DNA from: Cytophagaceae bacterium
GTDB lineage: Bacteria > Bacteroidota > Bacteroidia > Cytophagales > Spirosomataceae
Direction of reading: 5' to 3'
Length of the DNA stretch: 64,000 bases
Assembly (NCBI GenBank): GCA_947450365.1
Contig: CANFVE010000005.1
Coordinates: 39,096 to 103,095 of the forward strand
Positions within the stretch are counted from its first letter, which is position 1. Each line of letters starts with the position of its first letter. The position numbers were made by a program, and so were the translations under genes. The notes beneath the pieces were generated by a model. It searched no databases. It saw nothing but the letters and a program-made list of their open reading frames with translations, and had not been told where the DNA came from. Of this stretch, positions 1-64,000 are shown in pieces.

Positions 1-735
1 CATAAACTCCACGATCAAAAAGGATCCTAAGGTTTTCATGACAAATTCCCCTAATCCTGTGGCACATGCACCACCCACTTCATCGTCGCAATACACCGCC
101 CCACCGATGATGGGGGAATCCCCGACCCGACCATGCATTTTAAACGCCATTCCACTCGTCGAACAGGCCCCCGCGATTTCTCCCGCTTTTCCCAAAGCCA
201 AAAGTCCAATCGTGTCATGCCGTTCAATGTTCACTTTAGGCTCATATTTGGCCACTTTTTTCCATTCTTCCCAGGCTTTTTTCGATTTTTCAGTTAGAAG
301 ATTTTCTTTTTTGAATCCTTGTTCTAAGGCGAATTGCAAAGCTCCCGCCCCCGATAACATCACATGCGGTGTTTTTTCCATCACAGCTCTGGCCACGGAA
401 ATCGGATGCATGATGCCTTCCAAAAACGTCACTGAACCGGCATTTCCGAGGTGATCCATGATGCAGGCGTCGAGAGTAACGTGTCCGTCGCGGTCGGGAT
501 ACCCGCCATACCCCACCGTTGTCTCGTTCGGATCTGCCTCAGGAACCCAGGCGCCCGCTTCCACGCCATCCAAGGCTTTACCGGTTTGCATGATTTTATC
601 CCAGCCGGCTTTGGTTCCTTTTTCATTCTTCCAAGTCGCGATGATGATCGGTTCTGGGGCAATGGTTTTCGCCTGGCTTGTGGCGGCTAATCCTAATAGG
701 GTGGTGCTTTGTAAAAAAGTTCGTCTACGCATCAT
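1..735 (-). CDS. N4-(beta-N-acetylglucosaminyl)-L-asparaginase (glycosylasparaginase-like Ntn hydrolase), Tat-type signal, 3' end outside window
   Basis: Reverse-strand translation by eye: MMRRRTFLQSTTLLGLAATSQAKTIAPEPIIIATWKNEKGTKAGWDKIMQTGKALDGVEAGAWVPEADPNETTVGYGGYPDRDGHVTLDACIMDHLGNAGSVTFLEGIMHPISVARAVMEKTPHVMLSGAGALQFA...ERHDTIGLLALGKAGEIAGACSTSGMAFKMHGRVGDSPIIGGAVYCDDEVGGACATGLGE; HDTIG precursor cleavage site. Absent from the ORF track because it runs off the window edge. Confidence 0.9.
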   Translation of the reverse strand, partial: MMRRRTFLQSTTLLGLAATSQAKTIAPEPIIIATWKNEKGTKAGWDKIMQTGKALDGVEAGAWVPEADPNETTVGYGGYPDRDGHVTLDACIMDHLGNAGSVTFLEGIMHPISVARAVMEKTPHVMLSGAGALQFALEQGFKKENLLTEKSKKAWEEWKKVAKYEPKVNIERHDTIGLLALGKAGEIAGACSTSGMAFKMHGRVGDSPIIGGAVYCDDEVGGACATGLGEFVMKTLGSFLIVEFM

Positions 736-801
736 GATTTATTCCAAATTGTATTAAATTGTCTTTCTAAAATAAAACAAATTCTTCGAATTTTCTCATC
801 A

Positions 802-3243
802 ATGAAAGCAATTAAATCGATTTTCCCCCTGATTTGTGCGGTTATTTTTACCTATGCACTGAATCGAAGCTGGGGAACTACACCGCCCTTCGGTAAATTA
901 CTTAGTCCTTTTCATGGCTTTTGGGTGAATGCCGAAAATCCGGAGACGGAGGAAGCATCTTTGGAACTTTTAAAAATCCCAGGATTAACAGCGGAAGTTC
1001 AAGTTATTTATGACGAAATGGGTGTTCCGCACGTCTTTGCGAAAAACGACCATGACTTGTTTATGGCGCAGGGCTATTTGACCGCCAAAGATCGTTTGTG
1101 GCAAATGGAATTTCAAACCCATTTTGCCGGCGGGCGAATTTCCGAAATCGTCGGAGAAAAAGGAATGGGCTCGGATCAATTCCAACGCCGAATGGGCTCC
1201 ATTTATGGTGCCGAAAAATCCTTTGAAGGCATGAAGGAGGATCCGAAGGCGGAAGAAGCGTTGAATGCCTATTCGGATGGGGTGAATGCGTATATTTCGG
1301 GTTTGTCGGAACGTCAATTGCCCCTCGAATACAAATTACTTGATTACAAACCGGAGACTTGGACGCCGATCAAAAGTGCTTTGTTCTTAAAGAATATGTC
1401 TTTTGTTTTGGCTTCCGGAACGGATGATTTAAAAATGACCAATATTTTGCGGAAATATGGCAAAAAAGTGGCGGAGGATTTATTTCCCAATTATCCATTC
1501 GATGAAAGTCCGATCATTCCCGTGGGTAGTCCGATCGATTTTAAACCGGTACCCATTCCGGCGGGACCAGCTGATTTTACGGGCTTAGGAAGTTCGATGT
1601 CGACGCCAGAAAAGGATCCGAACATCGGTTCGAATAACTGGGCCGTGGCTGGAAATAAAACCGTTTCTGGTTTGCCGATGTTGGCCAATGACCCGCATTT
1701 GACCTTGCAATTGCCTTCGATTTGGTACCAAATGCAATTGGTGGCTCCGGGGGTCAACGTATATGGTTCCACCATGCCCGGAACGCCGAATGTCATTATT
1801 GGATTCAACAAAAACGTCGCATGGGGCGTAACGAACGTCGGATCGGATGTGCTGGATTGGTACCAAGTGAAATTTAAAGATGCTTCCAAACGGGAATATT
1901 GGCACGATGGAAAATGGAAAAAAACGACGCTTCGGATTGAGACCTTTAAGGTGAAGGGCAAGGAGAATTTTGTGGATACGATTTTCTTTACGCATCATGG
2001 TCCAGTGGTGTATTTGAGTCATGAGAAACCTTTCCGGTCGAATATTCCGGTGGGACATGCCTTGCGATGGATTGCGCATGAAAAATCGCAGGAATTGTCG
2101 ACCTTTTTCCAATTAAACCGCGCGAAAAACTACGAAGACTATAAAAAAGCCTTATCCTTTTATTCTGCCCCTGCACAAAATTTCGTGTTTGCGAGTAATG
2201 AGGGCGATATCGCCTTGTGGGTGAATGGCAAGTTTCCATTAAAGGCGCCTTTGCAAGGAAAATATTTATTGGATGGGACCAATGCGGCGGCGGATTGGCA
2301 AGGATTTATTCCGCAAGAGCATAATCCACATGTGAAGAATCCGGTACGGGGTTTTGTGAGTTCGGCGAATCAGTTTTCGACGGACCCGAGCTATCCGTAT
2401 TATTTGGGTTGGCAATATGCCCCATCGGAGCGGGGTCGACGGATTAACGAGCGCCTAAGCGTCATGAATAAAATCAACATGGATTCCTTGAGAGGTTTGC
2501 AAAATGACAATTTTAATATTCGGGCCCGCAAGGTATTGCCTTTGTTAATGGCACATGTGAAAACGAATTCAGCTTCGCAGGCGAAGGCTCTGGCGGCATT
2601 GAAGGCATGGAATTTGCAAAATTCACCGGAATCGGTTGGGGCGACGATCTTTGAAACGTGGGTGTTGACTTTACAAGATCAGGTGTGGGATGATGAGTTC
2701 TCGGCCGATGAAAAAGTGCCCATGAATCGTCCAGCGATGGATCGTTTGATCCGGATGATGGAAGCGGAACCGCAGGCGATTTGGTGGGATAATGTGAAAA
2801 CGGCTTCGAAAAAAGAGACGATGCAGGATATTATTTCGAGTTCTTTTGGGGCTTCGGTGGATTCATTGACGAAACAACATGGTCCTTTGGGTTCCGAGTG
2901 GGCTTGGTATAAACACAAACAAACCGGTGTTCGGCATTTAATTCCTGGCATGGACGCATTAAGTCGTTTGAATATCCCGATTGGCGGTGGGGGAAGTATT
3001 GTGAATGCGGCAACAACCAAAACCGGTCCGTCCTGGCGGATGGTAGTCGAACTTTCGAAAGAAGGAAAACCGAAAGCTTACGGGGTATATCCGGGGGGAC
3101 AATCGGGAAATCCGGGTAGCGCGCATTATGATGATTTAATTGATACCTGGGCCAAAGGCGACTTAAAAACGCTTTTGTACATGGAAAATCCGGATCAAAA
3201 ATCCCCTCGATTACGTAAAAAAATCGTTTTATCTTCAAAATAA
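802..3243 (+). CDS. Penicillin acylase family protein (Ntn hydrolase)
   Basis: 813 aa; YDEMGVPHVFAKNDHDLFMAQGYLTAKDRLWQME N-terminus and GSNNWAVAGNKTVSG autocleavage/nucleophile region typical of penicillin amidase family. Confidence 0.92.
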   Translation: MKAIKSIFPLICAVIFTYALNRSWGTTPPFGKLLSPFHGFWVNAENPETEEASLELLKIPGLTAEVQVIYDEMGVPHVFAKNDHDLFMAQGYLTAKDRLWQMEFQTHFAGGRISEIVGEKGMGSDQFQRRMGSIYGAEKSFEGMKEDPKAEEALNAYSDGVNAYISGLSERQLPLEYKLLDYKPETWTPIKSALFLKNMSFVLASGTDDLKMTNILRKYGKKVAEDLFPNYPFDESPIIPVGSPIDFKPVPIPAGPADFTGLGSSMSTPEKDPNIGSNNWAVAGNKTVSGLPMLANDPHLTLQLPSIWYQMQLVAPGVNVYGSTMPGTPNVIIGFNKNVAWGVTNVGSDVLDWYQVKFKDASKREYWHDGKWKKTTLRIETFKVKGKENFVDTIFFTHHGPVVYLSHEKPFRSNIPVGHALRWIAHEKSQELSTFFQLNRAKNYEDYKKALSFYSAPAQNFVFASNEGDIALWVNGKFPLKAPLQGKYLLDGTNAAADWQGFIPQEHNPHVKNPVRGFVSSANQFSTDPSYPYYLGWQYAPSERGRRINERLSVMNKINMDSLRGLQNDNFNIRARKVLPLLMAHVKTNSASQAKALAALKAWNLQNSPESVGATIFETWVLTLQDQVWDDEFSADEKVPMNRPAMDRLIRMMEAEPQAIWWDNVKTASKKETMQDIISSSFGASVDSLTKQHGPLGSEWAWYKHKQTGVRHLIPGMDALSRLNIPIGGGGSIVNAATTKTGPSWRMVVELSKEGKPKAYGVYPGGQSGNPGSAHYDDLIDTWAKGDLKTLLYMENPDQKSPRLRKKIVLSSK

Positions 3244-3248
3244 ACTAG

Positions 3249-3614
3249 ATGAAAAAGAAATTAAATGCTTCTTATCAATTCGCGGTGGTCGTGATTCTCA
3301 TGGTTTTGGGAGCTATCGTGAATGTGTATTTGCCTTGGTATGTCATGGGGCTTGTTTTTGCCGTCTTGGGGCTGGTGTTAGCCTTGCCTGCAGGCGCGGG
3401 TTTTCGTTTAGGATTTGTGTCGGGTTTTCTGCTGTGGACTTTGGCAGCGGTGCTGGTGAATGTGCAACATCCGAGTTCATTGCCTGAACGAATGGCTAAA
3501 GTCCTACCATTGGGAGGAAATGTGATGGCTTTATATGCGGTAACTGGTTTAATTGGAGGCATTTATGGAGGAATTTGGTTGTGGGCCGGGGCAAGATTAA
3601 GACAGAAATCATAA
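3249..3614 (+). CDS. Small multi-pass membrane protein of unknown function
   Basis: 121 aa, several hydrophobic segments, starts 5 nt after the upstream stop; probably cotranscribed. Confidence 0.6.
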   Translation: MKKKLNASYQFAVVVILMVLGAIVNVYLPWYVMGLVFAVLGLVLALPAGAGFRLGFVSGFLLWTLAAVLVNVQHPSSLPERMAKVLPLGGNVMALYAVTGLIGGIYGGIWLWAGARLRQKS

Positions 3615-3681
3615 AATTTTAGGACAAACGATACAGACCTTGTATATTTGTTGTTCATCCATTTACAAAAATTAAAAACAC

Positions 3682-4266
3682 GTGAAAAATTTACCTTATG
3701 TTTGGTTGGGCATTTTAACCATCGCAATTGGATTTTTATTTTTTAAACCAGCAGGAAACGGAGGGTCAGGATTAGGTGCATCGACTGCCGATGGAAAACG
3801 AATTGTATTTGTAAATTCCGATTCATTATTGGCCAATTACCAATTTTACAAAGACGCTCAAAAAGAATTCGAAAATAAAGGATACCGCTTACAAGTGGAT
3901 TTAGGCCAAAAAGAACGCTCATTGCAAGCTGAATTGCAAGCGATCCAACAACGTGCTTCAGCCATGACCCAAGCGGAATTGCAAGCAGCGGATATGACCT
4001 TGAAGAAAAAAGGGGCGGAGTTGCAGCAATACAGCCAGCAAAAACAAGCCGAATTAGGGCAAGAGCAAGCCAAGAAAAACGAAGAATTGTATAATAACAT
4101 TCGTGAATATATCTTGAAAGTGAACAAAGAAAACAAATACGAATTCGTATTAGGTTATTCCAAAATCGGTGGAGGCATTTTATTCGCGGATGCTTCTGTG
4201 GATGTTACTCAAAAAATGATTGAGGGATTGAATAAGGAATATGCTGCCAAGAAAGGCGATAAATAA
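3682..4266 (+). CDS. OmpH/Skp family periplasmic chaperone
   Basis: GTG start; N-terminal hydrophobic segment, KRIVFVNSDSLLANYQFYKDAQKEFENKGYRLQ then long coiled-coil, typical of OmpH/Skp. Confidence 0.8.
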   Translation: MKNLPYVWLGILTIAIGFLFFKPAGNGGSGLGASTADGKRIVFVNSDSLLANYQFYKDAQKEFENKGYRLQVDLGQKERSLQAELQAIQQRASAMTQAELQAADMTLKKKGAELQQYSQQKQAELGQEQAKKNEELYNNIREYILKVNKENKYEFVLGYSKIGGGILFADASVDVTQKMIEGLNKEYAAKKGDK

Positions 4267-4285
4267 GCAAAATTTATAAGAATAG

Positions 4286-4315
4286 GCCACGCAGGAAACC
4301 TGTGTGGCTTTTTTT
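4286..4315 (+). terminator. Rho-independent terminator after the Skp-like gene
   Basis: gccacgcagg-aaa-cctgtgtggc stem followed by ttttttt. Confidence 0.85.
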
Positions 4316-4326
4316 ATGTAGGACGA

Positions 4327-4788
4327 ATGGCAAAGGAGAAAATCCAAAAAACTGTTGAGATTAAAAATCGTCGGGCATCCTTTGAATACAGTTTCATCGA
4401 TACCTTCACGGCGGGTTTGGTATTGACTGGGACCGAAATCAAATCCATTCGCCAGGGGAAGGCGAATTTGACGGATTCTTATTGCCTTTTTTTACAGGAA
4501 GAATTGTTTGTGCGCAATATGCACATATCCAAATACGACGAAGGCACGCACTTTAACCATGATCCTTTGCGCGATCGTAAATTACTTCTTTCCAAACGTG
4601 AATTGGGGAAACTCCAAAAGGAATTAAAAAATGTGGGCCTAACGATTATCCCGACACGTTTATTTATTTCCGACAAAGGCTATGCCAAATTGAATTTCGC
4701 ACTGGCCAAAGGAAAGAAGACCTTCGATAAACGAGACGACATCAAAGAAAAAGATGTGAAGCGCGACATGGATCGCTCAATGGCCTAG
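4327..4788 (+). CDS. smpB: SsrA-binding protein SmpB
   Basis: [40 protein letters not shown] and C-terminal [23 protein letters not shown]. Confidence 0.97.
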
Positions 4789-5321
4789 TTCCGCAGCCGC
4801 TTAACGATTTTCACGGCTGACATAATCAGTACCGCAAAGGCCACAAATCCTATCAAACCATAGACCCAATCTAGGGTATTTTTCGCAACGACTAAAAACA
4901 CCACAGCAACTAATAAGATCGTTGCGATTTCATTGAAAAGCCGCAATTGATTCCCAGATAAAACAAAGCGCTTGGCGCGAAAAGCCAGAATCAAATGCCG
5001 GCAGTAAAAATGATATACTGTAATCCCAACGACGAAAGCAAGTTTCAAATGCAACCAGGCTTGGCTTCCAAACGAATCTAGCCAAGCAGTGTAAATCAAA
5101 CTTAGCCCCGTGATCCAAGTTAAAAACATTGCAGGAATCATGATCGCATTAAATAAAACCTTTTCCATTTTTTCAAATTGGGCAGAAAGGATTTCTTTTT
5201 CTTGGCTTGTTTTGTCTTGTGCTTCAGCATGGTAAACCAAAAGCCGTGGCAAATAAAAGAGTCCCGCAAACCAGGACACCACAAAAATTATGTGCAAGGA
5301 TTTTAGGAGTTCATAGTTCAT
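4785..5321 (-). CDS. hemJ: HemJ-like protoporphyrinogen oxidase / CopD-like membrane protein
   Basis: [29 protein letters not shown]-terminus, four hydrophobic helices, ~178 aa. Confidence 0.75.
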
Positions 5322-6061
5322 GAGGCTTTTTGATAGCGTTTAAATAAACTATTGATTTTCAATTGGATCACTCCGAAAATCGCTTCTTTGAAGATGTTTG
5401 CCGACATCTTGCTCGTTCCTTTCGTACGATCCGTAAAAATGATGGGTACTTCTTGCAGGGTAAATCCGAATTTCCAAGTGCTGAATTTCATTTCAACCTG
5501 GAATGCATAGCCGATGAATTTAATCTGATCTAAATCTATCGTTTCCAACACCTTTCGTCGGTAACAGACAAATCCCGCCGTAGCGTCTTGCACCGGCATG
5601 CCGGTGATGAAACGCACATAAAATCCGGCGAAATAGGACATGAGCACGCGACCCATGGGCCAATTAACGACATTCACGCCATGGATGTAGCGAGAACCAA
5701 TGGCCATGTCGGCCGGTTGGTTTCCTGTGGAACAGGCTTCGTATAAGCGAACTAAATCTTCAGGATTATGGGAGAAATCCGCATCCATTTCAAAAATGAA
5801 TTCATAGGCTTTGGCCAGGGCCCAACGAAATCCAGCAATATAGGCCGTTCCAAGGCCCAATTTCCCTTGACGTTCAAGCAAAAATACCTGGTCAGGATGC
5901 AGAATTTGTAGGCGTTTTACCTCGGTTGCAGTCCCGTCCGGACTTCCATCGTCGACGATCAGGACGTGGAAATCGGGTTTTAGGCTCAACACCTTTTCGA
6001 TGATGGCTTGAATATTCTCAATTTCGTTGTACGTCGGGATGATGACGATTCTATTGCTCAT
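5318..6061 (-). CDS. Polyprenol monophosphomannose synthase-like GT2 glycosyltransferase
   Basis: IIPTYNEIENIQAIIEKVL, VDDGSPDGTA, MDADFSHNPEDL, GSRYIHG motifs. Confidence 0.9.
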   Translation of the reverse strand: MSNRIVIIPTYNEIENIQAIIEKVLSLKPDFHVLIVDDGSPDGTATEVKRLQILHPDQVFLLERQGKLGLGTAYIAGFRWALAKAYEFIFEMDADFSHNPEDLVRLYEACSTGNQPADMAIGSRYIHGVNVVNWPMGRVLMSYFAGFYVRFITGMPVQDATAGFVCYRRKVLETIDLDQIKFIGYAFQVEMKFSTWKFGFTLQEVPIIFTDRTKGTSKMSANIFKEAIFGVIQLKINSLFKRYQKAS

Positions 6062-6626
6062 GTTGCTGCGTTGGATGACGAAAACAATTCGTCAAATGAT
6101 CATTTACCATGCCAGCAGCCTGCATGAAAGCATAACAGATGGTTGGCCCCACAAATCGGAACCCCTGTTTCTTTAAGGCCTTGCTCATGTGCTCCGAAAT
6201 CTCGGTGCTTGGAGGTATTTCCTTCAGGTGATGGAATTGGTTTAGGATTGGGCGATGGGCCACAAATCCCCAAATAAATCGGTCAAAGCTACCAAATTTT
6301 TCCTGAATTTCGATGAATGCCTTCGCATTCGTTTTGACGGATTGTATTTTCAGTCGATTTCGAATGATTTTTGGGTTCTGCATCGCCTGAGCCATTTTTT
6401 CTTCAGGCCATTCTGCCAAAACGTGGTAATCAAACTGCTCAAAAACGGCTCGAAAATCATCCCGTTTGCGTAAAATGGTGATCCAACTTAAGCCCGATTG
6501 AAATCCTTCTAGAATCAGTATTTCAAATAATTTGGCATCCGAATGCTCCGGTACTCCCCATTCTGTATCATGATACTTTTTATATAGAGCATCCCCTTGA
6601 CACCAAGGGCAACGATTGACTTCCAT
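6051..6626 (-). CDS. tag: DNA-3-methyladenine glycosylase I
   Basis: RCPWCQGDALYKKYHDTEWGVPEHSDAKLFEILILEGFQSGLSWITILRKR; GPTICYAFMQAAGMVNDH. Confidence 0.95.
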   Translation of the reverse strand: MEVNRCPWCQGDALYKKYHDTEWGVPEHSDAKLFEILILEGFQSGLSWITILRKRDDFRAVFEQFDYHVLAEWPEEKMAQAMQNPKIIRNRLKIQSVKTNAKAFIEIQEKFGSFDRFIWGFVAHRPILNQFHHLKEIPPSTEISEHMSKALKKQGFRFVGPTICYAFMQAAGMVNDHLTNCFRHPTQQHEQ

Positions 6627-6744
6627 CTTATTTGTAAATTATAAAACAAAATACCTGAAAAAAATGAATAAATGGATCAGTAAACGCATCAATTGAAATA
6701 ATTATCAAGTATTTGATTTTTTTAAGCGTAGCTTTGTGACAGTT

Positions 6745-6908
6745 TTGGGTGTGTCCGTTCGTCGGAACGAATCACTTAATAGGGAATCTGGTTAAAATCC
6801 AGGACTGTCCCCGCAACTGTACATTTTCAAAATGCTTTTCCGCATCGCCACTGGGTTCGCCCGGGAAGGTAGAAAAGAAACGAAAATAAGTCAGGAGACC
6901 TGCCTAAA
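6745..6908 (+). ncRNA. Cobalamin (AdoCbl) riboswitch
   Basis: agggaatctggttaaaatccaggactgtccccgcaactgta ... gtcaggagacctgcc: B12-box and core signature (GGGAA...ACTGTCCCCGCAACTGTA...AGTCAGGAGACCTGCC), immediately upstream of a BtuB-like receptor gene. Confidence 0.95.
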
Positions 6909-6993
6909 ACAATTCTTGCTTCGACATTACGGAGGATGGCGAAGAAGCGAGCGTTCGAATACCTTTTTATTTAATTGCCTTTGAGGCACACAC

Positions 6994-8928
6994 ATGTCGT
7001 ATTGTTTTAACCCGCGAATCGCGTTGGTTCTTTGCTTTATTTGCTTAGCATCAAGCGCTTTTGCCCAAAATCTTCGTCAAGATACCCTTCGCGAAGTCCA
7101 AGTTACCGCACCTAAATACCCTGAAAAAATGTCCCGCACGGGCAAGGTGGTTAGCATTATTTCGAATGCCCAAATTCAAGCGAGTATGGGCAAGGGTCTC
7201 GGCGAATTATTGCAAGAACAAGTGGGCATCCAAGTCGTAGGCGCCCGTAGCGCTCCCGGCTCGAATCAGGAAATTTATGTACGTGGGGCCAATACGGGCC
7301 ACGTACTTTTATTGATCGATGGCTTTCCTGTCAATGACCCCTCTCATATTAGTCAGGTGATGGATTGGAATTTGATTAATTTGGCCAATATCGAACGCAT
7401 CGAAATTCTAAAAGGCGGCCAATCCACGCTGTATGGCTCTGATGCGATGGCAGGGGTAATTAATTTAGTGACTCGAAAAACCAATGCCCCCAAAACCCAA
7501 GGCTCAGTTCAGTTACAAGCCGGCGGCTTTGGGACCTATCGTGCGCAGGCCAATTGGCAAGTAAAATTGGGAAAAAACCAAATCGGTCTTTCTGCCCAAA
7601 ACTTCCAAACACAGGGTTTTTCAAGTGCATTTGTGCCCAATGGAAAAGGCGAAGCGGATGGATTTCGCCATCAAAACCTTCAGCTGTCCTATTCTCGTCC
7701 CCTGAGTACCCATGCGAACTTGGATGTGCAATATCAGGCCCAACAATACCAAGGCAACCTTGATGCCGGGCCATTCCTCGACGATCAGGATTATACCTCC
7801 AAGGCAATTTCGCATTCCCTTCGGGGCCAAGTTTCCTATCGTTTTGTGAACAGTGAGGCGTTTTTAAGGGGATTTCAGGATTTGATCCAACGTGATTTTA
7901 TCAACGACTCCACCTCCATCGTCCCCAATGCCTGGTCTACCTATAGTTCCTCGAAGTATCGCGGCGTGAATCAGGGCTTGGAATATTTTCAAAAATGGCA
8001 ATTATCCGCTGACCTGCATGCCATCGCCGGCATCGAATATCGCCGACAAGCCACCGACCAATCCGATTTTTCCATCTCCTCTTATGGTCGTTATGATTCC
8101 CCCTCGCTATCTGAAAAACAAGCAAATCAGTCGCTTTTAGGGGTATATGTGACTTTTCAAAAAGATTGGTCTCGGAAATTCGGCGTGGAAGTCGGGTCGC
8201 GCTGGAATCGTCAGTCGACCTTCGGGGATTTTAGTACCTTAAGCCTGAATCCCTATTGGCATTATGCGGAGGCTGGGAAACTCTTTTTTAACTATTATTC
8301 GAGCTTTAAAACACCGTCCTTATATCAATTGTATTCGCCTTATGGGAATTTGAATTTGCAAGCCGAGAGGGGTACAACCATTGAATTGGGTTTGGAACAA
8401 AAAATAGGTCCTTTGAAGACTCGCTTGGTCGGTTTTCAAAATGATGTAAGTTCCGGAATTGTGTTTCAATCCATGGATGTGGAGCCCTATGGCCAGTATC
8501 AGAATATTGCCAAACAAAAAATCAAGGGGCTGGAGGTGGAATTAAGTTACCAAGAAAAAGCCTGGACTCTTGAGGGTAATTATACCTATTTATGGTCGGA
8601 TACGACCTATTCGGCGCTGATTCGTCGGCCAGCGCACCAAGCTCAGATCCGAGCCATCTTCCGACCTACCGCCAAATGGCAATTCCAGGCTAGTGTCCAA
8701 TACGTAGGCGAACGTAAAGATTTGTTTTTCGACGAGGCCGTGTATGCCTCCGTGCCTAAAAATTTGACAGGATATTTCTGGACAGAACTGCAAGTGGGAT
8801 ATCAAATGACACCCAAAATTCGTTGGAATTTTTTGCTCAAAAACGCACTTAATCAAGACATTACGGAATTGTATGGCTATACGGGTCAGGCACGAAATGT
8901 ACAATTGACCTGCGTGATTGCGTGGTAA
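6994..8928 (+). CDS. btuB: TonB-dependent outer-membrane receptor, BtuB-like (cobalamin uptake)
   Basis: Plug domain QASMGKGLGELLQEQVGIQVVGARSAPGSNQEIYVRGANTGHVLLLIDGFPVND...SDAMAGVINLVTRK; downstream of cobalamin riboswitch. Confidence 0.88.
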   Translation: MSYCFNPRIALVLCFICLASSAFAQNLRQDTLREVQVTAPKYPEKMSRTGKVVSIISNAQIQASMGKGLGELLQEQVGIQVVGARSAPGSNQEIYVRGANTGHVLLLIDGFPVNDPSHISQVMDWNLINLANIERIEILKGGQSTLYGSDAMAGVINLVTRKTNAPKTQGSVQLQAGGFGTYRAQANWQVKLGKNQIGLSAQNFQTQGFSSAFVPNGKGEADGFRHQNLQLSYSRPLSTHANLDVQYQAQQYQGNLDAGPFLDDQDYTSKAISHSLRGQVSYRFVNSEAFLRGFQDLIQRDFINDSTSIVPNAWSTYSSSKYRGVNQGLEYFQKWQLSADLHAIAGIEYRRQATDQSDFSISSYGRYDSPSLSEKQANQSLLGVYVTFQKDWSRKFGVEVGSRWNRQSTFGDFSTLSLNPYWHYAEAGKLFFNYYSSFKTPSLYQLYSPYGNLNLQAERGTTIELGLEQKIGPLKTRLVGFQNDVSSGIVFQSMDVEPYGQYQNIAKQKIKGLEVELSYQEKAWTLEGNYTYLWSDTTYSALIRRPAHQAQIRAIFRPTAKWQFQASVQYVGERKDLFFDEAVYASVPKNLTGYFWTELQVGYQMTPKIRWNFLLKNALNQDITELYGYTGQARNVQLTCVIAW

Positions 8929-8963
8929 TTCCGGGGTGAATATGAACGAAGTATGGTCGTTTT

Positions 8964-9500
8964 TTACGGCTTAAAGCGTTCGTATACATCTTTTCCGGTG
9001 CTTGGGTCCCGGCCGAATAGTTCGATGTAATAGACAGAAGGCATATATCCGCTATCGTCTACGCTGACAAAGACACGATCGAGGATTTGCAATTTGCCGT
9101 TGATCGGGAATAGGGCAATCGGAGTGCCTTTGGGATCTAATTTGACCACAAATTTTCGTTTTCGGTAGGCCAAAAAATAGCCTTCATAGGCATTCACTTC
9201 GCCTTTGATGGGGTCTGTGTAAAGTCCGTAGGCAAGGGTCCTTTGGATGGTGCTTAATTCTTCTTTTTGGCCTTTTTCGGCGTAGCGAAGCCAATATGTA
9301 TGCACGGGTTGTTTGCTGTTTAGGGATTTATTAGGCAAAACATTTGCGTCATAAACGACCGTATTGGCATTTGAACTTCGTTGGATATAAAAAAGGCGAT
9401 TGGGGGCACTGGGTGGAATAGGAAAACGTTCCCCCATTTTGGCATAAACACTGAGGGATACCCACATGCTTATAACCCATAAAATAAGGGAACGTTTCAT
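8964..9500 (-). CDS. DUF4833 domain-containing exported protein
   Basis: Signal peptide; FPIPPSAPNRLFYIQRSSNANTVVYDANV...HTYWLRYAEKGQKEELSTIQRTLAYGL pattern of DUF4833. Confidence 0.7.
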   Translation of the reverse strand: MKRSLILWVISMWVSLSVYAKMGERFPIPPSAPNRLFYIQRSSNANTVVYDANVLPNKSLNSKQPVHTYWLRYAEKGQKEELSTIQRTLAYGLYTDPIKGEVNAYEGYFLAYRKRKFVVKLDPKGTPIALFPINGKLQILDRVFVSVDDSGYMPSVYYIELFGRDPSTGKDVYERFKP

Positions 9501-9504
9501 GAAT

Positions 9505-10326
9505 TTATTTGAGGCCTTGTTCCATTTTCTCTACAATCTCCTCAGAAATTCCTACGCATGAGAAACCTCCATCGTGGAATAGATTTTGCATGGTTACGCG
9601 GCGCGTTAAATCAGAGAAAAGGGTGATGACATAATCGGCACAATCGTCGGCCGTGGCATTTCCGAGCGGCGACATTTGGTTGGCATATTCGTAAAATGCA
9701 TTAAATCCGCTGATTCCTGTTCCTGCGGTTGTTTTCGTAGGGGATTGGGAAACGGTATTTACGCGAACGCCTTTGGCTTTTCCGTAGTGGTAGCCGTAGC
9801 TACGGGCGATGGATTCGAGCATGGCTTTGGCTTGGGCCATGTCGGTATAATCTGGGAAAGAGCGTTGGGCTGCGATATACGAAAGCGCGACCACGGAACC
9901 GCCTTCGGCGATTGCATCTTTTTTCTGCGCTACTTGCATCATTTTATGGAAAGAAAGCGCGGACACATCGATGGATTTTAAGAACCATTCGTAGTTCAAA
10001 TCGCTGTATTCACGTCCTTTACGGATGTTTGTACTCATACCGATGGAGTGCAATACGAAGTCGACCGGTCCACCTAAAAATTCCATGGACTCGTCGTATA
10101 ATTTTTCTAGGTCTTCGATGGACGTGGCATCTGCGCCGATGATTTTAGCGCCGCATTGTTCAGCTAGGTGATTAATTTCCCCCATTCTCATGGCGAGGGG
10201 AGCGTTCGTTAGTGTAAAAGTGGCGCCTTCTTCGTGAGCGCGTTGGGCGATTTTCCAAGCGATTGAATCCTCGTTTAATGCGCCTGAAATGATTCCTCTT
10301 TTTCCTTTAAGTAAGCCGTATGCCAT
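9505..10326 (-). CDS. fabI: Enoyl-[acyl-carrier-protein] reductase (NADH)
   Basis: LLKGKRGIISGALNEDSIAWKIAQRAHEEGATFTLTNAP, SIGMSTNIRKGREYSDLNYEWFLKSIDVSALSF, GVRVNTVSQSPTKTTAGTGI. Confidence 0.96.
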   Translation of the reverse strand: MAYGLLKGKRGIISGALNEDSIAWKIAQRAHEEGATFTLTNAPLAMRMGEINHLAEQCGAKIIGADATSIEDLEKLYDESMEFLGGPVDFVLHSIGMSTNIRKGREYSDLNYEWFLKSIDVSALSFHKMMQVAQKKDAIAEGGSVVALSYIAAQRSFPDYTDMAQAKAMLESIARSYGYHYGKAKGVRVNTVSQSPTKTTAGTGISGFNAFYEYANQMSPLGNATADDCADYVITLFSDLTRRVTMQNLFHDGGFSCVGISEEIVEKMEQGLK

Positions 10327-10389
10327 ATGGTTTGTTTGATTTTTGGTGCAATTAACGAATTTTTTCTCAGAATAGAATGGAACGAGGCC

Positions 10390-10419
10390 TTGTAGTTCTG
10401 AATTTTTTGCGTAGCTTTG
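10390..10419 (+). promoter_or_regulatory. Bacteroidota-type promoter for rimP-nusA-infB
   Basis: TTG (10390-10392), 19-nt spacer, TAgcTTTG (10412-10419), matching the -33 TTG / -7 TAnnTTTG consensus. Confidence 0.7.
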
Positions 10420-10438
10420 TGACGGAAATTTTAGAAAA

Positions 10439-10465
10439 GAAGAGGGGTTTTAATCCCTCTTTTTG
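10439..10465 (+). terminator. Leader hairpin with U-tract (possible attenuator) before rimP
   Basis: AGAGGG-gttttaat-CCCTCT followed by TTTTG, downstream of the predicted promoter and upstream of the rimP ATG. Confidence 0.6.
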
Positions 10466-10485
10466 TTTTCATAGCTTTTAAGGAG

Positions 10486-10962
10486 ATGAGTGATTTAGCA
10501 AGCAAGGTTCGGGGATGGGTAGAAGAATATGTGGGAGAAGGACCGCTGTTTTTGGTGGATTTACAGATTACCAAAGGGCTGAAGCGATCACAAATTTCGA
10601 TATTGGTAGATACGGAAGAGGGGGTGACGATCGAGGCTTGTGCGTTGTTGAGTCGCAAATTAGGTAATTTCATCGAGGAGCAAGAATGGATTGAGGAGGC
10701 CTATAATTTGGAGGTTTCGTCGCCGGGATTGGATTTTCCGCTGACCCAGGGCTGGCAGTTCAAAAAGAACATAGGCCGAAAAGTGAAGGCTTGGATGAAG
10801 GAAGGTGAGAATGTGGAAGGAGAGTTAGTGGGGTATTCGGATGAGGCGGTGGAGATTTTGACAGAGAAAACGGTGAAGCATCGTAAAATAGTGGCGAAGG
10901 AGCCTACGTGGTTTCCTTTGGTTACGGTAGATAAAATAAAAGTACAAGTGTCATTTCAATAA
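10486..10962 (+). CDS. rimP: Ribosome maturation factor RimP
   Basis: GPLFLVDLQITKGLKRSQISILVDTEEGVTIEACALLSRKLGNFIEE...YNLEVSSPGLDFPLT; first gene of the rimP-nusA-infB order. Confidence 0.95.
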   Translation: MSDLASKVRGWVEEYVGEGPLFLVDLQITKGLKRSQISILVDTEEGVTIEACALLSRKLGNFIEEQEWIEEAYNLEVSSPGLDFPLTQGWQFKKNIGRKVKAWMKEGENVEGELVGYSDEAVEILTEKTVKHRKIVAKEPTWFPLVTVDKIKVQVSFQ

Positions 10963-10980
10963 AAAAACGTAAAGATAGCA

Positions 10981-12228
10981 ATGAACAGTGTTGAATTAAT
11001 TTCGTCATTTTCAGACTTTGCTCGGGACAAGAACATTGACAAACCGACGATGATCGCGGTTTTAGAAGAAGTTTTTAGAACGATGATTCGTAAGAAATTT
11101 GGGTCCGATGAGAATTTCAATGTCATTATCAACCCAGAAAGTGGGGACTTGGAAATGTGGCGTACCCGGGAGATTGTCGACGACAACTCCGAAGATATTT
11201 GGGATTTTGACAAAATACCTTTGGCGGAAGCAAAGGTGATTGAGCCAGATTTTGAGATTGGGGAAGAAGTAGCGGAATTGATTAAGCTGGAAGATTTCGG
11301 TCGTCGGGTGGTTCAAACCGCGCGTCAAACCTTGATTCAGAAAATTAAGGACATCGAGAAGGAGAGTTTGTATGATAAATACAAGGATTTGGTAGGGGAG
11401 TTGGTGACTTCGGAGGTGTATCAAATTTTGGGTCGTGAATTGATTTTGTTGGACAATGATGACAACGAATTGATTTTGCCAAAAACGGAAATGATTTCAA
11501 AAGATCGTTTCAAGAAAGGGGAGACCATTCGGGCAATCATCCATAAAGTGGAAATGGCGAATGGAACGCCTCGGATTATTTTGTCTCGTATTTCTCCGGT
11601 GTTTTTGGAGCGTTTATTTGAGCAAGAGATTCCAGAAATTTACGATGGAACGATCACGATTCGCAAGATTGTGCGTGAACCAGGTGAGCGTGCGAAAGTG
11701 GCGGTTGAGTCTTATGATGACCGCATCGATCCGGTAGGTGCTTGTGTGGGGATGAAGGGAAGTCGGATTCACGGCATTGTGCGTGAATTGCAGAATGAGA
11801 ATATTGATGTGATTAATTTCACGGATAATTTGGAATTATTGGTGGCGCGTACCTTGAGCCCGGCGAAGTTGAATTCGATGGCAATAGATAAGGAGCGTCG
11901 TCGTATTTCGGTGTTTTTGAATTCGGATCAGGTGTCGATGGCGATTGGTCGGGGAGGACAAAACATTAAATTGGCTGGCAAGTTAGTTGGGTATGAAATC
12001 GATGTATTCCGGGATGTTCCGAAGGATGAGTTGGATGATGAGGATGTGGAATTGTCAGAATTCTCGAATGAGATTGAGGCTTGGATTTTGGATGAGCTTC
12101 ATAAAATCGGTTTAGATACGGCGAAGCAAGTTTTGGCCTTATCGAAGGAGGAATTGGAGCGTAGAACGGAGTTGGAAGAGGAGACGATCGAAGATATTTT
12201 ATCGATTTTGCGTTCGGAGTTTGAGTAA
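10981..12228 (+). CDS. nusA: Transcription termination/antitermination factor NusA
   Basis: VELISSFSDFARDKNIDKPTMIAVLEEVFRTMIRKKFG; KVAVESYDDRIDPVGACVGMKGSRIHGIVREL; MAIGRGGQNIKLAGKLVGYEIDVF. Confidence 0.97.
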   Translation: MNSVELISSFSDFARDKNIDKPTMIAVLEEVFRTMIRKKFGSDENFNVIINPESGDLEMWRTREIVDDNSEDIWDFDKIPLAEAKVIEPDFEIGEEVAELIKLEDFGRRVVQTARQTLIQKIKDIEKESLYDKYKDLVGELVTSEVYQILGRELILLDNDDNELILPKTEMISKDRFKKGETIRAIIHKVEMANGTPRIILSRISPVFLERLFEQEIPEIYDGTITIRKIVREPGERAKVAVESYDDRIDPVGACVGMKGSRIHGIVRELQNENIDVINFTDNLELLVARTLSPAKLNSMAIDKERRRISVFLNSDQVSMAIGRGGQNIKLAGKLVGYEIDVFRDVPKDELDDEDVELSEFSNEIEAWILDELHKIGLDTAKQVLALSKEELERRTELEEETIEDILSILRSEFE

Positions 12229-12273
12229 GTAATAAAGCGTAATTGTAGCAATTTTTAGTATTATTAATCATTT

Positions 12274-15018
12274 ATGGCAGAAGAAAAGACAATGCGGTTA
12301 AGCCTTGTAGCAAAGCAAATAAACGTGGGAACGTCTACGATCCTTCAGTTTCTTTCTGCTAAGGGGCATAAGGTGGATAACAATCCAAACGCGAAATTGA
12401 ATTTCGAGCAGCTGACTTTATTGGCCAAAGAATATGGTGCAAATCACCTATTGGAGGACTCCGAGCCAGCTAAAAAGCCTATTGAAGAACCTGCGGCGCC
12501 TGTCGTGGCACCTGCCCCCGTAGTGGAGGTGGTTGCTCCTGCACCTGAACCGGTGGTGGAAAAAATTCCTGAACCGGTGGCGGTAGTCGCGCCGGTGGTG
12601 GAGGTGGTAGTTCCTGAGCCAGTAGTTGAAAAACCTGTGGTGGAAGCACCGGCTCCTGCGCCTGCGGAGGAGAGGCAAGTTGGATTAAAAGTATTGGGTC
12701 GGATTGAATTGGATAAAAAAGGAAATCCGGTAGCCCCTAAACCTGCGCCAAAACCGGCGGAGGAGCCTAAAGCCCCTGTGGTACCCGTACCAGAACCGGT
12801 GAAGGTGGAAGCACCGGCACCTGCGCCTGTGGTACCGGCGGCCCCTGTGGTGGAGCCGATTGAGTTGATCGAAGCGAAGGGTGATACCTTGAAGGGTTTG
12901 ACGGTCTTAGGAAAGATTGAATTGCCTGTGGATAATGATCGCTCAGGCGGACACAAGCATAAGCGGAAACGCATTATTAAGGAAGAGAAAAAGCCGGTAG
13001 CCAATGAGCAGCGTCCAGCGCCTGCGGGTGGTGGGGCGAATAAGGGCAAGGATTTTGGTAAAAAACCTGCACCTGGAGCGAAGGCGCCGAGCAAAGAAGA
13101 ATTATCAGATAAGGACATCCAAGAGCAAATTAAGGCCACCATGGCTCGTTTGCAGGGTGCGACAACGAAGCAGAGTTTCGGGGCAGATAAGCGTCGGGAA
13201 AAGCGAAAAGGTCGTGCGGAGGCGGAAGAGGCTCGTTTGATGGCGGAAGATGAGGAGGCAAAAATCTTAAAAGTGACCGAATTTATTTCGGCGAGTGATT
13301 TGGCTTCGTTGATGGACGTATCGGTGAATGAGGTGATTTCGACGTGTATGAGTTTGGGGATGTTCGTGTCGATCAACCAACGGTTAGACGCCGAGGCGAT
13401 TACCGTGATTGCGGATGAGTTTGGATTTGAGGTAAGTTTTGTTTCGGCGGAAGAGGAGATCGATGCGGAGGAAACAGAAGTGGAAGATTTGCCGGAGGAT
13501 TTGGAACCACGTGCGCCGATTGTGACGATTATGGGTCACGTTGACCACGGTAAAACATCCTTATTGGATTATATTCGTCGGGCCAAAGTCGCCGCAGGCG
13601 AGGCCGGAGGAATCACCCAGCACATCGGGGCCTATTCGGTTCAAACGGATTCAGGTAAGAAGGTAACGTTTTTGGATACACCGGGTCACGAGGCCTTTAC
13701 GGCGATGCGTGCGCGGGGAGCGAAGATTACGGATATTGTGATTATTGTAATTGCGGCGGATGATTCTGTCATGCCACAAACCAAAGAGGCGATTAACCAT
13801 GCGATGGTGGCAGGTGTTCCGATTGTTTTTGCTTTCTCGAAAGTGGACAAAGATGGTGCGAATGCGGACAAGGTGCGTGAGGAATTGGCGGGCTTGAATA
13901 TGTTGGTCGAAGACTGGGGTGGTAAATACCAAAGTCAGGAGATTTCATCGAAGTCGGGCTTGGGTATTAATGACTTGTTGGAGAAGGTGTTATTAGAAGC
14001 AGAAATGCTTGAATTGACGGCAAATCCGAATAAGAAGGCGGTAGGAGCGGTGATTGAGGCGGAATTGGACAAAGGACGTGGCTATGTGACGACGTTGTTG
14101 ATTCAGGCGGGAACGTTGAAAATTGGAGATATGATGTTGGCTGGTGATAATTATGGTCGTGTGAAAGCGATGTTTGATCACCATGGCAATAAGATTAAGA
14201 AGGCGGGTCCTTCGACGCCGGTCCAAGTATTGGGCTTAAACGGTGCGCCGCAGGCGGGTGATAAGTTGTTATGTTTAGAAAATGAGCGCGAGGCGCGCGA
14301 GATTGCAAATAAGCGTGAGCAGATTTTGCGTGAGCAGACATTGCGGACGCGGAAGCATATTACGTTGGAGGAGATTGGTCGTCGGAAGGCGATTGGTACT
14401 TTCCGCGAGTTGAACGTGATTGTGAAGGGTGACGTGGATGGGTCTGTGGAGGCTTTGTCGGATTCCTTGATGAAGTTATCGACGGAGGAGGTTCAGGTGC
14501 GGATTATTCACAAAGGCGTGGGTCAGGTGTCTGAATCGGATGTGGCTTTGGCTTCGACGTCGGATGCGGTGATTATTGCGTTCCAGGTGCGTCCCTCGGC
14601 CAATGCACGTCGTTTAGCGGATACGGAGCAAATTGAGATTCGAAATTATTCGATTATTTACCAGGCGATTGATGAGATTAAGGCGGCGATGGAGGGTATG
14701 TTGGCCCCAACCTTCGAGGAGGTGATCACAGCGAATATCGAAGTCCGTGATGTGTTTAAGATTTCCAAAATTGGTACGGTCGCGGGAAGTTATGTATTGG
14801 ATGGAACGGCGAAGCGCTCGAATAAGATTCGCGTGATTCGTGATTTCGTGGTGATTCATGATGGAGAGATATCGGCCTTGAAGCGTTTCAAAGACGATGT
14901 GGCGGAAGTGAAGTTTGGCTATGAATGTGGTCTTTCGGTGAAGAATTTCAATGACTTGGAGGTGGGGGACCTGCTCGAGTGTTACGAAATGAAGGAAGTG
15001 AAACGAACCTTGAAATAA
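12274..15018 (+). CDS. infB: Translation initiation factor IF-2
   Basis: [71 protein letters not shown]; Ala/Pro/Val-rich N-terminal extension. Confidence 0.98.
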
Positions 15019-15024
15019 AAAAAA

Positions 15025-15051
15025 GCCCAATCGAGAGATTGGGCTTTTTTT
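15025..15051 (+). terminator. Rho-independent terminator after infB
   Basis: aaagcccaatc-gaga-gattgggctttttttt. Confidence 0.92.
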
Positions 15052-15197
15052 ATGGATTAGGATTTTTGAATAGCTGATCGGATTTTTTCAAAAAATATTT
15101 TGTTGGGGAAATTCGAAGGGGGCTTTTTATCCTGAACGATGGTGAATTATCAGCCACTAATTTTTACGGCCAATGGTAAGGGCCATAAGGTCCTTAA

Positions 15198-16313
15198 TTA
15201 GCCCAGCAAGGATTTCAAGTCCACTTCCTTAAAGAAGATATATCCGAGGGCGATGAAGATTCCGACGAACATGAAACCGAGGGTGATGAGGCTGCGGCTG
15301 GGTCCAACTTTCGTTTTGGCTATTTCAGCAGGCTCTAATACCTTGAAGATTGGCGTTTCCCGTTGAACTTTGATTTGTGCATCGGTCATTTGCGTACTGA
15401 GCGAGGCGTATAGGTTATAAGCCATATCCACTTCGTATTGCAATTTTTTCTCCTGATCCTTCGCGACATTTAAGAATAAATTCCGGTTTTGATCGCGGTA
15501 ATTGGATAAGGTAAATAAGGCTTGGTCGTATTTTTTTCTAGCCTCCGCTTGCCGTGTTTGAAGGAATCCTAATTCTTTCCTAGCCTTCTCGGTGCGGTAA
15601 TTAATGACATATTTTGTCAATTGATTCTGCACCAAACTACTGATGGAGGCCGCAGCAAAAGCATTTGTCATTTTTACCGTTAACGTGATGATGGCTGATT
15701 TTTTATCGATTTCAACGGTAATGGCCCCTTGCAAATTTTTAATCGCTTGGCTTTCTTTTTTGTTTAATTTCAAAACATCTGACGGAATGACATTATTTGG
15801 TATAACTTCTCCAGGTTTTGGTTTTGATGCCTTTGTAGAATCGTCCTCAGAGAAAATGGATGGAATGGTAATTGGTGCGGCATCTTGTTTCGTTGTCAAG
15901 TAGGTGACCAAACTTTGCCATATTTTTAATTTTGGATTGTATATATTGGCCTTAATAACCTCTTGCAAGAAAGGAGCACTTTGAACAATATTCGGGTATA
16001 GATCCGGTCGGATTGCCTCGGAACTACTTCCTGCTCCCCCCAAGTCAATCCCGGCTAAACCTGCCAATGATTTAAGGCCGCTTAAACCTCCACCGCTCGT
16101 TTTGGAATCTAGCTCAGGCAATAATTTAACAGTAGACACATATTGATTGGCTTTGGTTAAAGAATATACAGCACCAAGCCCAGCAAATACCAAAGCCAAA
16201 ACTGCAATAAATAATTTATAGGCTTTTAAAACCCTGAAAATTTCACCAAAATTAATCGAAATCTCTCCGTTGTCTTGCGGATTATTCGGGATGTTCGTTT
16301 CCGTCGTCGACAT
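15198..16313 (-). CDS. Wzz-type polysaccharide chain-length determinant / exopolysaccharide co-polymerase
   Basis: N-terminal FRVLKAYKLFIAVLALVFAGLGAVYSL TM, coiled coil, C-terminal KVGPSRSLITLGFMFVGIFIALGYIFFKE TM. Confidence 0.85.
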   Translation of the reverse strand: MSTTETNIPNNPQDNGEISINFGEIFRVLKAYKLFIAVLALVFAGLGAVYSLTKANQYVSTVKLLPELDSKTSGGGLSGLKSLAGLAGIDLGGAGSSSEAIRPDLYPNIVQSAPFLQEVIKANIYNPKLKIWQSLVTYLTTKQDAAPITIPSIFSEDDSTKASKPKPGEVIPNNVIPSDVLKLNKKESQAIKNLQGAITVEIDKKSAIITLTVKMTNAFAAASISSLVQNQLTKYVINYRTEKARKELGFLQTRQAEARKKYDQALFTLSNYRDQNRNLFLNVAKDQEKKLQYEVDMAYNLYASLSTQMTDAQIKVQRETPIFKVLEPAEIAKTKVGPSRSLITLGFMFVGIFIALGYIFFKEVDLKSLLG

Positions 16314-16316
16314 GGA

Positions 16317-18713
16317 TTATTTAGTTAAATTGTTAATTAATGTAATAAGTGTCAGCGATAAGGACGCCAAACTCGTGGTTAAGCCTATCGCTTCACCGGT
16401 CGATAAACCCTTCTTCCGATCCTTCGGAAATTCGGGTACAACAATCTCCGAGCCTGGCTTGATTTTTGGATATTTCCTGAAGATCAAAAACTGTTTGATC
16501 TGTACCGAAACACCATTGGCATATTTTACATAGGCCCTACCTTTGTCTGCATCATCCGTAAATCCACCCGCACCTGAGATGTATTCGCGAAGCGATTGAC
16601 CCGTTTTATATGAAATGGCCACTGGATTTTGAACGGCACCGGTTAATTTCACCGTTTGCAATTGGCGTGGAATTTCCAAGCGATCACCGGCTACTAATAA
16701 GATATTTTCTTCCCGACTCGGATTTTCTAAAATCAAATTTAAATCAACCCCCACGGTTGTCGAGTCACGGAATAATTTCGCGCCTTCCAAATAACTTTCT
16801 TCTTTCAATCCACCCGCCATCGAAATCAAATCTGAGATTTTCTGCTTTTGATCCTGAATGGCATAGGAACCTGGATAATTTACTTGGCCATTGATGGTCA
16901 CGCTGCGTTGCTCTTCGTAATTCGGGGCCCGACGAATCGACAAGATATCAAATGGTTGAAGGACCAATTGGCTCCCCTCATTCCCTAATTGCAAATTGCC
17001 ATCAATTTCAAAGGTCTTAATCAATACCTTCGCATCGCCCGGTTCTCCCGCCCCGTGCGAAATAACACGCCGAGCCAATTCCAATTTCGCATAACTCGCC
17101 GAAACCTTCAATCCTTTTGCCATCAAAATCAAATCCCCCACACGCATGCCTTCCCGGAATTCAAATTCGCCGGGTTCATTCACCTCTCCCACGATATTGA
17201 CCATGAATTTTTCCTTGATTTCATCCAGGCCATAGACTTTTAAAATATCCTCGCGATGCAAAGCCACATCAGGCGCCTCGCCTCGCAGGATTTTCCCTAG
17301 ATCTAGAGAGATCATTTCAGGGTCATAATTCTCTTTCCGACGAGTCAGCGTCGCCCGGTTCAAAAACGCATTCTCTTTTGTTCCCTCCGCTTTCTTCACT
17401 AATTCCTTGACCGTACTTAAACCTGCTTCCATCGCATAAATGCCTGGTCGGAAAACAGCGCCTTCGACTTCGACACGGTTTTCATAGCGGTTGATAATCG
17501 TACCAATCGTATATAAATCCCCGTTTTGTGGCAAAAAGGTCGCCACTTCATCTTGGGTCACATTGACTAATTTCAATTCGCGCGAGGTGTTTCTCCGGGC
17601 GCTAAAGGAATAGGTATAGGCTTTGTCGGTGAAGCCCCCCGCGTATCTCAATAAATCCTTGATCGTTTCCCCTTTAACCGCCTCAAAAACCATCGGACGT
17701 TTCACCTCACCCACAAATTCGACGCGGGTTTCATAATCCCCAATGCGAATCACATCTTGGTCTTGCAAATGGATATTGTCTTTTTGATCCGCCCGCAATA
17801 AGAAGTCATATAAATCCAAGGTGCGAATCAACTTATTGCCACGAATCACTCGGATGTTACGGTAAGACCCATTTTCATTCGGACCTCCGGCTAAATAAAG
17901 TGCGTTAAAAACAGTTGCCAGAGAAGAAACGGTATAGGTTCCAGGATTTTTCACCTCACCGGTCAAGGTAACTTTCATGCTGCGGACATTGCCTAAGGTG
18001 ACTTGGGCGGATGAACCGGAACCGGGTTTATTTAGCCCTTGGTACAATTGACGCAAACGACTCACGATTCGTTCTGAGGCTGCCTCGATCGACATGCCGT
18101 TCACGTAAATCGGTCCTAAGTTTAAGATTTTGATGGTTCCTTCTGGGCTGACACGGACTTTGAAATTATCCAACACATCCCCAAAAATATCGATGTTTAA
18201 TTCATCATCTGGACCTAATTGGTAGTTTTTCGGGGTGGCGATTTTTAAGTTGGGCTCGAAGGAAAGCTTTTTATTATTGAATAGATTTTCACCAAAAATG
18301 ACCTTTTTACCCCCTTTTTCTATAAAATAATCATTTTTAACCTTGGGTTCTTTTGGCGACTTTAAATCCTTGATATTTTCTTCATCGTCTACTTTTTTGC
18401 TTAATTCATCTTGGCCATTGATCATCCGCTCCATGGTCATAGTGTTCTCTGAAGGCTTCGCATTTGGATTTGAACTTACTTTCCCCAAGCGCTCCCGCAT
18501 CTTCGCAATATCCGCCGCCGTATATCCTTGCGCCTTGGCTGCCGTTTCGATTTGCGCCTCACTCATCCCACTCGCTTGTGCTTTTTGGAAAAATAGCGTC
18601 ACTTCCTCATCGGTCAATTCATCCACTTTCTTTTTAGTAGCCACCTGCGCTTGGGCAAGGGAAGTGATCAATAAGCCAACGAAAACGAACAGGAGTAGAA
18701 AACGTTTCTTCAT
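16317..18713 (-). CDS. Multi-SLBB polysaccharide export outer-membrane protein (Wza/GumB-like)
   Basis: YQLGPDDELNIDIFGDVLDNFKVRVSPEGTIKILNLGPIYVNGMS and repeated SLBB-like blocks (VTLTGEVKNPGTYTVSS, VEFVGEVKRPMVFEA, VNIVGEVNEPGEFEF, VTINGQVNYPGSYAI, VKLTGAVQNPVAISY). Confidence 0.92.
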   Translation of the reverse strand: MKKRFLLLFVFVGLLITSLAQAQVATKKKVDELTDEEVTLFFQKAQASGMSEAQIETAAKAQGYTAADIAKMRERLGKVSSNPNAKPSENTMTMERMINGQDELSKKVDDEENIKDLKSPKEPKVKNDYFIEKGGKKVIFGENLFNNKKLSFEPNLKIATPKNYQLGPDDELNIDIFGDVLDNFKVRVSPEGTIKILNLGPIYVNGMSIEAASERIVSRLRQLYQGLNKPGSGSSAQVTLGNVRSMKVTLTGEVKNPGTYTVSSLATVFNALYLAGGPNENGSYRNIRVIRGNKLIRTLDLYDFLLRADQKDNIHLQDQDVIRIGDYETRVEFVGEVKRPMVFEAVKGETIKDLLRYAGGFTDKAYTYSFSARRNTSRELKLVNVTQDEVATFLPQNGDLYTIGTIINRYENRVEVEGAVFRPGIYAMEAGLSTVKELVKKAEGTKENAFLNRATLTRRKENYDPEMISLDLGKILRGEAPDVALHREDILKVYGLDEIKEKFMVNIVGEVNEPGEFEFREGMRVGDLILMAKGLKVSASYAKLELARRVISHGAGEPGDAKVLIKTFEIDGNLQLGNEGSQLVLQPFDILSIRRAPNYEEQRSVTINGQVNYPGSYAIQDQKQKISDLISMAGGLKEESYLEGAKLFRDSTTVGVDLNLILENPSREENILLVAGDRLEIPRQLQTVKLTGAVQNPVAISYKTGQSLREYISGAGGFTDDADKGRAYVKYANGVSVQIKQFLIFRKYPKIKPGSEIVVPEFPKDRKKGLSTGEAIGLTTSLASLSLTLITLINNLTK

Positions 18714-18803
18714 ATGAAATCGAAAATTATAGCTACAAATTTAGGGAAAATTTAACCATGTTCGCCCGCCATTTACTGCATAATTTATTAAGAGGTTGTA
18801 AAT

Positions 18804-19889
18804 TTAGAATTTAGGACAAGCCGTCGTCCGTTTCCATTTAATAAAAGGTTTTTTGAAGGACATGTCCCAATCAAACAAATAGGCAATCGAGATTTCATGC
18901 GCCCCACCTGTGGAAACGCCTAAGTTCGACGTCGTCATGTCATACGAATAGCCTATCGAAAAATTATCTTGCCGATAGCCCACCAAAAACACCATCGACT
19001 CGCGTGCTGAGGAGACACCCGATTTTTGAATCGGAATACCGCGATACCAGGATCCAAAGACCATCGGTGCCAAGGTCAGATAGGCCCCCACGTCCATTTG
19101 GTCAAAATTTCCCTGGTGTTTATAATGCAACACAGGACTCAAACTCTTCTCATGATTCCGCTCGCTGTATTCGTTTTCTTCCAAATAGGCGCTTTCGAAA
19201 TCGATTTTGGTCCCAATCTGTAAACTGTATTTCGGAGCCAAAAAATCCTCAGACACATAGGGAAGAGGATTCGCCGGATCTTTTAATGTATTCACAAAGG
19301 ATTTATTCGCCGCATTTAAATGGTGGACGGAAACACCCACCCAGGTATTTTTTGTACTAAATAAAGCCCCTGTGGAAAGATCCAGATATTGTTTGTTGGG
19401 AACGATTCGTTGTAACACCGGATCGGTGCTCGAGCCATAGGTTCCCGAACTTAAAAAACTATTCACTTGATCCCCAAAAATCAAGCCTGACGTATTTAGC
19501 CCTCGGTTCACATAGGCGCCTTCGATGCCCAACGAGAGATTGCTTTCCTCATTCAGATTGATGTGATAGGCATATTGAAGTCCAAAAGAGGTAGTTTGTA
19601 AATTCGCAAATTGCTTGTCACTGCTTGCATAAAATCCGAAACCACTGCTTAAAGCCCCCAGGCTGATGTCGCCCGAAACGGAAGAATATTGGTAATTCGC
19701 ATCCAAATTTGGCCATTGGGAACGATGATTGAAATTAATCTTGGAAGTACCTTGCACGCCGGCGAAGGCAGGGGAGATGAGTTGGGGCGCTGCGTAAAAC
19801 TGTGACAACTGCGGATCCTGTCCATGTACCTCCGCGAGGCCAACGAAAATGAGTAACAAACATGAAAAAATTCCAACGATTTTTCTCAT
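18804..19889 (-). CDS. PorP/SprF family type IX secretion system membrane protein
   Basis: QDPQLSQFYAAPQLISPAFAGVQGTSKINFNHRSQWPNLDANYQ; start chosen at MRKIVGIFSCLLLIFVG (track ORF begins at 19931). Confidence 0.9.
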   Translation of the reverse strand: MRKIVGIFSCLLLIFVGLAEVHGQDPQLSQFYAAPQLISPAFAGVQGTSKINFNHRSQWPNLDANYQYSSVSGDISLGALSSGFGFYASSDKQFANLQTTSFGLQYAYHINLNEESNLSLGIEGAYVNRGLNTSGLIFGDQVNSFLSSGTYGSSTDPVLQRIVPNKQYLDLSTGALFSTKNTWVGVSVHHLNAANKSFVNTLKDPANPLPYVSEDFLAPKYSLQIGTKIDFESAYLEENEYSERNHEKSLSPVLHYKHQGNFDQMDVGAYLTLAPMVFGSWYRGIPIQKSGVSSARESMVFLVGYRQDNFSIGYSYDMTTSNLGVSTGGAHEISIAYLFDWDMSFKKPFIKWKRTTACPKF

Positions 19890-19961
19890 AAATTTGCGCT
19901 TAGCCCCGCAAATTAAACGATTAATTACCAAAAACCAATAATTTGCGCTAATTTGTGCTCT

Positions 19962-22796
19962 ATGCGTGGATTTGTACTCTTGTTCGCCTGCTTATTTTTG
20001 ACATGTATCCAATTACATGGACAAAGAGATATCATTTTTCGAAATAATTGTATTACTCAATGTGCCAATTGTGATGCAGGACAAAATCCTGACATGGCAA
20101 CAGTTTTTGAATTGAATGAAGTCCCTCCAGCTGGTACAACCTATTTATGGGATTTTGGCGAACCAAATATGCCAGGCAATACATCTGTAAAAGCTACGGG
20201 CATTCATCAATATTGTAGTCCTGGTAAAAAAACGGTGACCTTAACCTTATCCAAAATTGGCAGCTCAACAGAAATCTTAAAAAAGGATTTAATCATCGGA
20301 CAATTACCTTATGTATATTTAGGGAAAGATAGAAATGATACCACAAAAACTATTTGTAAAGGCCAAGGCTTGGTTTTAGAGGCATTTGGAAAAGTAGGTA
20401 GGCCCAATTATCCTGTGGAAGTTTCTTGGTTTCCTGGTGGGCAAACCACGGATAATATCAAAGCAGATAGTTCTGGCTGTTACTCTGTTCAGGTAAAAGA
20501 TATTGCCTCTGGTTGTACGACTGAAGCTAAGATGCAACTTAAAGTTTGCGGTGAAAGGGATCCTTTTGCCGCAAGAGTGAAGAACCCTTATAAGATTTGG
20601 TGTTTTGGGAATGGGGCAGGATTAATTTTTAATGATCGAGATAATCCGACACCAACAAGTTGTGCACTTTCAGCACCCAATGGTGTAGCAAAAATGGAAG
20701 ATGCCTCAAGTGCTAGTGGCTTAATTTTTTATACTGATGGAGTTACAGTATATGATTCAACAGGTGTTCCAATTGACCCCTTAAAAAAATTGAATGGAGA
20801 AAAAGGGAACTCCCAAGGAGTAACCATTATACCCAAAACCACATGTAAGGGATGTCAGTCAGAGTATTACGTATTTACATTGTCAAAAAATGCAGCAGGA
20901 GAAAATTTGATTTATTACAGTATTGTTGATATGAAATTAAATCAAGGAAGAGGCGGAATTTCAGAGTTAAATAAATTGTTGAGTCCTGTCCCAACAACCT
21001 CCAGAATATTAGCATCTCAAGGTGGTAAGGATTTTTATTGGCTTATTACTCAGGATGCAAACTCTAATATTACAAGAAATTTTAAAATATCTAGTGCAGG
21101 AATATCCCAACCAATTAATTCGATAGGTGGAACTACTTTCACTTCTGTTAGTGGATCGAATGGAACAACGAAAATTTCACCGGATTGGACTAAAATGGCT
21201 ATAACCGTTCCAGGTCCACCCACAAATAAAATTGATTTATATGATTTAAATCCAATTACCGGGAATCCAACATTTTGGACAAGCATTGATCTTGGTACAA
21301 GTCCACCAACCGTTTATGGAGTTGAATATTCGGCAGATAAGAAAGTGTTATACGTAAGTATGTTGGGTGATGGAGCTACCGTAAAATCTCAAATTTTGCA
21401 GTTTGATATTTCTATTAATCGTAAAACGCATATAGATTCTTCCAAGGTTGTCGTATTTGAAACTACGGAAAAAATCGGAGCCTTACAAATTGATCCCATT
21501 TACAACAATATTATTTTTATTGCATTTCAAGGTAGTGATGCATTAGGAAAAATCACTAGTACTAATGGTTTAATAAATGCAAATACGCCAACACTTTTAC
21601 AGGCTAAGTTTGAAAGAAAGGGAGTGGTATTTCCAACAACTTTAACGTCTACTTTGGGGACAGCAGTTACGAGTGAGTTAGGTTTGCCTGCAACAATACC
21701 TTTTCCGCCAACCTCACAAAATATCCCTAAAATAAAGTTAGATACGTGTGTAGGTAAAGTTTTTAAGTTTAAAGTAGATCAAAAACTTTGTGATCCAATT
21801 GAAAATAGCAAAATTGATTGGAAAATCTACCAGACCTCTCTCAGCCTAATTCCGAATCCTGCGGGCATCATGGTGCCTAAGGACAGCACAAAAATTATCT
21901 ATTCCTTCACAGGTCCTGAAATGCGCTACGAGTTTAAAAAGTCAGATACTTATGTAATTACAGCCTCAATTTCAAATATTTGCAAGAAAGATTATTTATT
22001 GGATGGAGAGCAATTTGTCATCGATGTTTTAGAACCCTTGTCCCTTGCCCCCGAATTTAATCGGATTTGCAAAACGAATGCGACGATTAAATTGGATAGC
22101 ATTCCTCCATCTAAGAATTTGGTTTTCGAATGGAGCAATGGGCAAAAAACACCCACGGCAACCATCCCGAATCCGGGGGGAGAATTGAGCGTGATCGTGA
22201 CGGATACGTCGAGCGGTTGCCAAGTGAAAGCCTCCACGAAGGTCAATTTCTTGACCAATAAAATGGTCATGCCACCAAACGATTTCTCCATCTGTATGGA
22301 TGAACCCGTGCCATTCACCATAACCTTAAATACGAGTCAGAGGGATTTGGTCTTTGATTGGTCAGGTCCTGGTGGGGCGACGTCTACGACGAATCAAATA
22401 CGCGTCAACCAGAAGGGAAATTATGATGTCAAAATAACGGATAAACAAGGATGTATCATGCCGCTGACCTTTCCGGTGGCAGATCGTTGCGATGCATCCG
22501 TACTCGCACCCACCATTTTCACGCCCAATGGCGATGGAAAAAATGATGATTTCATTCCCAAGCCGAAATCGGATCCCCGAACCGAGATGATTAGCCTTCA
22601 GATTTTTAACCGCTGGGGTGAGATGCTTTATACCCAAACCAAAGTTAGCTCTTCTGAGGAATTGAAATGGAATGGTTTAGTGAACGGAAAACCTGTCCCT
22701 CAAGAATCCTATGTGTGGGTCGTAAATTTCAAGGCCGTGGACTATCCTAACAAAGGCATTCAAACCCAACGAGGGGCCGTCATCGTCGCCTATTAG
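19962..22796 (+). CDS. Large secreted PKD-like/gliding-motility-associated protein with T9SS type-B C-terminal domain
   Basis: Signal peptide MRGFVLLFACLFLTCIQLHGQ; C-terminal APTIFTPNGDGKNDDFIP...LQIFNRWGEMLYTQ...WNGLVNGKPVPQESYVWVVNFKA...QRGAVIVAY is the type-B CTD signature. Confidence 0.92.
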   Translation: MRGFVLLFACLFLTCIQLHGQRDIIFRNNCITQCANCDAGQNPDMATVFELNEVPPAGTTYLWDFGEPNMPGNTSVKATGIHQYCSPGKKTVTLTLSKIGSSTEILKKDLIIGQLPYVYLGKDRNDTTKTICKGQGLVLEAFGKVGRPNYPVEVSWFPGGQTTDNIKADSSGCYSVQVKDIASGCTTEAKMQLKVCGERDPFAARVKNPYKIWCFGNGAGLIFNDRDNPTPTSCALSAPNGVAKMEDASSASGLIFYTDGVTVYDSTGVPIDPLKKLNGEKGNSQGVTIIPKTTCKGCQSEYYVFTLSKNAAGENLIYYSIVDMKLNQGRGGISELNKLLSPVPTTSRILASQGGKDFYWLITQDANSNITRNFKISSAGISQPINSIGGTTFTSVSGSNGTTKISPDWTKMAITVPGPPTNKIDLYDLNPITGNPTFWTSIDLGTSPPTVYGVEYSADKKVLYVSMLGDGATVKSQILQFDISINRKTHIDSSKVVVFETTEKIGALQIDPIYNNIIFIAFQGSDALGKITSTNGLINANTPTLLQAKFERKGVVFPTTLTSTLGTAVTSELGLPATIPFPPTSQNIPKIKLDTCVGKVFKFKVDQKLCDPIENSKIDWKIYQTSLSLIPNPAGIMVPKDSTKIIYSFTGPEMRYEFKKSDTYVITASISNICKKDYLLDGEQFVIDVLEPLSLAPEFNRICKTNATIKLDSIPPSKNLVFEWSNGQKTPTATIPNPGGELSVIVTDTSSGCQVKASTKVNFLTNKMVMPPNDFSICMDEPVPFTITLNTSQRDLVFDWSGPGGATSTTNQIRVNQKGNYDVKITDKQGCIMPLTFPVADRCDASVLAPTIFTPNGDGKNDDFIPKPKSDPRTEMISLQIFNRWGEMLYTQTKVSSSEELKWNGLVNGKPVPQESYVWVVNFKAVDYPNKGIQTQRGAVIVAY

Positions 22797-22907
22797 CCTT
22801 TTTTACCGCTTAGTAAATTACCGACCATTAGATAAATTTCATAAGGATATCCTTTTCGCATGCTTTTCTTTTGTATTACGTTAAAGTTCTACAATACAAT
22901 TCTTACC

Positions 22908-23189
22908 ATGCGAAAAATTATACTAAGCATCCTTTTTATGTTGCCTTTTGTTATTGCCTCGGCATTTACGCCCGGTGAAACGGTGAAGGTAGGATCTGAG
23001 CCTGCTGGGGCCGAAGTTCAATTAAACGGCCGTTATGTGGGCAAAACACCTTTGGAAATCACGGTGGACTATACACGTAAGTCCAACTTCCTTTATTTTA
23101 CCAAAATAGGTCATCAAGGTTTACGCCTCGACTTATCTAAAAATCAAAAAGAAGTTTCTGTCACCCTGGTTCCCGAGAAAATCAAATGA
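22908..23189 (+). CDS. PEGA domain exported protein
   Basis: MRKIILSILFMLPFVIASAFTPGETVKVGSEPAGAEVQLNGRYVGKTPLEITVDY; PEGA-like motif after signal peptide. Confidence 0.75.
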   Translation: MRKIILSILFMLPFVIASAFTPGETVKVGSEPAGAEVQLNGRYVGKTPLEITVDYTRKSNFLYFTKIGHQGLRLDLSKNQKEVSVTLVPEKIK

Positions 23190-23434
23190 AAATCTCCTTA
23201 TTTGATCGCTTTATTGCTTTTTGGAAAGGACATAAAATTGTCGAATTGTATTCGTCGGAGAACCAACGTAGCTATCCCACCATCGCCGAAAAAGACGAAC
23301 AAGGCCGCTTAGTCTGCCGCATCCCTCGCTTCGCGAAGGATTGGGAGTATATTGAAATCGTCTTATTGCCCGATGGGAAACTCGAATTTCCCGATGAAAA
23401 ATTAAATGACATTGGCCTCGACCAATGGAAATAA
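23186..23434 (+). CDS. Hypothetical small protein, overlaps upstream gene by 4 nt
   Basis: 82-aa ORF with ATGA coupling to the PEGA gene and coding-like composition. Confidence 0.55.
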   Translation: MKISLFDRFIAFWKGHKIVELYSSENQRSYPTIAEKDEQGRLVCRIPRFAKDWEYIEIVLLPDGKLEFPDEKLNDIGLDQWK

Positions 23435-25351
23435 TTAATAGGCCCGCACTTCGATTCCCTTCATAAAATTCACGAAGGCTTTATTTACCACTTGATTACC
23501 TCCCCTTGTCGGGAAATTCCCCGTGAAATACCAATCGCCCAAGTGATTCGGACATGCCGTATTTAAATTGGCTACCGTTTGATAAACTACCGAAACTTCC
23601 GCTTTCAAATGCTTTGGTTTCACAATTTCTGCAATCTTCGCCGAAATCTCCTCATCAGTAAACGGTGCATAAACTGCCTTGACAAAATTCTCCTCATTCG
23701 CCGTTCCATTTTCGAGGGCCAACAAACATTTCAAATGCACCTCCTCCAAAATGTGCTCCATGTCTCTTTCCTTCAACAAAGCCAATGCCGCCCGGAAAGC
23801 CACAAATTCCTTCATCTTCGACATATCAATCCCATAACAATCCGGATAGCGAATCTGAGGTGCCGACGAGACAATGACAATCTTCTTTGGCGATAATTTA
23901 TCCAATAAACTTAAAATACTCTTCTCCAAGGTCGTCCCCCGCACAATCGAATCATCGATCAATACCACTGAATCCACCCCCTTGTTGATCACCTCGTAGG
24001 TCGTATCGTACACATGCGACACCATATCATCCCGCTGGTTATCATTCGTGATGAAGGTTCGCACCTTCACATCTTTGGAGATCAATTTCTCCACGCGCGG
24101 TCGGAAGGTCAACAATTCCTCCAATTCCTCCTCGAACAATATCCCCTCCATAATCGCCTTCTTCCGCTCTTTGGCCAAATGATCCTCCAAGCCATCAATC
24201 ATCCCCAAAAAGGCCGTTTCAGCCGTATTTGGAATATATGAAAAGACCGTATTTTTCAAGTCATGATGGACTTCGTCCAAGATTTGTGGAATGAGCAATT
24301 GGCCCAATTTCTTCCGCTCATGGTAAATATCTGGATCGGAACCCCGCGAGAAATAAATCCGCTCAAAGGAACAAGATTTTTGCTCCAAGCGATCTATGAA
24401 AGGCTCCTCTTTCGCCGAACCATCCATCTCGATAATCAGGGCATGCCCCGGTGTGATCTCCTTGATTTCGCTGTATTCGCAATTAAACGAGGTTTTAATC
24501 GCCTGTTTTTCAGAGGCTACTACCACCACCTCATCATCCATGTAATAAAAAGCAGGACGAATTCCTGCCGGATCCCGCGCGACGAAACTTGCGCCATATC
24601 CCGTCATCCCCACCATGGCATATCCACCATCAAAATCTTTGCAAGAACGCACTAACACCCGCTTCAGGTCAATTTGCTGCGCCAGGACATCCGATAATTC
24701 CGGATTTTCATATTGATCTCGGTATTTCAAAAACTGCCGCTGGTTCTCCTCATCCAAAAAGTGCCCAATCTTCTCCATCACCGTCACTGTATCCACTTTT
24801 TCCTTGGGATGCTGACCTAAAGAAACTAATTTGTCGAAAAGGTCATCCACATTCGTCATGTTGAAATTACCCGCCATCACTAAATTCCGACTGCGCCAAT
24901 TGTTCTGCCGCAACATCGGATGGCAATTCTCAATCTCATTCTGTCCATGTGTCCCATACCGCAAATGCCCCAAAAGCACCTCGCCCGTAAAGGCCACATT
25001 GTCCTGCCACCATTGCGCATCATTCGGCGCATCAATGCCCGTTTCGCGTTTGGCGTCCTTGGCCAGTTTGTGTGCTTTCTTAAATTTCTTATCGATTTTG
25101 CCAAAAATATCCGCAACGGCTTGCGGTTCTACCGATCGGTAGCGGCTAATGTATCTATGCCCTGGTTTTACGTTGATTTTGATATTCGCAACTCCCGCTC
25201 CGTCCTGCCCCCGATTTACCTGTTTCTCCATCATTAAGTACAACTTTTTAAGGCCATACATCGGGTTGTCGTATTTATCCAAATAATATTGGAAGGGCTT
25301 TCGCAGGCGGATTAGGGCAATTCCGCATTCGTGCTTAATAGAATCAGACAT
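23435..25351 (-). CDS. Amidophosphoribosyltransferase-like protein (PurF family, long Bacteroidota form)
   Basis: Class II GATase start HECGIALIRLRKP with QVNRGQDGAG; PRTase motif VVLIDDSIVRGTTLEKSI. Confidence 0.85.
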   Translation of the reverse strand: MSDSIKHECGIALIRLRKPFQYYLDKYDNPMYGLKKLYLMMEKQVNRGQDGAGVANIKINVKPGHRYISRYRSVEPQAVADIFGKIDKKFKKAHKLAKDAKRETGIDAPNDAQWWQDNVAFTGEVLLGHLRYGTHGQNEIENCHPMLRQNNWRSRNLVMAGNFNMTNVDDLFDKLVSLGQHPKEKVDTVTVMEKIGHFLDEENQRQFLKYRDQYENPELSDVLAQQIDLKRVLVRSCKDFDGGYAMVGMTGYGASFVARDPAGIRPAFYYMDDEVVVVASEKQAIKTSFNCEYSEIKEITPGHALIIEMDGSAKEEPFIDRLEQKSCSFERIYFSRGSDPDIYHERKKLGQLLIPQILDEVHHDLKNTVFSYIPNTAETAFLGMIDGLEDHLAKERKKAIMEGILFEEELEELLTFRPRVEKLISKDVKVRTFITNDNQRDDMVSHVYDTTYEVINKGVDSVVLIDDSIVRGTTLEKSILSLLDKLSPKKIVIVSSAPQIRYPDCYGIDMSKMKEFVAFRAALALLKERDMEHILEEVHLKCLLALENGTANEENFVKAVYAPFTDEEISAKIAEIVKPKHLKAEVSVVYQTVANLNTACPNHLGDWYFTGNFPTRGGNQVVNKAFVNFMKGIEVRAY

Positions 25352-25450
25352 TCGGTTTTTTGAGAAGAAGCGTTGGTTTCAAAATCATTCAAAATTAGGG
25401 AATTTTAAACGATCCCAAACCTAAATTTTACATTTTTTTAATACAATTTT

Positions 25451-26914
25451 TTACGCGTTAAAAACTAGGTTGGGAGCAAGAAAACATAGGATTATTCCAC
25501 AGGCCAACAACATAAATACCCAAGATTCCCAGCCTATATCTCCTCCCTGTATTCCCCCATCGGATGCCTTTTTTAAATACATCCGGTACGGAATTTTCAA
25601 ATAGTAATAGATCGAAATGGCCGTACTTATGATCGCCACCACCAATAAGCTCATGATGGCCAAGGATTTATGGATTTGAAAACTCTCCCAAAGCAAACTG
25701 AAATAGGTGATTTTAGCCAAAAATGTTCCCGCTGGGGGTAGGCCAATTAAGGATACTAGGCCGACCAATAAGAATCCCGCCTTCCACGGTTCCCGCGAGG
25801 CATAACCGTCCCATTTGGCCAAATCTTCCCGTTCGTACGTCTCCTCATCGACCAAATAAAATACCAACATCGTACTCAATCCATACGTCAGCCCATAAAA
25901 TACCAAAGCCTTAGTCGCCTCCTCCGCCGGAAACAACCATGCCATCGCCATAAATCCGCCATGCGCGATGCTTGAATAGGCGAGGAGTCGCTTCGTGTTT
26001 GTCTGACCTAATGCACCTAAATGCCCCACTAATAAAGTTAATATCGCCAATATCGCTACCACTTCGCTCATCTCCGTAGGGATGATATGCATCAACCGGA
26101 TCCCCAACCAAGCCGCCGCAATTTTGGGGGCTGTCGAAATCCAACTCATCCAGCCCGCCGGCAAACTTTCCAACACATCCGGACTCCAGGGATGTAAAGG
26201 CGCCCAAGCCATTTTGAATAAAATACCCGCCCCCACCATTCCTAAGGCCAATCCTAAAACGCTCGGATCCGCCATCGACAAGGCCCGCGAAAATTCCGGA
26301 TTGTGCAAATACATGGTCCCCGATAAGCCATAAACCAAGGAAACCCCGTACAAAAACATGGCCGATGTCCCCATCCCGAATAATATATAAGGCAAGGACG
26401 CCCGAGCGCCTTCCTGATCTTTGCGAATTCCGACCAACACATAGGTCCCCAAAGACATCAATTCCAAACTCAAATACACCGACAACCAATGATTACTTAC
26501 CCCCGTCAACATCGCACCGGCCAATACACTCAAAAAGCCGATTTGCTCCTCCAAATGAAAGGATTTCGCCCGGGCCTGATTAACTACCAACAAAATAAAG
26601 GCAAGCAGAATGATCAATAAATTTATTGCATTACTTCCTTCATTGATCCAAAACAACTGAAAAGACGCAAAACCGACAGATTGCAGGGCATAGCGCTGAT
26701 AGGCGAGGACCAACAAAAGTGCCAGCCCAATTTGCGTCATAAAATAGCGCCATGAACTCGCTAATTTTTCCAATTTCCCATGTAAAAACAACTCAGCGAA
26801 AATTCCTAACACTAACAATCCGCAAACCCCAATTTCCGGAATCATCCATTCATAGCCTTGTAGGACTCTATCCAATCGGTCCGCAATTCCAAGAAGCATA
26901 TCGGCTAAGATCAT
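25451..26914 (-). CDS. nuoN: NADH-quinone oxidoreductase subunit N-like
   Basis: SLELMSLGTYVLVGIRKDQEGARASLPYILFGMGTSAMFLYGVSLVYG; FKMAWAPLHPWSPDVLESLP; LLAYSSIAHGGFMAM. Confidence 0.87.
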   Translation of the reverse strand: MILADMLLGIADRLDRVLQGYEWMIPEIGVCGLLVLGIFAELFLHGKLEKLASSWRYFMTQIGLALLLVLAYQRYALQSVGFASFQLFWINEGSNAINLLIILLAFILLVVNQARAKSFHLEEQIGFLSVLAGAMLTGVSNHWLSVYLSLELMSLGTYVLVGIRKDQEGARASLPYILFGMGTSAMFLYGVSLVYGLSGTMYLHNPEFSRALSMADPSVLGLALGMVGAGILFKMAWAPLHPWSPDVLESLPAGWMSWISTAPKIAAAWLGIRLMHIIPTEMSEVVAILAILTLLVGHLGALGQTNTKRLLAYSSIAHGGFMAMAWLFPAEEATKALVFYGLTYGLSTMLVFYLVDEETYEREDLAKWDGYASREPWKAGFLLVGLVSLIGLPPAGTFLAKITYFSLLWESFQIHKSLAIMSLLVVAIISTAISIYYYLKIPYRMYLKKASDGGIQGGDIGWESWVFMLLACGIILCFLAPNLVFNA

Positions 26915-29754
26915 GGGCGAAAATACGTTTTTTTAGGGCTTAATTTTTGAGCCAAATAAAAGGCCGTTGGGTTATTTTTCAAGCCCAGCATCTCCTCCGG
27001 AGTTCCTTCAAAACAGATATTTCCGCCATTTTCTCCACCCTCTGGGCCTAAATCAATGATATGATCTGCGCATTTAATCACCTCCATGTTGTGCTCAATA
27101 ATCAGCACCGTATCGCCCTGCTCCACCAAATCATTCAGTGCTTTCAGGAGTTTTTTGATGTCATGAAAATGCAAACCGGTGGTCGGTTCATCGAAAATAA
27201 ATAAGGTTTTGCCTTTGTTCGAATTTCCTTTGCCGAGGAAACTGGCCAATTTTACCCGTTGGGCCTCCCCACCCGAAAGTGAATTACTCGACTGTCCTAA
27301 TTTGATATAACCAAGTCCCACTTGGAATAAAGGCTCAATTTTTTCCGCGATGCGCGGCATTTTTTCCTTGAAGAAGGGAATGCTTTCTTCCACGGTCATG
27401 TCGAGAATCTCAGCGATTGACTTTTCTTGGAATTTAATATCGAGGATTTCTTGTTTGAAGCGAAGGCCGTGGCAGGATTCGCAGGTCAACTTAATGTCGG
27501 CCATGAACTGCATCTCGATCGTAATTTCCCCTTCGCCTTGGCAGGTTTCGCAACGGCCACCCTCCACATTAAATGAAAAATGGGCAGGTTTATAGCCCCG
27601 ACTTTTGGCCAAGGGCAATTCCGAATACAACAAGCGAATCGCATCGTAAGCCTTAATGTAGGTAATCGGATTCGAGCGAGAGGATTTCCCGATCGGTTGC
27701 TGATCCACCATTTCCACCCCCGAAATCTTGGAAAGACTTCCTTTGATTTCGCGGTATTTTCCGGTTTCCTCCGTGCCTAATTGCAAATTCCGCATCATCG
27801 CTGGATACAAAATTTTCCGAATTAAGGTCGATTTTCCCGATCCACTTACACCCGTCACCACGCTCAAAATCCCCAGAGGAATCTTCACATCCACCTGTTT
27901 TAAATTATTTTCCTGGGCACCTAGGATTTCAATATGGGCCAAAGGCTTTCGGCGAAAGGCCGGAATTTCAATCGAATCTTGGCCGTTTAAAAAACGAAGG
28001 GTATGGCTATCGGTGGTTTTATCCGCCAAGGCCGCCTCGAGATTTCCTTGAAAAATCAATTGCCCTCCGTGTCTTCCTGCGTCCGGACCGATGTCGATGA
28101 TTTGATCCGCCGCCCGCATAATGTCTTCTTCATGCTCGACCACAATCACCGTATTGCCCATTTTTTTCAACATCTCGAGCACCGAAATCAAACGCTCCGT
28201 ATCCCGCGGATGCAAACCGATGCTCGGTTCATCCAAAATATACATAGACCCCACAAGCGCACTGCCGAGGGAGGTGGCTAGTTTTATGCGTTGGAATTCC
28301 CCACCCGAAAGCGTAGAACTCAGCCGGTTTAAGGTCAAATACCCCAAACCTACTCGATTCATATAGTCTAAACGGTTATTGATTTCGATGAGGATTCGGC
28401 GGGCCACTGCGTGGTCATGCTCGTTTAATTTGAGTTCCTCGAAAAACGTTTTTACTTTGGATATCGGCCATAAGACCAGATCAATGATCGAAACGCCACC
28501 AATTTTCACATAGGCTGCATCGCCTCGCAGGCGGGATCCTTGGCATTCAGGACAGGTTGTTTTTCCACGATAACGTGACAACATGACCCGGTATTGAATT
28601 TTATACGTCTCCTTTTCGAGGTGATCAAAAAACTGAGTTAAGCCCGCGAAATATTTATTTCCTTTCCAAAGCAGTTTTTTTTCGGCCGTTGTTAAATCTT
28701 TATACGGTCGATGAATGGGGAAATCGAAATGAATGCCGTTGCGCAACAGCGGGTGCAACCATTCATTCATCCGTTCTGAGCGCCATGGCGCTATCGCCCC
28801 TTCATACACGGATAATTCATGGTCTGGAATGACCAAATCAGGATCCAAACCTAGCACCTTTCCGTAGCCTTCACAATTCCGACAGGCGCCGTAGGGATTA
28901 TTAAACGAAAATAAGTTGAGGCTCGGTTCTTCGAATACGATGTCGTCAAGTTCGAATTTATTGGAAAAAACGGCGCGCTTTTGGCCATCGATGTCGATCC
29001 AGCAAACTCCCTCACCCTCAAAATAAGCCGTTTGCACCGAATCCCCGAGCCGGAATGTAGTTTCTTCATCCTCCGGTTTGGAGATCAATCGGTCGACCAA
29101 AATGGCGATGTCTTTTACTTTTTTGCTTAAACTTTTCAACCGTTCCGCATCCTCCACCAATTCTTCCAAATCGATGATTTCGTCTTGAACGCTGAGGCGG
29201 GTATAACCTTTTTGAATGAGCAATTGACATTCATCCCGCAAACTTCGATCCACATGAGGAACGAGCGGTGCGAGAATGAGGACTTTGCGATCGGGAAATT
29301 GGCCCACCCAATCCACAATGCTGGACACGGAGTCTTTTTTGACTTCCTTGCCGGACAGGGGGGAGAAGGTTTTGCCGATGCGGGCAAAGAGCAATTTAAG
29401 GTAATCGTATATTTCGGTGGTCGTTCCCACGGTGGACCGCGGGTTTTTCGTATTTACTTTTTGTTCGATCGCGATGGCGGGCGAAACGCCTTTGATATAA
29501 TCCACGGCCGGTTTTTCCATGCGGCCAAGGAATTGGCGGGCGTAGGAATTTAGGCTTTCGACATACATGCGTTGACCTTCTGCAAACAGGGTATCAAAGG
29601 CAAGCGATGATTTTCCGGAACCCGAAAGTCCCGTGATCACGACTAATTGATTGCGAGGAATCGCCACGTCCACATTTTTTAAATTGTGAACCCGGGCACC
29701 TTTAATGATGATGTGAGTTTTGGGGTCAATCGTAGTCGATTGGAAATCATTCAT
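26911..29754 (-). CDS. uvrA: Excinuclease ABC subunit A
   Basis: IKGARVHNLKNVDVAIPRNQLVVITGLSGSGKSSLAFDTLFAEGQRMYVESLNSYARQFLGRMEKP; GACRNCEGYG; GRCETCQGEGEITIEMQFMADI. Confidence 0.98.
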   Translation of the reverse strand: MNDFQSTTIDPKTHIIIKGARVHNLKNVDVAIPRNQLVVITGLSGSGKSSLAFDTLFAEGQRMYVESLNSYARQFLGRMEKPAVDYIKGVSPAIAIEQKVNTKNPRSTVGTTTEIYDYLKLLFARIGKTFSPLSGKEVKKDSVSSIVDWVGQFPDRKVLILAPLVPHVDRSLRDECQLLIQKGYTRLSVQDEIIDLEELVEDAERLKSLSKKVKDIAILVDRLISKPEDEETTFRLGDSVQTAYFEGEGVCWIDIDGQKRAVFSNKFELDDIVFEEPSLNLFSFNNPYGACRNCEGYGKVLGLDPDLVIPDHELSVYEGAIAPWRSERMNEWLHPLLRNGIHFDFPIHRPYKDLTTAEKKLLWKGNKYFAGLTQFFDHLEKETYKIQYRVMLSRYRGKTTCPECQGSRLRGDAAYVKIGGVSIIDLVLWPISKVKTFFEELKLNEHDHAVARRILIEINNRLDYMNRVGLGYLTLNRLSSTLSGGEFQRIKLATSLGSALVGSMYILDEPSIGLHPRDTERLISVLEMLKKMGNTVIVVEHEEDIMRAADQIIDIGPDAGRHGGQLIFQGNLEAALADKTTDSHTLRFLNGQDSIEIPAFRRKPLAHIEILGAQENNLKQVDVKIPLGILSVVTGVSGSGKSTLIRKILYPAMMRNLQLGTEETGKYREIKGSLSKISGVEMVDQQPIGKSSRSNPITYIKAYDAIRLLYSELPLAKSRGYKPAHFSFNVEGGRCETCQGEGEITIEMQFMADIKLTCESCHGLRFKQEILDIKFQEKSIAEILDMTVEESIPFFKEKMPRIAEKIEPLFQVGLGYIKLGQSSNSLSGGEAQRVKLASFLGKGNSNKGKTLFIFDEPTTGLHFHDIKKLLKALNDLVEQGDTVLIIEHNMEVIKCADHIIDLGPEGGENGGNICFEGTPEEMLGLKNNPTAFYLAQKLSPKKTYFRP

Positions 29755-29881
29755 AAAACAAAATTAATTCTTTTAGGTTGATATAAATTATCAATACCAA
29801 GTTTTTTAAAATCCATTTTTTAGGATGGAAAATTCATCTGCCTTTGTTAGATTTGCCAAATCTCAAAATTAGCAACGACCC

Positions 29882-30478
29882 ATGAAAAAAATTGCCTTTT
29901 TGTTCTGCCTGATTTTCTTAGCTGCGGCACCATCTTTGTGGGCCCAGGACGAGCAAGTTGTCATTAAAGAAGAAGGTGCCCGCGGGGATTTGGATGTGGA
30001 ACCGGATGTGAGCGAGTTGAGTTTTCGGGAGCGTTTGCATTTTGGGGGAGGATTGTCGGGCTTGAGTTTTGGGAATCCGACGAGCATTGGTATTTCGCCC
30101 ATGGCCGGGTATTTATTGACCAATAATACGGTTGTAGGGGTGGGGATGACTTATCAATATTATTCGTTGAGCTACAGTGGTTATCGGGCGACAAGTAATT
30201 TGTTAGGAGAGCGTTTATTTATCCGCCAACAAGTTCCCATGCTAGCTCAATTGCTCGGTCAAGGGTACCTTACCGCCCAAGTAGAAAATTTCAATGACAT
30301 GACGGCCGGAACCACAGGTGTAGGCTATTCAAATCCAGTTTTAGTGGGGATTGGTATAGGTTCGCGAATCGGGATTAATTTGTCGCTGATGTATGATTTA
30401 AACTATTCAGCCACGTCCGGAAAAGCGTCGCCCTATGGCTCAGCATTTGTCGTCCAGGTGGGCGGATTTTTCTTTTAA
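29882..30478 (+). CDS. Exported outer-membrane beta-barrel-like protein
   Basis: Signal peptide MKKIAFLFCLIFLAAAPSLWAQ; alternating beta pattern ending ...YGSAFVVQVGGFFF. Confidence 0.6.
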   Translation: MKKIAFLFCLIFLAAAPSLWAQDEQVVIKEEGARGDLDVEPDVSELSFRERLHFGGGLSGLSFGNPTSIGISPMAGYLLTNNTVVGVGMTYQYYSLSYSGYRATSNLLGERLFIRQQVPMLAQLLGQGYLTAQVENFNDMTAGTTGVGYSNPVLVGIGIGSRIGINLSLMYDLNYSATSGKASPYGSAFVVQVGGFFF

Positions 30479-30544
30479 AAAAATCAATAAAAACCTCAAA
30501 AAATACGTGCTAAATCTGTAAATTCGAATTCATTTTATATACAC

Positions 30545-31525
30545 ATGTCTACAACTACTTTTCAAGAGCCTTTGTTGGTCGAAGATCCAAACCGCTTCGT
30601 ACTTTTCCCGATTAAACACGATGATATTTGGCAGTTTTATAAAAAAGCGGAAGCTTCTTTTTGGACAGCGGAAGAGATCGATTTGCAACAAGATTTGGCC
30701 GACTGGAAAAAGATGAATGACGGCGAACGTCATTTTATTTCCCATGTCTTGGCGTTTTTTGCAGCTTCCGATGGGATTGTGAATGAGAACTTGGCCAACA
30801 ACTTTTTGAAGGAGGTTCAATACGCGGAGGCCAAGTGTTTTTATGGTTTCCAAATTATGATGGAAAACATCCACTCAGAGACGTATTCCTTGTTGATCGA
30901 TTCATATATTTCGGATCCAAAAGAAAAAGACCATTTATTGCGCGCTATCGAAACGATTGATTGTGTGAAGAAAAAGGCGGATTGGGCCTTGAAATGGATT
31001 GAAAGTGATAATTTCGTCGAGCGCTTAATTTCGTTTGCGGCGGTGGAAGGGATTTTCTTCTCGGGTAGTTTTTGCTCTATTTTCTGGTTGAAAAAACGTG
31101 GTTTAATGCCAGGTTTATCCTTCTCGAATGAGCTAATTTCGCGTGACGAAGGCTTGCATTGTGATTTTGCATGTTTGTTGTACTCGGATCACATCAAAAA
31201 TAAAATTTCCCAAGAGCGTATTTACGAAATCATCTTAAACGCAGTGGAAATCGAAAAAGAATTTGTGACGGTCGCGTTGCCAGTATCTTTAATTGGGATG
31301 AACGCGGAATTGATGTGTCAATACATCGAATTTGTAGCGGATCGTTTATTGGTGTCTTTGGGATGTCAAAAGAACTACAATGCAACGAATCCATTCGACT
31401 TCATGGAAATGATTTCGCTTCAAGGAAAAACAAATTTCTTCGAGAAACGCGTAGCAGAATATCAAAAATCAGGTGTTATGTCTGATAAGGAATCCATGTC
31501 ATTCTCCATGGATGAGGATTTCTAG
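30545..31525 (+). CDS. nrdB: Ribonucleoside-diphosphate reductase beta subunit (class Ia R2)
   Basis: [82 protein letters not shown]-terminal SMDEDF. Confidence 0.97.
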
Positions 31526-31529
31526 AAAA

Positions 31530-32117
31530 TTACAGCGGCCATCGTTCAAGGATCATCGGCAATACCAAGCCGATGATCAGGCCGGAAATCGCCAAGGCAT
31601 AATGCCGAATCTTGATGCGTAAAACCTCAATTAAGAAGGTTGAAACCAATAGAAAGGCGGTTACCACCGCTATTTGGCCCAATTCCAATCCTATATTAAA
31701 CGCAAACAAGGGCTCAAGAAGCGAATTTTCGGAACCCAATAAGCTTTGTAAATAATTCGAAAATCCCAATCCGTGGATTAGACCAAAGCCCGAAATTAAG
31801 GCAAAAATCAACCAGGGCATATTTTTTTGTTTTCCTTGTAGATCATTTTTGAATAAATTGCCCGTTGCCGAAAGTAAAATCGTGCAGGGAATTAAAAATT
31901 CAATCCAGGTTGCGGAAAAATTAATCCAGTGCAAGGTTGCCAATGCCAAGGTAATCGAATGCCCTAGCGTAAAGGCGGTTATCATGAAAAATAAGCGTTT
32001 GATATCGTAAAACCGGTAAATGCAGGTGATGGATAAGAGGAAAAGCAAATGGTCGATTGCCTGGACATTTAAAATGTGTTGCAATCCCAAAATCAAATAG
32101 CTGGTAAAATTATTCAT
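31530..32117 (-). CDS. HupE/UreJ-like membrane protein
   Basis: LGLQHILNVQAIDHLLFLLSITCIYRFYDIKRLFFMITAFTLGHSITLALATL; FGLIHGLGFSN. Confidence 0.8.
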   Translation of the reverse strand: MNNFTSYLILGLQHILNVQAIDHLLFLLSITCIYRFYDIKRLFFMITAFTLGHSITLALATLHWINFSATWIEFLIPCTILLSATGNLFKNDLQGKQKNMPWLIFALISGFGLIHGLGFSNYLQSLLGSENSLLEPLFAFNIGLELGQIAVVTAFLLVSTFLIEVLRIKIRHYALAISGLIIGLVLPMILERWPL

Positions 32118-32173
32118 AGTGGTTGACTTTCCGGTAAATTTATTGAAATTTATAGAATAATTACAAATTTTCT

Positions 32174-33772
32174 ATGCTGTTTGATTACATCATTGTCGGG
32201 GCAGGAACAGCCGGTTGTGTATTGGCGAATCGCTTGTCGGAAAACCCACTTAATCAAGTCCTTTTGGTGGAGGCTGGCATGGATAGTCGGGATCCTCGGA
32301 TTACGATGCCCTCGTCGTATCCGTTGTTGAATGGGACCTACCTCAACTGGAATTTCTTCACCGAGCCCCAAGTCAAATTAGGCAATCGAAAAATATATCA
32401 ACCCCGCGGAAAGGCCATGGGTGGAAGTAGTGCCATTAATTGCATGGCCTATATTCGAGGAAATCGAGCGGATTTTGATGGCTGGGCTGCCATGGGTTGT
32501 GCCGGATGGGCGTATGAAAACATCTTGCCCTATTTTAAAAAATCAGAAAATAATGTTCGCTTTTCCAATGAATATCATGGCCAAGGCGGTCCGTTGACCG
32601 TCTCCGATCCGAGGCATTTGACACCTTTTGGGCAGGCATTTATTCAAGCCTGTGGTGAAATTGGGATTCCAGAAACGGATGATTTTAATGGGGCCCGACA
32701 AATAGGTGCCGGCATGTTCCAATTCGCCATTGAAAATGGGGAACGTGTTTCAGGCGCAAAAGCTTTTATTTATCCGGTGTTGAAGCGAAAAAATTTGAAG
32801 GTATTGAGCCAATTTCATGTGGGGGAATTGTTATTCGAAGGGGATGTGGTAAAAGGAATTAGTGGTTGGGCCTCTGGGAAAAAATCAGCAGAAAACTTTT
32901 TTGCCTCCCGTGAAGTGATTTTATCTGCTGGATCTTTCCAAAGTCCTCAATTATTAATGCTTTCGGGCATCGGGCCGAAGGAATATTTGGCAGAATTCGG
33001 GATTGAATCGCGTGCGGATTTACCCGGTGTGGGACAAAATCTATCAGATCATTTATTTGTGAATATGCATGCGGAGGCGTCCACGGACCATGTGTCCTTC
33101 AATGCAGCCATTTCGGCGCCAAACTTTGCGCAATATACATGGAATAAAAGCGGGCCTTTGTCGGCCAGTCCGCTGGAGGGTTGCGCCTTTGTGGATTCGT
33201 TGGGTGGCTCGGATCGACCGGATCTGCAGTTTCATTTCTCCTCCGCCTGGTCCTTGGATATCTATGATTATAAACAAATGCCTTTGCGGGATGGATTTAC
33301 GTGTTTGCCCACTTTGTTAAAACCCGCCAGTCGAGGCTATGTGGGATTACACTCTGCCTCACCTTGGGATGCACCTAAAATCGATCCTCAATATTTGACG
33401 GATGCGGAAGGAAAGGATCTAGCGACCTTGGTTCGCGGAGTTAAAATGGCGCATGACCTATTATTGGCCCCGGCATTTGATGCCTTGCGCAAAGGTTCTC
33501 GATTAAAATATCCAGCAGAGGATTTGACGGAAGAGGTGATTTTGAAGCATATTGAAATGGCAACCGAATGCGTGTATCACCCTGTGGGAACGTGCCAAAT
33601 GGGCCAAGGTTCAAGTGCCGTGACCAACCCAGCTAGCTTGCGCGTACGCGGATTGCAGGGCTTGCGGGTCATCGATGCCTCGATTATGCCGGATTTAGTG
33701 TCCGGAAATACGAATGCGGCGGTGATGGCGATTGCTGAAAAAGGTGCCGATTTAATTTTGAATAATCCCTAA
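32174..33772 (+). CDS. GMC family oxidoreductase (choline dehydrogenase-like)
   Basis: DYIIVGAGTAGCVLANRLSENP FAD motif; PRGKAMGGSSAINCMAYIRGN; C-terminal LRVIDASIMPDLVSGNTNAAVMAIAEKGADLI. Confidence 0.93.
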   Translation: MLFDYIIVGAGTAGCVLANRLSENPLNQVLLVEAGMDSRDPRITMPSSYPLLNGTYLNWNFFTEPQVKLGNRKIYQPRGKAMGGSSAINCMAYIRGNRADFDGWAAMGCAGWAYENILPYFKKSENNVRFSNEYHGQGGPLTVSDPRHLTPFGQAFIQACGEIGIPETDDFNGARQIGAGMFQFAIENGERVSGAKAFIYPVLKRKNLKVLSQFHVGELLFEGDVVKGISGWASGKKSAENFFASREVILSAGSFQSPQLLMLSGIGPKEYLAEFGIESRADLPGVGQNLSDHLFVNMHAEASTDHVSFNAAISAPNFAQYTWNKSGPLSASPLEGCAFVDSLGGSDRPDLQFHFSSAWSLDIYDYKQMPLRDGFTCLPTLLKPASRGYVGLHSASPWDAPKIDPQYLTDAEGKDLATLVRGVKMAHDLLLAPAFDALRKGSRLKYPAEDLTEEVILKHIEMATECVYHPVGTCQMGQGSSAVTNPASLRVRGLQGLRVIDASIMPDLVSGNTNAAVMAIAEKGADLILNNP

Positions 33773-33810
33773 GGATTGACTACTTTGGTCTTTTAAAATA
33801 AACAAATACT

Positions 33811-34245
33811 ATGAAAAAATTTACCTTACTCGTAACGTTCATGATGACAACCGTAGCTGCTTTCGCACAAAAAGCGGATCTTGCCTCCTTAAAAGAGGCT
33901 GAATTAAATCGTTTCAAAGTGATGATTGCCCAAGATGAGGCAGGTTTACGCGCTGTTTTGCATGATGATTTAATCTACAACCATTCAAATGCAGCGACTG
34001 ACACAAAAGAAACCTATATCAATTCCATCGTTTCGAAAAAGACGATTTACGCGGCCATCGAATCCGAAGAATTAACGCCACGCATTTACGGAAAAACAGG
34101 AATCATTACGGGAATTGCCACCGTGAAAAATCAAACCAAAGAAGGAAATTTCACCTTTAACCATTTACGTTATACGGATGTCTGGGTGTTTGAAGGCAAA
34201 CGTTGGCAAATGGTTTCGTGGCAATCGACGAAATTACCCAACTAA
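33811..34245 (+). CDS. Exported NTF2-like (DUF4440/SnoaL-type) protein
   Basis: Signal peptide; ALRAVLHDDLIYNHSNAATDTKETYINSI...YTDVWVFEGKRWQMVSWQSTKL. Confidence 0.75.
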   Translation: MKKFTLLVTFMMTTVAAFAQKADLASLKEAELNRFKVMIAQDEAGLRAVLHDDLIYNHSNAATDTKETYINSIVSKKTIYAAIESEELTPRIYGKTGIITGIATVKNQTKEGNFTFNHLRYTDVWVFEGKRWQMVSWQSTKLPN

Positions 34246-35526
34246 TTCATTCGCAAACTCCAGGATACATGTATACATGTAATCCAGGTCAGTTTGGCTA
34301 ATGCAATAAGGAGCCAACACATAAATTGTATTTCCAAGGGGTCTAAGCAAGACCCCTTTTTTGATGAAATATTCATAGGCCCGACCTCGAATCGGATTCA
34401 TATAGTCATCCGCCTCGCCATTGACGAGTTCGAAGGCGAGGATGGTTCCCGTTTGCCGTAGGTTTTTAAGTGCGGGATGATTGGTTTGTTGGATCCAACG
34501 AGCATGTGACTCGCGTATCGCCTCAATTTTCTCCCAAAAGCCTTCCGCTTCCATCAAGTCCAAACTCGCATTCGCCGCCGCACAGGTAAGCGGATTCGCG
34601 GTAAAGGAATGGGAATGAAAAAGGGTTTTGTGGCGATCGGCCGATAAAAAGGCATTAAATATGTCATCTGAACAAATCGTTAACCCCATGGCCATCATGC
34701 CACCCGTCAGGCCTTTGGATAAACACATAATATCCGGTTTTTGACGTCCATGATCGATGGCGAAAAATTTGCCTGTCCTTCCAAAACCCGTCATGATCTC
34801 ATCCGCGATACACATCACTTGGTTTGCCTGCGCACAAGCAATCAGCGAATCCAAAGTTTCGGCGGAATACATGGCCATACCGCCCGCGCCTTGAACGAGT
34901 GGTTCGAAAATAAAGGCCGCATAATCCTCTGCATGGCGCATTTTTACTTCCAAGGCCTTCAGGCAGGCCACGGGATCCGTGGGACTTGGGATGAATTCCA
35001 CGTCGAACAACATTTCCTGAAAGGGCGCATTGAAAGCACTTGGGGCCCCCAAACTCATCGCCCCAAAGGTATCCCCATGATAGGCATCCGCCAAGGCGAT
35101 GATTTTTCGCTTGCGGGTATTTCCTTGGTTATGGAAATATTGTAAGGCCATTTTGATGGCGACTTCGACCGCCGTACTGCCATTGTCCGAGAAAAATACC
35201 TTTTGAAAATGATCGGGCAAAAGACCTAATATCCTTTCCGATAAACGCACCGCAGGTTCATGCGTAAACCCAGCGAAAATCACCTGCTCAATTTTTAATG
35301 CTTGTTCATATATTTTTTCAGCCAAATAGGGATGCGCATGTCCGTGCAAATTCACCCACCAGGAGGAAATCGCATCGATATATTTGTTACCCGCCTCGTC
35401 GTATAGATATACGCCCTCGCCATGCGTAATCGCGATGGAATGCGGCTCAATCTGATGCTGGGTGAATGGATGCCAAATCACCTGCGCATCGCGTTTGGAT
35501 AGGTTATAACTGGATGTGTTTGGCAT
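34234..35526 (-). CDS. bioA: Adenosylmethionine-8-amino-7-oxononanoate aminotransferase
   Basis: VIWHPFTQHQIEPHSIAITHGEGVYLYDEAGNKYIDAISSWWVNLHGHAHP; CIADEIMTGFGRTGKFFA; located with bioD and bioF. Confidence 0.96.
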   Translation of the reverse strand: MPNTSSYNLSKRDAQVIWHPFTQHQIEPHSIAITHGEGVYLYDEAGNKYIDAISSWWVNLHGHAHPYLAEKIYEQALKIEQVIFAGFTHEPAVRLSERILGLLPDHFQKVFFSDNGSTAVEVAIKMALQYFHNQGNTRKRKIIALADAYHGDTFGAMSLGAPSAFNAPFQEMLFDVEFIPSPTDPVACLKALEVKMRHAEDYAAFIFEPLVQGAGGMAMYSAETLDSLIACAQANQVMCIADEIMTGFGRTGKFFAIDHGRQKPDIMCLSKGLTGGMMAMGLTICSDDIFNAFLSADRHKTLFHSHSFTANPLTCAAANASLDLMEAEGFWEKIEAIRESHARWIQQTNHPALKNLRQTGTILAFELVNGEADDYMNPIRGRAYEYFIKKGVLLRPLGNTIYVLAPYCISQTDLDYMYTCILEFANELVG

Positions 35527-36121
35527 ATTCCTGGATGATGTTGGGATCTAATTTGGGTAATTCGGGTACGCGCATGAGGACCTTTAAACCCGTATGATTT
35601 AGGATAAATGTTTCCCCGGATGCATTGGAAGGGCCATTAAAAACAATCCCCGCCATGGGAATGCGGCGCGCTTTTAACAGTTCGTAGGTCAATAAGGTGT
35701 GATTGATACTCCCTAAATAATTTTTACTCACTAAAACCACGGGTAAATTCAGCTTGGCCATGAGATCCAAATTCGTGTCGCTTTCATTTAATGGGACCAT
35801 GATCCCGCCGGCTAATTCGACAATCAGCGGTCGGGGAGTGGCTGGCAACTGAATTTCGTCCAATGTAATCCGTAGACCATCGATCTCCGCCGCGGTATGA
35901 GGGGATAGGGCTTGGGTCAATACAAAACTCGAATCCCAAATTTTCCCGCCCGGCACCTGAGTCATCTGCTCAATAAACAAGGCGTCAGCTTCTTCCGGGT
36001 TTCCGGATTGGACGGGTTTCCAATAATCCGCCTGCAACGCTTGCCTGAAAATAGCTGAAATGAGCGTTTTGCCTATTTCGGTGCCGATGCCCGCGATGAT
36101 GATTTGATTAGGCATGTTCAT
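35504..36121 (-). CDS. bioD: Dethiobiotin synthetase
   Basis: IIAGIGTEIGKTLISAIFRQALQADYWKPVQSG; VELAGGIMVPLNE. Confidence 0.94.
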   Translation of the reverse strand: MNMPNQIIIAGIGTEIGKTLISAIFRQALQADYWKPVQSGNPEEADALFIEQMTQVPGGKIWDSSFVLTQALSPHTAAEIDGLRITLDEIQLPATPRPLIVELAGGIMVPLNESDTNLDLMAKLNLPVVLVSKNYLGSINHTLLTYELLKARRIPMAGIVFNGPSNASGETFILNHTGLKVLMRVPELPKLDPNIIQEYAKHIQL

Positions 36122-37250
36122 TGAGGGTTTGAATCAGTGAAAGCATATCATTTTCTTGGCTACCTGCGTTCAGTGTAATTCGGATGCGTTCTTGGCCTTT
36201 GGCGACCGTCGGATAGACAATCGGTTTCACCGCAAAACCTGCCTCTTGCGCCTTTTTGGCCGCAGCACGAAGGGCCTGGTTGCCGGACACAAAAAAGGTT
36301 TGAATGGCCGTTTGGCTTTTTCCCCAGGCCTTTCCCTGGACTTGGCTTTGAAAAAATTGAATGTTCGACTGAAGTTTTTGTCGAAGCGTATCTTGTGTTT
36401 TAATAAATTCCAAGGTGGCCAATAAACTACTGACATGTTGAGGACTTGGCGCCGTGGAATAGATGAATGGCCGGGCGAAATTGATCAAATAATCCTTTAA
36501 AATTGGCGATCCCAAAACCACCGCACCCGCATTTCCCCAGGCTTTTCCGAAGGTAATGACCCGTGCAAAAATCTCCTTTTCTAGTCCTAATGCGACACAG
36601 AATCCGCTGCCTTCAGGTCCATACAATCCACCGCTATGAGCTTCATCCACAATAATTTCGGCATTGAATGTATTTTTTATGGCTACTAAATCGGCCAAAG
36701 GTGCCTTGTCCCCATCCATCGAATAGATGGATTCGACAACGATCCATTTGGGTGTTTCTTTTGGATATTGTTCCAATAATTTCACCAAATCCCCAAGGTC
36801 ATTGTGCTTGAAAATCCGTTTCTCGGCCTTGCATAAACGGAGGCCATCGATCAAACTGGCATGCAATAATTTATCACAAAAAATCACTTGGCCTTCCTGC
36901 GCCAATGCGGCGATCAAACCCACATTGGCATCATATCCCGAAGCGAATAACAATGCCGCCTCCGCCCGGTGCATGTCAGCACAGGCTTGTTCAAATTCGT
37001 CAAAAATAGGGGAGTGTCCTGAAATCAGGCGGGAGCCCGTCGCTCCATGGCCTAAGGATTTTCCTTTTTCGGTCCTGCGCTGCGCTTCTTGTTGGATGGC
37101 AAGTGCAAGGGTTGGATGTTGGCTAAGTCCTAAATAATCATTCGAACAAAAGTCAATCATGCCCCTAAGGTCCTGTAAAAACCGTAAAAGTCCTTCGGAT
37201 TCTCGCGTGTTTAATTGATCAGAAAGGTGATTTAATGCGGAATTTTCCAT
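36108..37250 (-). CDS. bioF: 8-amino-7-oxononanoate synthase
   Basis: MIDFCSNDYLGLSQHPTLA; GATGSRLISGHSPIFDEFE; VVESIYSMDGDKAPLADLV; IVDEAHSGGLYGPEGSG. Confidence 0.94.
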   Translation of the reverse strand: MENSALNHLSDQLNTRESEGLLRFLQDLRGMIDFCSNDYLGLSQHPTLALAIQQEAQRRTEKGKSLGHGATGSRLISGHSPIFDEFEQACADMHRAEAALLFASGYDANVGLIAALAQEGQVIFCDKLLHASLIDGLRLCKAEKRIFKHNDLGDLVKLLEQYPKETPKWIVVESIYSMDGDKAPLADLVAIKNTFNAEIIVDEAHSGGLYGPEGSGFCVALGLEKEIFARVITFGKAWGNAGAVVLGSPILKDYLINFARPFIYSTAPSPQHVSSLLATLEFIKTQDTLRQKLQSNIQFFQSQVQGKAWGKSQTAIQTFFVSGNQALRAAAKKAQEAGFAVKPIVYPTVAKGQERIRITLNAGSQENDMLSLIQTLNEHA

Positions 37251-37288
37251 GATTTACCCATGCAAATTACAAAATTATGAGGAAAGGC

Positions 37289-37319
37289 TTGACAATCTAA
37301 TGTAAGTAATGTAGTATTG
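37289..37319 (+). promoter_or_regulatory. Candidate rho promoter
   Basis: TTGaca (37289) - spacer - TAgtATTG (37312-37319); fits both a TTG-N20-TAnn(T)TTG-like and a sigma70-like TTGACA-N17-TAGTAT reading. Confidence 0.45.
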
Positions 37320-37459
37320 CGCTGTGTTTCAATGTCGTAAGCACGTCAATTATACATTTCCTTTCCTTTTCATCTTTTGAAAGCTAATCCTGCCTAAGGT
37401 TTTTGCATCATTTTTTCAAAACGTTTATGAGAGTGGAATAACAAAAATTTCCCCATTTT

Positions 37460-39124
37460 ATGGAAGAAAAACCCATCCGAAGAGTAAAGAAAGTAGAAGA
37501 AGAATTACCATCCACTGACCGTCCTAAGCGTCAACGAATCCAAAAAACATCCAGCAATCCTGCTGAATTGCCTTTGATTCCTTATGAGCCCAAGATTCCT
37601 GTGGAACCGATCATCGAAGCAGCTCCAGCGCCCTCAGAGGCTCCGATAGCCGGATCATCGGAACCAACAGCGGCCACCTCAGAAGCTTCTTCCGAAAATG
37701 CAGGAAACGATCAGCCGACGAACACCCGGTCGAATAACCGCCCCGAACGCCCAGCGAAGAATTTCCGTCCTCGGAAAGACGCAACGCCAGCCGCGGAAGC
37801 GCCTATCGAATACGAGGCCATCGCTCCACCGGAGGATTTTATGGTCGATACTTCGTTTATTACCAACGATAGCAATGTCGTAGATTCGAAAGTTTCTCCG
37901 ACCGACGCACCCGTGGATCCTCAATCCTTACCGAAAGAAGATGCACCCGCGCAAGCACCTCAGCATTTCAAACAACGCTCGAATTATAACCAAATCATCA
38001 AAGAATTAGATGGTTTGATCGATAATGAAGGCGTGCTCGAAATCATGCAAGAAGGTGGTTATGGCTTCATGCGTTCCTCGGATTACAATTATTTAGCTTC
38101 TCCCGATGATATTTATGTATCCCCTTCGCAAATCAAAATGTTTGGTTTGAAAACAGGAGATACCATTTTAGGAAAAATTAGACCTCCGAAAGAGGGTGAA
38201 AAATACTTCGCGTTGTTGAAAATCGATTCGGTCAACGGGAAAACGACCGATGAAATTCGCGACCGTATTAATTTCGAATATTTAACACCTTTGTTCCCCG
38301 AGGAAAAATTAAATTTAGCCTCTGCGCCGGATAATTATTCGACACGGATTTTGGATTTATTCGCCCCGATCGGGAAAGGACAAAGGGGAATGATTGTCGC
38401 CCAGCCGAAAACCGGTAAAACCGTTTTATTAAAGGACATCGCCAATGCCATTTCGCGTAACCATCCAGAGGTGTATTTGATCATTTTATTAATCGATGAA
38501 CGCCCGGAAGAGGTAACGGATATGCAACGTTCGGTGCGCGCGGAGGTGATTTCGTCGACCTTCGATGAACAAGCCGAACGTCACGTGAAAGTGGCCAGCA
38601 TCGTATTGGAAAAAGCAAAACGCATGGTGGAATGTGGTCACGATGTGGTGATTTTATTGGATTCAATTACGCGTTTGGCGCGTGCCTATAATACAGTTGT
38701 CCCTTCGTCTGGTAAGATTTTATCTGGGGGTGTGGATGCGAATGCATTACATAAACCAAAACGTTTCTTCGGAGCGGCGCGGAATGTGGAAAACGGAGGT
38801 TCGTTGACCATCATCGCCACAGCTTTAACGGAGACGGGAAGCAAGATGGATGAGGTGATTTTTGAAGAATTTAAGGGAACTGGTAATATGGAATTGCAAT
38901 TGGATCGGAAATTGTCCAACCGCCGTGTCTACCCAGCCATCGACATCACCGCATCCGGAACACGTCGCGAAGATCTATTGATGGATCCAGCGGTACTCCA
39001 ACGCGTGTGGATTTTGCGCAAGCATATGTCCGACATGAATTCTGTGGAAGCGATGGAGTTTTTACAGCAACAAATGAAGGGTACAAGGACCAACGAGGAA
39101 TTCCTCGTATCCATGAATCGTTAA
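37460..39124 (+). CDS. rho: Transcription termination factor Rho with long low-complexity N-terminal extension
   Basis: [83 protein letters not shown]. Confidence 0.98.
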
Positions 39125-39125
39125 G

Positions 39126-39917
39126 ATGGATTTGCTCCAACCCGTTTGGTTTATCGGCCATGGTAGTCCCATGAACGCGCTCATGGACAACCCATTTACG
39201 CAGGCCTTGGGCCAAATGGGTCGCCAGGCATTGGAAAAAAATCCACCGAAAGCAGTTTTGGTGGTTTCTGCCCATTGGTTAAGTCGCGGAGGTACCTTCG
39301 TTCAGGCCAGTCCTAAACCCGAAACCATTCATGATTTCGGTGGTTTTCCACCGGCATTGCATGCGTTTCAATATCCCGCGCCGGGAAGTCCGGAAACGGC
39401 GGAATTATTAGCCTCCGGTTCTCAAAAAATTCAAACTACCCTCGATTGGGGCCTAGATCACGGCGCCTGGACAGTTTTATGCCACCTATTTCCGGGGCAT
39501 AATATTCCTTGTTTTGAATTGTCGATCGATTATGGGCAACCCTTGTCCTACCATGTGAGCTTGGCTCAAGAATTACAATTCTTGCGTTCTCGTGGTGTTT
39601 TGATCATCGGAAGTGGCAATATCGTGCATAATTTGCAGGCCAGCGTGGCCAATTTGTCCAGGGGCGAAGAGACCTTTGCCTATGACTGGGCGCAGGAATT
39701 TGATGCTTGGTCGACGGAGAAAATTGCCGATAAAAACTTGTCGGATTTAATCGCATATACTTCAGCTCCTGGCGGTGCGCGCTCGGTGCCTACGCCGGAT
39801 CATTACATTCCGATGTTGTACTCCTTGGCCCTCGCCAGAAAACAGGAGGAAGTGCGCTTTACCTTTGACCAATTGGTCTATGGAGGTATTTCCATGCGCT
39901 GCTTTGAAATCAGCTAA
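39126..39917 (+). CDS. ygiD: 4,5-DOPA-extradiol-dioxygenase-like protein (LigB family)
   Basis: PVWFIGHGSPMNALMDNPFTQAL; VSAHWLSRGGTFV; ILIIGSGNIVHNL-type motif. Confidence 0.9.
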   Translation: MDLLQPVWFIGHGSPMNALMDNPFTQALGQMGRQALEKNPPKAVLVVSAHWLSRGGTFVQASPKPETIHDFGGFPPALHAFQYPAPGSPETAELLASGSQKIQTTLDWGLDHGAWTVLCHLFPGHNIPCFELSIDYGQPLSYHVSLAQELQFLRSRGVLIIGSGNIVHNLQASVANLSRGEETFAYDWAQEFDAWSTEKIADKNLSDLIAYTSAPGGARSVPTPDHYIPMLYSLALARKQEEVRFTFDQLVYGGISMRCFEIS

Positions 39918-41145
39918 GCGATAAAAAGACTTTTTCGATAAGTCCACAGGCCTCGTTCATTTGCGTTTGGGTGATGGTCAATGGCGGTGCGAGCCGAATT
40001 TTATTCCCATGGGTTGGCTTCATAAGTAAGCCTTCCTGCATCAGTTTTAGGCAAATTTCGTAGGCCAATGGGCTTTCCTCGTCTGTGTTAATTTCAATGG
40101 CACATAATAAACCTTTGCCACGAACCTCACGTATCAAACTCGTTTTTTCGGCCAAGGATTTTAAAAAGTGCATGAGTTGGGTTCCTCGTGCCGCGGCGTT
40201 TTCGACTAATTGTTCCTCCTCGATAATGGAAAGGGCGGTCATCGACAATACGCAAGCCATCGGATTCCCTCCAAATGTAGATCCATGTTCGCCGGGTTTC
40301 AAGGTTAACATCACCTCATCCGAAGCCAAAACTGCCGAAACGGGCATAAATCCACCCGAAAGGGCTTTGCCGAGCAGAAGAACATCGGGTTGGACACCCT
40401 CGTGCAGGCAGGCTAACCAAGCCCCTGTCCGTCCCAATCCCGTCTGAATTTCATCGGCAATAAACAATACGCGATGCTTGCGACATAATTCGGAAGCTGC
40501 TTTTAGGTAGCCGGCAAAGGGCACACGAACGCCGGCCTCACCCTGAATGGGTTCCACCATGAAGGCGGCGACGTTTGGATTTGCCAAGGCAATTTCCAAA
40601 GCCTCCAAATCTTCATATGGGATTTTCGTGAAACCGGGCGTAAAAGGTCCGAAATTATGGAAACTACTGGGGTCGGTCGAGGAAGAAACGGCTGCAATCG
40701 TTCGCCCCCAAAAATTCCCTTCGGCTACGATGATGTTGGCTTGATTGGCCGGAACGCCTTTGACCTCATAGGCCCATTTTCGGGCCAATTTAATGGCAGA
40801 TTCTCCGGCTTCTACGCCCGTATTCATGAATAGGACTTTGTCATAGCCGAATCGTTGGGCTAAGGCTTGTTCGGCGAGACCTAACTGGGTCGTATGAAAA
40901 GCCCGCGAACTGAGCGTGAGTTTTTTTGATTGTTCGAGCATCGCCTCGATGAGTCGGGGATGACAATGCCCCTGATTCACGGCCGAATAGGCCGATAAAA
41001 AATCCATGTAGCGCTTGCCTTCCACATCCCACACGTAAATGCCTTCGCCTTTGTCCAATACCACCGGCATCGGGTGATAATTATGGGCGCCAAAATCTGA
41101 TTCGAGGGCAATGTAATCGGCTGCGTTCATAGCTAAAAAAAGCAA
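39910..41145 (-). CDS. rocD: Ornithine--oxo-acid transaminase
   Basis: NYHPMPVVLDKGEGIYVWDVEGKRYMDFLSAYSAVNQGHCHP; FIADEIQTGLGRTGAWLA; GEHGSTFGGNPMACVL. Confidence 0.95.
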   Translation of the reverse strand: MLFLAMNAADYIALESDFGAHNYHPMPVVLDKGEGIYVWDVEGKRYMDFLSAYSAVNQGHCHPRLIEAMLEQSKKLTLSSRAFHTTQLGLAEQALAQRFGYDKVLFMNTGVEAGESAIKLARKWAYEVKGVPANQANIIVAEGNFWGRTIAAVSSSTDPSSFHNFGPFTPGFTKIPYEDLEALEIALANPNVAAFMVEPIQGEAGVRVPFAGYLKAASELCRKHRVLFIADEIQTGLGRTGAWLACLHEGVQPDVLLLGKALSGGFMPVSAVLASDEVMLTLKPGEHGSTFGGNPMACVLSMTALSIIEEEQLVENAAARGTQLMHFLKSLAEKTSLIREVRGKGLLCAIEINTDEESPLAYEICLKLMQEGLLMKPTHGNKIRLAPPLTITQTQMNEACGLIEKVFLSLS

Positions 41146-41191
41146 AGACGCCTGTGAGTGCGCCTTTGCTTGTCAGTGTAAAAAATGAAAA

Positions 41192-42367
41192 TTACAGAAT
41201 CTCGTAGATACCTGCCACGCCTTGGCCGCCACCTACGCAGGCGGTAACCATGCCGTATTTTTTGTTGCGCCGACGAAGTTCATGGAACAATTGGATCGAC
41301 AATTTCGCCCCTGAACAGCCCAGCGGATGTCCTAAGGCAATCGCCCCCCCGTTCACATTGACCTTTTCTTGGTCGATCCCTAAGGTCTTAATGACGGCCA
41401 AAGATTGTGCCGCAAAAGCCTCATTTAATTCAATCAAATCGATGTCTTCCAAGGTCAATCCCGCTTTTTTCAGCGCGATTGGAATCGCTTCTACCGGACC
41501 AATGCCCATAAGACTCGGTTCCACGCCCGCGGCGGCGTAACTAAGCATTTTGGCAATCGGTTTTAGCTTGTATTGTTCGACAAATTTCTCTGAAACCACT
41601 AACACGAAAGCGGCACCATCTGAAGTTTGAGAGGCATTTCCTGCCGTCACCGAACCGCCCATGGCAAAAACCGGCTTTAATTTTCCTAAGGCCTCCAAGG
41701 TCGTATCCGCCCTTGGACCTTCGTCTTGGGAAACCACCCATTCACGCGTTTTTTTCGTTCCTGATTTGGCATCGAAATAATTCTCAGATACCTTGATGGG
41801 AACGATTTGGTCTGTAAATAAACCTGCTTTTTGTGCGGCGAGGGCTTTTTGGTGCGAGGCAAACGAAAACGCATCTTGTTCCTCGCGGGTCACTTGGTAT
41901 TTTTTACTGACTTCCTCCGCCGTAAGTCCCATTCCGATGTAGTAATCAGGATGTTCGCTCGCAATGCCATAATTCAAAACCGTTTTATGGCCCATCATTG
42001 GCAACATGGTCATGGATTCAGTCCCTCCCGCTATTACGCAATCCGCCATGCCAGAGGCCACTTTGGCCGAAGCCAGGGCAATCGCCTCCAAACCGGAACC
42101 GCAATATCGGTTGATGATAAAACCCGGAACGCTTTTGGGTAAAGACAATAATGAAATATAGCGCGCCATCTGCATGCCTTGTTCCGCTTCCGGAATGGCA
42201 TTGCCTACGATTAGATCGTCGACCAAGGCCGGATCCACCGAAGGAACCTGCGCCATTAAATGTTTAATCACTTCCGCCGCCAAATCATCCGGCCGCATGG
42301 TGCGAAATCCTCCCCGATTGGCCTTAGCCACCGCCGTACGATATCCCGCTATTATGTATGCATTCAT
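41192..42367 (-). CDS. fadA: Acetyl-CoA C-acyltransferase (thiolase)
   Basis: AYIIAGYRTAVAKANRGGFR; NRYCGSGLEAIALASAKV; VNVNGGAIALGHPLGCSGAKL; MVTACVGGGQGVAGIYE. Confidence 0.95.
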   Translation of the reverse strand: MNAYIIAGYRTAVAKANRGGFRTMRPDDLAAEVIKHLMAQVPSVDPALVDDLIVGNAIPEAEQGMQMARYISLLSLPKSVPGFIINRYCGSGLEAIALASAKVASGMADCVIAGGTESMTMLPMMGHKTVLNYGIASEHPDYYIGMGLTAEEVSKKYQVTREEQDAFSFASHQKALAAQKAGLFTDQIVPIKVSENYFDAKSGTKKTREWVVSQDEGPRADTTLEALGKLKPVFAMGGSVTAGNASQTSDGAAFVLVVSEKFVEQYKLKPIAKMLSYAAAGVEPSLMGIGPVEAIPIALKKAGLTLEDIDLIELNEAFAAQSLAVIKTLGIDQEKVNVNGGAIALGHPLGCSGAKLSIQLFHELRRRNKKYGMVTACVGGGQGVAGIYEIL

Positions 42368-42379
42368 ATTCGTAATTGA

Positions 42380-44785
42380 TTAATTTCTTAAAGGTTTTCC
42401 GCCACTCAATAGGCTTCCGATTCGATCCATGGTTTTTTGTTCGCCCGTCAGCGATAAAAATGCTTCCCGCTCAAGATCCAATAAATATTGTTCCGTCACC
42501 ATTTGGGGTGCATCTAAATCTCCCCCGCAAATCGCAAAGGCTAATTTATTCGCAATCAAGGCGTCGTGTTCCGAAATATAACGGCCCATCAACATCCCCT
42601 GGATTCCCGCTTTAAACAAAGCCAATCCTTGCTTGCCTTCGACCCAGACATCACTTCGGCGATTTTTTTGAACGTATCCCGCCTCAGCTAATAAGATGGC
42701 TTCTTTTTTAGCCTCGCTAATGACTTGGCTTCTATTTAATACGATGCGATCCTGCGTCCGCAAATAATTCATTTCCAATGCCTCATGTGCCGATGTACTT
42801 ACTTTGGCAGTGGCGATGTTCATAAAGGCTTGTTGGAGTCGATTCAATTCCACATCCCCTGATCTCCGCGCATCTCCCATTCGCAAGGCCATTTCCTTCG
42901 TACCCCCACCGGCTGGAATAAGGCCGACGCCCACTTCCACCAATCCCATGTACAATTCGGAATGAGCCACGATTTTGTCGGCATGTAGGTTAATTTCGCA
43001 ACCACCCCCCAGCGCCAAGGTATGCGGCGCCACCACGACCGGAATGCTCGAATAACGCACCCGCATCATGGATTCTTGGAAGGTGGCAATCATGTGGTTT
43101 ACATCATCGAATTTCTTCTCGATACCAAACATGTACAACATGCCCAAATTCGCACCCGCCGAAAAAGCTTCGTTGGATTCATTTCCAATCACCAAGCCAC
43201 GGAAATCTTTTTCCGCCGTTTCGATAGCATAGGCAAGTCCTTCGAGCACTCCTTGGCCCATCGTGTTCATTTTGGAATGGAATTCCAAGCCCACAATGCC
43301 TTCGCCCAAATCGATGAGGTGTGCATCGTCGTTTTTGAAAACGGTGTTGGTTGGTTTTAAAATGGATAGGCTGATTTGTTTTTCTTGGCCCGGAATGACT
43401 TGGTAGCTTTTGGTTGCCAAATCATAATAGAGGCGCTTGCCTCCTTCGATTTTGTAGAAAGTAGCATGACCGAGGGCTAGCATTTCCGTGACCCAAGGGG
43501 CCGGAGTCAAGCCTAATTCAGCCATCATCGCAATCGCCTTTTCGACACCAATCGCGTCCCAGGTTTCGAATACGCCCATTTCCCAACCAAATCCTGCGCA
43601 GATCGCTTGGTCAATTTTCACCAAATCATCTGCGATTTCAGGCACGCGATTCGATGCGTAGCGGAAACCATCCAGGATAGTTTTGCGGTAAAATTCGCCG
43701 GCCAAATCCTGGCCTGCTAATAAAAGAGCGAAGCGATCAGCTAATTGGTCTACAGCTTTCGAGCGTTCCAGCGTTTCAAAGGAAACACGTTGGGCCGCTC
43801 GGTATTCAAAGGTTTGTAAATCCAAACTCAAGATGACCGTTTTGCCCTTCTCGTCTTTGGTCTTTTTATAAAATCCTTGGCCGGTTTTATCGCCGAGCCA
43901 TTTGTTTTCGATTAATTTTTGCATCATCGAAGGCAAAGCGAAAATCGACTTGCTTTCGTCATGCGTTAAGGCAGCATGTAGGTTATTGGCCACATGAACG
44001 GTCGTATCTAATCCCACGACATCAGAAAGTCGGAAAGTGCCGGATTTCGGTCGGCCTACGACTTTAGAGGTCAATTTATCCACTTGCTCCACCGTAAGGC
44101 CTAATTCCTCGACCACTTTCATCGTTTGCATCATGGAATAAACGCCGATGCGGTTGGCGATAAAAGCTGGGGTATCTTTGCAAAGAACCGTGGTTTTGCC
44201 TAATTGGGTTTCGCCATAGGCGAGTAAAAAATCGATCACTGACGGATCCGTTTTCGGCGTCGGGATGATTTCTAATAAGCGCAAATAGCGCGGTGGGTTA
44301 AAGAAGTGTGTGCCACAAAAATGGGCTTGAAAATCGGCTGAACGGCCTTCCGCCATGAGATGAATCGGAATGCCGGAGGTATTCGAGGTAATTAAGGTGC
44401 CAGGTTGGCGAAATTGCTCCACGCGCTCGTAGATCGATTTTTTGATCGCTAAATTCTCGACGACCACTTCCATGATCCAGTCCGCATCGCTGATGCCGGA
44501 GAGATTGTCTTCAAAATTCCCAACTTGGATATTCGCCGCAAATCCGGCTTGATATAAGGAAGCGGGTTTGGATTTGAGGGTTTGCTGGAACGCCGCATTC
44601 ACAATCCGATTGCGAACCGCCGGACTTTCTAGGGTCAGGCCTTTGGCAGCTTCCTCCGCGCTTAATTCCTTGGGCGCGATGTCGAGCAAGAGCACTTGCA
44701 CCCCGATGTTTGCGAAATGACAGGCTATTCGTGAGCCCATAATTCCTGAGCCTAAAATGGCTACTTTTTTAATGGAACGATTCAT
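42380..44785 (-). CDS. fadN: 3-hydroxyacyl-CoA dehydrogenase / enoyl-CoA hydratase fusion (FadN-like domain order)
   Basis: N-terminal KVAILGSGIMGSRIACHFANIGVQVLLLDI (HCDH NAD fold); C-terminal crotonase region TMGQGVLEGLAYAIETAEKDFRGLVIGNESNEAFSAGANLG, LGGGCEINLHADKIV. Confidence 0.93.
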   Translation of the reverse strand: MNRSIKKVAILGSGIMGSRIACHFANIGVQVLLLDIAPKELSAEEAAKGLTLESPAVRNRIVNAAFQQTLKSKPASLYQAGFAANIQVGNFEDNLSGISDADWIMEVVVENLAIKKSIYERVEQFRQPGTLITSNTSGIPIHLMAEGRSADFQAHFCGTHFFNPPRYLRLLEIIPTPKTDPSVIDFLLAYGETQLGKTTVLCKDTPAFIANRIGVYSMMQTMKVVEELGLTVEQVDKLTSKVVGRPKSGTFRLSDVVGLDTTVHVANNLHAALTHDESKSIFALPSMMQKLIENKWLGDKTGQGFYKKTKDEKGKTVILSLDLQTFEYRAAQRVSFETLERSKAVDQLADRFALLLAGQDLAGEFYRKTILDGFRYASNRVPEIADDLVKIDQAICAGFGWEMGVFETWDAIGVEKAIAMMAELGLTPAPWVTEMLALGHATFYKIEGGKRLYYDLATKSYQVIPGQEKQISLSILKPTNTVFKNDDAHLIDLGEGIVGLEFHSKMNTMGQGVLEGLAYAIETAEKDFRGLVIGNESNEAFSAGANLGMLYMFGIEKKFDDVNHMIATFQESMMRVRYSSIPVVVAPHTLALGGGCEINLHADKIVAHSELYMGLVEVGVGLIPAGGGTKEMALRMGDARRSGDVELNRLQQAFMNIATAKVSTSAHEALEMNYLRTQDRIVLNRSQVISEAKKEAILLAEAGYVQKNRRSDVWVEGKQGLALFKAGIQGMLMGRYISEHDALIANKLAFAICGGDLDAPQMVTEQYLLDLEREAFLSLTGEQKTMDRIGSLLSGGKPLRN

Positions 44786-44921
44786 GCGTAAGCTTTTTGT
44801 GTAGGGCGTAAATATACGGATTATTTAAAATGTTATGCAAGCATACCAAATTAAATTTTGGTGATAAAAATCAATTTTTTTTGGGTCAAAATGCTGGGGG
44901 CGTGCGCGTCAATTAGGCTTT

Positions 44922-45377
44922 TTATGCGGCAAGAATATCCCGAATAATTTTGATGTGATGAAAGGTGTGAATGCCGAGAAATCGGATGGTTTCCTTTTTG
45001 TTTATTTTACCAAAATAAGGATGTTCCACAAATTGATTTGGCTGTGCATGTGCCAATTCAGCCAATGCTTCTTTCGTTTTTAAGATATGTTTCTGCAAAG
45101 TTTCCTCGTTGAATTCATCAGGCAATACATATTTAGGGGCCCTGGCTTTTCCTCGAGGCATTTTGCCTGTGAGAAGGATGAAGATTTTAGTAAAATTAAA
45201 TGATCTGGAAAATAGGTTTGGGTCGGAGGCTAACAAGCCTTTTGTGACGAAACGAATCGTCATTAAACTATGTTCGATTTGCCAACCGACCGTGCTCGCG
45301 CTAATTCCCTCATTTCTTTTTTCCATGGATGGAATGTAGCTGGCTAATTCGTCGAGATATGCGTAAAGTTTTTTCAT
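44922..45377 (-). CDS. DUF1569/DinB-like protein
   Basis: MKKLYAYLDELASYIPSMEKRNEGISASTVGWQIEHSLMTI...RFLGIHTFHHIKIIRDIL; track ORF starts upstream at 45440. Confidence 0.65.
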   Translation of the reverse strand: MKKLYAYLDELASYIPSMEKRNEGISASTVGWQIEHSLMTIRFVTKGLLASDPNLFSRSFNFTKIFILLTGKMPRGKARAPKYVLPDEFNEETLQKHILKTKEALAELAHAQPNQFVEHPYFGKINKKETIRFLGIHTFHHIKIIRDILAA

Positions 45378-45432
45378 GGTTTTTCGGTAGGTATGAAATT
45401 TTGGTTCAAGATAGGAAATTGGATTGGATGAA

Positions 45433-46410
45433 TCATTCACTTGATAGATTCACTCGGTACCGCGTTTTATTTTTTTCTCCAATTTTTTGAATCAGATTGA
45501 GTTCGGTTCCTTTTATCAGGTCACGACTGGCAGTTGCTGAAGAAATATCTTTGAAAACCTGCATGTAGTCTTTTCTTGAAAATTCGGATTTGTGTAAGTG
45601 AATAAAATACTCAAGCCGATGCATGTCTGTCATTGTCCGATTCGTATATTGTAGTAGGTTTGCCAAAGCCTGATCGATTACCTCCAACATATATTCGATA
45701 AAAGGTGTGGACTTCCCTATTTTATCACTGGCCGATAAGGCTTGATAATAGGCCTCTTGGGTGGCATGTATCAAAGTTTCCAAAGGGAGTGTTTCAAAAA
45801 CAGGGAATTCTCGACTTAAAAGAAGCGTTTGCCATAATCTACCCATCCGGCCATTCCCGTCAATAAAGGGATGAATAAATTCCATTTCATAATGAAAAAC
45901 GCAACTTTTGATTAACATCATATCATCGCCCTTTTTCAAATAATCAAAAAGGTCCCTCATCAAAAAAGGTACATTTTCAAAAGGGGGCGCGACATGGGCT
46001 AATTTTTCCCCTTTCACGATGCCGACTCCTTGTTTTCGATAAACCCCAGGCTTCTCCACAAGTCCTTTCATTAAGGCTTCATGCGCTTGTAAATAGGATT
46101 TATTCGAATATGGATTGAAGCTGTTTAATGAATCATAGACCTTCAAGGCATTCATAACCTCCAAGATATCCTTTTGAGGCCCTATCACGCGTTTATTTTC
46201 CAAAATAGCCGAAACCTGATCTACCGTTAACGTGTTTCCCTCCATCTGCAAGGAAGAATGTACCGTTTTGATTTTATTCTGCTTTCGTAATTGCGGACTT
46301 TGTCTTTGCAAATAATTTGCATTTACCTCGCCCAATTTTAGCGAAATGGAGCTAATGAAATGCAAAATTCGACTTGTTATCTCATAGGGGGGCTTCATTG
46401 ATACTATCAT
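45433..46410 (-). CDS. Fic family protein (class II-like, N-terminal inhibitory motif)
   Basis: HPFIDGNGRMGRLWQ active-site motif; SLQMEGN inhibitory motif near N-terminus; possible alternative start at 46398 (MKPPYE). Confidence 0.92.
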   Translation of the reverse strand: MIVSMKPPYEITSRILHFISSISLKLGEVNANYLQRQSPQLRKQNKIKTVHSSLQMEGNTLTVDQVSAILENKRVIGPQKDILEVMNALKVYDSLNSFNPYSNKSYLQAHEALMKGLVEKPGVYRKQGVGIVKGEKLAHVAPPFENVPFLMRDLFDYLKKGDDMMLIKSCVFHYEMEFIHPFIDGNGRMGRLWQTLLLSREFPVFETLPLETLIHATQEAYYQALSASDKIGKSTPFIEYMLEVIDQALANLLQYTNRTMTDMHRLEYFIHLHKSEFSRKDYMQVFKDISSATASRDLIKGTELNLIQKIGEKNKTRYRVNLSSE

Positions 46411-46474
46411 ATGATACTATCAAAGATAAATAAAAAGAGAAACAAAAACGAAATCAAAAACTGATTTTCATGTT

Positions 46475-49345
46475 TTACGCATAACTCGACGTCGGCTCGC
46501 AGGCACAAACCAAGTTCCGATCGCCGTAAGCTGAATCGATCCGAGAGACGGTTGGCCAAAACTTCGCCGCCTTCACATAAGGCAATGGGAAAACCGCTTT
46601 TTCTCTCGAATACGGACGCGTCCATTCGTCAGTCAATACGATGCTTTGCGTATGTGGCGCATGTTTGAGCACATTGCTTGCCTTATCCGCTTGGCCTTCT
46701 TCGATTTCGCGAATCTCAGCACGGATACCCAATAGGGCATCGCAAAAACGATCTAATTCTTCTTTGTTCTCGGATTCCGTTGGCTCGATCATCAAGGTCC
46801 CCGCCACCGGGAAAGATAGGGTAGGCGCATGGAAACCATAATCCATCAAGCGTTTCGCGATATCTTCCGCTTCCACGCCCGCCGAGATTTTGAATGGCCG
46901 ACAATCCACAATCATCTCATGCGCACAACGCCCTTGAGAACCCGTATATAATATTGGGAATTCTTTTTCCAAACGCGCCTTGATGTAATTCGCATTTAAA
47001 ATCGCCGTTTCTGTCGCCCGAGTTAATCCCTCGCCACCCATCATCGCGATGTAGGCATAGGAAATCGCCAAAATGCTGGCTGATCCCACCGGTGCCGCCG
47101 AAACCGCCCCGTGTGCTTCCGACGGAATCGAATCTGTCATCACGTGTCCTGGTAAAAAAGGAACTAATTGACGCGCCACGCCGATCGGCCCCATGCCCGG
47201 TCCGCCACCACCATGGGGAATACAAAAGGTTTTGTGCAAGTTCAAATGGCAAACATCCGCCCCAATCCGCGCCGGTGAGGTCAATCCCACCTGCGCATTC
47301 ATGTTGGCCCCATCCATATACACCTGACCGCCAAATTCGTGAATCATGTCGCAAATCTCAATGATCGTTTCTTCAAACACCCCATGGGTACTCGGATACG
47401 TGACCATCAAGCAGGCTAAATCATCTTTATGTTCTTCGGCTTTCGCTCTCAAGGCCGCCACATCGATATTTCCATTCGCATCGCAAGGGGTCACGACCAC
47501 CTTCATGCCCGCCATAACCGCTGAAGCTGGATTGGTTCCATGCGCCGACGATGGAATCAAAGCTATGTTCCGATGGTGATCTCCACGCGAGGCATGATAA
47601 GCCCGAATGACCATCAAACCCGCATATTCACCCTGAGCACCGGAATTGGGTTGCATCGACATCGCCGCAAAACCCGTGATTTCACATAACCAATCACTCA
47701 ATTCCATAATCATCCGTTGGTATCCCTTGGTCTGAAACCCTGGTGCAAATGGGTGAATCTTGCCCAATTCAGGCCAAGTCACCGGAATCATTTCCGTCGT
47801 CGCATTTAATTTCATGGTGCAAGAACCCAAGGAAATCATCGAATGAACCATGGATAAATCTTTGGATTCTAAGGATTTTAAGTAACGCAACATCCCATGT
47901 TCCGAATGGTATTTATGAAATACCTCATGGGTCATAAACGGGCTTGTCCGACGTAAAGTGGCTGGAATTTGCCATGCCACTGTTAATTCATCGCCGCCGA
48001 TTCCTTGGCCTTTGGCCCGTTGGAAATACGCCAAAATCTCCACCACATCATCTTCCGATGTCGTTTCGTCCAAGGATATCCCTAATTTTCCTCCTTCCGT
48101 TTTGTAGTAACGGAAATTACGTCCTGCCTCTTCAGCATATTCCCGAATTTCTTCGGTCAAATCGTCCGTGAGGACGGTTAGGGTATCAAAATGTTGTTGG
48201 TTTTCTAAACCAAAGCCCAATTGCTTCAAGCCTGCCGCCAACAATTCCGTTAATCCATATACGCGTTCCGCGATTTTTTTCAAACCATCAGGTCCATGGT
48301 AAATGGAATAGGCCGCAGCCATGATGGACAATAAAACCTGAGCCGTACAAATGTTGGACGTAGCCTTTTCTCTGCGAATATGTTGCTCACGTGTTTGCAA
48401 GGCCATGCGCAGCGCGCGGTTGCCTTCTGCATCGACGGAAACCCCGATGATCCGACCCGGAATATTGCGTTTGTATTTTTCTTTCGTTGCAAAAAAAGCT
48501 GCATGTGGACCCCCAAAACCCATCGGAACGCCAAAACGCTGAGATGATCCCACCACCACGTCCGCACCCCATTCACCCGGAGGCGTTAATAAAGTCAAGG
48601 CTAACAAGTCTGCGGCCACCACTACTTGGATTCCTTGTTCTTTCGCCGCTTCCACCAAGGCTTTATATTCAAATACCTCGCCGTTGGCCGCCGGGTATTG
48701 CAATAACATCGCATAAAAACGCGCATCCGTCACATCGATGCTGCGGTGATCACCCACCACGACTTCGATTCCGATCGGTTCCGCACGGGTTTTCAATAGG
48801 TCGATGGTTTGTGGAAAACATAATTCGGACACAAAAATCGCATCACCTTTGTCAGCCGGTTTTTGGCCGTATAACATGGTCATCGCTTCTGAGGCAGCGG
48901 TTCCCTCATCCAGAAGAGAGGCGTTCGCTAATTCCATGCCGGTCAGGTCGATGATCATGGTTTGGTAATTCAACAACATCTCCAAACGTCCTTGCGCAAT
49001 TTCCGCTTGGTAAGGCGTATAGGCCGTGTACCAGGCTGGATTTTCCAAAATATTCCGCAAAATCACCGAGGGAACCAGGGTATCAAAATATCCGAGTCCA
49101 ATGTGGCTTTTGAAAATCTTATTTTGAGACATCACCTGTTTGAAATCACGCAAAAATTCAAATTCAGTTTTCGGTGCCGGTAAATCCAATGCTTGTGCGA
49201 GACGGATTTTTTGAGGAACGGTTTGTTGGATTAAGGTGTCCAATGAGTCTACCCCGATCGTCTGTAACATGGCGGATATATCGGCAGGATCTGCATTGTT
49301 GTGACGCAATGAAAAATCTTCCCGGTATTTGAAATTTGGATGCAT
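46475..49345 (-). CDS. gcvP: Glycine dehydrogenase (decarboxylating), single-chain P-protein
   Basis: [56 protein letters not shown]; start [10 protein letters not shown] chosen. Confidence 0.97.
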
Positions 49346-49449
49346 AGAAATGTGATGAATGTTGGTTGAAAAACTTGGCAAAAATAATCTTTTTTTAGCG
49401 ATTTATTTTTCAATTGTTAACTTCGCTTTCTCAAAATTTGTTTTACACA

Positions 49450-51048
49450 ATGAAAAAATCAACAATCTATGGTGTAGCCCTGTTTTTAACAGCTGCATGT
49501 GTGTCTTTTGGGTCATTGGCCCAGCAAAATCCGGTCCCTTATGCCTCATCGATTAAGGCCGAAGACTTAAAAAAACATTTGACCTTTATCGCGTCGGATA
49601 GTTTGAAAGGTCGGAACACCGGATCCGCCGAACAAAAAGTGGCGGCCAACTACATCGCCGATCATTTTAAGAAATCGGGCCTCGCGCCAGTGAATGGTTC
49701 CTATTTCCAAAAAGTGGATTTGGTCAATCGTTCTTGGACAAATGTTTCCTTTTCAGCCAAAGGAAAAAAATTCGATTACATGGGTCAATTCATGGCCACA
49801 GCCCTGGCTCCCGTGGCGGCTAATTCTAAATTTCCAGTCGTTTTTGCGGGTTACGGGGTCCAACAAGGCGCCTACACCGACTTCGCTAATTTAAAAGCCA
49901 AAGGTGCCGTTGTCTTGGCTTTTGAAGGGGAGGCCAAAGATGCTGCAGGCAATTATGTGCTTTCAGGCTCGAAGGATCCGTCGATTTTTGGAAAAGGGGA
50001 TGGTTGGAAAGAAAAATTAAAGCGCGCGCAGGCGGCTGGAGCCAAGGGTTTGATCTTGATTTCGGATCGGGAAGAGAAGGCTTTTGGGAATATGTTGCGC
50101 CAGCGCCAGGTGATGATGCAGCGCTTTGGCAACGAGCGGATGGTCTTCGCAGATCAAGCCGCGGCGGCCAATGAAGCCCCGGTATTGATGGTTTCTTCAG
50201 CAGTGGCGGCAGAATTGTTAGGCACTAGCGAGGCGGATTTATTAGCCTACAAAGCTGAGTTGGGTGTTCAAAAGAAATCGATTGCGGCTAAGTTTAAGGC
50301 CTCGCCGATTGAATTAACGATTGAGCGTACCGAAAAGCCTGTGGATACCTACAATGTGGTGGGCTTTTTGGAAGGAACGGACAAAAAAGAGGAGGTAATC
50401 GCAATCACAGCGCATTATGACCATATTGGGGTTTCGTTTGATGGAAAAATCAACAATGGAGCAAATGATGACGGTTCTGGAACTGTGACGGTGATGGAAT
50501 TAGCGGAGGCATTTGGAAAGGCGGCGGCTGAGGGCAAAAGACCTCGTCGGAGCATTTTATTCATGACGGTGACGGGCGAGGAAAAAGGTCTTTTGGGTTC
50601 CGAATATTATTCGAATCACCCTTTGTTTCCGTTGGCTAATACGGTTTGTGATTTGAATATAGATATGGTGGGTCGTCGGGACGTGGATCATGACGGAACG
50701 CCGGATTATATTTATGAGATTGGGTCGGACAAATTATCGTCGTCGTTGCGCGCGGTGTTGGAGGATCAAAACAAGAAGCATACAGGTTTAGTCTTGGATT
50801 ATAAATACAATGATCCGAATGATCCGAATCGTTTTTATTACCGTTCCGATCATTATAATTTCGCGAAGCATGGCATTCCGGTGGCCTTTTTCTTCAATGG
50901 CGTGCATGAAGATTACCACATGCCGGGCGATGATGTGGAGAAAATCGAGTTTGATCAGATTCAAAAAGTGGGGCGCTTGGTGTTTTATATGGCTTGGGAA
51001 ATCTCGAATCGCGAGGAGCGTTTGAAGGTAGATTCGAATAAGCCTTAA
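49450..51048 (+). CDS. Exported M28 family zinc peptidase
   Basis: Signal peptide MKKSTIYGVALFLTAACVSFGSLAQ; ITAHYDHIGV, NGANDDGSGTVTVMELA, VTGEEKGLLGSEYY. Confidence 0.93.
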   Translation: MKKSTIYGVALFLTAACVSFGSLAQQNPVPYASSIKAEDLKKHLTFIASDSLKGRNTGSAEQKVAANYIADHFKKSGLAPVNGSYFQKVDLVNRSWTNVSFSAKGKKFDYMGQFMATALAPVAANSKFPVVFAGYGVQQGAYTDFANLKAKGAVVLAFEGEAKDAAGNYVLSGSKDPSIFGKGDGWKEKLKRAQAAGAKGLILISDREEKAFGNMLRQRQVMMQRFGNERMVFADQAAAANEAPVLMVSSAVAAELLGTSEADLLAYKAELGVQKKSIAAKFKASPIELTIERTEKPVDTYNVVGFLEGTDKKEEVIAITAHYDHIGVSFDGKINNGANDDGSGTVTVMELAEAFGKAAAEGKRPRRSILFMTVTGEEKGLLGSEYYSNHPLFPLANTVCDLNIDMVGRRDVDHDGTPDYIYEIGSDKLSSSLRAVLEDQNKKHTGLVLDYKYNDPNDPNRFYYRSDHYNFAKHGIPVAFFFNGVHEDYHMPGDDVEKIEFDQIQKVGRLVFYMAWEISNREERLKVDSNKP

Positions 51049-51070
51049 GGTTTTTGATGTGTTTTATTGG

Positions 51071-51101
51071 AAGGACCTGCGGTGACGTGGGTCCTTTTTT
51101 T
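51071..51101 (+). terminator. Rho-independent terminator after M28 peptidase
   Basis: aaggacc-tgcggtgacgtg-ggtcctt followed by tttttt. Confidence 0.85.
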
Positions 51102-51131
51102 GGATGGTATAAGGCCTTGAATCAATTGAAT

Positions 51132-51470
51132 TTATTCTCCTAAAAAGTCACTTATTTCAGTTTGTAATATGGGAAGGTGATTCAAGACGATTCCCCACAT
51201 GATTTCATCTGATACTGAATCATATCCGTGAATGATTCTATTTCGGGTATCTACTATTTTTCGAGCGTTTGTAATCTGTATAGTAGAATCCTTTGAAATG
51301 ATTCTATTTAAGGCTTCTCCAATAATTTCGATATTTCTTTCTCCAGCCCTTCTTGTTCGAAGGTCTTTTTGATACGTTGAGAAATTTTTTGGAATATCAA
51401 TAAAGAAACTATCAATTTCCATGATAGCATTTAAAATATCATAAAGCCAAGTCTTTATTTCATGATCCAT
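51132..51470 (-). CDS. hepT: HepT-like HEPN ribonuclease toxin
   Basis: ARKIVDTRNRIIHGYDSVSDEIMWGIVLNHLPIL: RX4-6H HEPN motif; adjacent MNT partner. Confidence 0.88.
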   Translation of the reverse strand: MDHEIKTWLYDILNAIMEIDSFFIDIPKNFSTYQKDLRTRRAGERNIEIIGEALNRIISKDSTIQITNARKIVDTRNRIIHGYDSVSDEIMWGIVLNHLPILQTEISDFLGE

Positions 51471-51762
51471 AAACGAGTTCTTTGGATTCGTTTACCATTT
51501 TTTTAAAATAAGGATTTTTGATCGCTTGTTCCTCAAGTAAATCGATAGGACGATTCAATATTTCTTGTAATGAAAATTTGAAATCAAAATAGTTGTCGGC
51601 ATATTCCTCAACTCTTATATCCTTGAAATCTACTATTAAATCAATATCGCTTTTAGAGTTAAATTTATCTCCAAGAACAGACCCAAAAGCATATAAATTT
51701 TTCACCTTGTGATTCACACAAAGTCTACTTATCTCTTTTTTATGTAATGAAAGTGTTTTCAT
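51460..51762 (-). CDS. mntA: MntA-like minimal nucleotidyltransferase antitoxin
   Basis: NLYAFGSVLGDKFNSKSDIDLIVDF: GSX10DXD motif; overlaps hepT. Confidence 0.88.
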   Translation of the reverse strand: MKTLSLHKKEISRLCVNHKVKNLYAFGSVLGDKFNSKSDIDLIVDFKDIRVEEYADNYFDFKFSLQEILNRPIDLLEEQAIKNPYFKKMVNESKELVYGS

Positions 51763-51774
51763 AATTTTTCAGCT

Positions 51775-51782
51775 CAAATATA
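51775..51782 (-). promoter_or_regulatory. -7 element (TATATTTG) for mntA-hepT
   Basis: Plus-strand CAAATATA = TATATTTG on the minus strand, 13 nt upstream of the mntA ATG. Confidence 0.5.
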
Positions 51783-51849
51783 CGGATATTTATGAGCCAA
51801 TTAACCATATTATTTGGTTGAAAAATTTTTCAATTTTTTTACTGTTAAT

Positions 51850-54051
51850 CTATTTTATCAAACCTATATTTCCCAAAATTGCTTCTGCATCTTTCTGAAA
51901 TAAATCACCTTTATTCTTCGCTTCCAAAATAAATTCATTATCTCGCCAATCGCCAATCACCTTTTCCATTTCTTTTTCATTGCCATACATGGCCAACCGG
52001 AAGGGGTCTTGGAAATCTTTTGCGCGGGATTTTTCGATGCCCTCCGTTAAATAATGTGACGTTTGGATGGCACGTGAAATCCAGGAAGCCTGAACTTCGG
52101 AATCCAATAAATCGGCACCCGAAATCGTCAATAAACCATTCAACGCATTTTCAAATTTCTGATCTGCGTATAAAGCAGCCTGTTTTTCGTAAAAGGCATG
52201 AACCTCGGACCAACGCTTGATTTCACCTGTGCGTATCGCCGATTTTAAATCAGCAATCGAACCTGCCGGAATCATTTGCCCACCCATATTGTCCCATTGC
52301 TGAATCGCGGTGGCATTAGCAAGCGTTGATGTTAACAGATCGAGTGGTATTGCTGATGGGTTTCGTTTCGCGGTGGCCAACCACTCCTTCGCCGCATGGT
52401 AATACAATAAATCCCTAAATATTTGATAGGCTTTATGCACCTTCGCCACACGTGTTTTGCGTTTCGAATTTTCGATTCCTTGGGCAAAAATGGGCATTGG
52501 ATTGTTGGCATTCTCTGGGTTTTCTAACCAGGTTTTGCCCGCTTTTTTCGCCTCTGTATCGCTGATTGCTTTGCCTTCGGCCAGACTATGCCCCGTCCAC
52601 AAGGCTAATAATTCCAAACCTTGCAATAATTCTGAAACGGTATCTGGGGCTAAATAATCATATTCGAGCAACATATTCTTGTCCGTCCGCACATCGCGTG
52701 CCTCAAATTTCCAGGCATTCCGGGCCAGCGCATACATGTTGTACTGAAACCAATAACCCGCAATAATCAGCAATCCGCCGGATGTCTCGTCATTGCCCAA
52801 TAAGGAAAAGGGCAGAGGATTATGAATTTCTGCGGGATAGTTTCCCTTAGAAATCAAGTTGAAGGACGCAAATTTCGAATTATGTTTCAACGCCACCGAA
52901 AGACCTGGCCAGAAACCCCTGCCCGCTTGGAGTTCTCCATCCGCTCCACGTGAATTGTGGTTAGATCCCAAGGTCGCACCGGCTGCCATATTGCTTTGGC
53001 CTTTCACGACGGCTGCGCATAAAAAGGAATTGTTGTGATGCTGTTCATGCGCAGGGAAAATGAGGGCGTTTAGGACCTCGCAACAGGAGATGGTGGAGTT
53101 GCTCCCCAGGAAGGAGTTGATGAGCCGGGCGCCGTACTTCAACTGTGAATGCGCTGCCAAAATAAACCGCACCGCCTTCACCCCATAAAAAATCCGACAG
53201 CCTTCATGGATGATTCCATTCACGATTTCACAGCCTTCCCCGATCTGCGTCGAGGCATGCGGATAGGAAATAATCGTCAGGTTTTTGAGTTTATTGGCCC
53301 CCTTAATGTAGGTGTCGGAACCCATATTCACGTCTTTGATAATCCCCGTATTTTTAATCACGGTGCGATCGCCGATTTGCCCATAAAAACCGCGCTGCGA
53401 CGAAAATTCAGCCTTCGTCATTTCCAAATACCGATCTTGTAAGGCAGAATCCTCCCGGTCTTGCATCCACAAATAGGCATCCGCCGGGCGCATGCCCACG
53501 AATGGCACGACCTTTCGCCCCGCATTTTCATTGCCTAATTCCATCCAAATCCGAATGCGTTCCTCTTCCCCATCTTTCACATTTCCATTCCCGAATTTCG
53601 CGGTGGCGGTAGTGGCTAATTCATTGACTTGTAGGATCATGACCTCGTTTCCGATCTGGTAATGAGACAGTAAATTTACTCGGTCGATGGCCACATTATC
53701 GCCAAAATCACAGGAAATCAAGGTACTATTGTACAAACCTACCGGCATGCGAAGGTTCTTGAATTCGAGGTAGCAACTTTCCAGAATTCCGATCCGATTA
53801 ATCCCAAAAAATCGACAATTTTTAACCAAATAGGGATTAAATCCCTCTTTCACTTGCAGGTCTTTCCAGTTTTCCGCCTCGTTTAAATTTGCCTCCAAAA
53901 TCCGGATTTCCCGTTCTTGCAAGGGCCGGTAATCCGAAAGCTGCAGGTTTTTGTTTCGGTGGTCAAACTCCGTTTGGCCAGGATGTAGGAATTCCTCGGC
54001 CACAAACGCGAAGCCCAATTGAGACAATGGTTTTTTATCTATTCGATTCAT
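51850..54051 (-). CDS. DUF4954 family protein with hexapeptide/left-handed beta-helix-like segment
   Basis: PLQEREIRILEANLNEAENWKDLQVKEGFNPYLVKNCRFFGINRIGILE...KNTGIIKDVNMGSDTYIKGANKLKNLTIISYPHASTQIGEGCEIVNGIIHEGCRIFYGV. Confidence 0.8.
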   Translation of the reverse strand: MNRIDKKPLSQLGFAFVAEEFLHPGQTEFDHRNKNLQLSDYRPLQEREIRILEANLNEAENWKDLQVKEGFNPYLVKNCRFFGINRIGILESCYLEFKNLRMPVGLYNSTLISCDFGDNVAIDRVNLLSHYQIGNEVMILQVNELATTATAKFGNGNVKDGEEERIRIWMELGNENAGRKVVPFVGMRPADAYLWMQDREDSALQDRYLEMTKAEFSSQRGFYGQIGDRTVIKNTGIIKDVNMGSDTYIKGANKLKNLTIISYPHASTQIGEGCEIVNGIIHEGCRIFYGVKAVRFILAAHSQLKYGARLINSFLGSNSTISCCEVLNALIFPAHEQHHNNSFLCAAVVKGQSNMAAGATLGSNHNSRGADGELQAGRGFWPGLSVALKHNSKFASFNLISKGNYPAEIHNPLPFSLLGNDETSGGLLIIAGYWFQYNMYALARNAWKFEARDVRTDKNMLLEYDYLAPDTVSELLQGLELLALWTGHSLAEGKAISDTEAKKAGKTWLENPENANNPMPIFAQGIENSKRKTRVAKVHKAYQIFRDLLYYHAAKEWLATAKRNPSAIPLDLLTSTLANATAIQQWDNMGGQMIPAGSIADLKSAIRTGEIKRWSEVHAFYEKQAALYADQKFENALNGLLTISGADLLDSEVQASWISRAIQTSHYLTEGIEKSRAKDFQDPFRLAMYGNEKEMEKVIGDWRDNEFILEAKNKGDLFQKDAEAILGNIGLIK

Positions 54052-54461
54052 ATTTCGTAAAACTCGATGGGCAAATCGTCTGGATCTGCCATGAATGTGA
54101 AGCGCTTACCCGTAAATTCATCTACACGTATTGGCTCAATCGGCAGGTTTTGTTCTTGAATTTCTTGAACCACGCGGTCCAAATTTTCTACTTGGAATGC
54201 CAAATGCCGCATCCCGCAGGCTTCAGGCCTTGAGGGCCTCGCAGGTGGATTCGGAAAGGAAAACAATTCGATGATGTATTGGCCGTTCAGCGCAAGGTCT
54301 AATTTATAGGAATCTCTCGCTTCGCGATACACTTCTTGGAGAATTTCGAAGCCCAACACCTCCGTGTAAAAGGTTTTGGAACGCACATAGTCCGAACAAA
54401 TAATCGCGATGTGATGAACCTGTGTGATTCCGAGCTTTCCCATGGGCATTCTTTGTTGCAA
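54048..54461 (-). CDS. VOC family (glyoxalase-like, YaeR/GloA2-type) protein
   Basis: VHHIAIICSDYVRSKTFYTEVLGFEILQEVYREARDSYKLDLALNG...GMRHLAFQVENLD...FTFMADPDDLPIEFYE. Confidence 0.9.
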   Translation of the reverse strand: MQQRMPMGKLGITQVHHIAIICSDYVRSKTFYTEVLGFEILQEVYREARDSYKLDLALNGQYIIELFSFPNPPARPSRPEACGMRHLAFQVENLDRVVQEIQEQNLPIEPIRVDEFTGKRFTFMADPDDLPIEFYEI

Positions 54462-54498
54462 AATTAGCCAAAATATGGCTTTCGTCGCTACCGTTTAC

Positions 54499-55986
54499 TC
54501 AGAAGGGATACAGAATTTCCTTATTTTTTTGTCGGTCGATCAGCATGTGGGATTTTGTCTCACGCAATTTTTGTCCCAAGGCCTTCGCTAAAAACGCTGC
54601 TTTCTCAGGTTCTTGCGTATATACATTTGTCTGTTCGGATAGATCGATTTTCGTATTATATAGTTCAAAATGTTGGTCTTGGTGGAAGAAAATCAATTTC
54701 CAGTCACCTTGTCTCACTGCGCTAAAGGGCTGAATGTCTCTTGAGCCATTCGTTCGCATGTGCGGATGATGCCAGAAAAGTAGGCGTGAAGCATCTGATT
54801 TTTTACCATCCAAATAGGGGAGAATGGATTTTCCGTCCACGGTTTGGACCAGTTTGGGTTTCGAAGTTTTCGTCCAAGCAAGGATGCTAGGGAATAGATC
54901 TTCGACGAGAATGGGTTGATGGCTCTTGCTGTCTCTCTGTGACAGTCCCGAGACAATCAGTGGTATACGTAATCCTCCTTCATAGCCGGAGGTTTTGCCG
55001 CTGCGAAGGGGCGTATTATAGGTATTCCGACCAGGAATGCCACGGCCGACATCGGTCAGGCCGCCATTGTCGGAAAGAAATACGATGACTGTATTTTTCG
55101 TTAGGTCTTTTTGGTCCAAATAATCCATCCAATCGCCCAGTGCTTTGTCCATGCCTTCGACCAAGGAGGCATATTTCGCCTCCGTGCTGTCCATGCCTTG
55201 TTTGTAATAGGCGTCGACGAATCGAGGATCTCCTTGGATTGGCGTATGCACGGCATAATTGGAGAACAATAAGAAAAAGGGTTTTGGTTTTGTGAGGACA
55301 GAATCCATGATGCGCATGCTTTCTTGGGTCAAGGCTTCCGTTAGAAAAATGTCTTTTCCGTGAAAGCGTTGGAGATGCGGTACGGCGCGAATATTGGGTT
55401 TTTGTGGGACGTTGCCAAATGCCTGTTTTCCATAATAGCTGGCCGGTTGGCCCGCCGCTGTCCCCCCAATATTCACCTGAAAGCCCAAATTTTTCGGATC
55501 CGCCCCAGGGGTGTTATAGGCCCCAAAATGCGCTTTTCCTGCATGAATCGTCGCATAGCCTTGCGCAGCTAAGACCTGGGCGATGGTGGTGGCATGAATG
55601 GAATGCGCTACGCCTGCGGAAGGACTGATGCCGTTCATGTTCCAGTCGGGCACGGCGAATCGGGGATTTCCGCCCTCGTTGGGATTCTCGTCTTTCTGAA
55701 AGGTCCAAGAAGTCACTTTGTGATGTAGGGCATTCATGCCCGTGAGGAGGGAGACGCGGGTGGGGGTGCAGTTTTGATTGGCAAAGGCCTGGGTGAACTC
55801 GACGCCCTTGCGGGCTAATTTTTCCATATTAGGCGTGCGAAAAATACCGGGTTTGCGGAGGGAATTGTCGGTCCAGCCTAAATCATCGACGAGAAAGATT
55901 AAGATGTTTTTTTGTTTTTGAGCATGTAGCCCCAAAACGATTAGCTGGAGAAAAAGGAAGAATAGGTATTTTGACATAGTAGCCAA
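54499..55986 (-). CDS. Exported sulfatase (arylsulfatase family)
   Basis: NILIFLVDDLGWTDNSLRKPGIFRTPNMEKLARKGVEFTQAFANQNCTPTRVSLLTG; CxPxR formylglycine motif. Confidence 0.95.
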   Translation of the reverse strand: MATMSKYLFFLFLQLIVLGLHAQKQKNILIFLVDDLGWTDNSLRKPGIFRTPNMEKLARKGVEFTQAFANQNCTPTRVSLLTGMNALHHKVTSWTFQKDENPNEGGNPRFAVPDWNMNGISPSAGVAHSIHATTIAQVLAAQGYATIHAGKAHFGAYNTPGADPKNLGFQVNIGGTAAGQPASYYGKQAFGNVPQKPNIRAVPHLQRFHGKDIFLTEALTQESMRIMDSVLTKPKPFFLLFSNYAVHTPIQGDPRFVDAYYKQGMDSTEAKYASLVEGMDKALGDWMDYLDQKDLTKNTVIVFLSDNGGLTDVGRGIPGRNTYNTPLRSGKTSGYEGGLRIPLIVSGLSQRDSKSHQPILVEDLFPSILAWTKTSKPKLVQTVDGKSILPYLDGKKSDASRLLFWHHPHMRTNGSRDIQPFSAVRQGDWKLIFFHQDQHFELYNTKIDLSEQTNVYTQEPEKAAFLAKALGQKLRETKSHMLIDRQKNKEILYPF

Positions 55987-56064
55987 TCTATTACATTTTT
56001 GTAAAAATTAAAAATTTAATATAATTTGTATCAGTTTAGTTAATTAATAAATATCAATATTGAT

Positions 56065-56886
56065 ATGGTTTATAAAAATATTTCATCTGCATCGAATAAA
56101 ATCTTGCAATTGTTTCTTCCGGTTTACCGACAATCATTTCATCTGCATGAAGTTTTCGACGCTTTTCCTGATAAAAATAAGGAGTCGATTCGAGCATTGC
56201 TTGCGGGTATGGTGAGGAGAGGTCTTTTGATGAGGTTAAAAGAAGCCCATTATTTTATTATACCATTTGATCAACCCGCTGAATCGTTTATGCCGAATTG
56301 GCATTCGATTTCGGCTGATTTAGTGGGGAACCAACCTCATTACATCGGATATTTTTCCGCCTTGGAAATTCATGGGTTAATCACTCAGCCGTCGATGGCC
56401 CAACAAATCGTAGTCGCCAAACAAGTGCGGCCTTCTAAAATTTACTTGAAAAAAATTCCATTTCGATTTATTTACCATTCCCCAACTCATTTTTTTGGAT
56501 TTGAAAAAAAATGGATCAATGGGTATCAACAGGTGTATTGTTCTTCCCTTGAAAAAACAATTATCGATTGTCTCTTTAAACCAGAATATGCCGGTGGAAT
56601 CATTGAAATTGCCAAAGCTATGTTCATGGCGAAAGACCAAATTAAATTTGATCAACTTCTTGAATTTGCCATAAAGTTTAATTCTAAAGCTGTAATCAAG
56701 CGTTTGGGTTATTTACTGGATCTCCTTGATCTGCAAACTGATATTTTGCCTGAGTTAGGTAGGCTCAAAACAAATGGATTTGTAGTTTTGGATACCGAAT
56801 TGCCCGCGGTGGGTAAGCGAACAACTGCCTGGAATATCCAGCAGAATGTAGCTCCAGAAACCATTAAAGCCTCCTTATTCACATGA
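56065..56886 (+). CDS. AbiEi-like type IV antitoxin (HTH)
   Basis: N-terminal wHTH; HYIGYFSALEIHGLITQPSMAQQIVVAKQV; YQQVYCSSLEKTIIDCLFKPEYAGGIIEIAKAM, typical AbiEi architecture. Confidence 0.85.
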   Translation: MVYKNISSASNKILQLFLPVYRQSFHLHEVFDAFPDKNKESIRALLAGMVRRGLLMRLKEAHYFIIPFDQPAESFMPNWHSISADLVGNQPHYIGYFSALEIHGLITQPSMAQQIVVAKQVRPSKIYLKKIPFRFIYHSPTHFFGFEKKWINGYQQVYCSSLEKTIIDCLFKPEYAGGIIEIAKAMFMAKDQIKFDQLLEFAIKFNSKAVIKRLGYLLDLLDLQTDILPELGRLKTNGFVVLDTELPAVGKRTTAWNIQQNVAPETIKASLFT

Positions 56887-57362
56887 TTTCAGCCTCGGGG
56901 ATTCATTTTATAATTCAATACCAAGGCCCTTTGGGCGGATTCGGTAGGCATAAAGGGATAAAAGTAGACATTTCAAAAGAGGAGATTGTTCTCTTTCCAC
57001 CAGATCAGAGATCTGTGTTTATTGACTATGCAGATTTGTTATAATTTAAAATTGCTTGTTATTTATTAGAAGAAGTTTTCATTGAAAAAATGAGATGCAT
57101 TATCCAACGAATGCAGGCCCGAGACTATTATGACCTTTGGTTTATTAGTGCAAATGAAAACCTTTCTTTGGGATTATTATGGAATGATTTTGTCCGTAAA
57201 TGTGAATCGAAGCGCATTAATCCTGCGCTTTTTTATACTAGGTTAAAAGAACGTGTTCCTTTTTACCGGGGTCAATGGCGACATTCTCTTGGGAATCAAA
57301 TTCGCGATCTACCCGCATTTGAAAAAGTGGAACGAGAAATAAATCGCTATTTCAAAACATGA
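56883..57362 (+). pseudogene. AbiEii-like nucleotidyltransferase toxin remnant (N-terminal catalytic core missing, internal stop)
   Basis: ATGA overlap with antitoxin; reading frame MISASGIHFIIQYQGPLGGFGRHKGIKVDISKEEIVLFPPDQRSVFIDYADLL-stop(57042-57044)-FKIACYLLEEVFIEKMRCIIQRMQARDYYDLWF...; continuous frame across the stop; no GSX10DXD motif present. Confidence 0.82.
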
Positions 57363-57375
57363 AATGTATGATGCA

Positions 57376-57798
57376 CTATTTCTTCGGTGTCGAATGCATT
57401 AAAATCATTTTCCAAATCCCCTTTCGGCGCACAAGAATCGCACTTTCGAGCCATTGCATCGTCCGGGTCTGGCCTCTGCTTTGAATCGTGGCTCGGTTCC
57501 AATAATAGGTCCATGCCATGTTTTTCCGAATGGTCGTTTGACGAAAATCAAAGGCATTTGTTCGAAGATAGCCTTCCGGTTTGGGTTTGCCAATTCGGGC
57601 TTCTAGGGTGTCCATCGTCCAGAATTCGCCGTTTTCGAGCAACATAAAATCCTTCGTCACCTCCGCCCGCATGCCTCTCGAATCTGCCACACTCAAGGCA
57701 TCAAAAAAACGCACAACCACCCGTTCCACCGCCTGATTTTGCCCAAAAGTCGTATGGCAAATCAGCCATACTAGTCCCGTTAAAAGAAGATTTTTCAT
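57376..57798 (-). CDS. Exported NTF2-like (DUF4440-type) protein
   Basis: Signal peptide; AVERVVVRFFDALSVADSRGMRAEVTKDFMLLENGEFWTMDTLEARI; ESAILVRRKGIWKMILMHST. Confidence 0.7.
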   Translation of the reverse strand: MKNLLLTGLVWLICHTTFGQNQAVERVVVRFFDALSVADSRGMRAEVTKDFMLLENGEFWTMDTLEARIGKPKPEGYLRTNAFDFRQTTIRKNMAWTYYWNRATIQSRGQTRTMQWLESAILVRRKGIWKMILMHSTPKK

Positions 57799-57849
57799 GC
57801 CACGAATGTAAGAATTTTCTTATCTTTAAGCATCACCTCTAAAATGAAA

Positions 57850-58773
57850 ATGATGCAACGACGCGACTTTATCCAATCCTCTCTATTGGCCACTGGCCTT
57901 GGTGCCTTACCCGCCCAAGCAGCAGCTCCTAAAATAACCTTAGCGCCTAAAATCAAATTATCCGTTTCCAGTTATTCCTATTGGCATTTCAAAGGCGACC
58001 GATTTCCGATCGACAAAGTCATCGACGATGCAGCTGCTTTAGGTTTGGATGGGATTGATATTTTGCACCGACAAATGGAAAGCGAAGACAATGCCTACCT
58101 GCAAAAAATCAAAAAACATGCCTTTGTCAACGGCATCGCCCTGACCTGCCTTTCCATCCACCAAGGTTTTGTCACGCCAGATCCAGAGGAATTAAAAAAG
58201 CATGTTGACCACACGATTCATTGCATCGAACTGGCCTATAAAATGGGCATTCCTTGTTTGCGCTTGAATACGGGTCGTTGGAATACGATTAAGTCCTTTG
58301 ACGATTTAATGAAAAACAGAGGCATCGAGCCGGTCTTGCCAGGGTATACCGAGGAGGATGGCTACAAATGGTGCGTGGATGGGATTCAAAGGTGTTTGGC
58401 AAAAGCGGAAGAATGTGGCGTTTTGTTGGCCTTGGAAAATCACTGGGGCTTAGGCTCTACGCCGGAGGGGATGTTGCGCTTGCATGATACGGTGAATTCC
58501 CCTTGGTTGGGCCTCCTGATGGACACCGGAAATTTCTTGGAGGAGCCTTATGAAAAATTAGAAAAGATTGCCTCCAAAACGAGTTTTGTTCAGGCCAAAA
58601 CCTATTTCGGCGGAGGCGAGTGGTATTCCTTGGAGCTCGATTATCCACGGATTATTCAGATTCTCAAAAAGGTAAATTACCAAGGCTATATTTCGATCGA
58701 ATTTGAAGGAAAAGAACCCGCGAGTACGGGGGTTAAAAAGAGTGTGGAGCTTTTGCGGAAGGCGCTGGGATAG
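57850..58773 (+). CDS. Tat-exported sugar phosphate isomerase/epimerase (xylose isomerase-like TIM barrel)
   Basis: MQRRDFIQSSLLATGLGALPAQA signal; SVSSYSYWHFKG...LGLDGIDILHRQ...LALENHWGLGSTPEGMLRL...LLMDTGNF. Confidence 0.88.
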   Translation: MMQRRDFIQSSLLATGLGALPAQAAAPKITLAPKIKLSVSSYSYWHFKGDRFPIDKVIDDAAALGLDGIDILHRQMESEDNAYLQKIKKHAFVNGIALTCLSIHQGFVTPDPEELKKHVDHTIHCIELAYKMGIPCLRLNTGRWNTIKSFDDLMKNRGIEPVLPGYTEEDGYKWCVDGIQRCLAKAEECGVLLALENHWGLGSTPEGMLRLHDTVNSPWLGLLMDTGNFLEEPYEKLEKIASKTSFVQAKTYFGGGEWYSLELDYPRIIQILKKVNYQGYISIEFEGKEPASTGVKKSVELLRKALG

Positions 58774-58879
58774 AAAATAGGCCATTAAATTGGTTTGATT
58801 AGGCTTTTACCTAATTACTTTGGATATTTGCGACCTTAAAGTTTCGTTCTAACTGTTTAACCAAATACAAAATTCGAAT

Positions 58880-59611
58880 ATGAAATGTGATTTTGCAGTC
58901 ATAGTGCCGATGGCAAATGAGGAAAAAGAATTTTCAGTATTTGTGGGCCAATTAAGTGAGGTGTTAACGAAACTCGGCGCAGGAAAAGTTTATTTTATCG
59001 TAGATCAGGTTTCCAAAGACAATACTCGGACTTTGTGTGCTGAATTATCTGAAAAAGATGCACGATTCCAACTTGTTTGGGCGCCAGAAAATAAAAATGT
59101 TGTCGACGCATACATCAAAGGCTATCAAGTAGCCTATGAAAATAAGCATGAAATTATCATCGAAATGGATGCCGGTCTTTCCCATGATCCGCGGGCCATT
59201 CCGATGTTCTTGCGCGTGTTGAATGAAGGAAATGATTGTGCGTTTGGGAGTCGGTTTATCAACGGCGGCTCGATCTCTGAATCCAATTGGAAACGAACCT
59301 TTTTATCCAAAATAGGTACCCTGGTTTCGAATCTTTTGCTGGGCACCTCCATGTACGACATGACCTCTGGTTTTCAGGGGTTTAACCGACAAATTGTCAA
59401 AGAATTTTTGGCCTACGATTTACTTTCCAAGGCCCATTTTTATCAAACAGAATTGCGGTATTTATTGAGGAAAAAAAGGTTTGCCGAAATTCCCATTCAT
59501 TACAAGGCGCCCTCGCCGAGTGTTTCCAAAAAAGCAATTTACAACTCGATTTTTGTGTTAAGTTATTATATTCTTAAACGATTTACGTTTAACCAACCCG
59601 TCATTAATTAA
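58880..59611 (+). CDS. GT2 glycosyltransferase (DPM synthase-like)
   Basis: FAVIVPMANEEKEFSVFVGQL; FIVDQVSKDNTR; IIEMDAGLSHDPRAIP; FGSRFINGGSISESNWKR. Confidence 0.88.
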   Translation: MKCDFAVIVPMANEEKEFSVFVGQLSEVLTKLGAGKVYFIVDQVSKDNTRTLCAELSEKDARFQLVWAPENKNVVDAYIKGYQVAYENKHEIIIEMDAGLSHDPRAIPMFLRVLNEGNDCAFGSRFINGGSISESNWKRTFLSKIGTLVSNLLLGTSMYDMTSGFQGFNRQIVKEFLAYDLLSKAHFYQTELRYLLRKKRFAEIPIHYKAPSPSVSKKAIYNSIFVLSYYILKRFTFNQPVIN

Positions 59612-59618
59612 CCCGTTC

Positions 59619-60617
59619 ATGGATTCTCCTTTTTTAGTTGTCACGTCGATCGCAGATGATACCAATGCCATTTTAAAGCAATATTCCTCGGAATGTAAGC
59701 AGCGCGGCGTTCCTTTTATTTTGATCGGTGATACAAAAAGTCCAGATTCTTTTTATCAAGAGGGTTGCGAGTTTTATTCAGTGGAGAAACAATTGCAATT
59801 GGATTTTGCCATGCCTAACCAAATTCCCGTGAAGCATTATGCTCGGAAAAATATTGGCTATTTAATCGCCATCGCAAAAGGTGCCACGCAAATCATTGAA
59901 ACCGACGATGATAATCTGCCCTACGAATCGTTTTGGGACGAGCGACAGATAAAGATTCAAGCGAATAAATTGGAAAATAAGGGTTGGGTAAATTTGTATA
60001 AATATTTTGCGGATACTAATATATGGCCGCGCGGATTTCCGTTGCAACATATCTTAGATGGCATTCCTGAAGTAGGGGAAACGGAGCTGGTGCATTGTCC
60101 GATCCAACAAGGCCTTGCCGATGAAAATCCCGACGTCGATGCGATTTATCGATTAATTTTACCATTGCCCATAAAATTCAATGAGCGTTCGCCCATCGCC
60201 CTTGGAAATAGGGCGACTTGTCCGTTCAATAGTCAAAACACGACCTGGTTCAAAGAAGCTTTTCCGTTGCTTTATTTGCCTTCGTATTGCAGTTTTCGGA
60301 TGACGGATATTTGGCGGTCCTTTGTGGCGCAGCGCGTGGCGTGGACCTGCGGTTGGTCCGTCTTATTTCACAACAGCACAGTCTATCAAATCCGCAATGA
60401 CCATAGCATCATCAAGGATTTTGAAGATGAAATTTCGGGCTATTTGAATAATGCCAAAATCATGCAAAGCCTGAATGATCTTCCTCTACAAATGGGTGTT
60501 TCATTTATACATGAAAATTTACGTCTCTGTTATGAGGAGCTCGTTCGTTTGGGGGTTGTGGATGAAAAGGAGTTGGCCTTGGTGGATTTGTGGATTCAGG
60601 ATTTACAAAAGATCTAA
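59619..60617 (+). CDS. STELLO-like (DUF288) putative glycosyltransferase
   Basis: LVVTSIADDTNAILKQYSSECKQRGVPFILIGDTKSP; ARKNIGYLIAIAKGATQIIETDDDN; NIWPRGFPLQHI; PIQQGLADENPDVDAIYRL; CPFNSQNTTWFKEAFPLLYLP; matches remembered STELLO/DUF288 motif order. Confidence 0.82.
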   Translation: MDSPFLVVTSIADDTNAILKQYSSECKQRGVPFILIGDTKSPDSFYQEGCEFYSVEKQLQLDFAMPNQIPVKHYARKNIGYLIAIAKGATQIIETDDDNLPYESFWDERQIKIQANKLENKGWVNLYKYFADTNIWPRGFPLQHILDGIPEVGETELVHCPIQQGLADENPDVDAIYRLILPLPIKFNERSPIALGNRATCPFNSQNTTWFKEAFPLLYLPSYCSFRMTDIWRSFVAQRVAWTCGWSVLFHNSTVYQIRNDHSIIKDFEDEISGYLNNAKIMQSLNDLPLQMGVSFIHENLRLCYEELVRLGVVDEKELALVDLWIQDLQKI

Positions 60618-60745
60618 TTTTTAAGGAATTGTCGACTTGATTTCATTCAAGCGCTTATTTGCAAAGGCCTTCAAAATAGGTTTTTTGTGTATTCATGGAA
60701 ATTCGTCGGATTTCATATTACACCTTTTTTACGTAATTTCAGGCT

Positions 60746-62560
60746 ATGAACGCTAGGTCTTCCCAAACCCTCATTCTCCTTGTTTTTGGCTATTGTTGTT
60801 TGTCGCTGACCCCAGCTCCGTGGTATGCCGTTGTGGGTTTAGATGCCAGCTGGGCGGAGGCGATGCTGATGACGATTAATTCGGGAAAGGTTTTTGGTCG
60901 GGATTTTATTTTTAATTATGGGCCCTTGGGCTATTTGAATGTCCGTGTCTTGCCGCAATATTTTTCGGGCTATGCGCTGATGCTCGTCGATTTCCTCACG
61001 ATTGGCCATTTCATCTATTTTCTCCGTAAAGCTTTACACAAGGAGGGTGCTACTCGGCTATGGACCTTGGTCGGAGCGGGGATGTTATTGTGGCCCTGGG
61101 GTTTCTTTGCCGACTTCTCCTTTACCTATTTCTATTTCTTCCTGTTTTGGATCTTGGAAGCGCGCGCTTTGCGCAAGTCATGGCCTTTGTTTGTGGCGGC
61201 GGGCTTGTCGGTGGTGATTTTTTATGTGAAAGTCAATCTGAGTTTGATAGTCGTATTTCTTTTTGCTTTGGCGCTCATATATTTCTCGTTTGTGGAGAAA
61301 TTTTCCAAAAAAGCGATATTTCTTCCCTGGCTCGTTCAAATCCTGGGGATCTTATTGGGCGCTTGGTACCTCCGGGTGGATTTGTGGCATTATTTGCGGT
61401 ATAGCATGGATATGATATCGAGTTATCCAGATGGGATGTCGGTGATTCAGCTTTCAAAAAGGTATTTGTTTATTTTACTGGGCCTGGAGGCTTTGATGGT
61501 CTTGGGTTTAATGCTTTATGTCATCAAAGAAATCAAATCCTTTTGGAGCTACCTGCCGGTGTATGCGTTCGTCGGGATTACCGCTTTTTTAGGTTTTAAG
61601 CAGGCGCATATTGCCATTTCGAATCTGAATATGTTTGGATTCTTTTTGTTGCTGCCTATGCTGGGACTATTGTTGTATTTATTTACGGATGTCAAAAGCA
61701 AGTCTTATTATGTCTTGGCCTGGGTGTTGATGTGTCAAATCGCGGCGACGGGCTATATTCGTTGGGTCGATCAAATCCCCTACAAAGCCATTTCATTCTC
61801 TCCGATTGCCTATTTGAAGGGCATTATTTCCTACGATTATGCCCATAATTTCGACCAAAACCCGATTCCCCTTTCTCCGCGGGTCAAGGCCCTGATTGGT
61901 CAGCAGACGGTGGATGCAATGAATAATGAGTTGTCGATGATATATTTCAATCAACTGAATTACAATCCTCGGCCCATCGTGCAGACCTATGCGGCGCATT
62001 CGGCGCTGTTGGCCGATGTGAATGGGGCGAAATACCGGTCGGAGACGGGGCCAACCTTTGTGTTCTACAAATTAGATGAATTTCGTTGGCAAAATCCTTT
62101 TTGGGCGGATGCGGAGGCGAACGAGGCTTTGTTGACGCATTATACCCTCATCGACACCGCCCTTATCTCTGGCCAAACCTTCCATGTCTTCAAACGCCTC
62201 GCTAAACCCCGAACCGTTTCCATGCAAGACATGCATATCCGCATGGAGCGTGGGAAAGAGATATTTTTTCCTAAGGGGGGATTGGTCAAATTGACGGTGG
62301 ATATGGACTTTACGTTTATGGAGAAATTGGTTCGATTTGCGTTCCAACCGCCCCTCGTCTATGCCGATGTCCGATATGCCGATGGCCAAACGCGGACCTT
62401 CCGTGTATCCGACAAGATCATGAAAGGCGGTGTGCTGGGGAATGTGCGGGTGACGGATCAAGCGGAACTCGAGACCTTTTTTCGCTATCAAGGCCAGCGC
62501 TCGGTCCCGGCGATCTCCGTTCGTTTTTATGTGCCTTCGCTCTTACCGACCTTTAAATAA
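60746..62560 (+). CDS. Multi-pass membrane protein with C-terminal soluble domain (GT-C-like, function unknown)
   Basis: 604 aa; LDASWAEAMLMTINSGKVFGRDFIFNYGPLGYLNVR then about ten hydrophobic helices and a ~220-aa soluble tail. Confidence 0.65.
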   Translation: MNARSSQTLILLVFGYCCLSLTPAPWYAVVGLDASWAEAMLMTINSGKVFGRDFIFNYGPLGYLNVRVLPQYFSGYALMLVDFLTIGHFIYFLRKALHKEGATRLWTLVGAGMLLWPWGFFADFSFTYFYFFLFWILEARALRKSWPLFVAAGLSVVIFYVKVNLSLIVVFLFALALIYFSFVEKFSKKAIFLPWLVQILGILLGAWYLRVDLWHYLRYSMDMISSYPDGMSVIQLSKRYLFILLGLEALMVLGLMLYVIKEIKSFWSYLPVYAFVGITAFLGFKQAHIAISNLNMFGFFLLLPMLGLLLYLFTDVKSKSYYVLAWVLMCQIAATGYIRWVDQIPYKAISFSPIAYLKGIISYDYAHNFDQNPIPLSPRVKALIGQQTVDAMNNELSMIYFNQLNYNPRPIVQTYAAHSALLADVNGAKYRSETGPTFVFYKLDEFRWQNPFWADAEANEALLTHYTLIDTALISGQTFHVFKRLAKPRTVSMQDMHIRMERGKEIFFPKGGLVKLTVDMDFTFMEKLVRFAFQPPLVYADVRYADGQTRTFRVSDKIMKGGVLGNVRVTDQAELETFFRYQGQRSVPAISVRFYVPSLLPTFK

Positions 62561-62599
62561 CTTTATCAAAAACCGTTTTAACATATATTGAAAATTGAT

Positions 62600-62607
62600 T
62601 ATATTTG
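62600..62607 (+). promoter_or_regulatory. -7 element TATATTTG of the leader of the HTH gene
   Basis: TATATTTG with TTT ~20 nt upstream; Bacteroidota TAnnTTTG consensus. Confidence 0.45.
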
Positions 62608-62678
62608 TTACTCAATATTGTATCAATTGACTCAATTCATGTGAGTCAGGATGGCGAAGCCGTCCATTTGTTTATTCA

Positions 62679-63215
62679 GTGGTTTTAGACACAATTTTTT
62701 CGGGAAAGATTCGGGTAGCGCTGCTCACCAAATTACTTTTGAATCCAGAGAGCCGGGTATACCTGCGGGGTTTGGAGCGAGATTTGGGTGTGAGTAGCAA
62801 TACGGTACGGGTGGAGTTAAACAAATTGCAGGATATGCATTTGATCGAGGTGCAAGATGATCCTGAAAACACCAAAGTCAAGAACTACGTGGTCAATCAA
62901 GCGCATCCGATGTTCTCGACTCTGCGTGGAATTATTTTGCAATTTGTAGGTCTCGATCAAATCGTCGACCAAGTCATCAAAAAACTCGGGAACCTCGACG
63001 AAGTCTATTTAACCGGCGATTTAGCGGAAGGAAAAAATTCACCCTTTGTGGACCTGGTGCTGGTGGGGGATGTGGATAAGGCTTATTTATACCAATTGAT
63101 CGAAAAAGCAGAACAACTCGTCCAAAAAAAAATTCGTGTAGGCGTGTTTAAGAGTCAGGAATTTAAGATGAGTGTATTGGATGGGATCGGGGTATGGATG
63201 CGGTTGGTGGGGTAG
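62679..63215 (+). CDS. Winged-HTH (ArsR-like) regulator with C-terminal degenerate nucleotidyltransferase-like domain
   Basis: GTG start; GKIRVALLTKLLLNPESRVYLRGLERDLGVSSNTVRVELNKLQDMHLIEV HTH; DEVYLTGDLAEGKNSPFVDLVLVGDVD resembles an MNT core with altered catalytic residues. Confidence 0.75.
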   Translation: MVLDTIFSGKIRVALLTKLLLNPESRVYLRGLERDLGVSSNTVRVELNKLQDMHLIEVQDDPENTKVKNYVVNQAHPMFSTLRGIILQFVGLDQIVDQVIKKLGNLDEVYLTGDLAEGKNSPFVDLVLVGDVDKAYLYQLIEKAEQLVQKKIRVGVFKSQEFKMSVLDGIGVWMRLVG

Positions 63216-63385
63216 GGGTGATTAGTGTGGTCCAGACGGCCCATTCGTATTCGCGGATATACGTAAATCATTAAATCATTCGTTTTAGGCTCTAAATAGT
63301 TTTATTTAAAATCTTTGATTATCTAAAATTGTCAAAAAAATAGATTCTGGTGCGCAGTTTAGTGCGCAAGTAAGTAATAAATTTC

Positions 63386-63808
63386 ATGAAAAAGAAAGCA
63401 GTAATAGTAAGCGGTTATTTCAATCCAATCCACAAAGGGCATATTGAATATTTTAATAATGCCAAAACAAATGGGGAATATTTGGTAGTTATTGTAAATA
63501 GTGACTATCAACGAGCATTGAAAGTGTCTAAAGAATTTCAAAACGAAGATGAAAGAGTTTTTATAGTTTCCAACATCAAAAGTGTAGATGAAGTTTTTTT
63601 ATCAATTGACCAAGATAGGACCGTTTGTGAAACAATAAGGCTTATCCATCAACAATTATTTACAGATTTTGAATTAGCGTTCGCTAATGGTGGTGATCAA
63701 AATAATAATTCAATTCCTGAAGTACCAGTTTGTCATGAATTAGGAATTGAGTTGATTGATGGATTAGGAGATAAAATTCAGTCTTCAAGTTGGTTGTTAA
63801 ATAAATAA
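63386..63808 (+). CDS. Cytidylyltransferase-like (adenylyltransferase/cytidyltransferase, glycerol-3-P CT / RfaE-like) protein
   Basis: AVIVSGYFNPIHKGHIEYFNNAKTNGEYLVVIVNSD with HxGH motif. Confidence 0.85.
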   Translation: MKKKAVIVSGYFNPIHKGHIEYFNNAKTNGEYLVVIVNSDYQRALKVSKEFQNEDERVFIVSNIKSVDEVFLSIDQDRTVCETIRLIHQQLFTDFELAFANGGDQNNNSIPEVPVCHELGIELIDGLGDKIQSSSWLLNK

Positions 63809-63826
63809 TATATTAAAAAAAACATT

Positions 63827-63856
63827 GTGAAAAAAGCAATTATTACAGGTATGACC
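63827..63856 (+). pseudogene. 5' fragment of a Rossmann-fold SDR gene, probably GDP-mannose 4,6-dehydratase (gmd), truncated by an IS
   Basis: GTG AAA AAA GCA ATT ATT ACA GGT ATG ACC = (M)KKAIITGMT, then frame runs into IS sequence and stops (CFQKKRPN*). Confidence 0.6.
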
Positions 63857-64000
63857 TGTTTCCAAAAAAAGAGACCAAACTAAATTAGAGTAAATCGGGT
63901 GTCAAAATCAATAAAAAACGATAATTTGAACCCATGAAAAAGTCAAAATTCACAGAACCTCAGATCATTTTTGCGATCAAGCAGTATGAAACTGGTACCC
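63857..64000 (+). mobile_element. Left end of an IS3-family insertion sequence (continues past window)
   Basis: Abrupt loss of the upstream reading frame at TGTTTCCAAAAAAAGAGACC (boundary could be 63852 or 63857), followed by an orfA start. Confidence 0.75.
63934..64000 (+). CDS. IS3-family transposase OrfA (partial, 5' end)
   Basis: MKKSKFTEPQIIFAIKQYETGT..., typical IS3-family OrfA HTH start (KxxxFTEEQI..ALKQ.E.G). Confidence 0.85.
   Translation, partial: MKKSKFTEPQIIFAIKQYETGT

Follow-up and report, generated by a model that had tools for sequence, protein, structure and literature searches.

Three open reading frames proposed by the initial annotation were confirmed on the plus strand of the window, which is the whole stretch of 64,000 nucleotides analyzed. 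The first (58880-59611) encodes P0001, a DPMS/GtrB-like GT2 of 243 aa without predicted transmembrane (TM) segments, assigned on its Pfam match, a profile match to PfDPMS and its linkage. The second, STL (59619-60617), starts after a gap of only 7 nt, which agrees with the close spacing reported earlier. It encodes P0002, a STELLO-type/GT75-fold enzyme of 332 aa, assigned on Pfam PF03385, matches to MtdL, an AF2 model and Foldseek. The third (60746-62560) begins 128 nt downstream of STL and encodes P0003, a polytopic membrane protein of 604 aa without family match. It had been described as polytopic with a soluble tail, and both its five strong TM peaks and its soluble C-terminal tail were recovered in a scan of hydropathy, a crude method on which all TM counts given here are based. 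A gene for an HTH-type regulator-like protein (62679-63215, plus strand) follows and was used as a context marker because of its orthologues in congeneric genomes. The end of the contig coincides with the end of the window.

Family and fold of P0002

The Pfam search matched P0002 with STELLO/DUF288 (PF03385) at an E-value of 9.4e-14 and 51.5 bits, above the gathering cut-off of 27.8. The initial annotation had named STELLO from its motifs and had proposed such a search and a fold comparison. The motifs that it quoted are present in the 332-aa protein and the name holds at the level of the family. However, only the GT75-like part of STELLO is present, and GT75, with MtdL, is the more informative relative. 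The PF03385 alignment was limited to residues 227-331, the last third of P0002, corresponding to profile positions 1-104 of 387. P0002 ends at about profile position 104, so that the full-length DUF288 architecture was not found and the C-terminal STELLO domain is missing. All 40 members of the P0002 family alignment matched PF03385 at E<=0.1, and nearly all family members lacked a TM segment as membrane anchor in the hydropathy scan. P0002 is soluble and has one domain; of STELLO it comprises the GT75-like part and lacks both the anchor and the C-terminal domain.

The sole solved relatives of P0002 by sequence were the structures of MtdL, a GT75 GDP-L-galactose/GDP-L-fucose pyranose mutase from Marinactinospora (PDB 7xpr-7xpv, 7yua, 7yv0 and 8hl8), found by phmmer at 2.4e-22 with the single sequence and 4.5e-35 with the family profile. 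The AF2 model of P0002 (mean pLDDT 93.2) displayed the GT75 fold, including its unique core and C-terminal helices. Foldseek aligned nearly the whole chain of the model with MtdL 7xps (E 5e-25, TM 0.87/0.79). The second structural match was the plant OsUAM2 (8cid, 4.4e-14), and all others were generic GT-A. By sequence and predicted fold, the closest solved relative of P0002 is the NDP-pyranose mutase MtdL.

The Pfam RGP family (PF03214) did not match P0002, and three of the 40 relatives matched it weakly (best E 0.003), while an MtdL fragment does match RGP. The plant RGP/UAM proteins of GT75, such as OsUAM2, have the fold, the DDD motif and the Arg in common with P0002. A canonical RGP family in Bacteroidota was also considered, and no protein above the cut-off was found among 198 genomes. 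With Arabidopsis STELLO1/2, P0002 shares the family and, in the same order, the DD, WPRG Arg and PDVD motifs. The plant proteins reside in the Golgi lumen with a type II anchor, whereas P0002 is bacterial, soluble, without an N-terminal TM segment and encoded in an operon with a GT2. MtdL differs in context as well, being encoded in an antibiotic cluster, while P0002 is paired with a polyprenyl-P GT2. P0002 is a bacterial bridge between the two groups, since Pfam places it with STELLO and its structure with GT75. Its family forms a new bacterial branch of the STELLO/GT75 superfamily, whose members are widely paired. No paper describing STELLO-like proteins from bacteria, or GT75 proteins from Bacteroidota, was found in the open-access literature.

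Active-site residues of P0002

Residue equivalences were taken from single-sequence and profile alignments to MtdL (about 26% identity), with residue roles according to PMC9937993. The base-pocket residues T13, I15 and D40 of MtdL correspond to T9, I11 and D38 of P0002, the DDDN motif (109-112) to residues 96-99 and the reactive R159 to R138. D195, S228/Q229, R257, D260, R289 and H292 correspond to D172, S205/Q206, R227, D230, R259 and H262, respectively. R138 thus occupies the position of the autoglycosylated, catalytic Arg and D230 that of the base. These equivalents were invariant or nearly so among 79 sequences from two clades. D96-98 and R138 were present in 79/79, and the residues essential for the MtdL mutase (D109, R159, D195, Q229, R257 and D260) were likewise all kept in 79/79. 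The equivalents of Asp195, Ser228, Gln229, Arg257 and Asp260 were conserved, with Ser replaced by Thr in one distant member.

Five other MtdL positions differed, three of them (D87, R90 and H287) consistently. The position of D87 was Tyr in all 72 main-clade sequences (Y74 in P0002) and Ile in the divergent clade. The Mn ligand H287 was replaced by Gln in 79/79 (Q257 in P0002), although Gln serves as a metal ligand in PfDPMS (PMC5526996). R90 corresponds to Lys77 in P0002 and to Arg in the divergent clade, the S86 position is His, and that of N42 is mostly Lys in the P0002 family. Mutase activity is abolished by D87N/S in MtdL and by S91Y in AtRGP2 (PMC9937993), and caution is therefore needed in naming P0002 a mutase. 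Together with the loss of a metal ligand in the GT2 described below, the changes of D87 to Tyr/Ile and of H287 to Gln would argue against a simple transfer of function.

The inactive AtRGP5 has Tyr at the D87 position, does not conserve His287 and lacks R257 (PMC9937993). By analogy with plant STELLO in cellulose synthase assembly, P0002 might be a GT75 relative with an accessory role or altered catalysis, and only bind a nucleotide sugar or organize the GT2. The two mutase residues that are invariantly replaced in its family, both of which also differ in AtRGP5, would be consistent with such a role. However, the remaining active-site residues are near-identical over two phyla, including the Arg and the Asp base, none of which a scaffold would need, and the R257 that is missing in AtRGP5 is retained in P0002. 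We regard an accessory role as very unlikely.

A comparison with plant STELLO is also informative. Its DD205-206, R271 and DVD297-299 correspond to DDD96-98, R138 and D172-V-D174 of P0002. Complementation in Arabidopsis needs DD205-206 and DVD297-299, while R271, at the position of RGP self-glycosylation, is dispensable in plants (PMC4906169). The residues equivalent to the two required motifs, D96-98 and D172/D174, were present in all sequences checked. P0002 could be a true glycosyltransferase. The GT2 would then make a polyprenyl-P-sugar, and P0002 would add a second sugar from an NDP-sugar there or to another acceptor. This is a serious possibility, although a rather doubtful one. It agrees with the replacement of the mutase-critical D87 and H287, with the dependence of STELLO on DD and DVD and not on the Arg (PMC4906169), and with the Pfam matches of the family (40/40 to STELLO, only three weak ones to RGP). 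Moreover, GT75 proteins have transferase (autoglycosylation) activity and STELLO itself has been proposed as a transferase. On the other hand, R138 and the residues around it (D172, D230, S205 and Q206) vary little or not at all in both clades, even among distant members, and in the literature examined STELLO has no demonstrated transferase activity or known acceptor.

The GT2 partner and its pairing with STL

P0001 matched Pfam Glycos_transf_2 with 56.3 bits. The profile of its family had PfDPMS (5mlz) as best solved match at 5.5e-28, in agreement with the earlier description of this GT2 as DPM-like, and matched ArnC at 1e-17. P0001 has this profile match and the acceptor-phosphate residues in common with DPMS/ArnC/GtrB, and the sugar and acceptor-phosphate contacts D97, H102, R125, R139 and S143 are kept. 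It differs in having DAG (G99) where DAD, a DXD motif, is expected, in having P211 instead of the A-loop Arg, and in lacking TM helices.

Conservation of the GT2 site was scored in 69 partners, 64 of them from the main clade, and mapped on PfDPMS (PMC5526996). In the main clade, the acceptor-phosphate residues R117, R131 and S135 and the sugar contacts D89 and H94 were kept in 63-64 of 64, while the metal ligand D91 was Gly in 62/64 and the A-loop Arg R202 was Pro in 63/64. The divergent clade displayed the reverse pattern, with D91 and R202 kept and D89 and H94 changed. PfDPMS D91A retains residual activity (PMC5526996). The Gly at D91 is therefore no proof of inactivity. The unusual loss of D91 supports a non-standard donor.

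A total of 82 distinct loci were compared, about half of them from named records and the rest from genomes of the same class. A family GT2 was located within four genes of STL on the same strand in 69 loci and was directly adjacent in 59; the 13 loci without GT2 included several at contig ends. The divergent clade (130-154 bits to the P0002 family profile) was paired with an equally divergent GT2. The distance matrices of STL and GT2 correlated (Mantel r 0.88, and 0.62 within the main clade; p 0.001). Pontibacter, Salinimicrobium, Geomonas and Fulvivirgaceae are among the named hosts, so that the pair spans at least Bacteroidota and Desulfobacterota. STL was present in 47 of the 395 sampled genomes of the class, about 12% of sampled Bacteroidia. 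A search of 36 further congeneric genomes detected no STL, indicating that it is an accessory gene in this host.

The two proteins might even form a composite enzyme. The STELLO-like half would bind and activate the sugar, perhaps in the form of an adduct on Arg138, for transfer to the polyprenyl phosphate of the GT2 half. This so far undescribed route would yield a polyprenyl-phosphate furanoside. The near obligatory pairing and the division of residues fit this, since the main-clade GT2 keeps its acceptor-phosphate and sugar contacts and has lost the metal ligand and the diphosphate Arg, while P0002 keeps the nucleotide and diphosphate residues together with the metal and reactive-Arg site. 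However, the residual activity of PfDPMS D91A suggests that loss of D91 need not disable the GT2, the divergent-clade GT2 retains D91 and the Arg, and there are a few STELLO-like genes without a nearby GT2. A composite enzyme is thus considered unlikely, both in its mechanism and in its product.

Some loci carry sugar epimerases besides the pair, and a double SDR was found beside or near it in six (L101, L106, L108, L115, L119 and L133). A GtrA/DPMS_TM gene was located between GT2 and STL in four of the 82 loci (L002, L003, L009 and L011) and none was detected in the window. Another recurrent neighbour (c2) was rejected as a pathway gene; it encodes a thiamine-phosphate kinase and is a chromosomal neighbour in one group only. 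The pairing of GT2 and STL suggests an undescribed two-gene pathway, which probably places an unusual sugar on bacterial surface molecules.

Proposed pathway, third gene and genomic context

With the family, fold, retained active-site residues, pairing and context of P0002 established, we infer a mutase activity and its substrate, the direction of flow between both enzymes, which lipid accepts the sugar and what P0003 does. GT2 and STL may constitute a two-gene lipid-linked-sugar module, in which P0002 remodels an NDP-sugar for attachment to polyprenyl phosphate by the GT2; we put this forward tentatively, as a reading that falls somewhat short of an even chance. P0002 would bind the NDP-sugar via its DDD motif and remodel it at R138, most likely by pyranose to furanose ring contraction as in MtdL, Hyg20 and the plant UAMs. 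P0001 would transfer the product to polyprenyl phosphate. The lipid-linked sugar would be turned outward by a flippase (GtrA in the loci that encode it), and a polytopic transferase of GT-C type, specific to each locus, would place the sugar on a surface glycan. A mutase is slightly favoured over a transferase for P0002 on two grounds: R138 and the residues around it do not vary, and the fixed pairing is explained by a mutase encoded beside the only GT that would use its product.

Lipid-linked sugar as the pathway class of the pair is well supported. A lipid-linked or surface glycan pathway had been suggested before, and the DPMS-like GT2, the GtrA genes in four loci and the polysaccharide genes at the site all support it. 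The logic would resemble that of GtrABC/four-component surface glycosylation, with a GT2, a GtrA-type flippase (four loci) and a putative, variable polytopic transferase. It differs by the extra obligatory GT75/STELLO-type enzyme and by GtrA being mostly outside the locus.

GDP-L-fucose may be the substrate of P0002, as a best guess and a lead. The substrates of MtdL and Hyg20 are GDP-L-fucose and GDP-L-galactose. One species has gmd (588 bits) and fcl (496 bits) as direct neighbours of the GT2-STL pair (L010). Fcl-like epimerases neighbour the pair in the divergent clade, where one locus (L095) has the GT2, STL, an Fcl-like epimerase and a PMT_2-like polytopic gene in a row. Fcl of true strength, classified from E-values as E<1e-100, was present in 45 of 47 genomes with STL and in 246 of 348 without it (p 7e-5, by a test that ignores phylogeny). 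Two genomes with STL, one of them 97% complete, had no true Fcl. The link to GDP-fucose, based on a single case of direct neighbours and on an association confounded by phylogeny, is a lead.

STELLO proteins govern cellulose synthase assembly in plants. Being soluble and single-domain, with a confident model, an active site that hardly varies and a partner that is fixed, P0002 is tractable for the question of whether the STELLO/GT75 core acts as mutase or transferase. If P0002 feeds the GT2, it would supply furanosyl donors to surface glycans by a flavin-free route in the sampled Bacteroidia genomes that carry it.

The initial annotation had proposed a three-gene module and had set conservation of the trio as neighbours as a test. 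The GT2-STL part is conserved, while P0003 failed as a conserved neighbour, though some polytopic protein often adjoins. No P0003 homologue was found at the 41 related loci searched, and no relatives were found in Pfam, NCBIfam or PDB. Among 394 other genomes of Bacteroidia, 18 encode relatives, mostly 21-28% identical, at places unlinked to the pair, so that a conserved trio was rejected. P0003 adjoins the pair here without belonging to the conserved module. Its family conserves D33 and a GPL motif (59-61), and P0003 is possibly a GT-C-type transferase.

A polytopic protein was encoded at +1 of STL in 23 of 75 loci, compared with 4 of 322 at distant positions. The P0003-family profile detected no relation to these other downstream polytopic proteins, which belong to several unrelated families. 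The one at L095 matched PMT_2 weakly, below the cut-off, and the AF2 model of the recurring downstream protein of Tannerella/Prevotellaceae-type loci was poor (pLDDT 58). A locus-specific polytopic transferase acting with the pair is plausible.

Orthologues of the regulator-like gene at 62679 were 75-82% identical in six congeneric genomes. In one of these genomes (L161) the orthologue heads a polysaccharide locus, followed by Polysacc_synt_2, RmlD-type and DegT aminotransferase genes. In these genomes, orthologues of the gene at 57844 and of that at 62679 were located on different contigs, suggesting that the module lies at a rearranged or inserted edge.

Genes near the GT2-STELLO-like pair

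A polytopic protein of about 605 aa was encoded immediately after the pair of DPMS-like GT2 and STELLO-like genes in loci of the Tannerella/Dysgonamonadaceae/Prevotellaceae type from other genomes (L016:3917-7553, L017:6634-8469, L030:2699-4501 and others). This protein displayed a TPR-like tail at the C-terminus and conserved RGSGDWD and GYTETYA-type motifs, and its comparison with Pfam returned a weak TPR match and no other family. A tandem double short-chain dehydrogenase of 676 aa, with HpnA-like and LegB/3beta-HSD-like halves, was recurrent beside or near the pair in L101, L106, L108, L115, L119 and L133, and possibly accounts for a sugar- or lipid-modifying step in the GT2-STELLO-like pathway.

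The cytidylyltransferase-like gene (RfaE domain II-like) at 63386-63808 of the window, shortly downstream and at the cut contig end, probably belongs to the adjoining polysaccharide locus.

STELLO-like genes without a nearby GT2

In two loci without a nearby DPMS-like GT2, the STELLO-like gene was preceded by an overlapping gene (L093:5001-6008, 335 aa; L094:5075-5998, 307 aa). Neither product had any match in Pfam or NCBIfam, and both are candidate alternative partners for such STELLO-like members.

An AbiE toxin-antitoxin pair

At 56065-57362 of the window, an AbiEi-type antitoxin gene (26.7 bits to PF09407) precedes an AbiEii fragment. This type IV AbiEi/AbiEii pair looks decayed, because only a C-terminal piece of the AbiEii toxin (90 aa, PF08843) is present and the toxin frame is interrupted by stops upstream of that piece.
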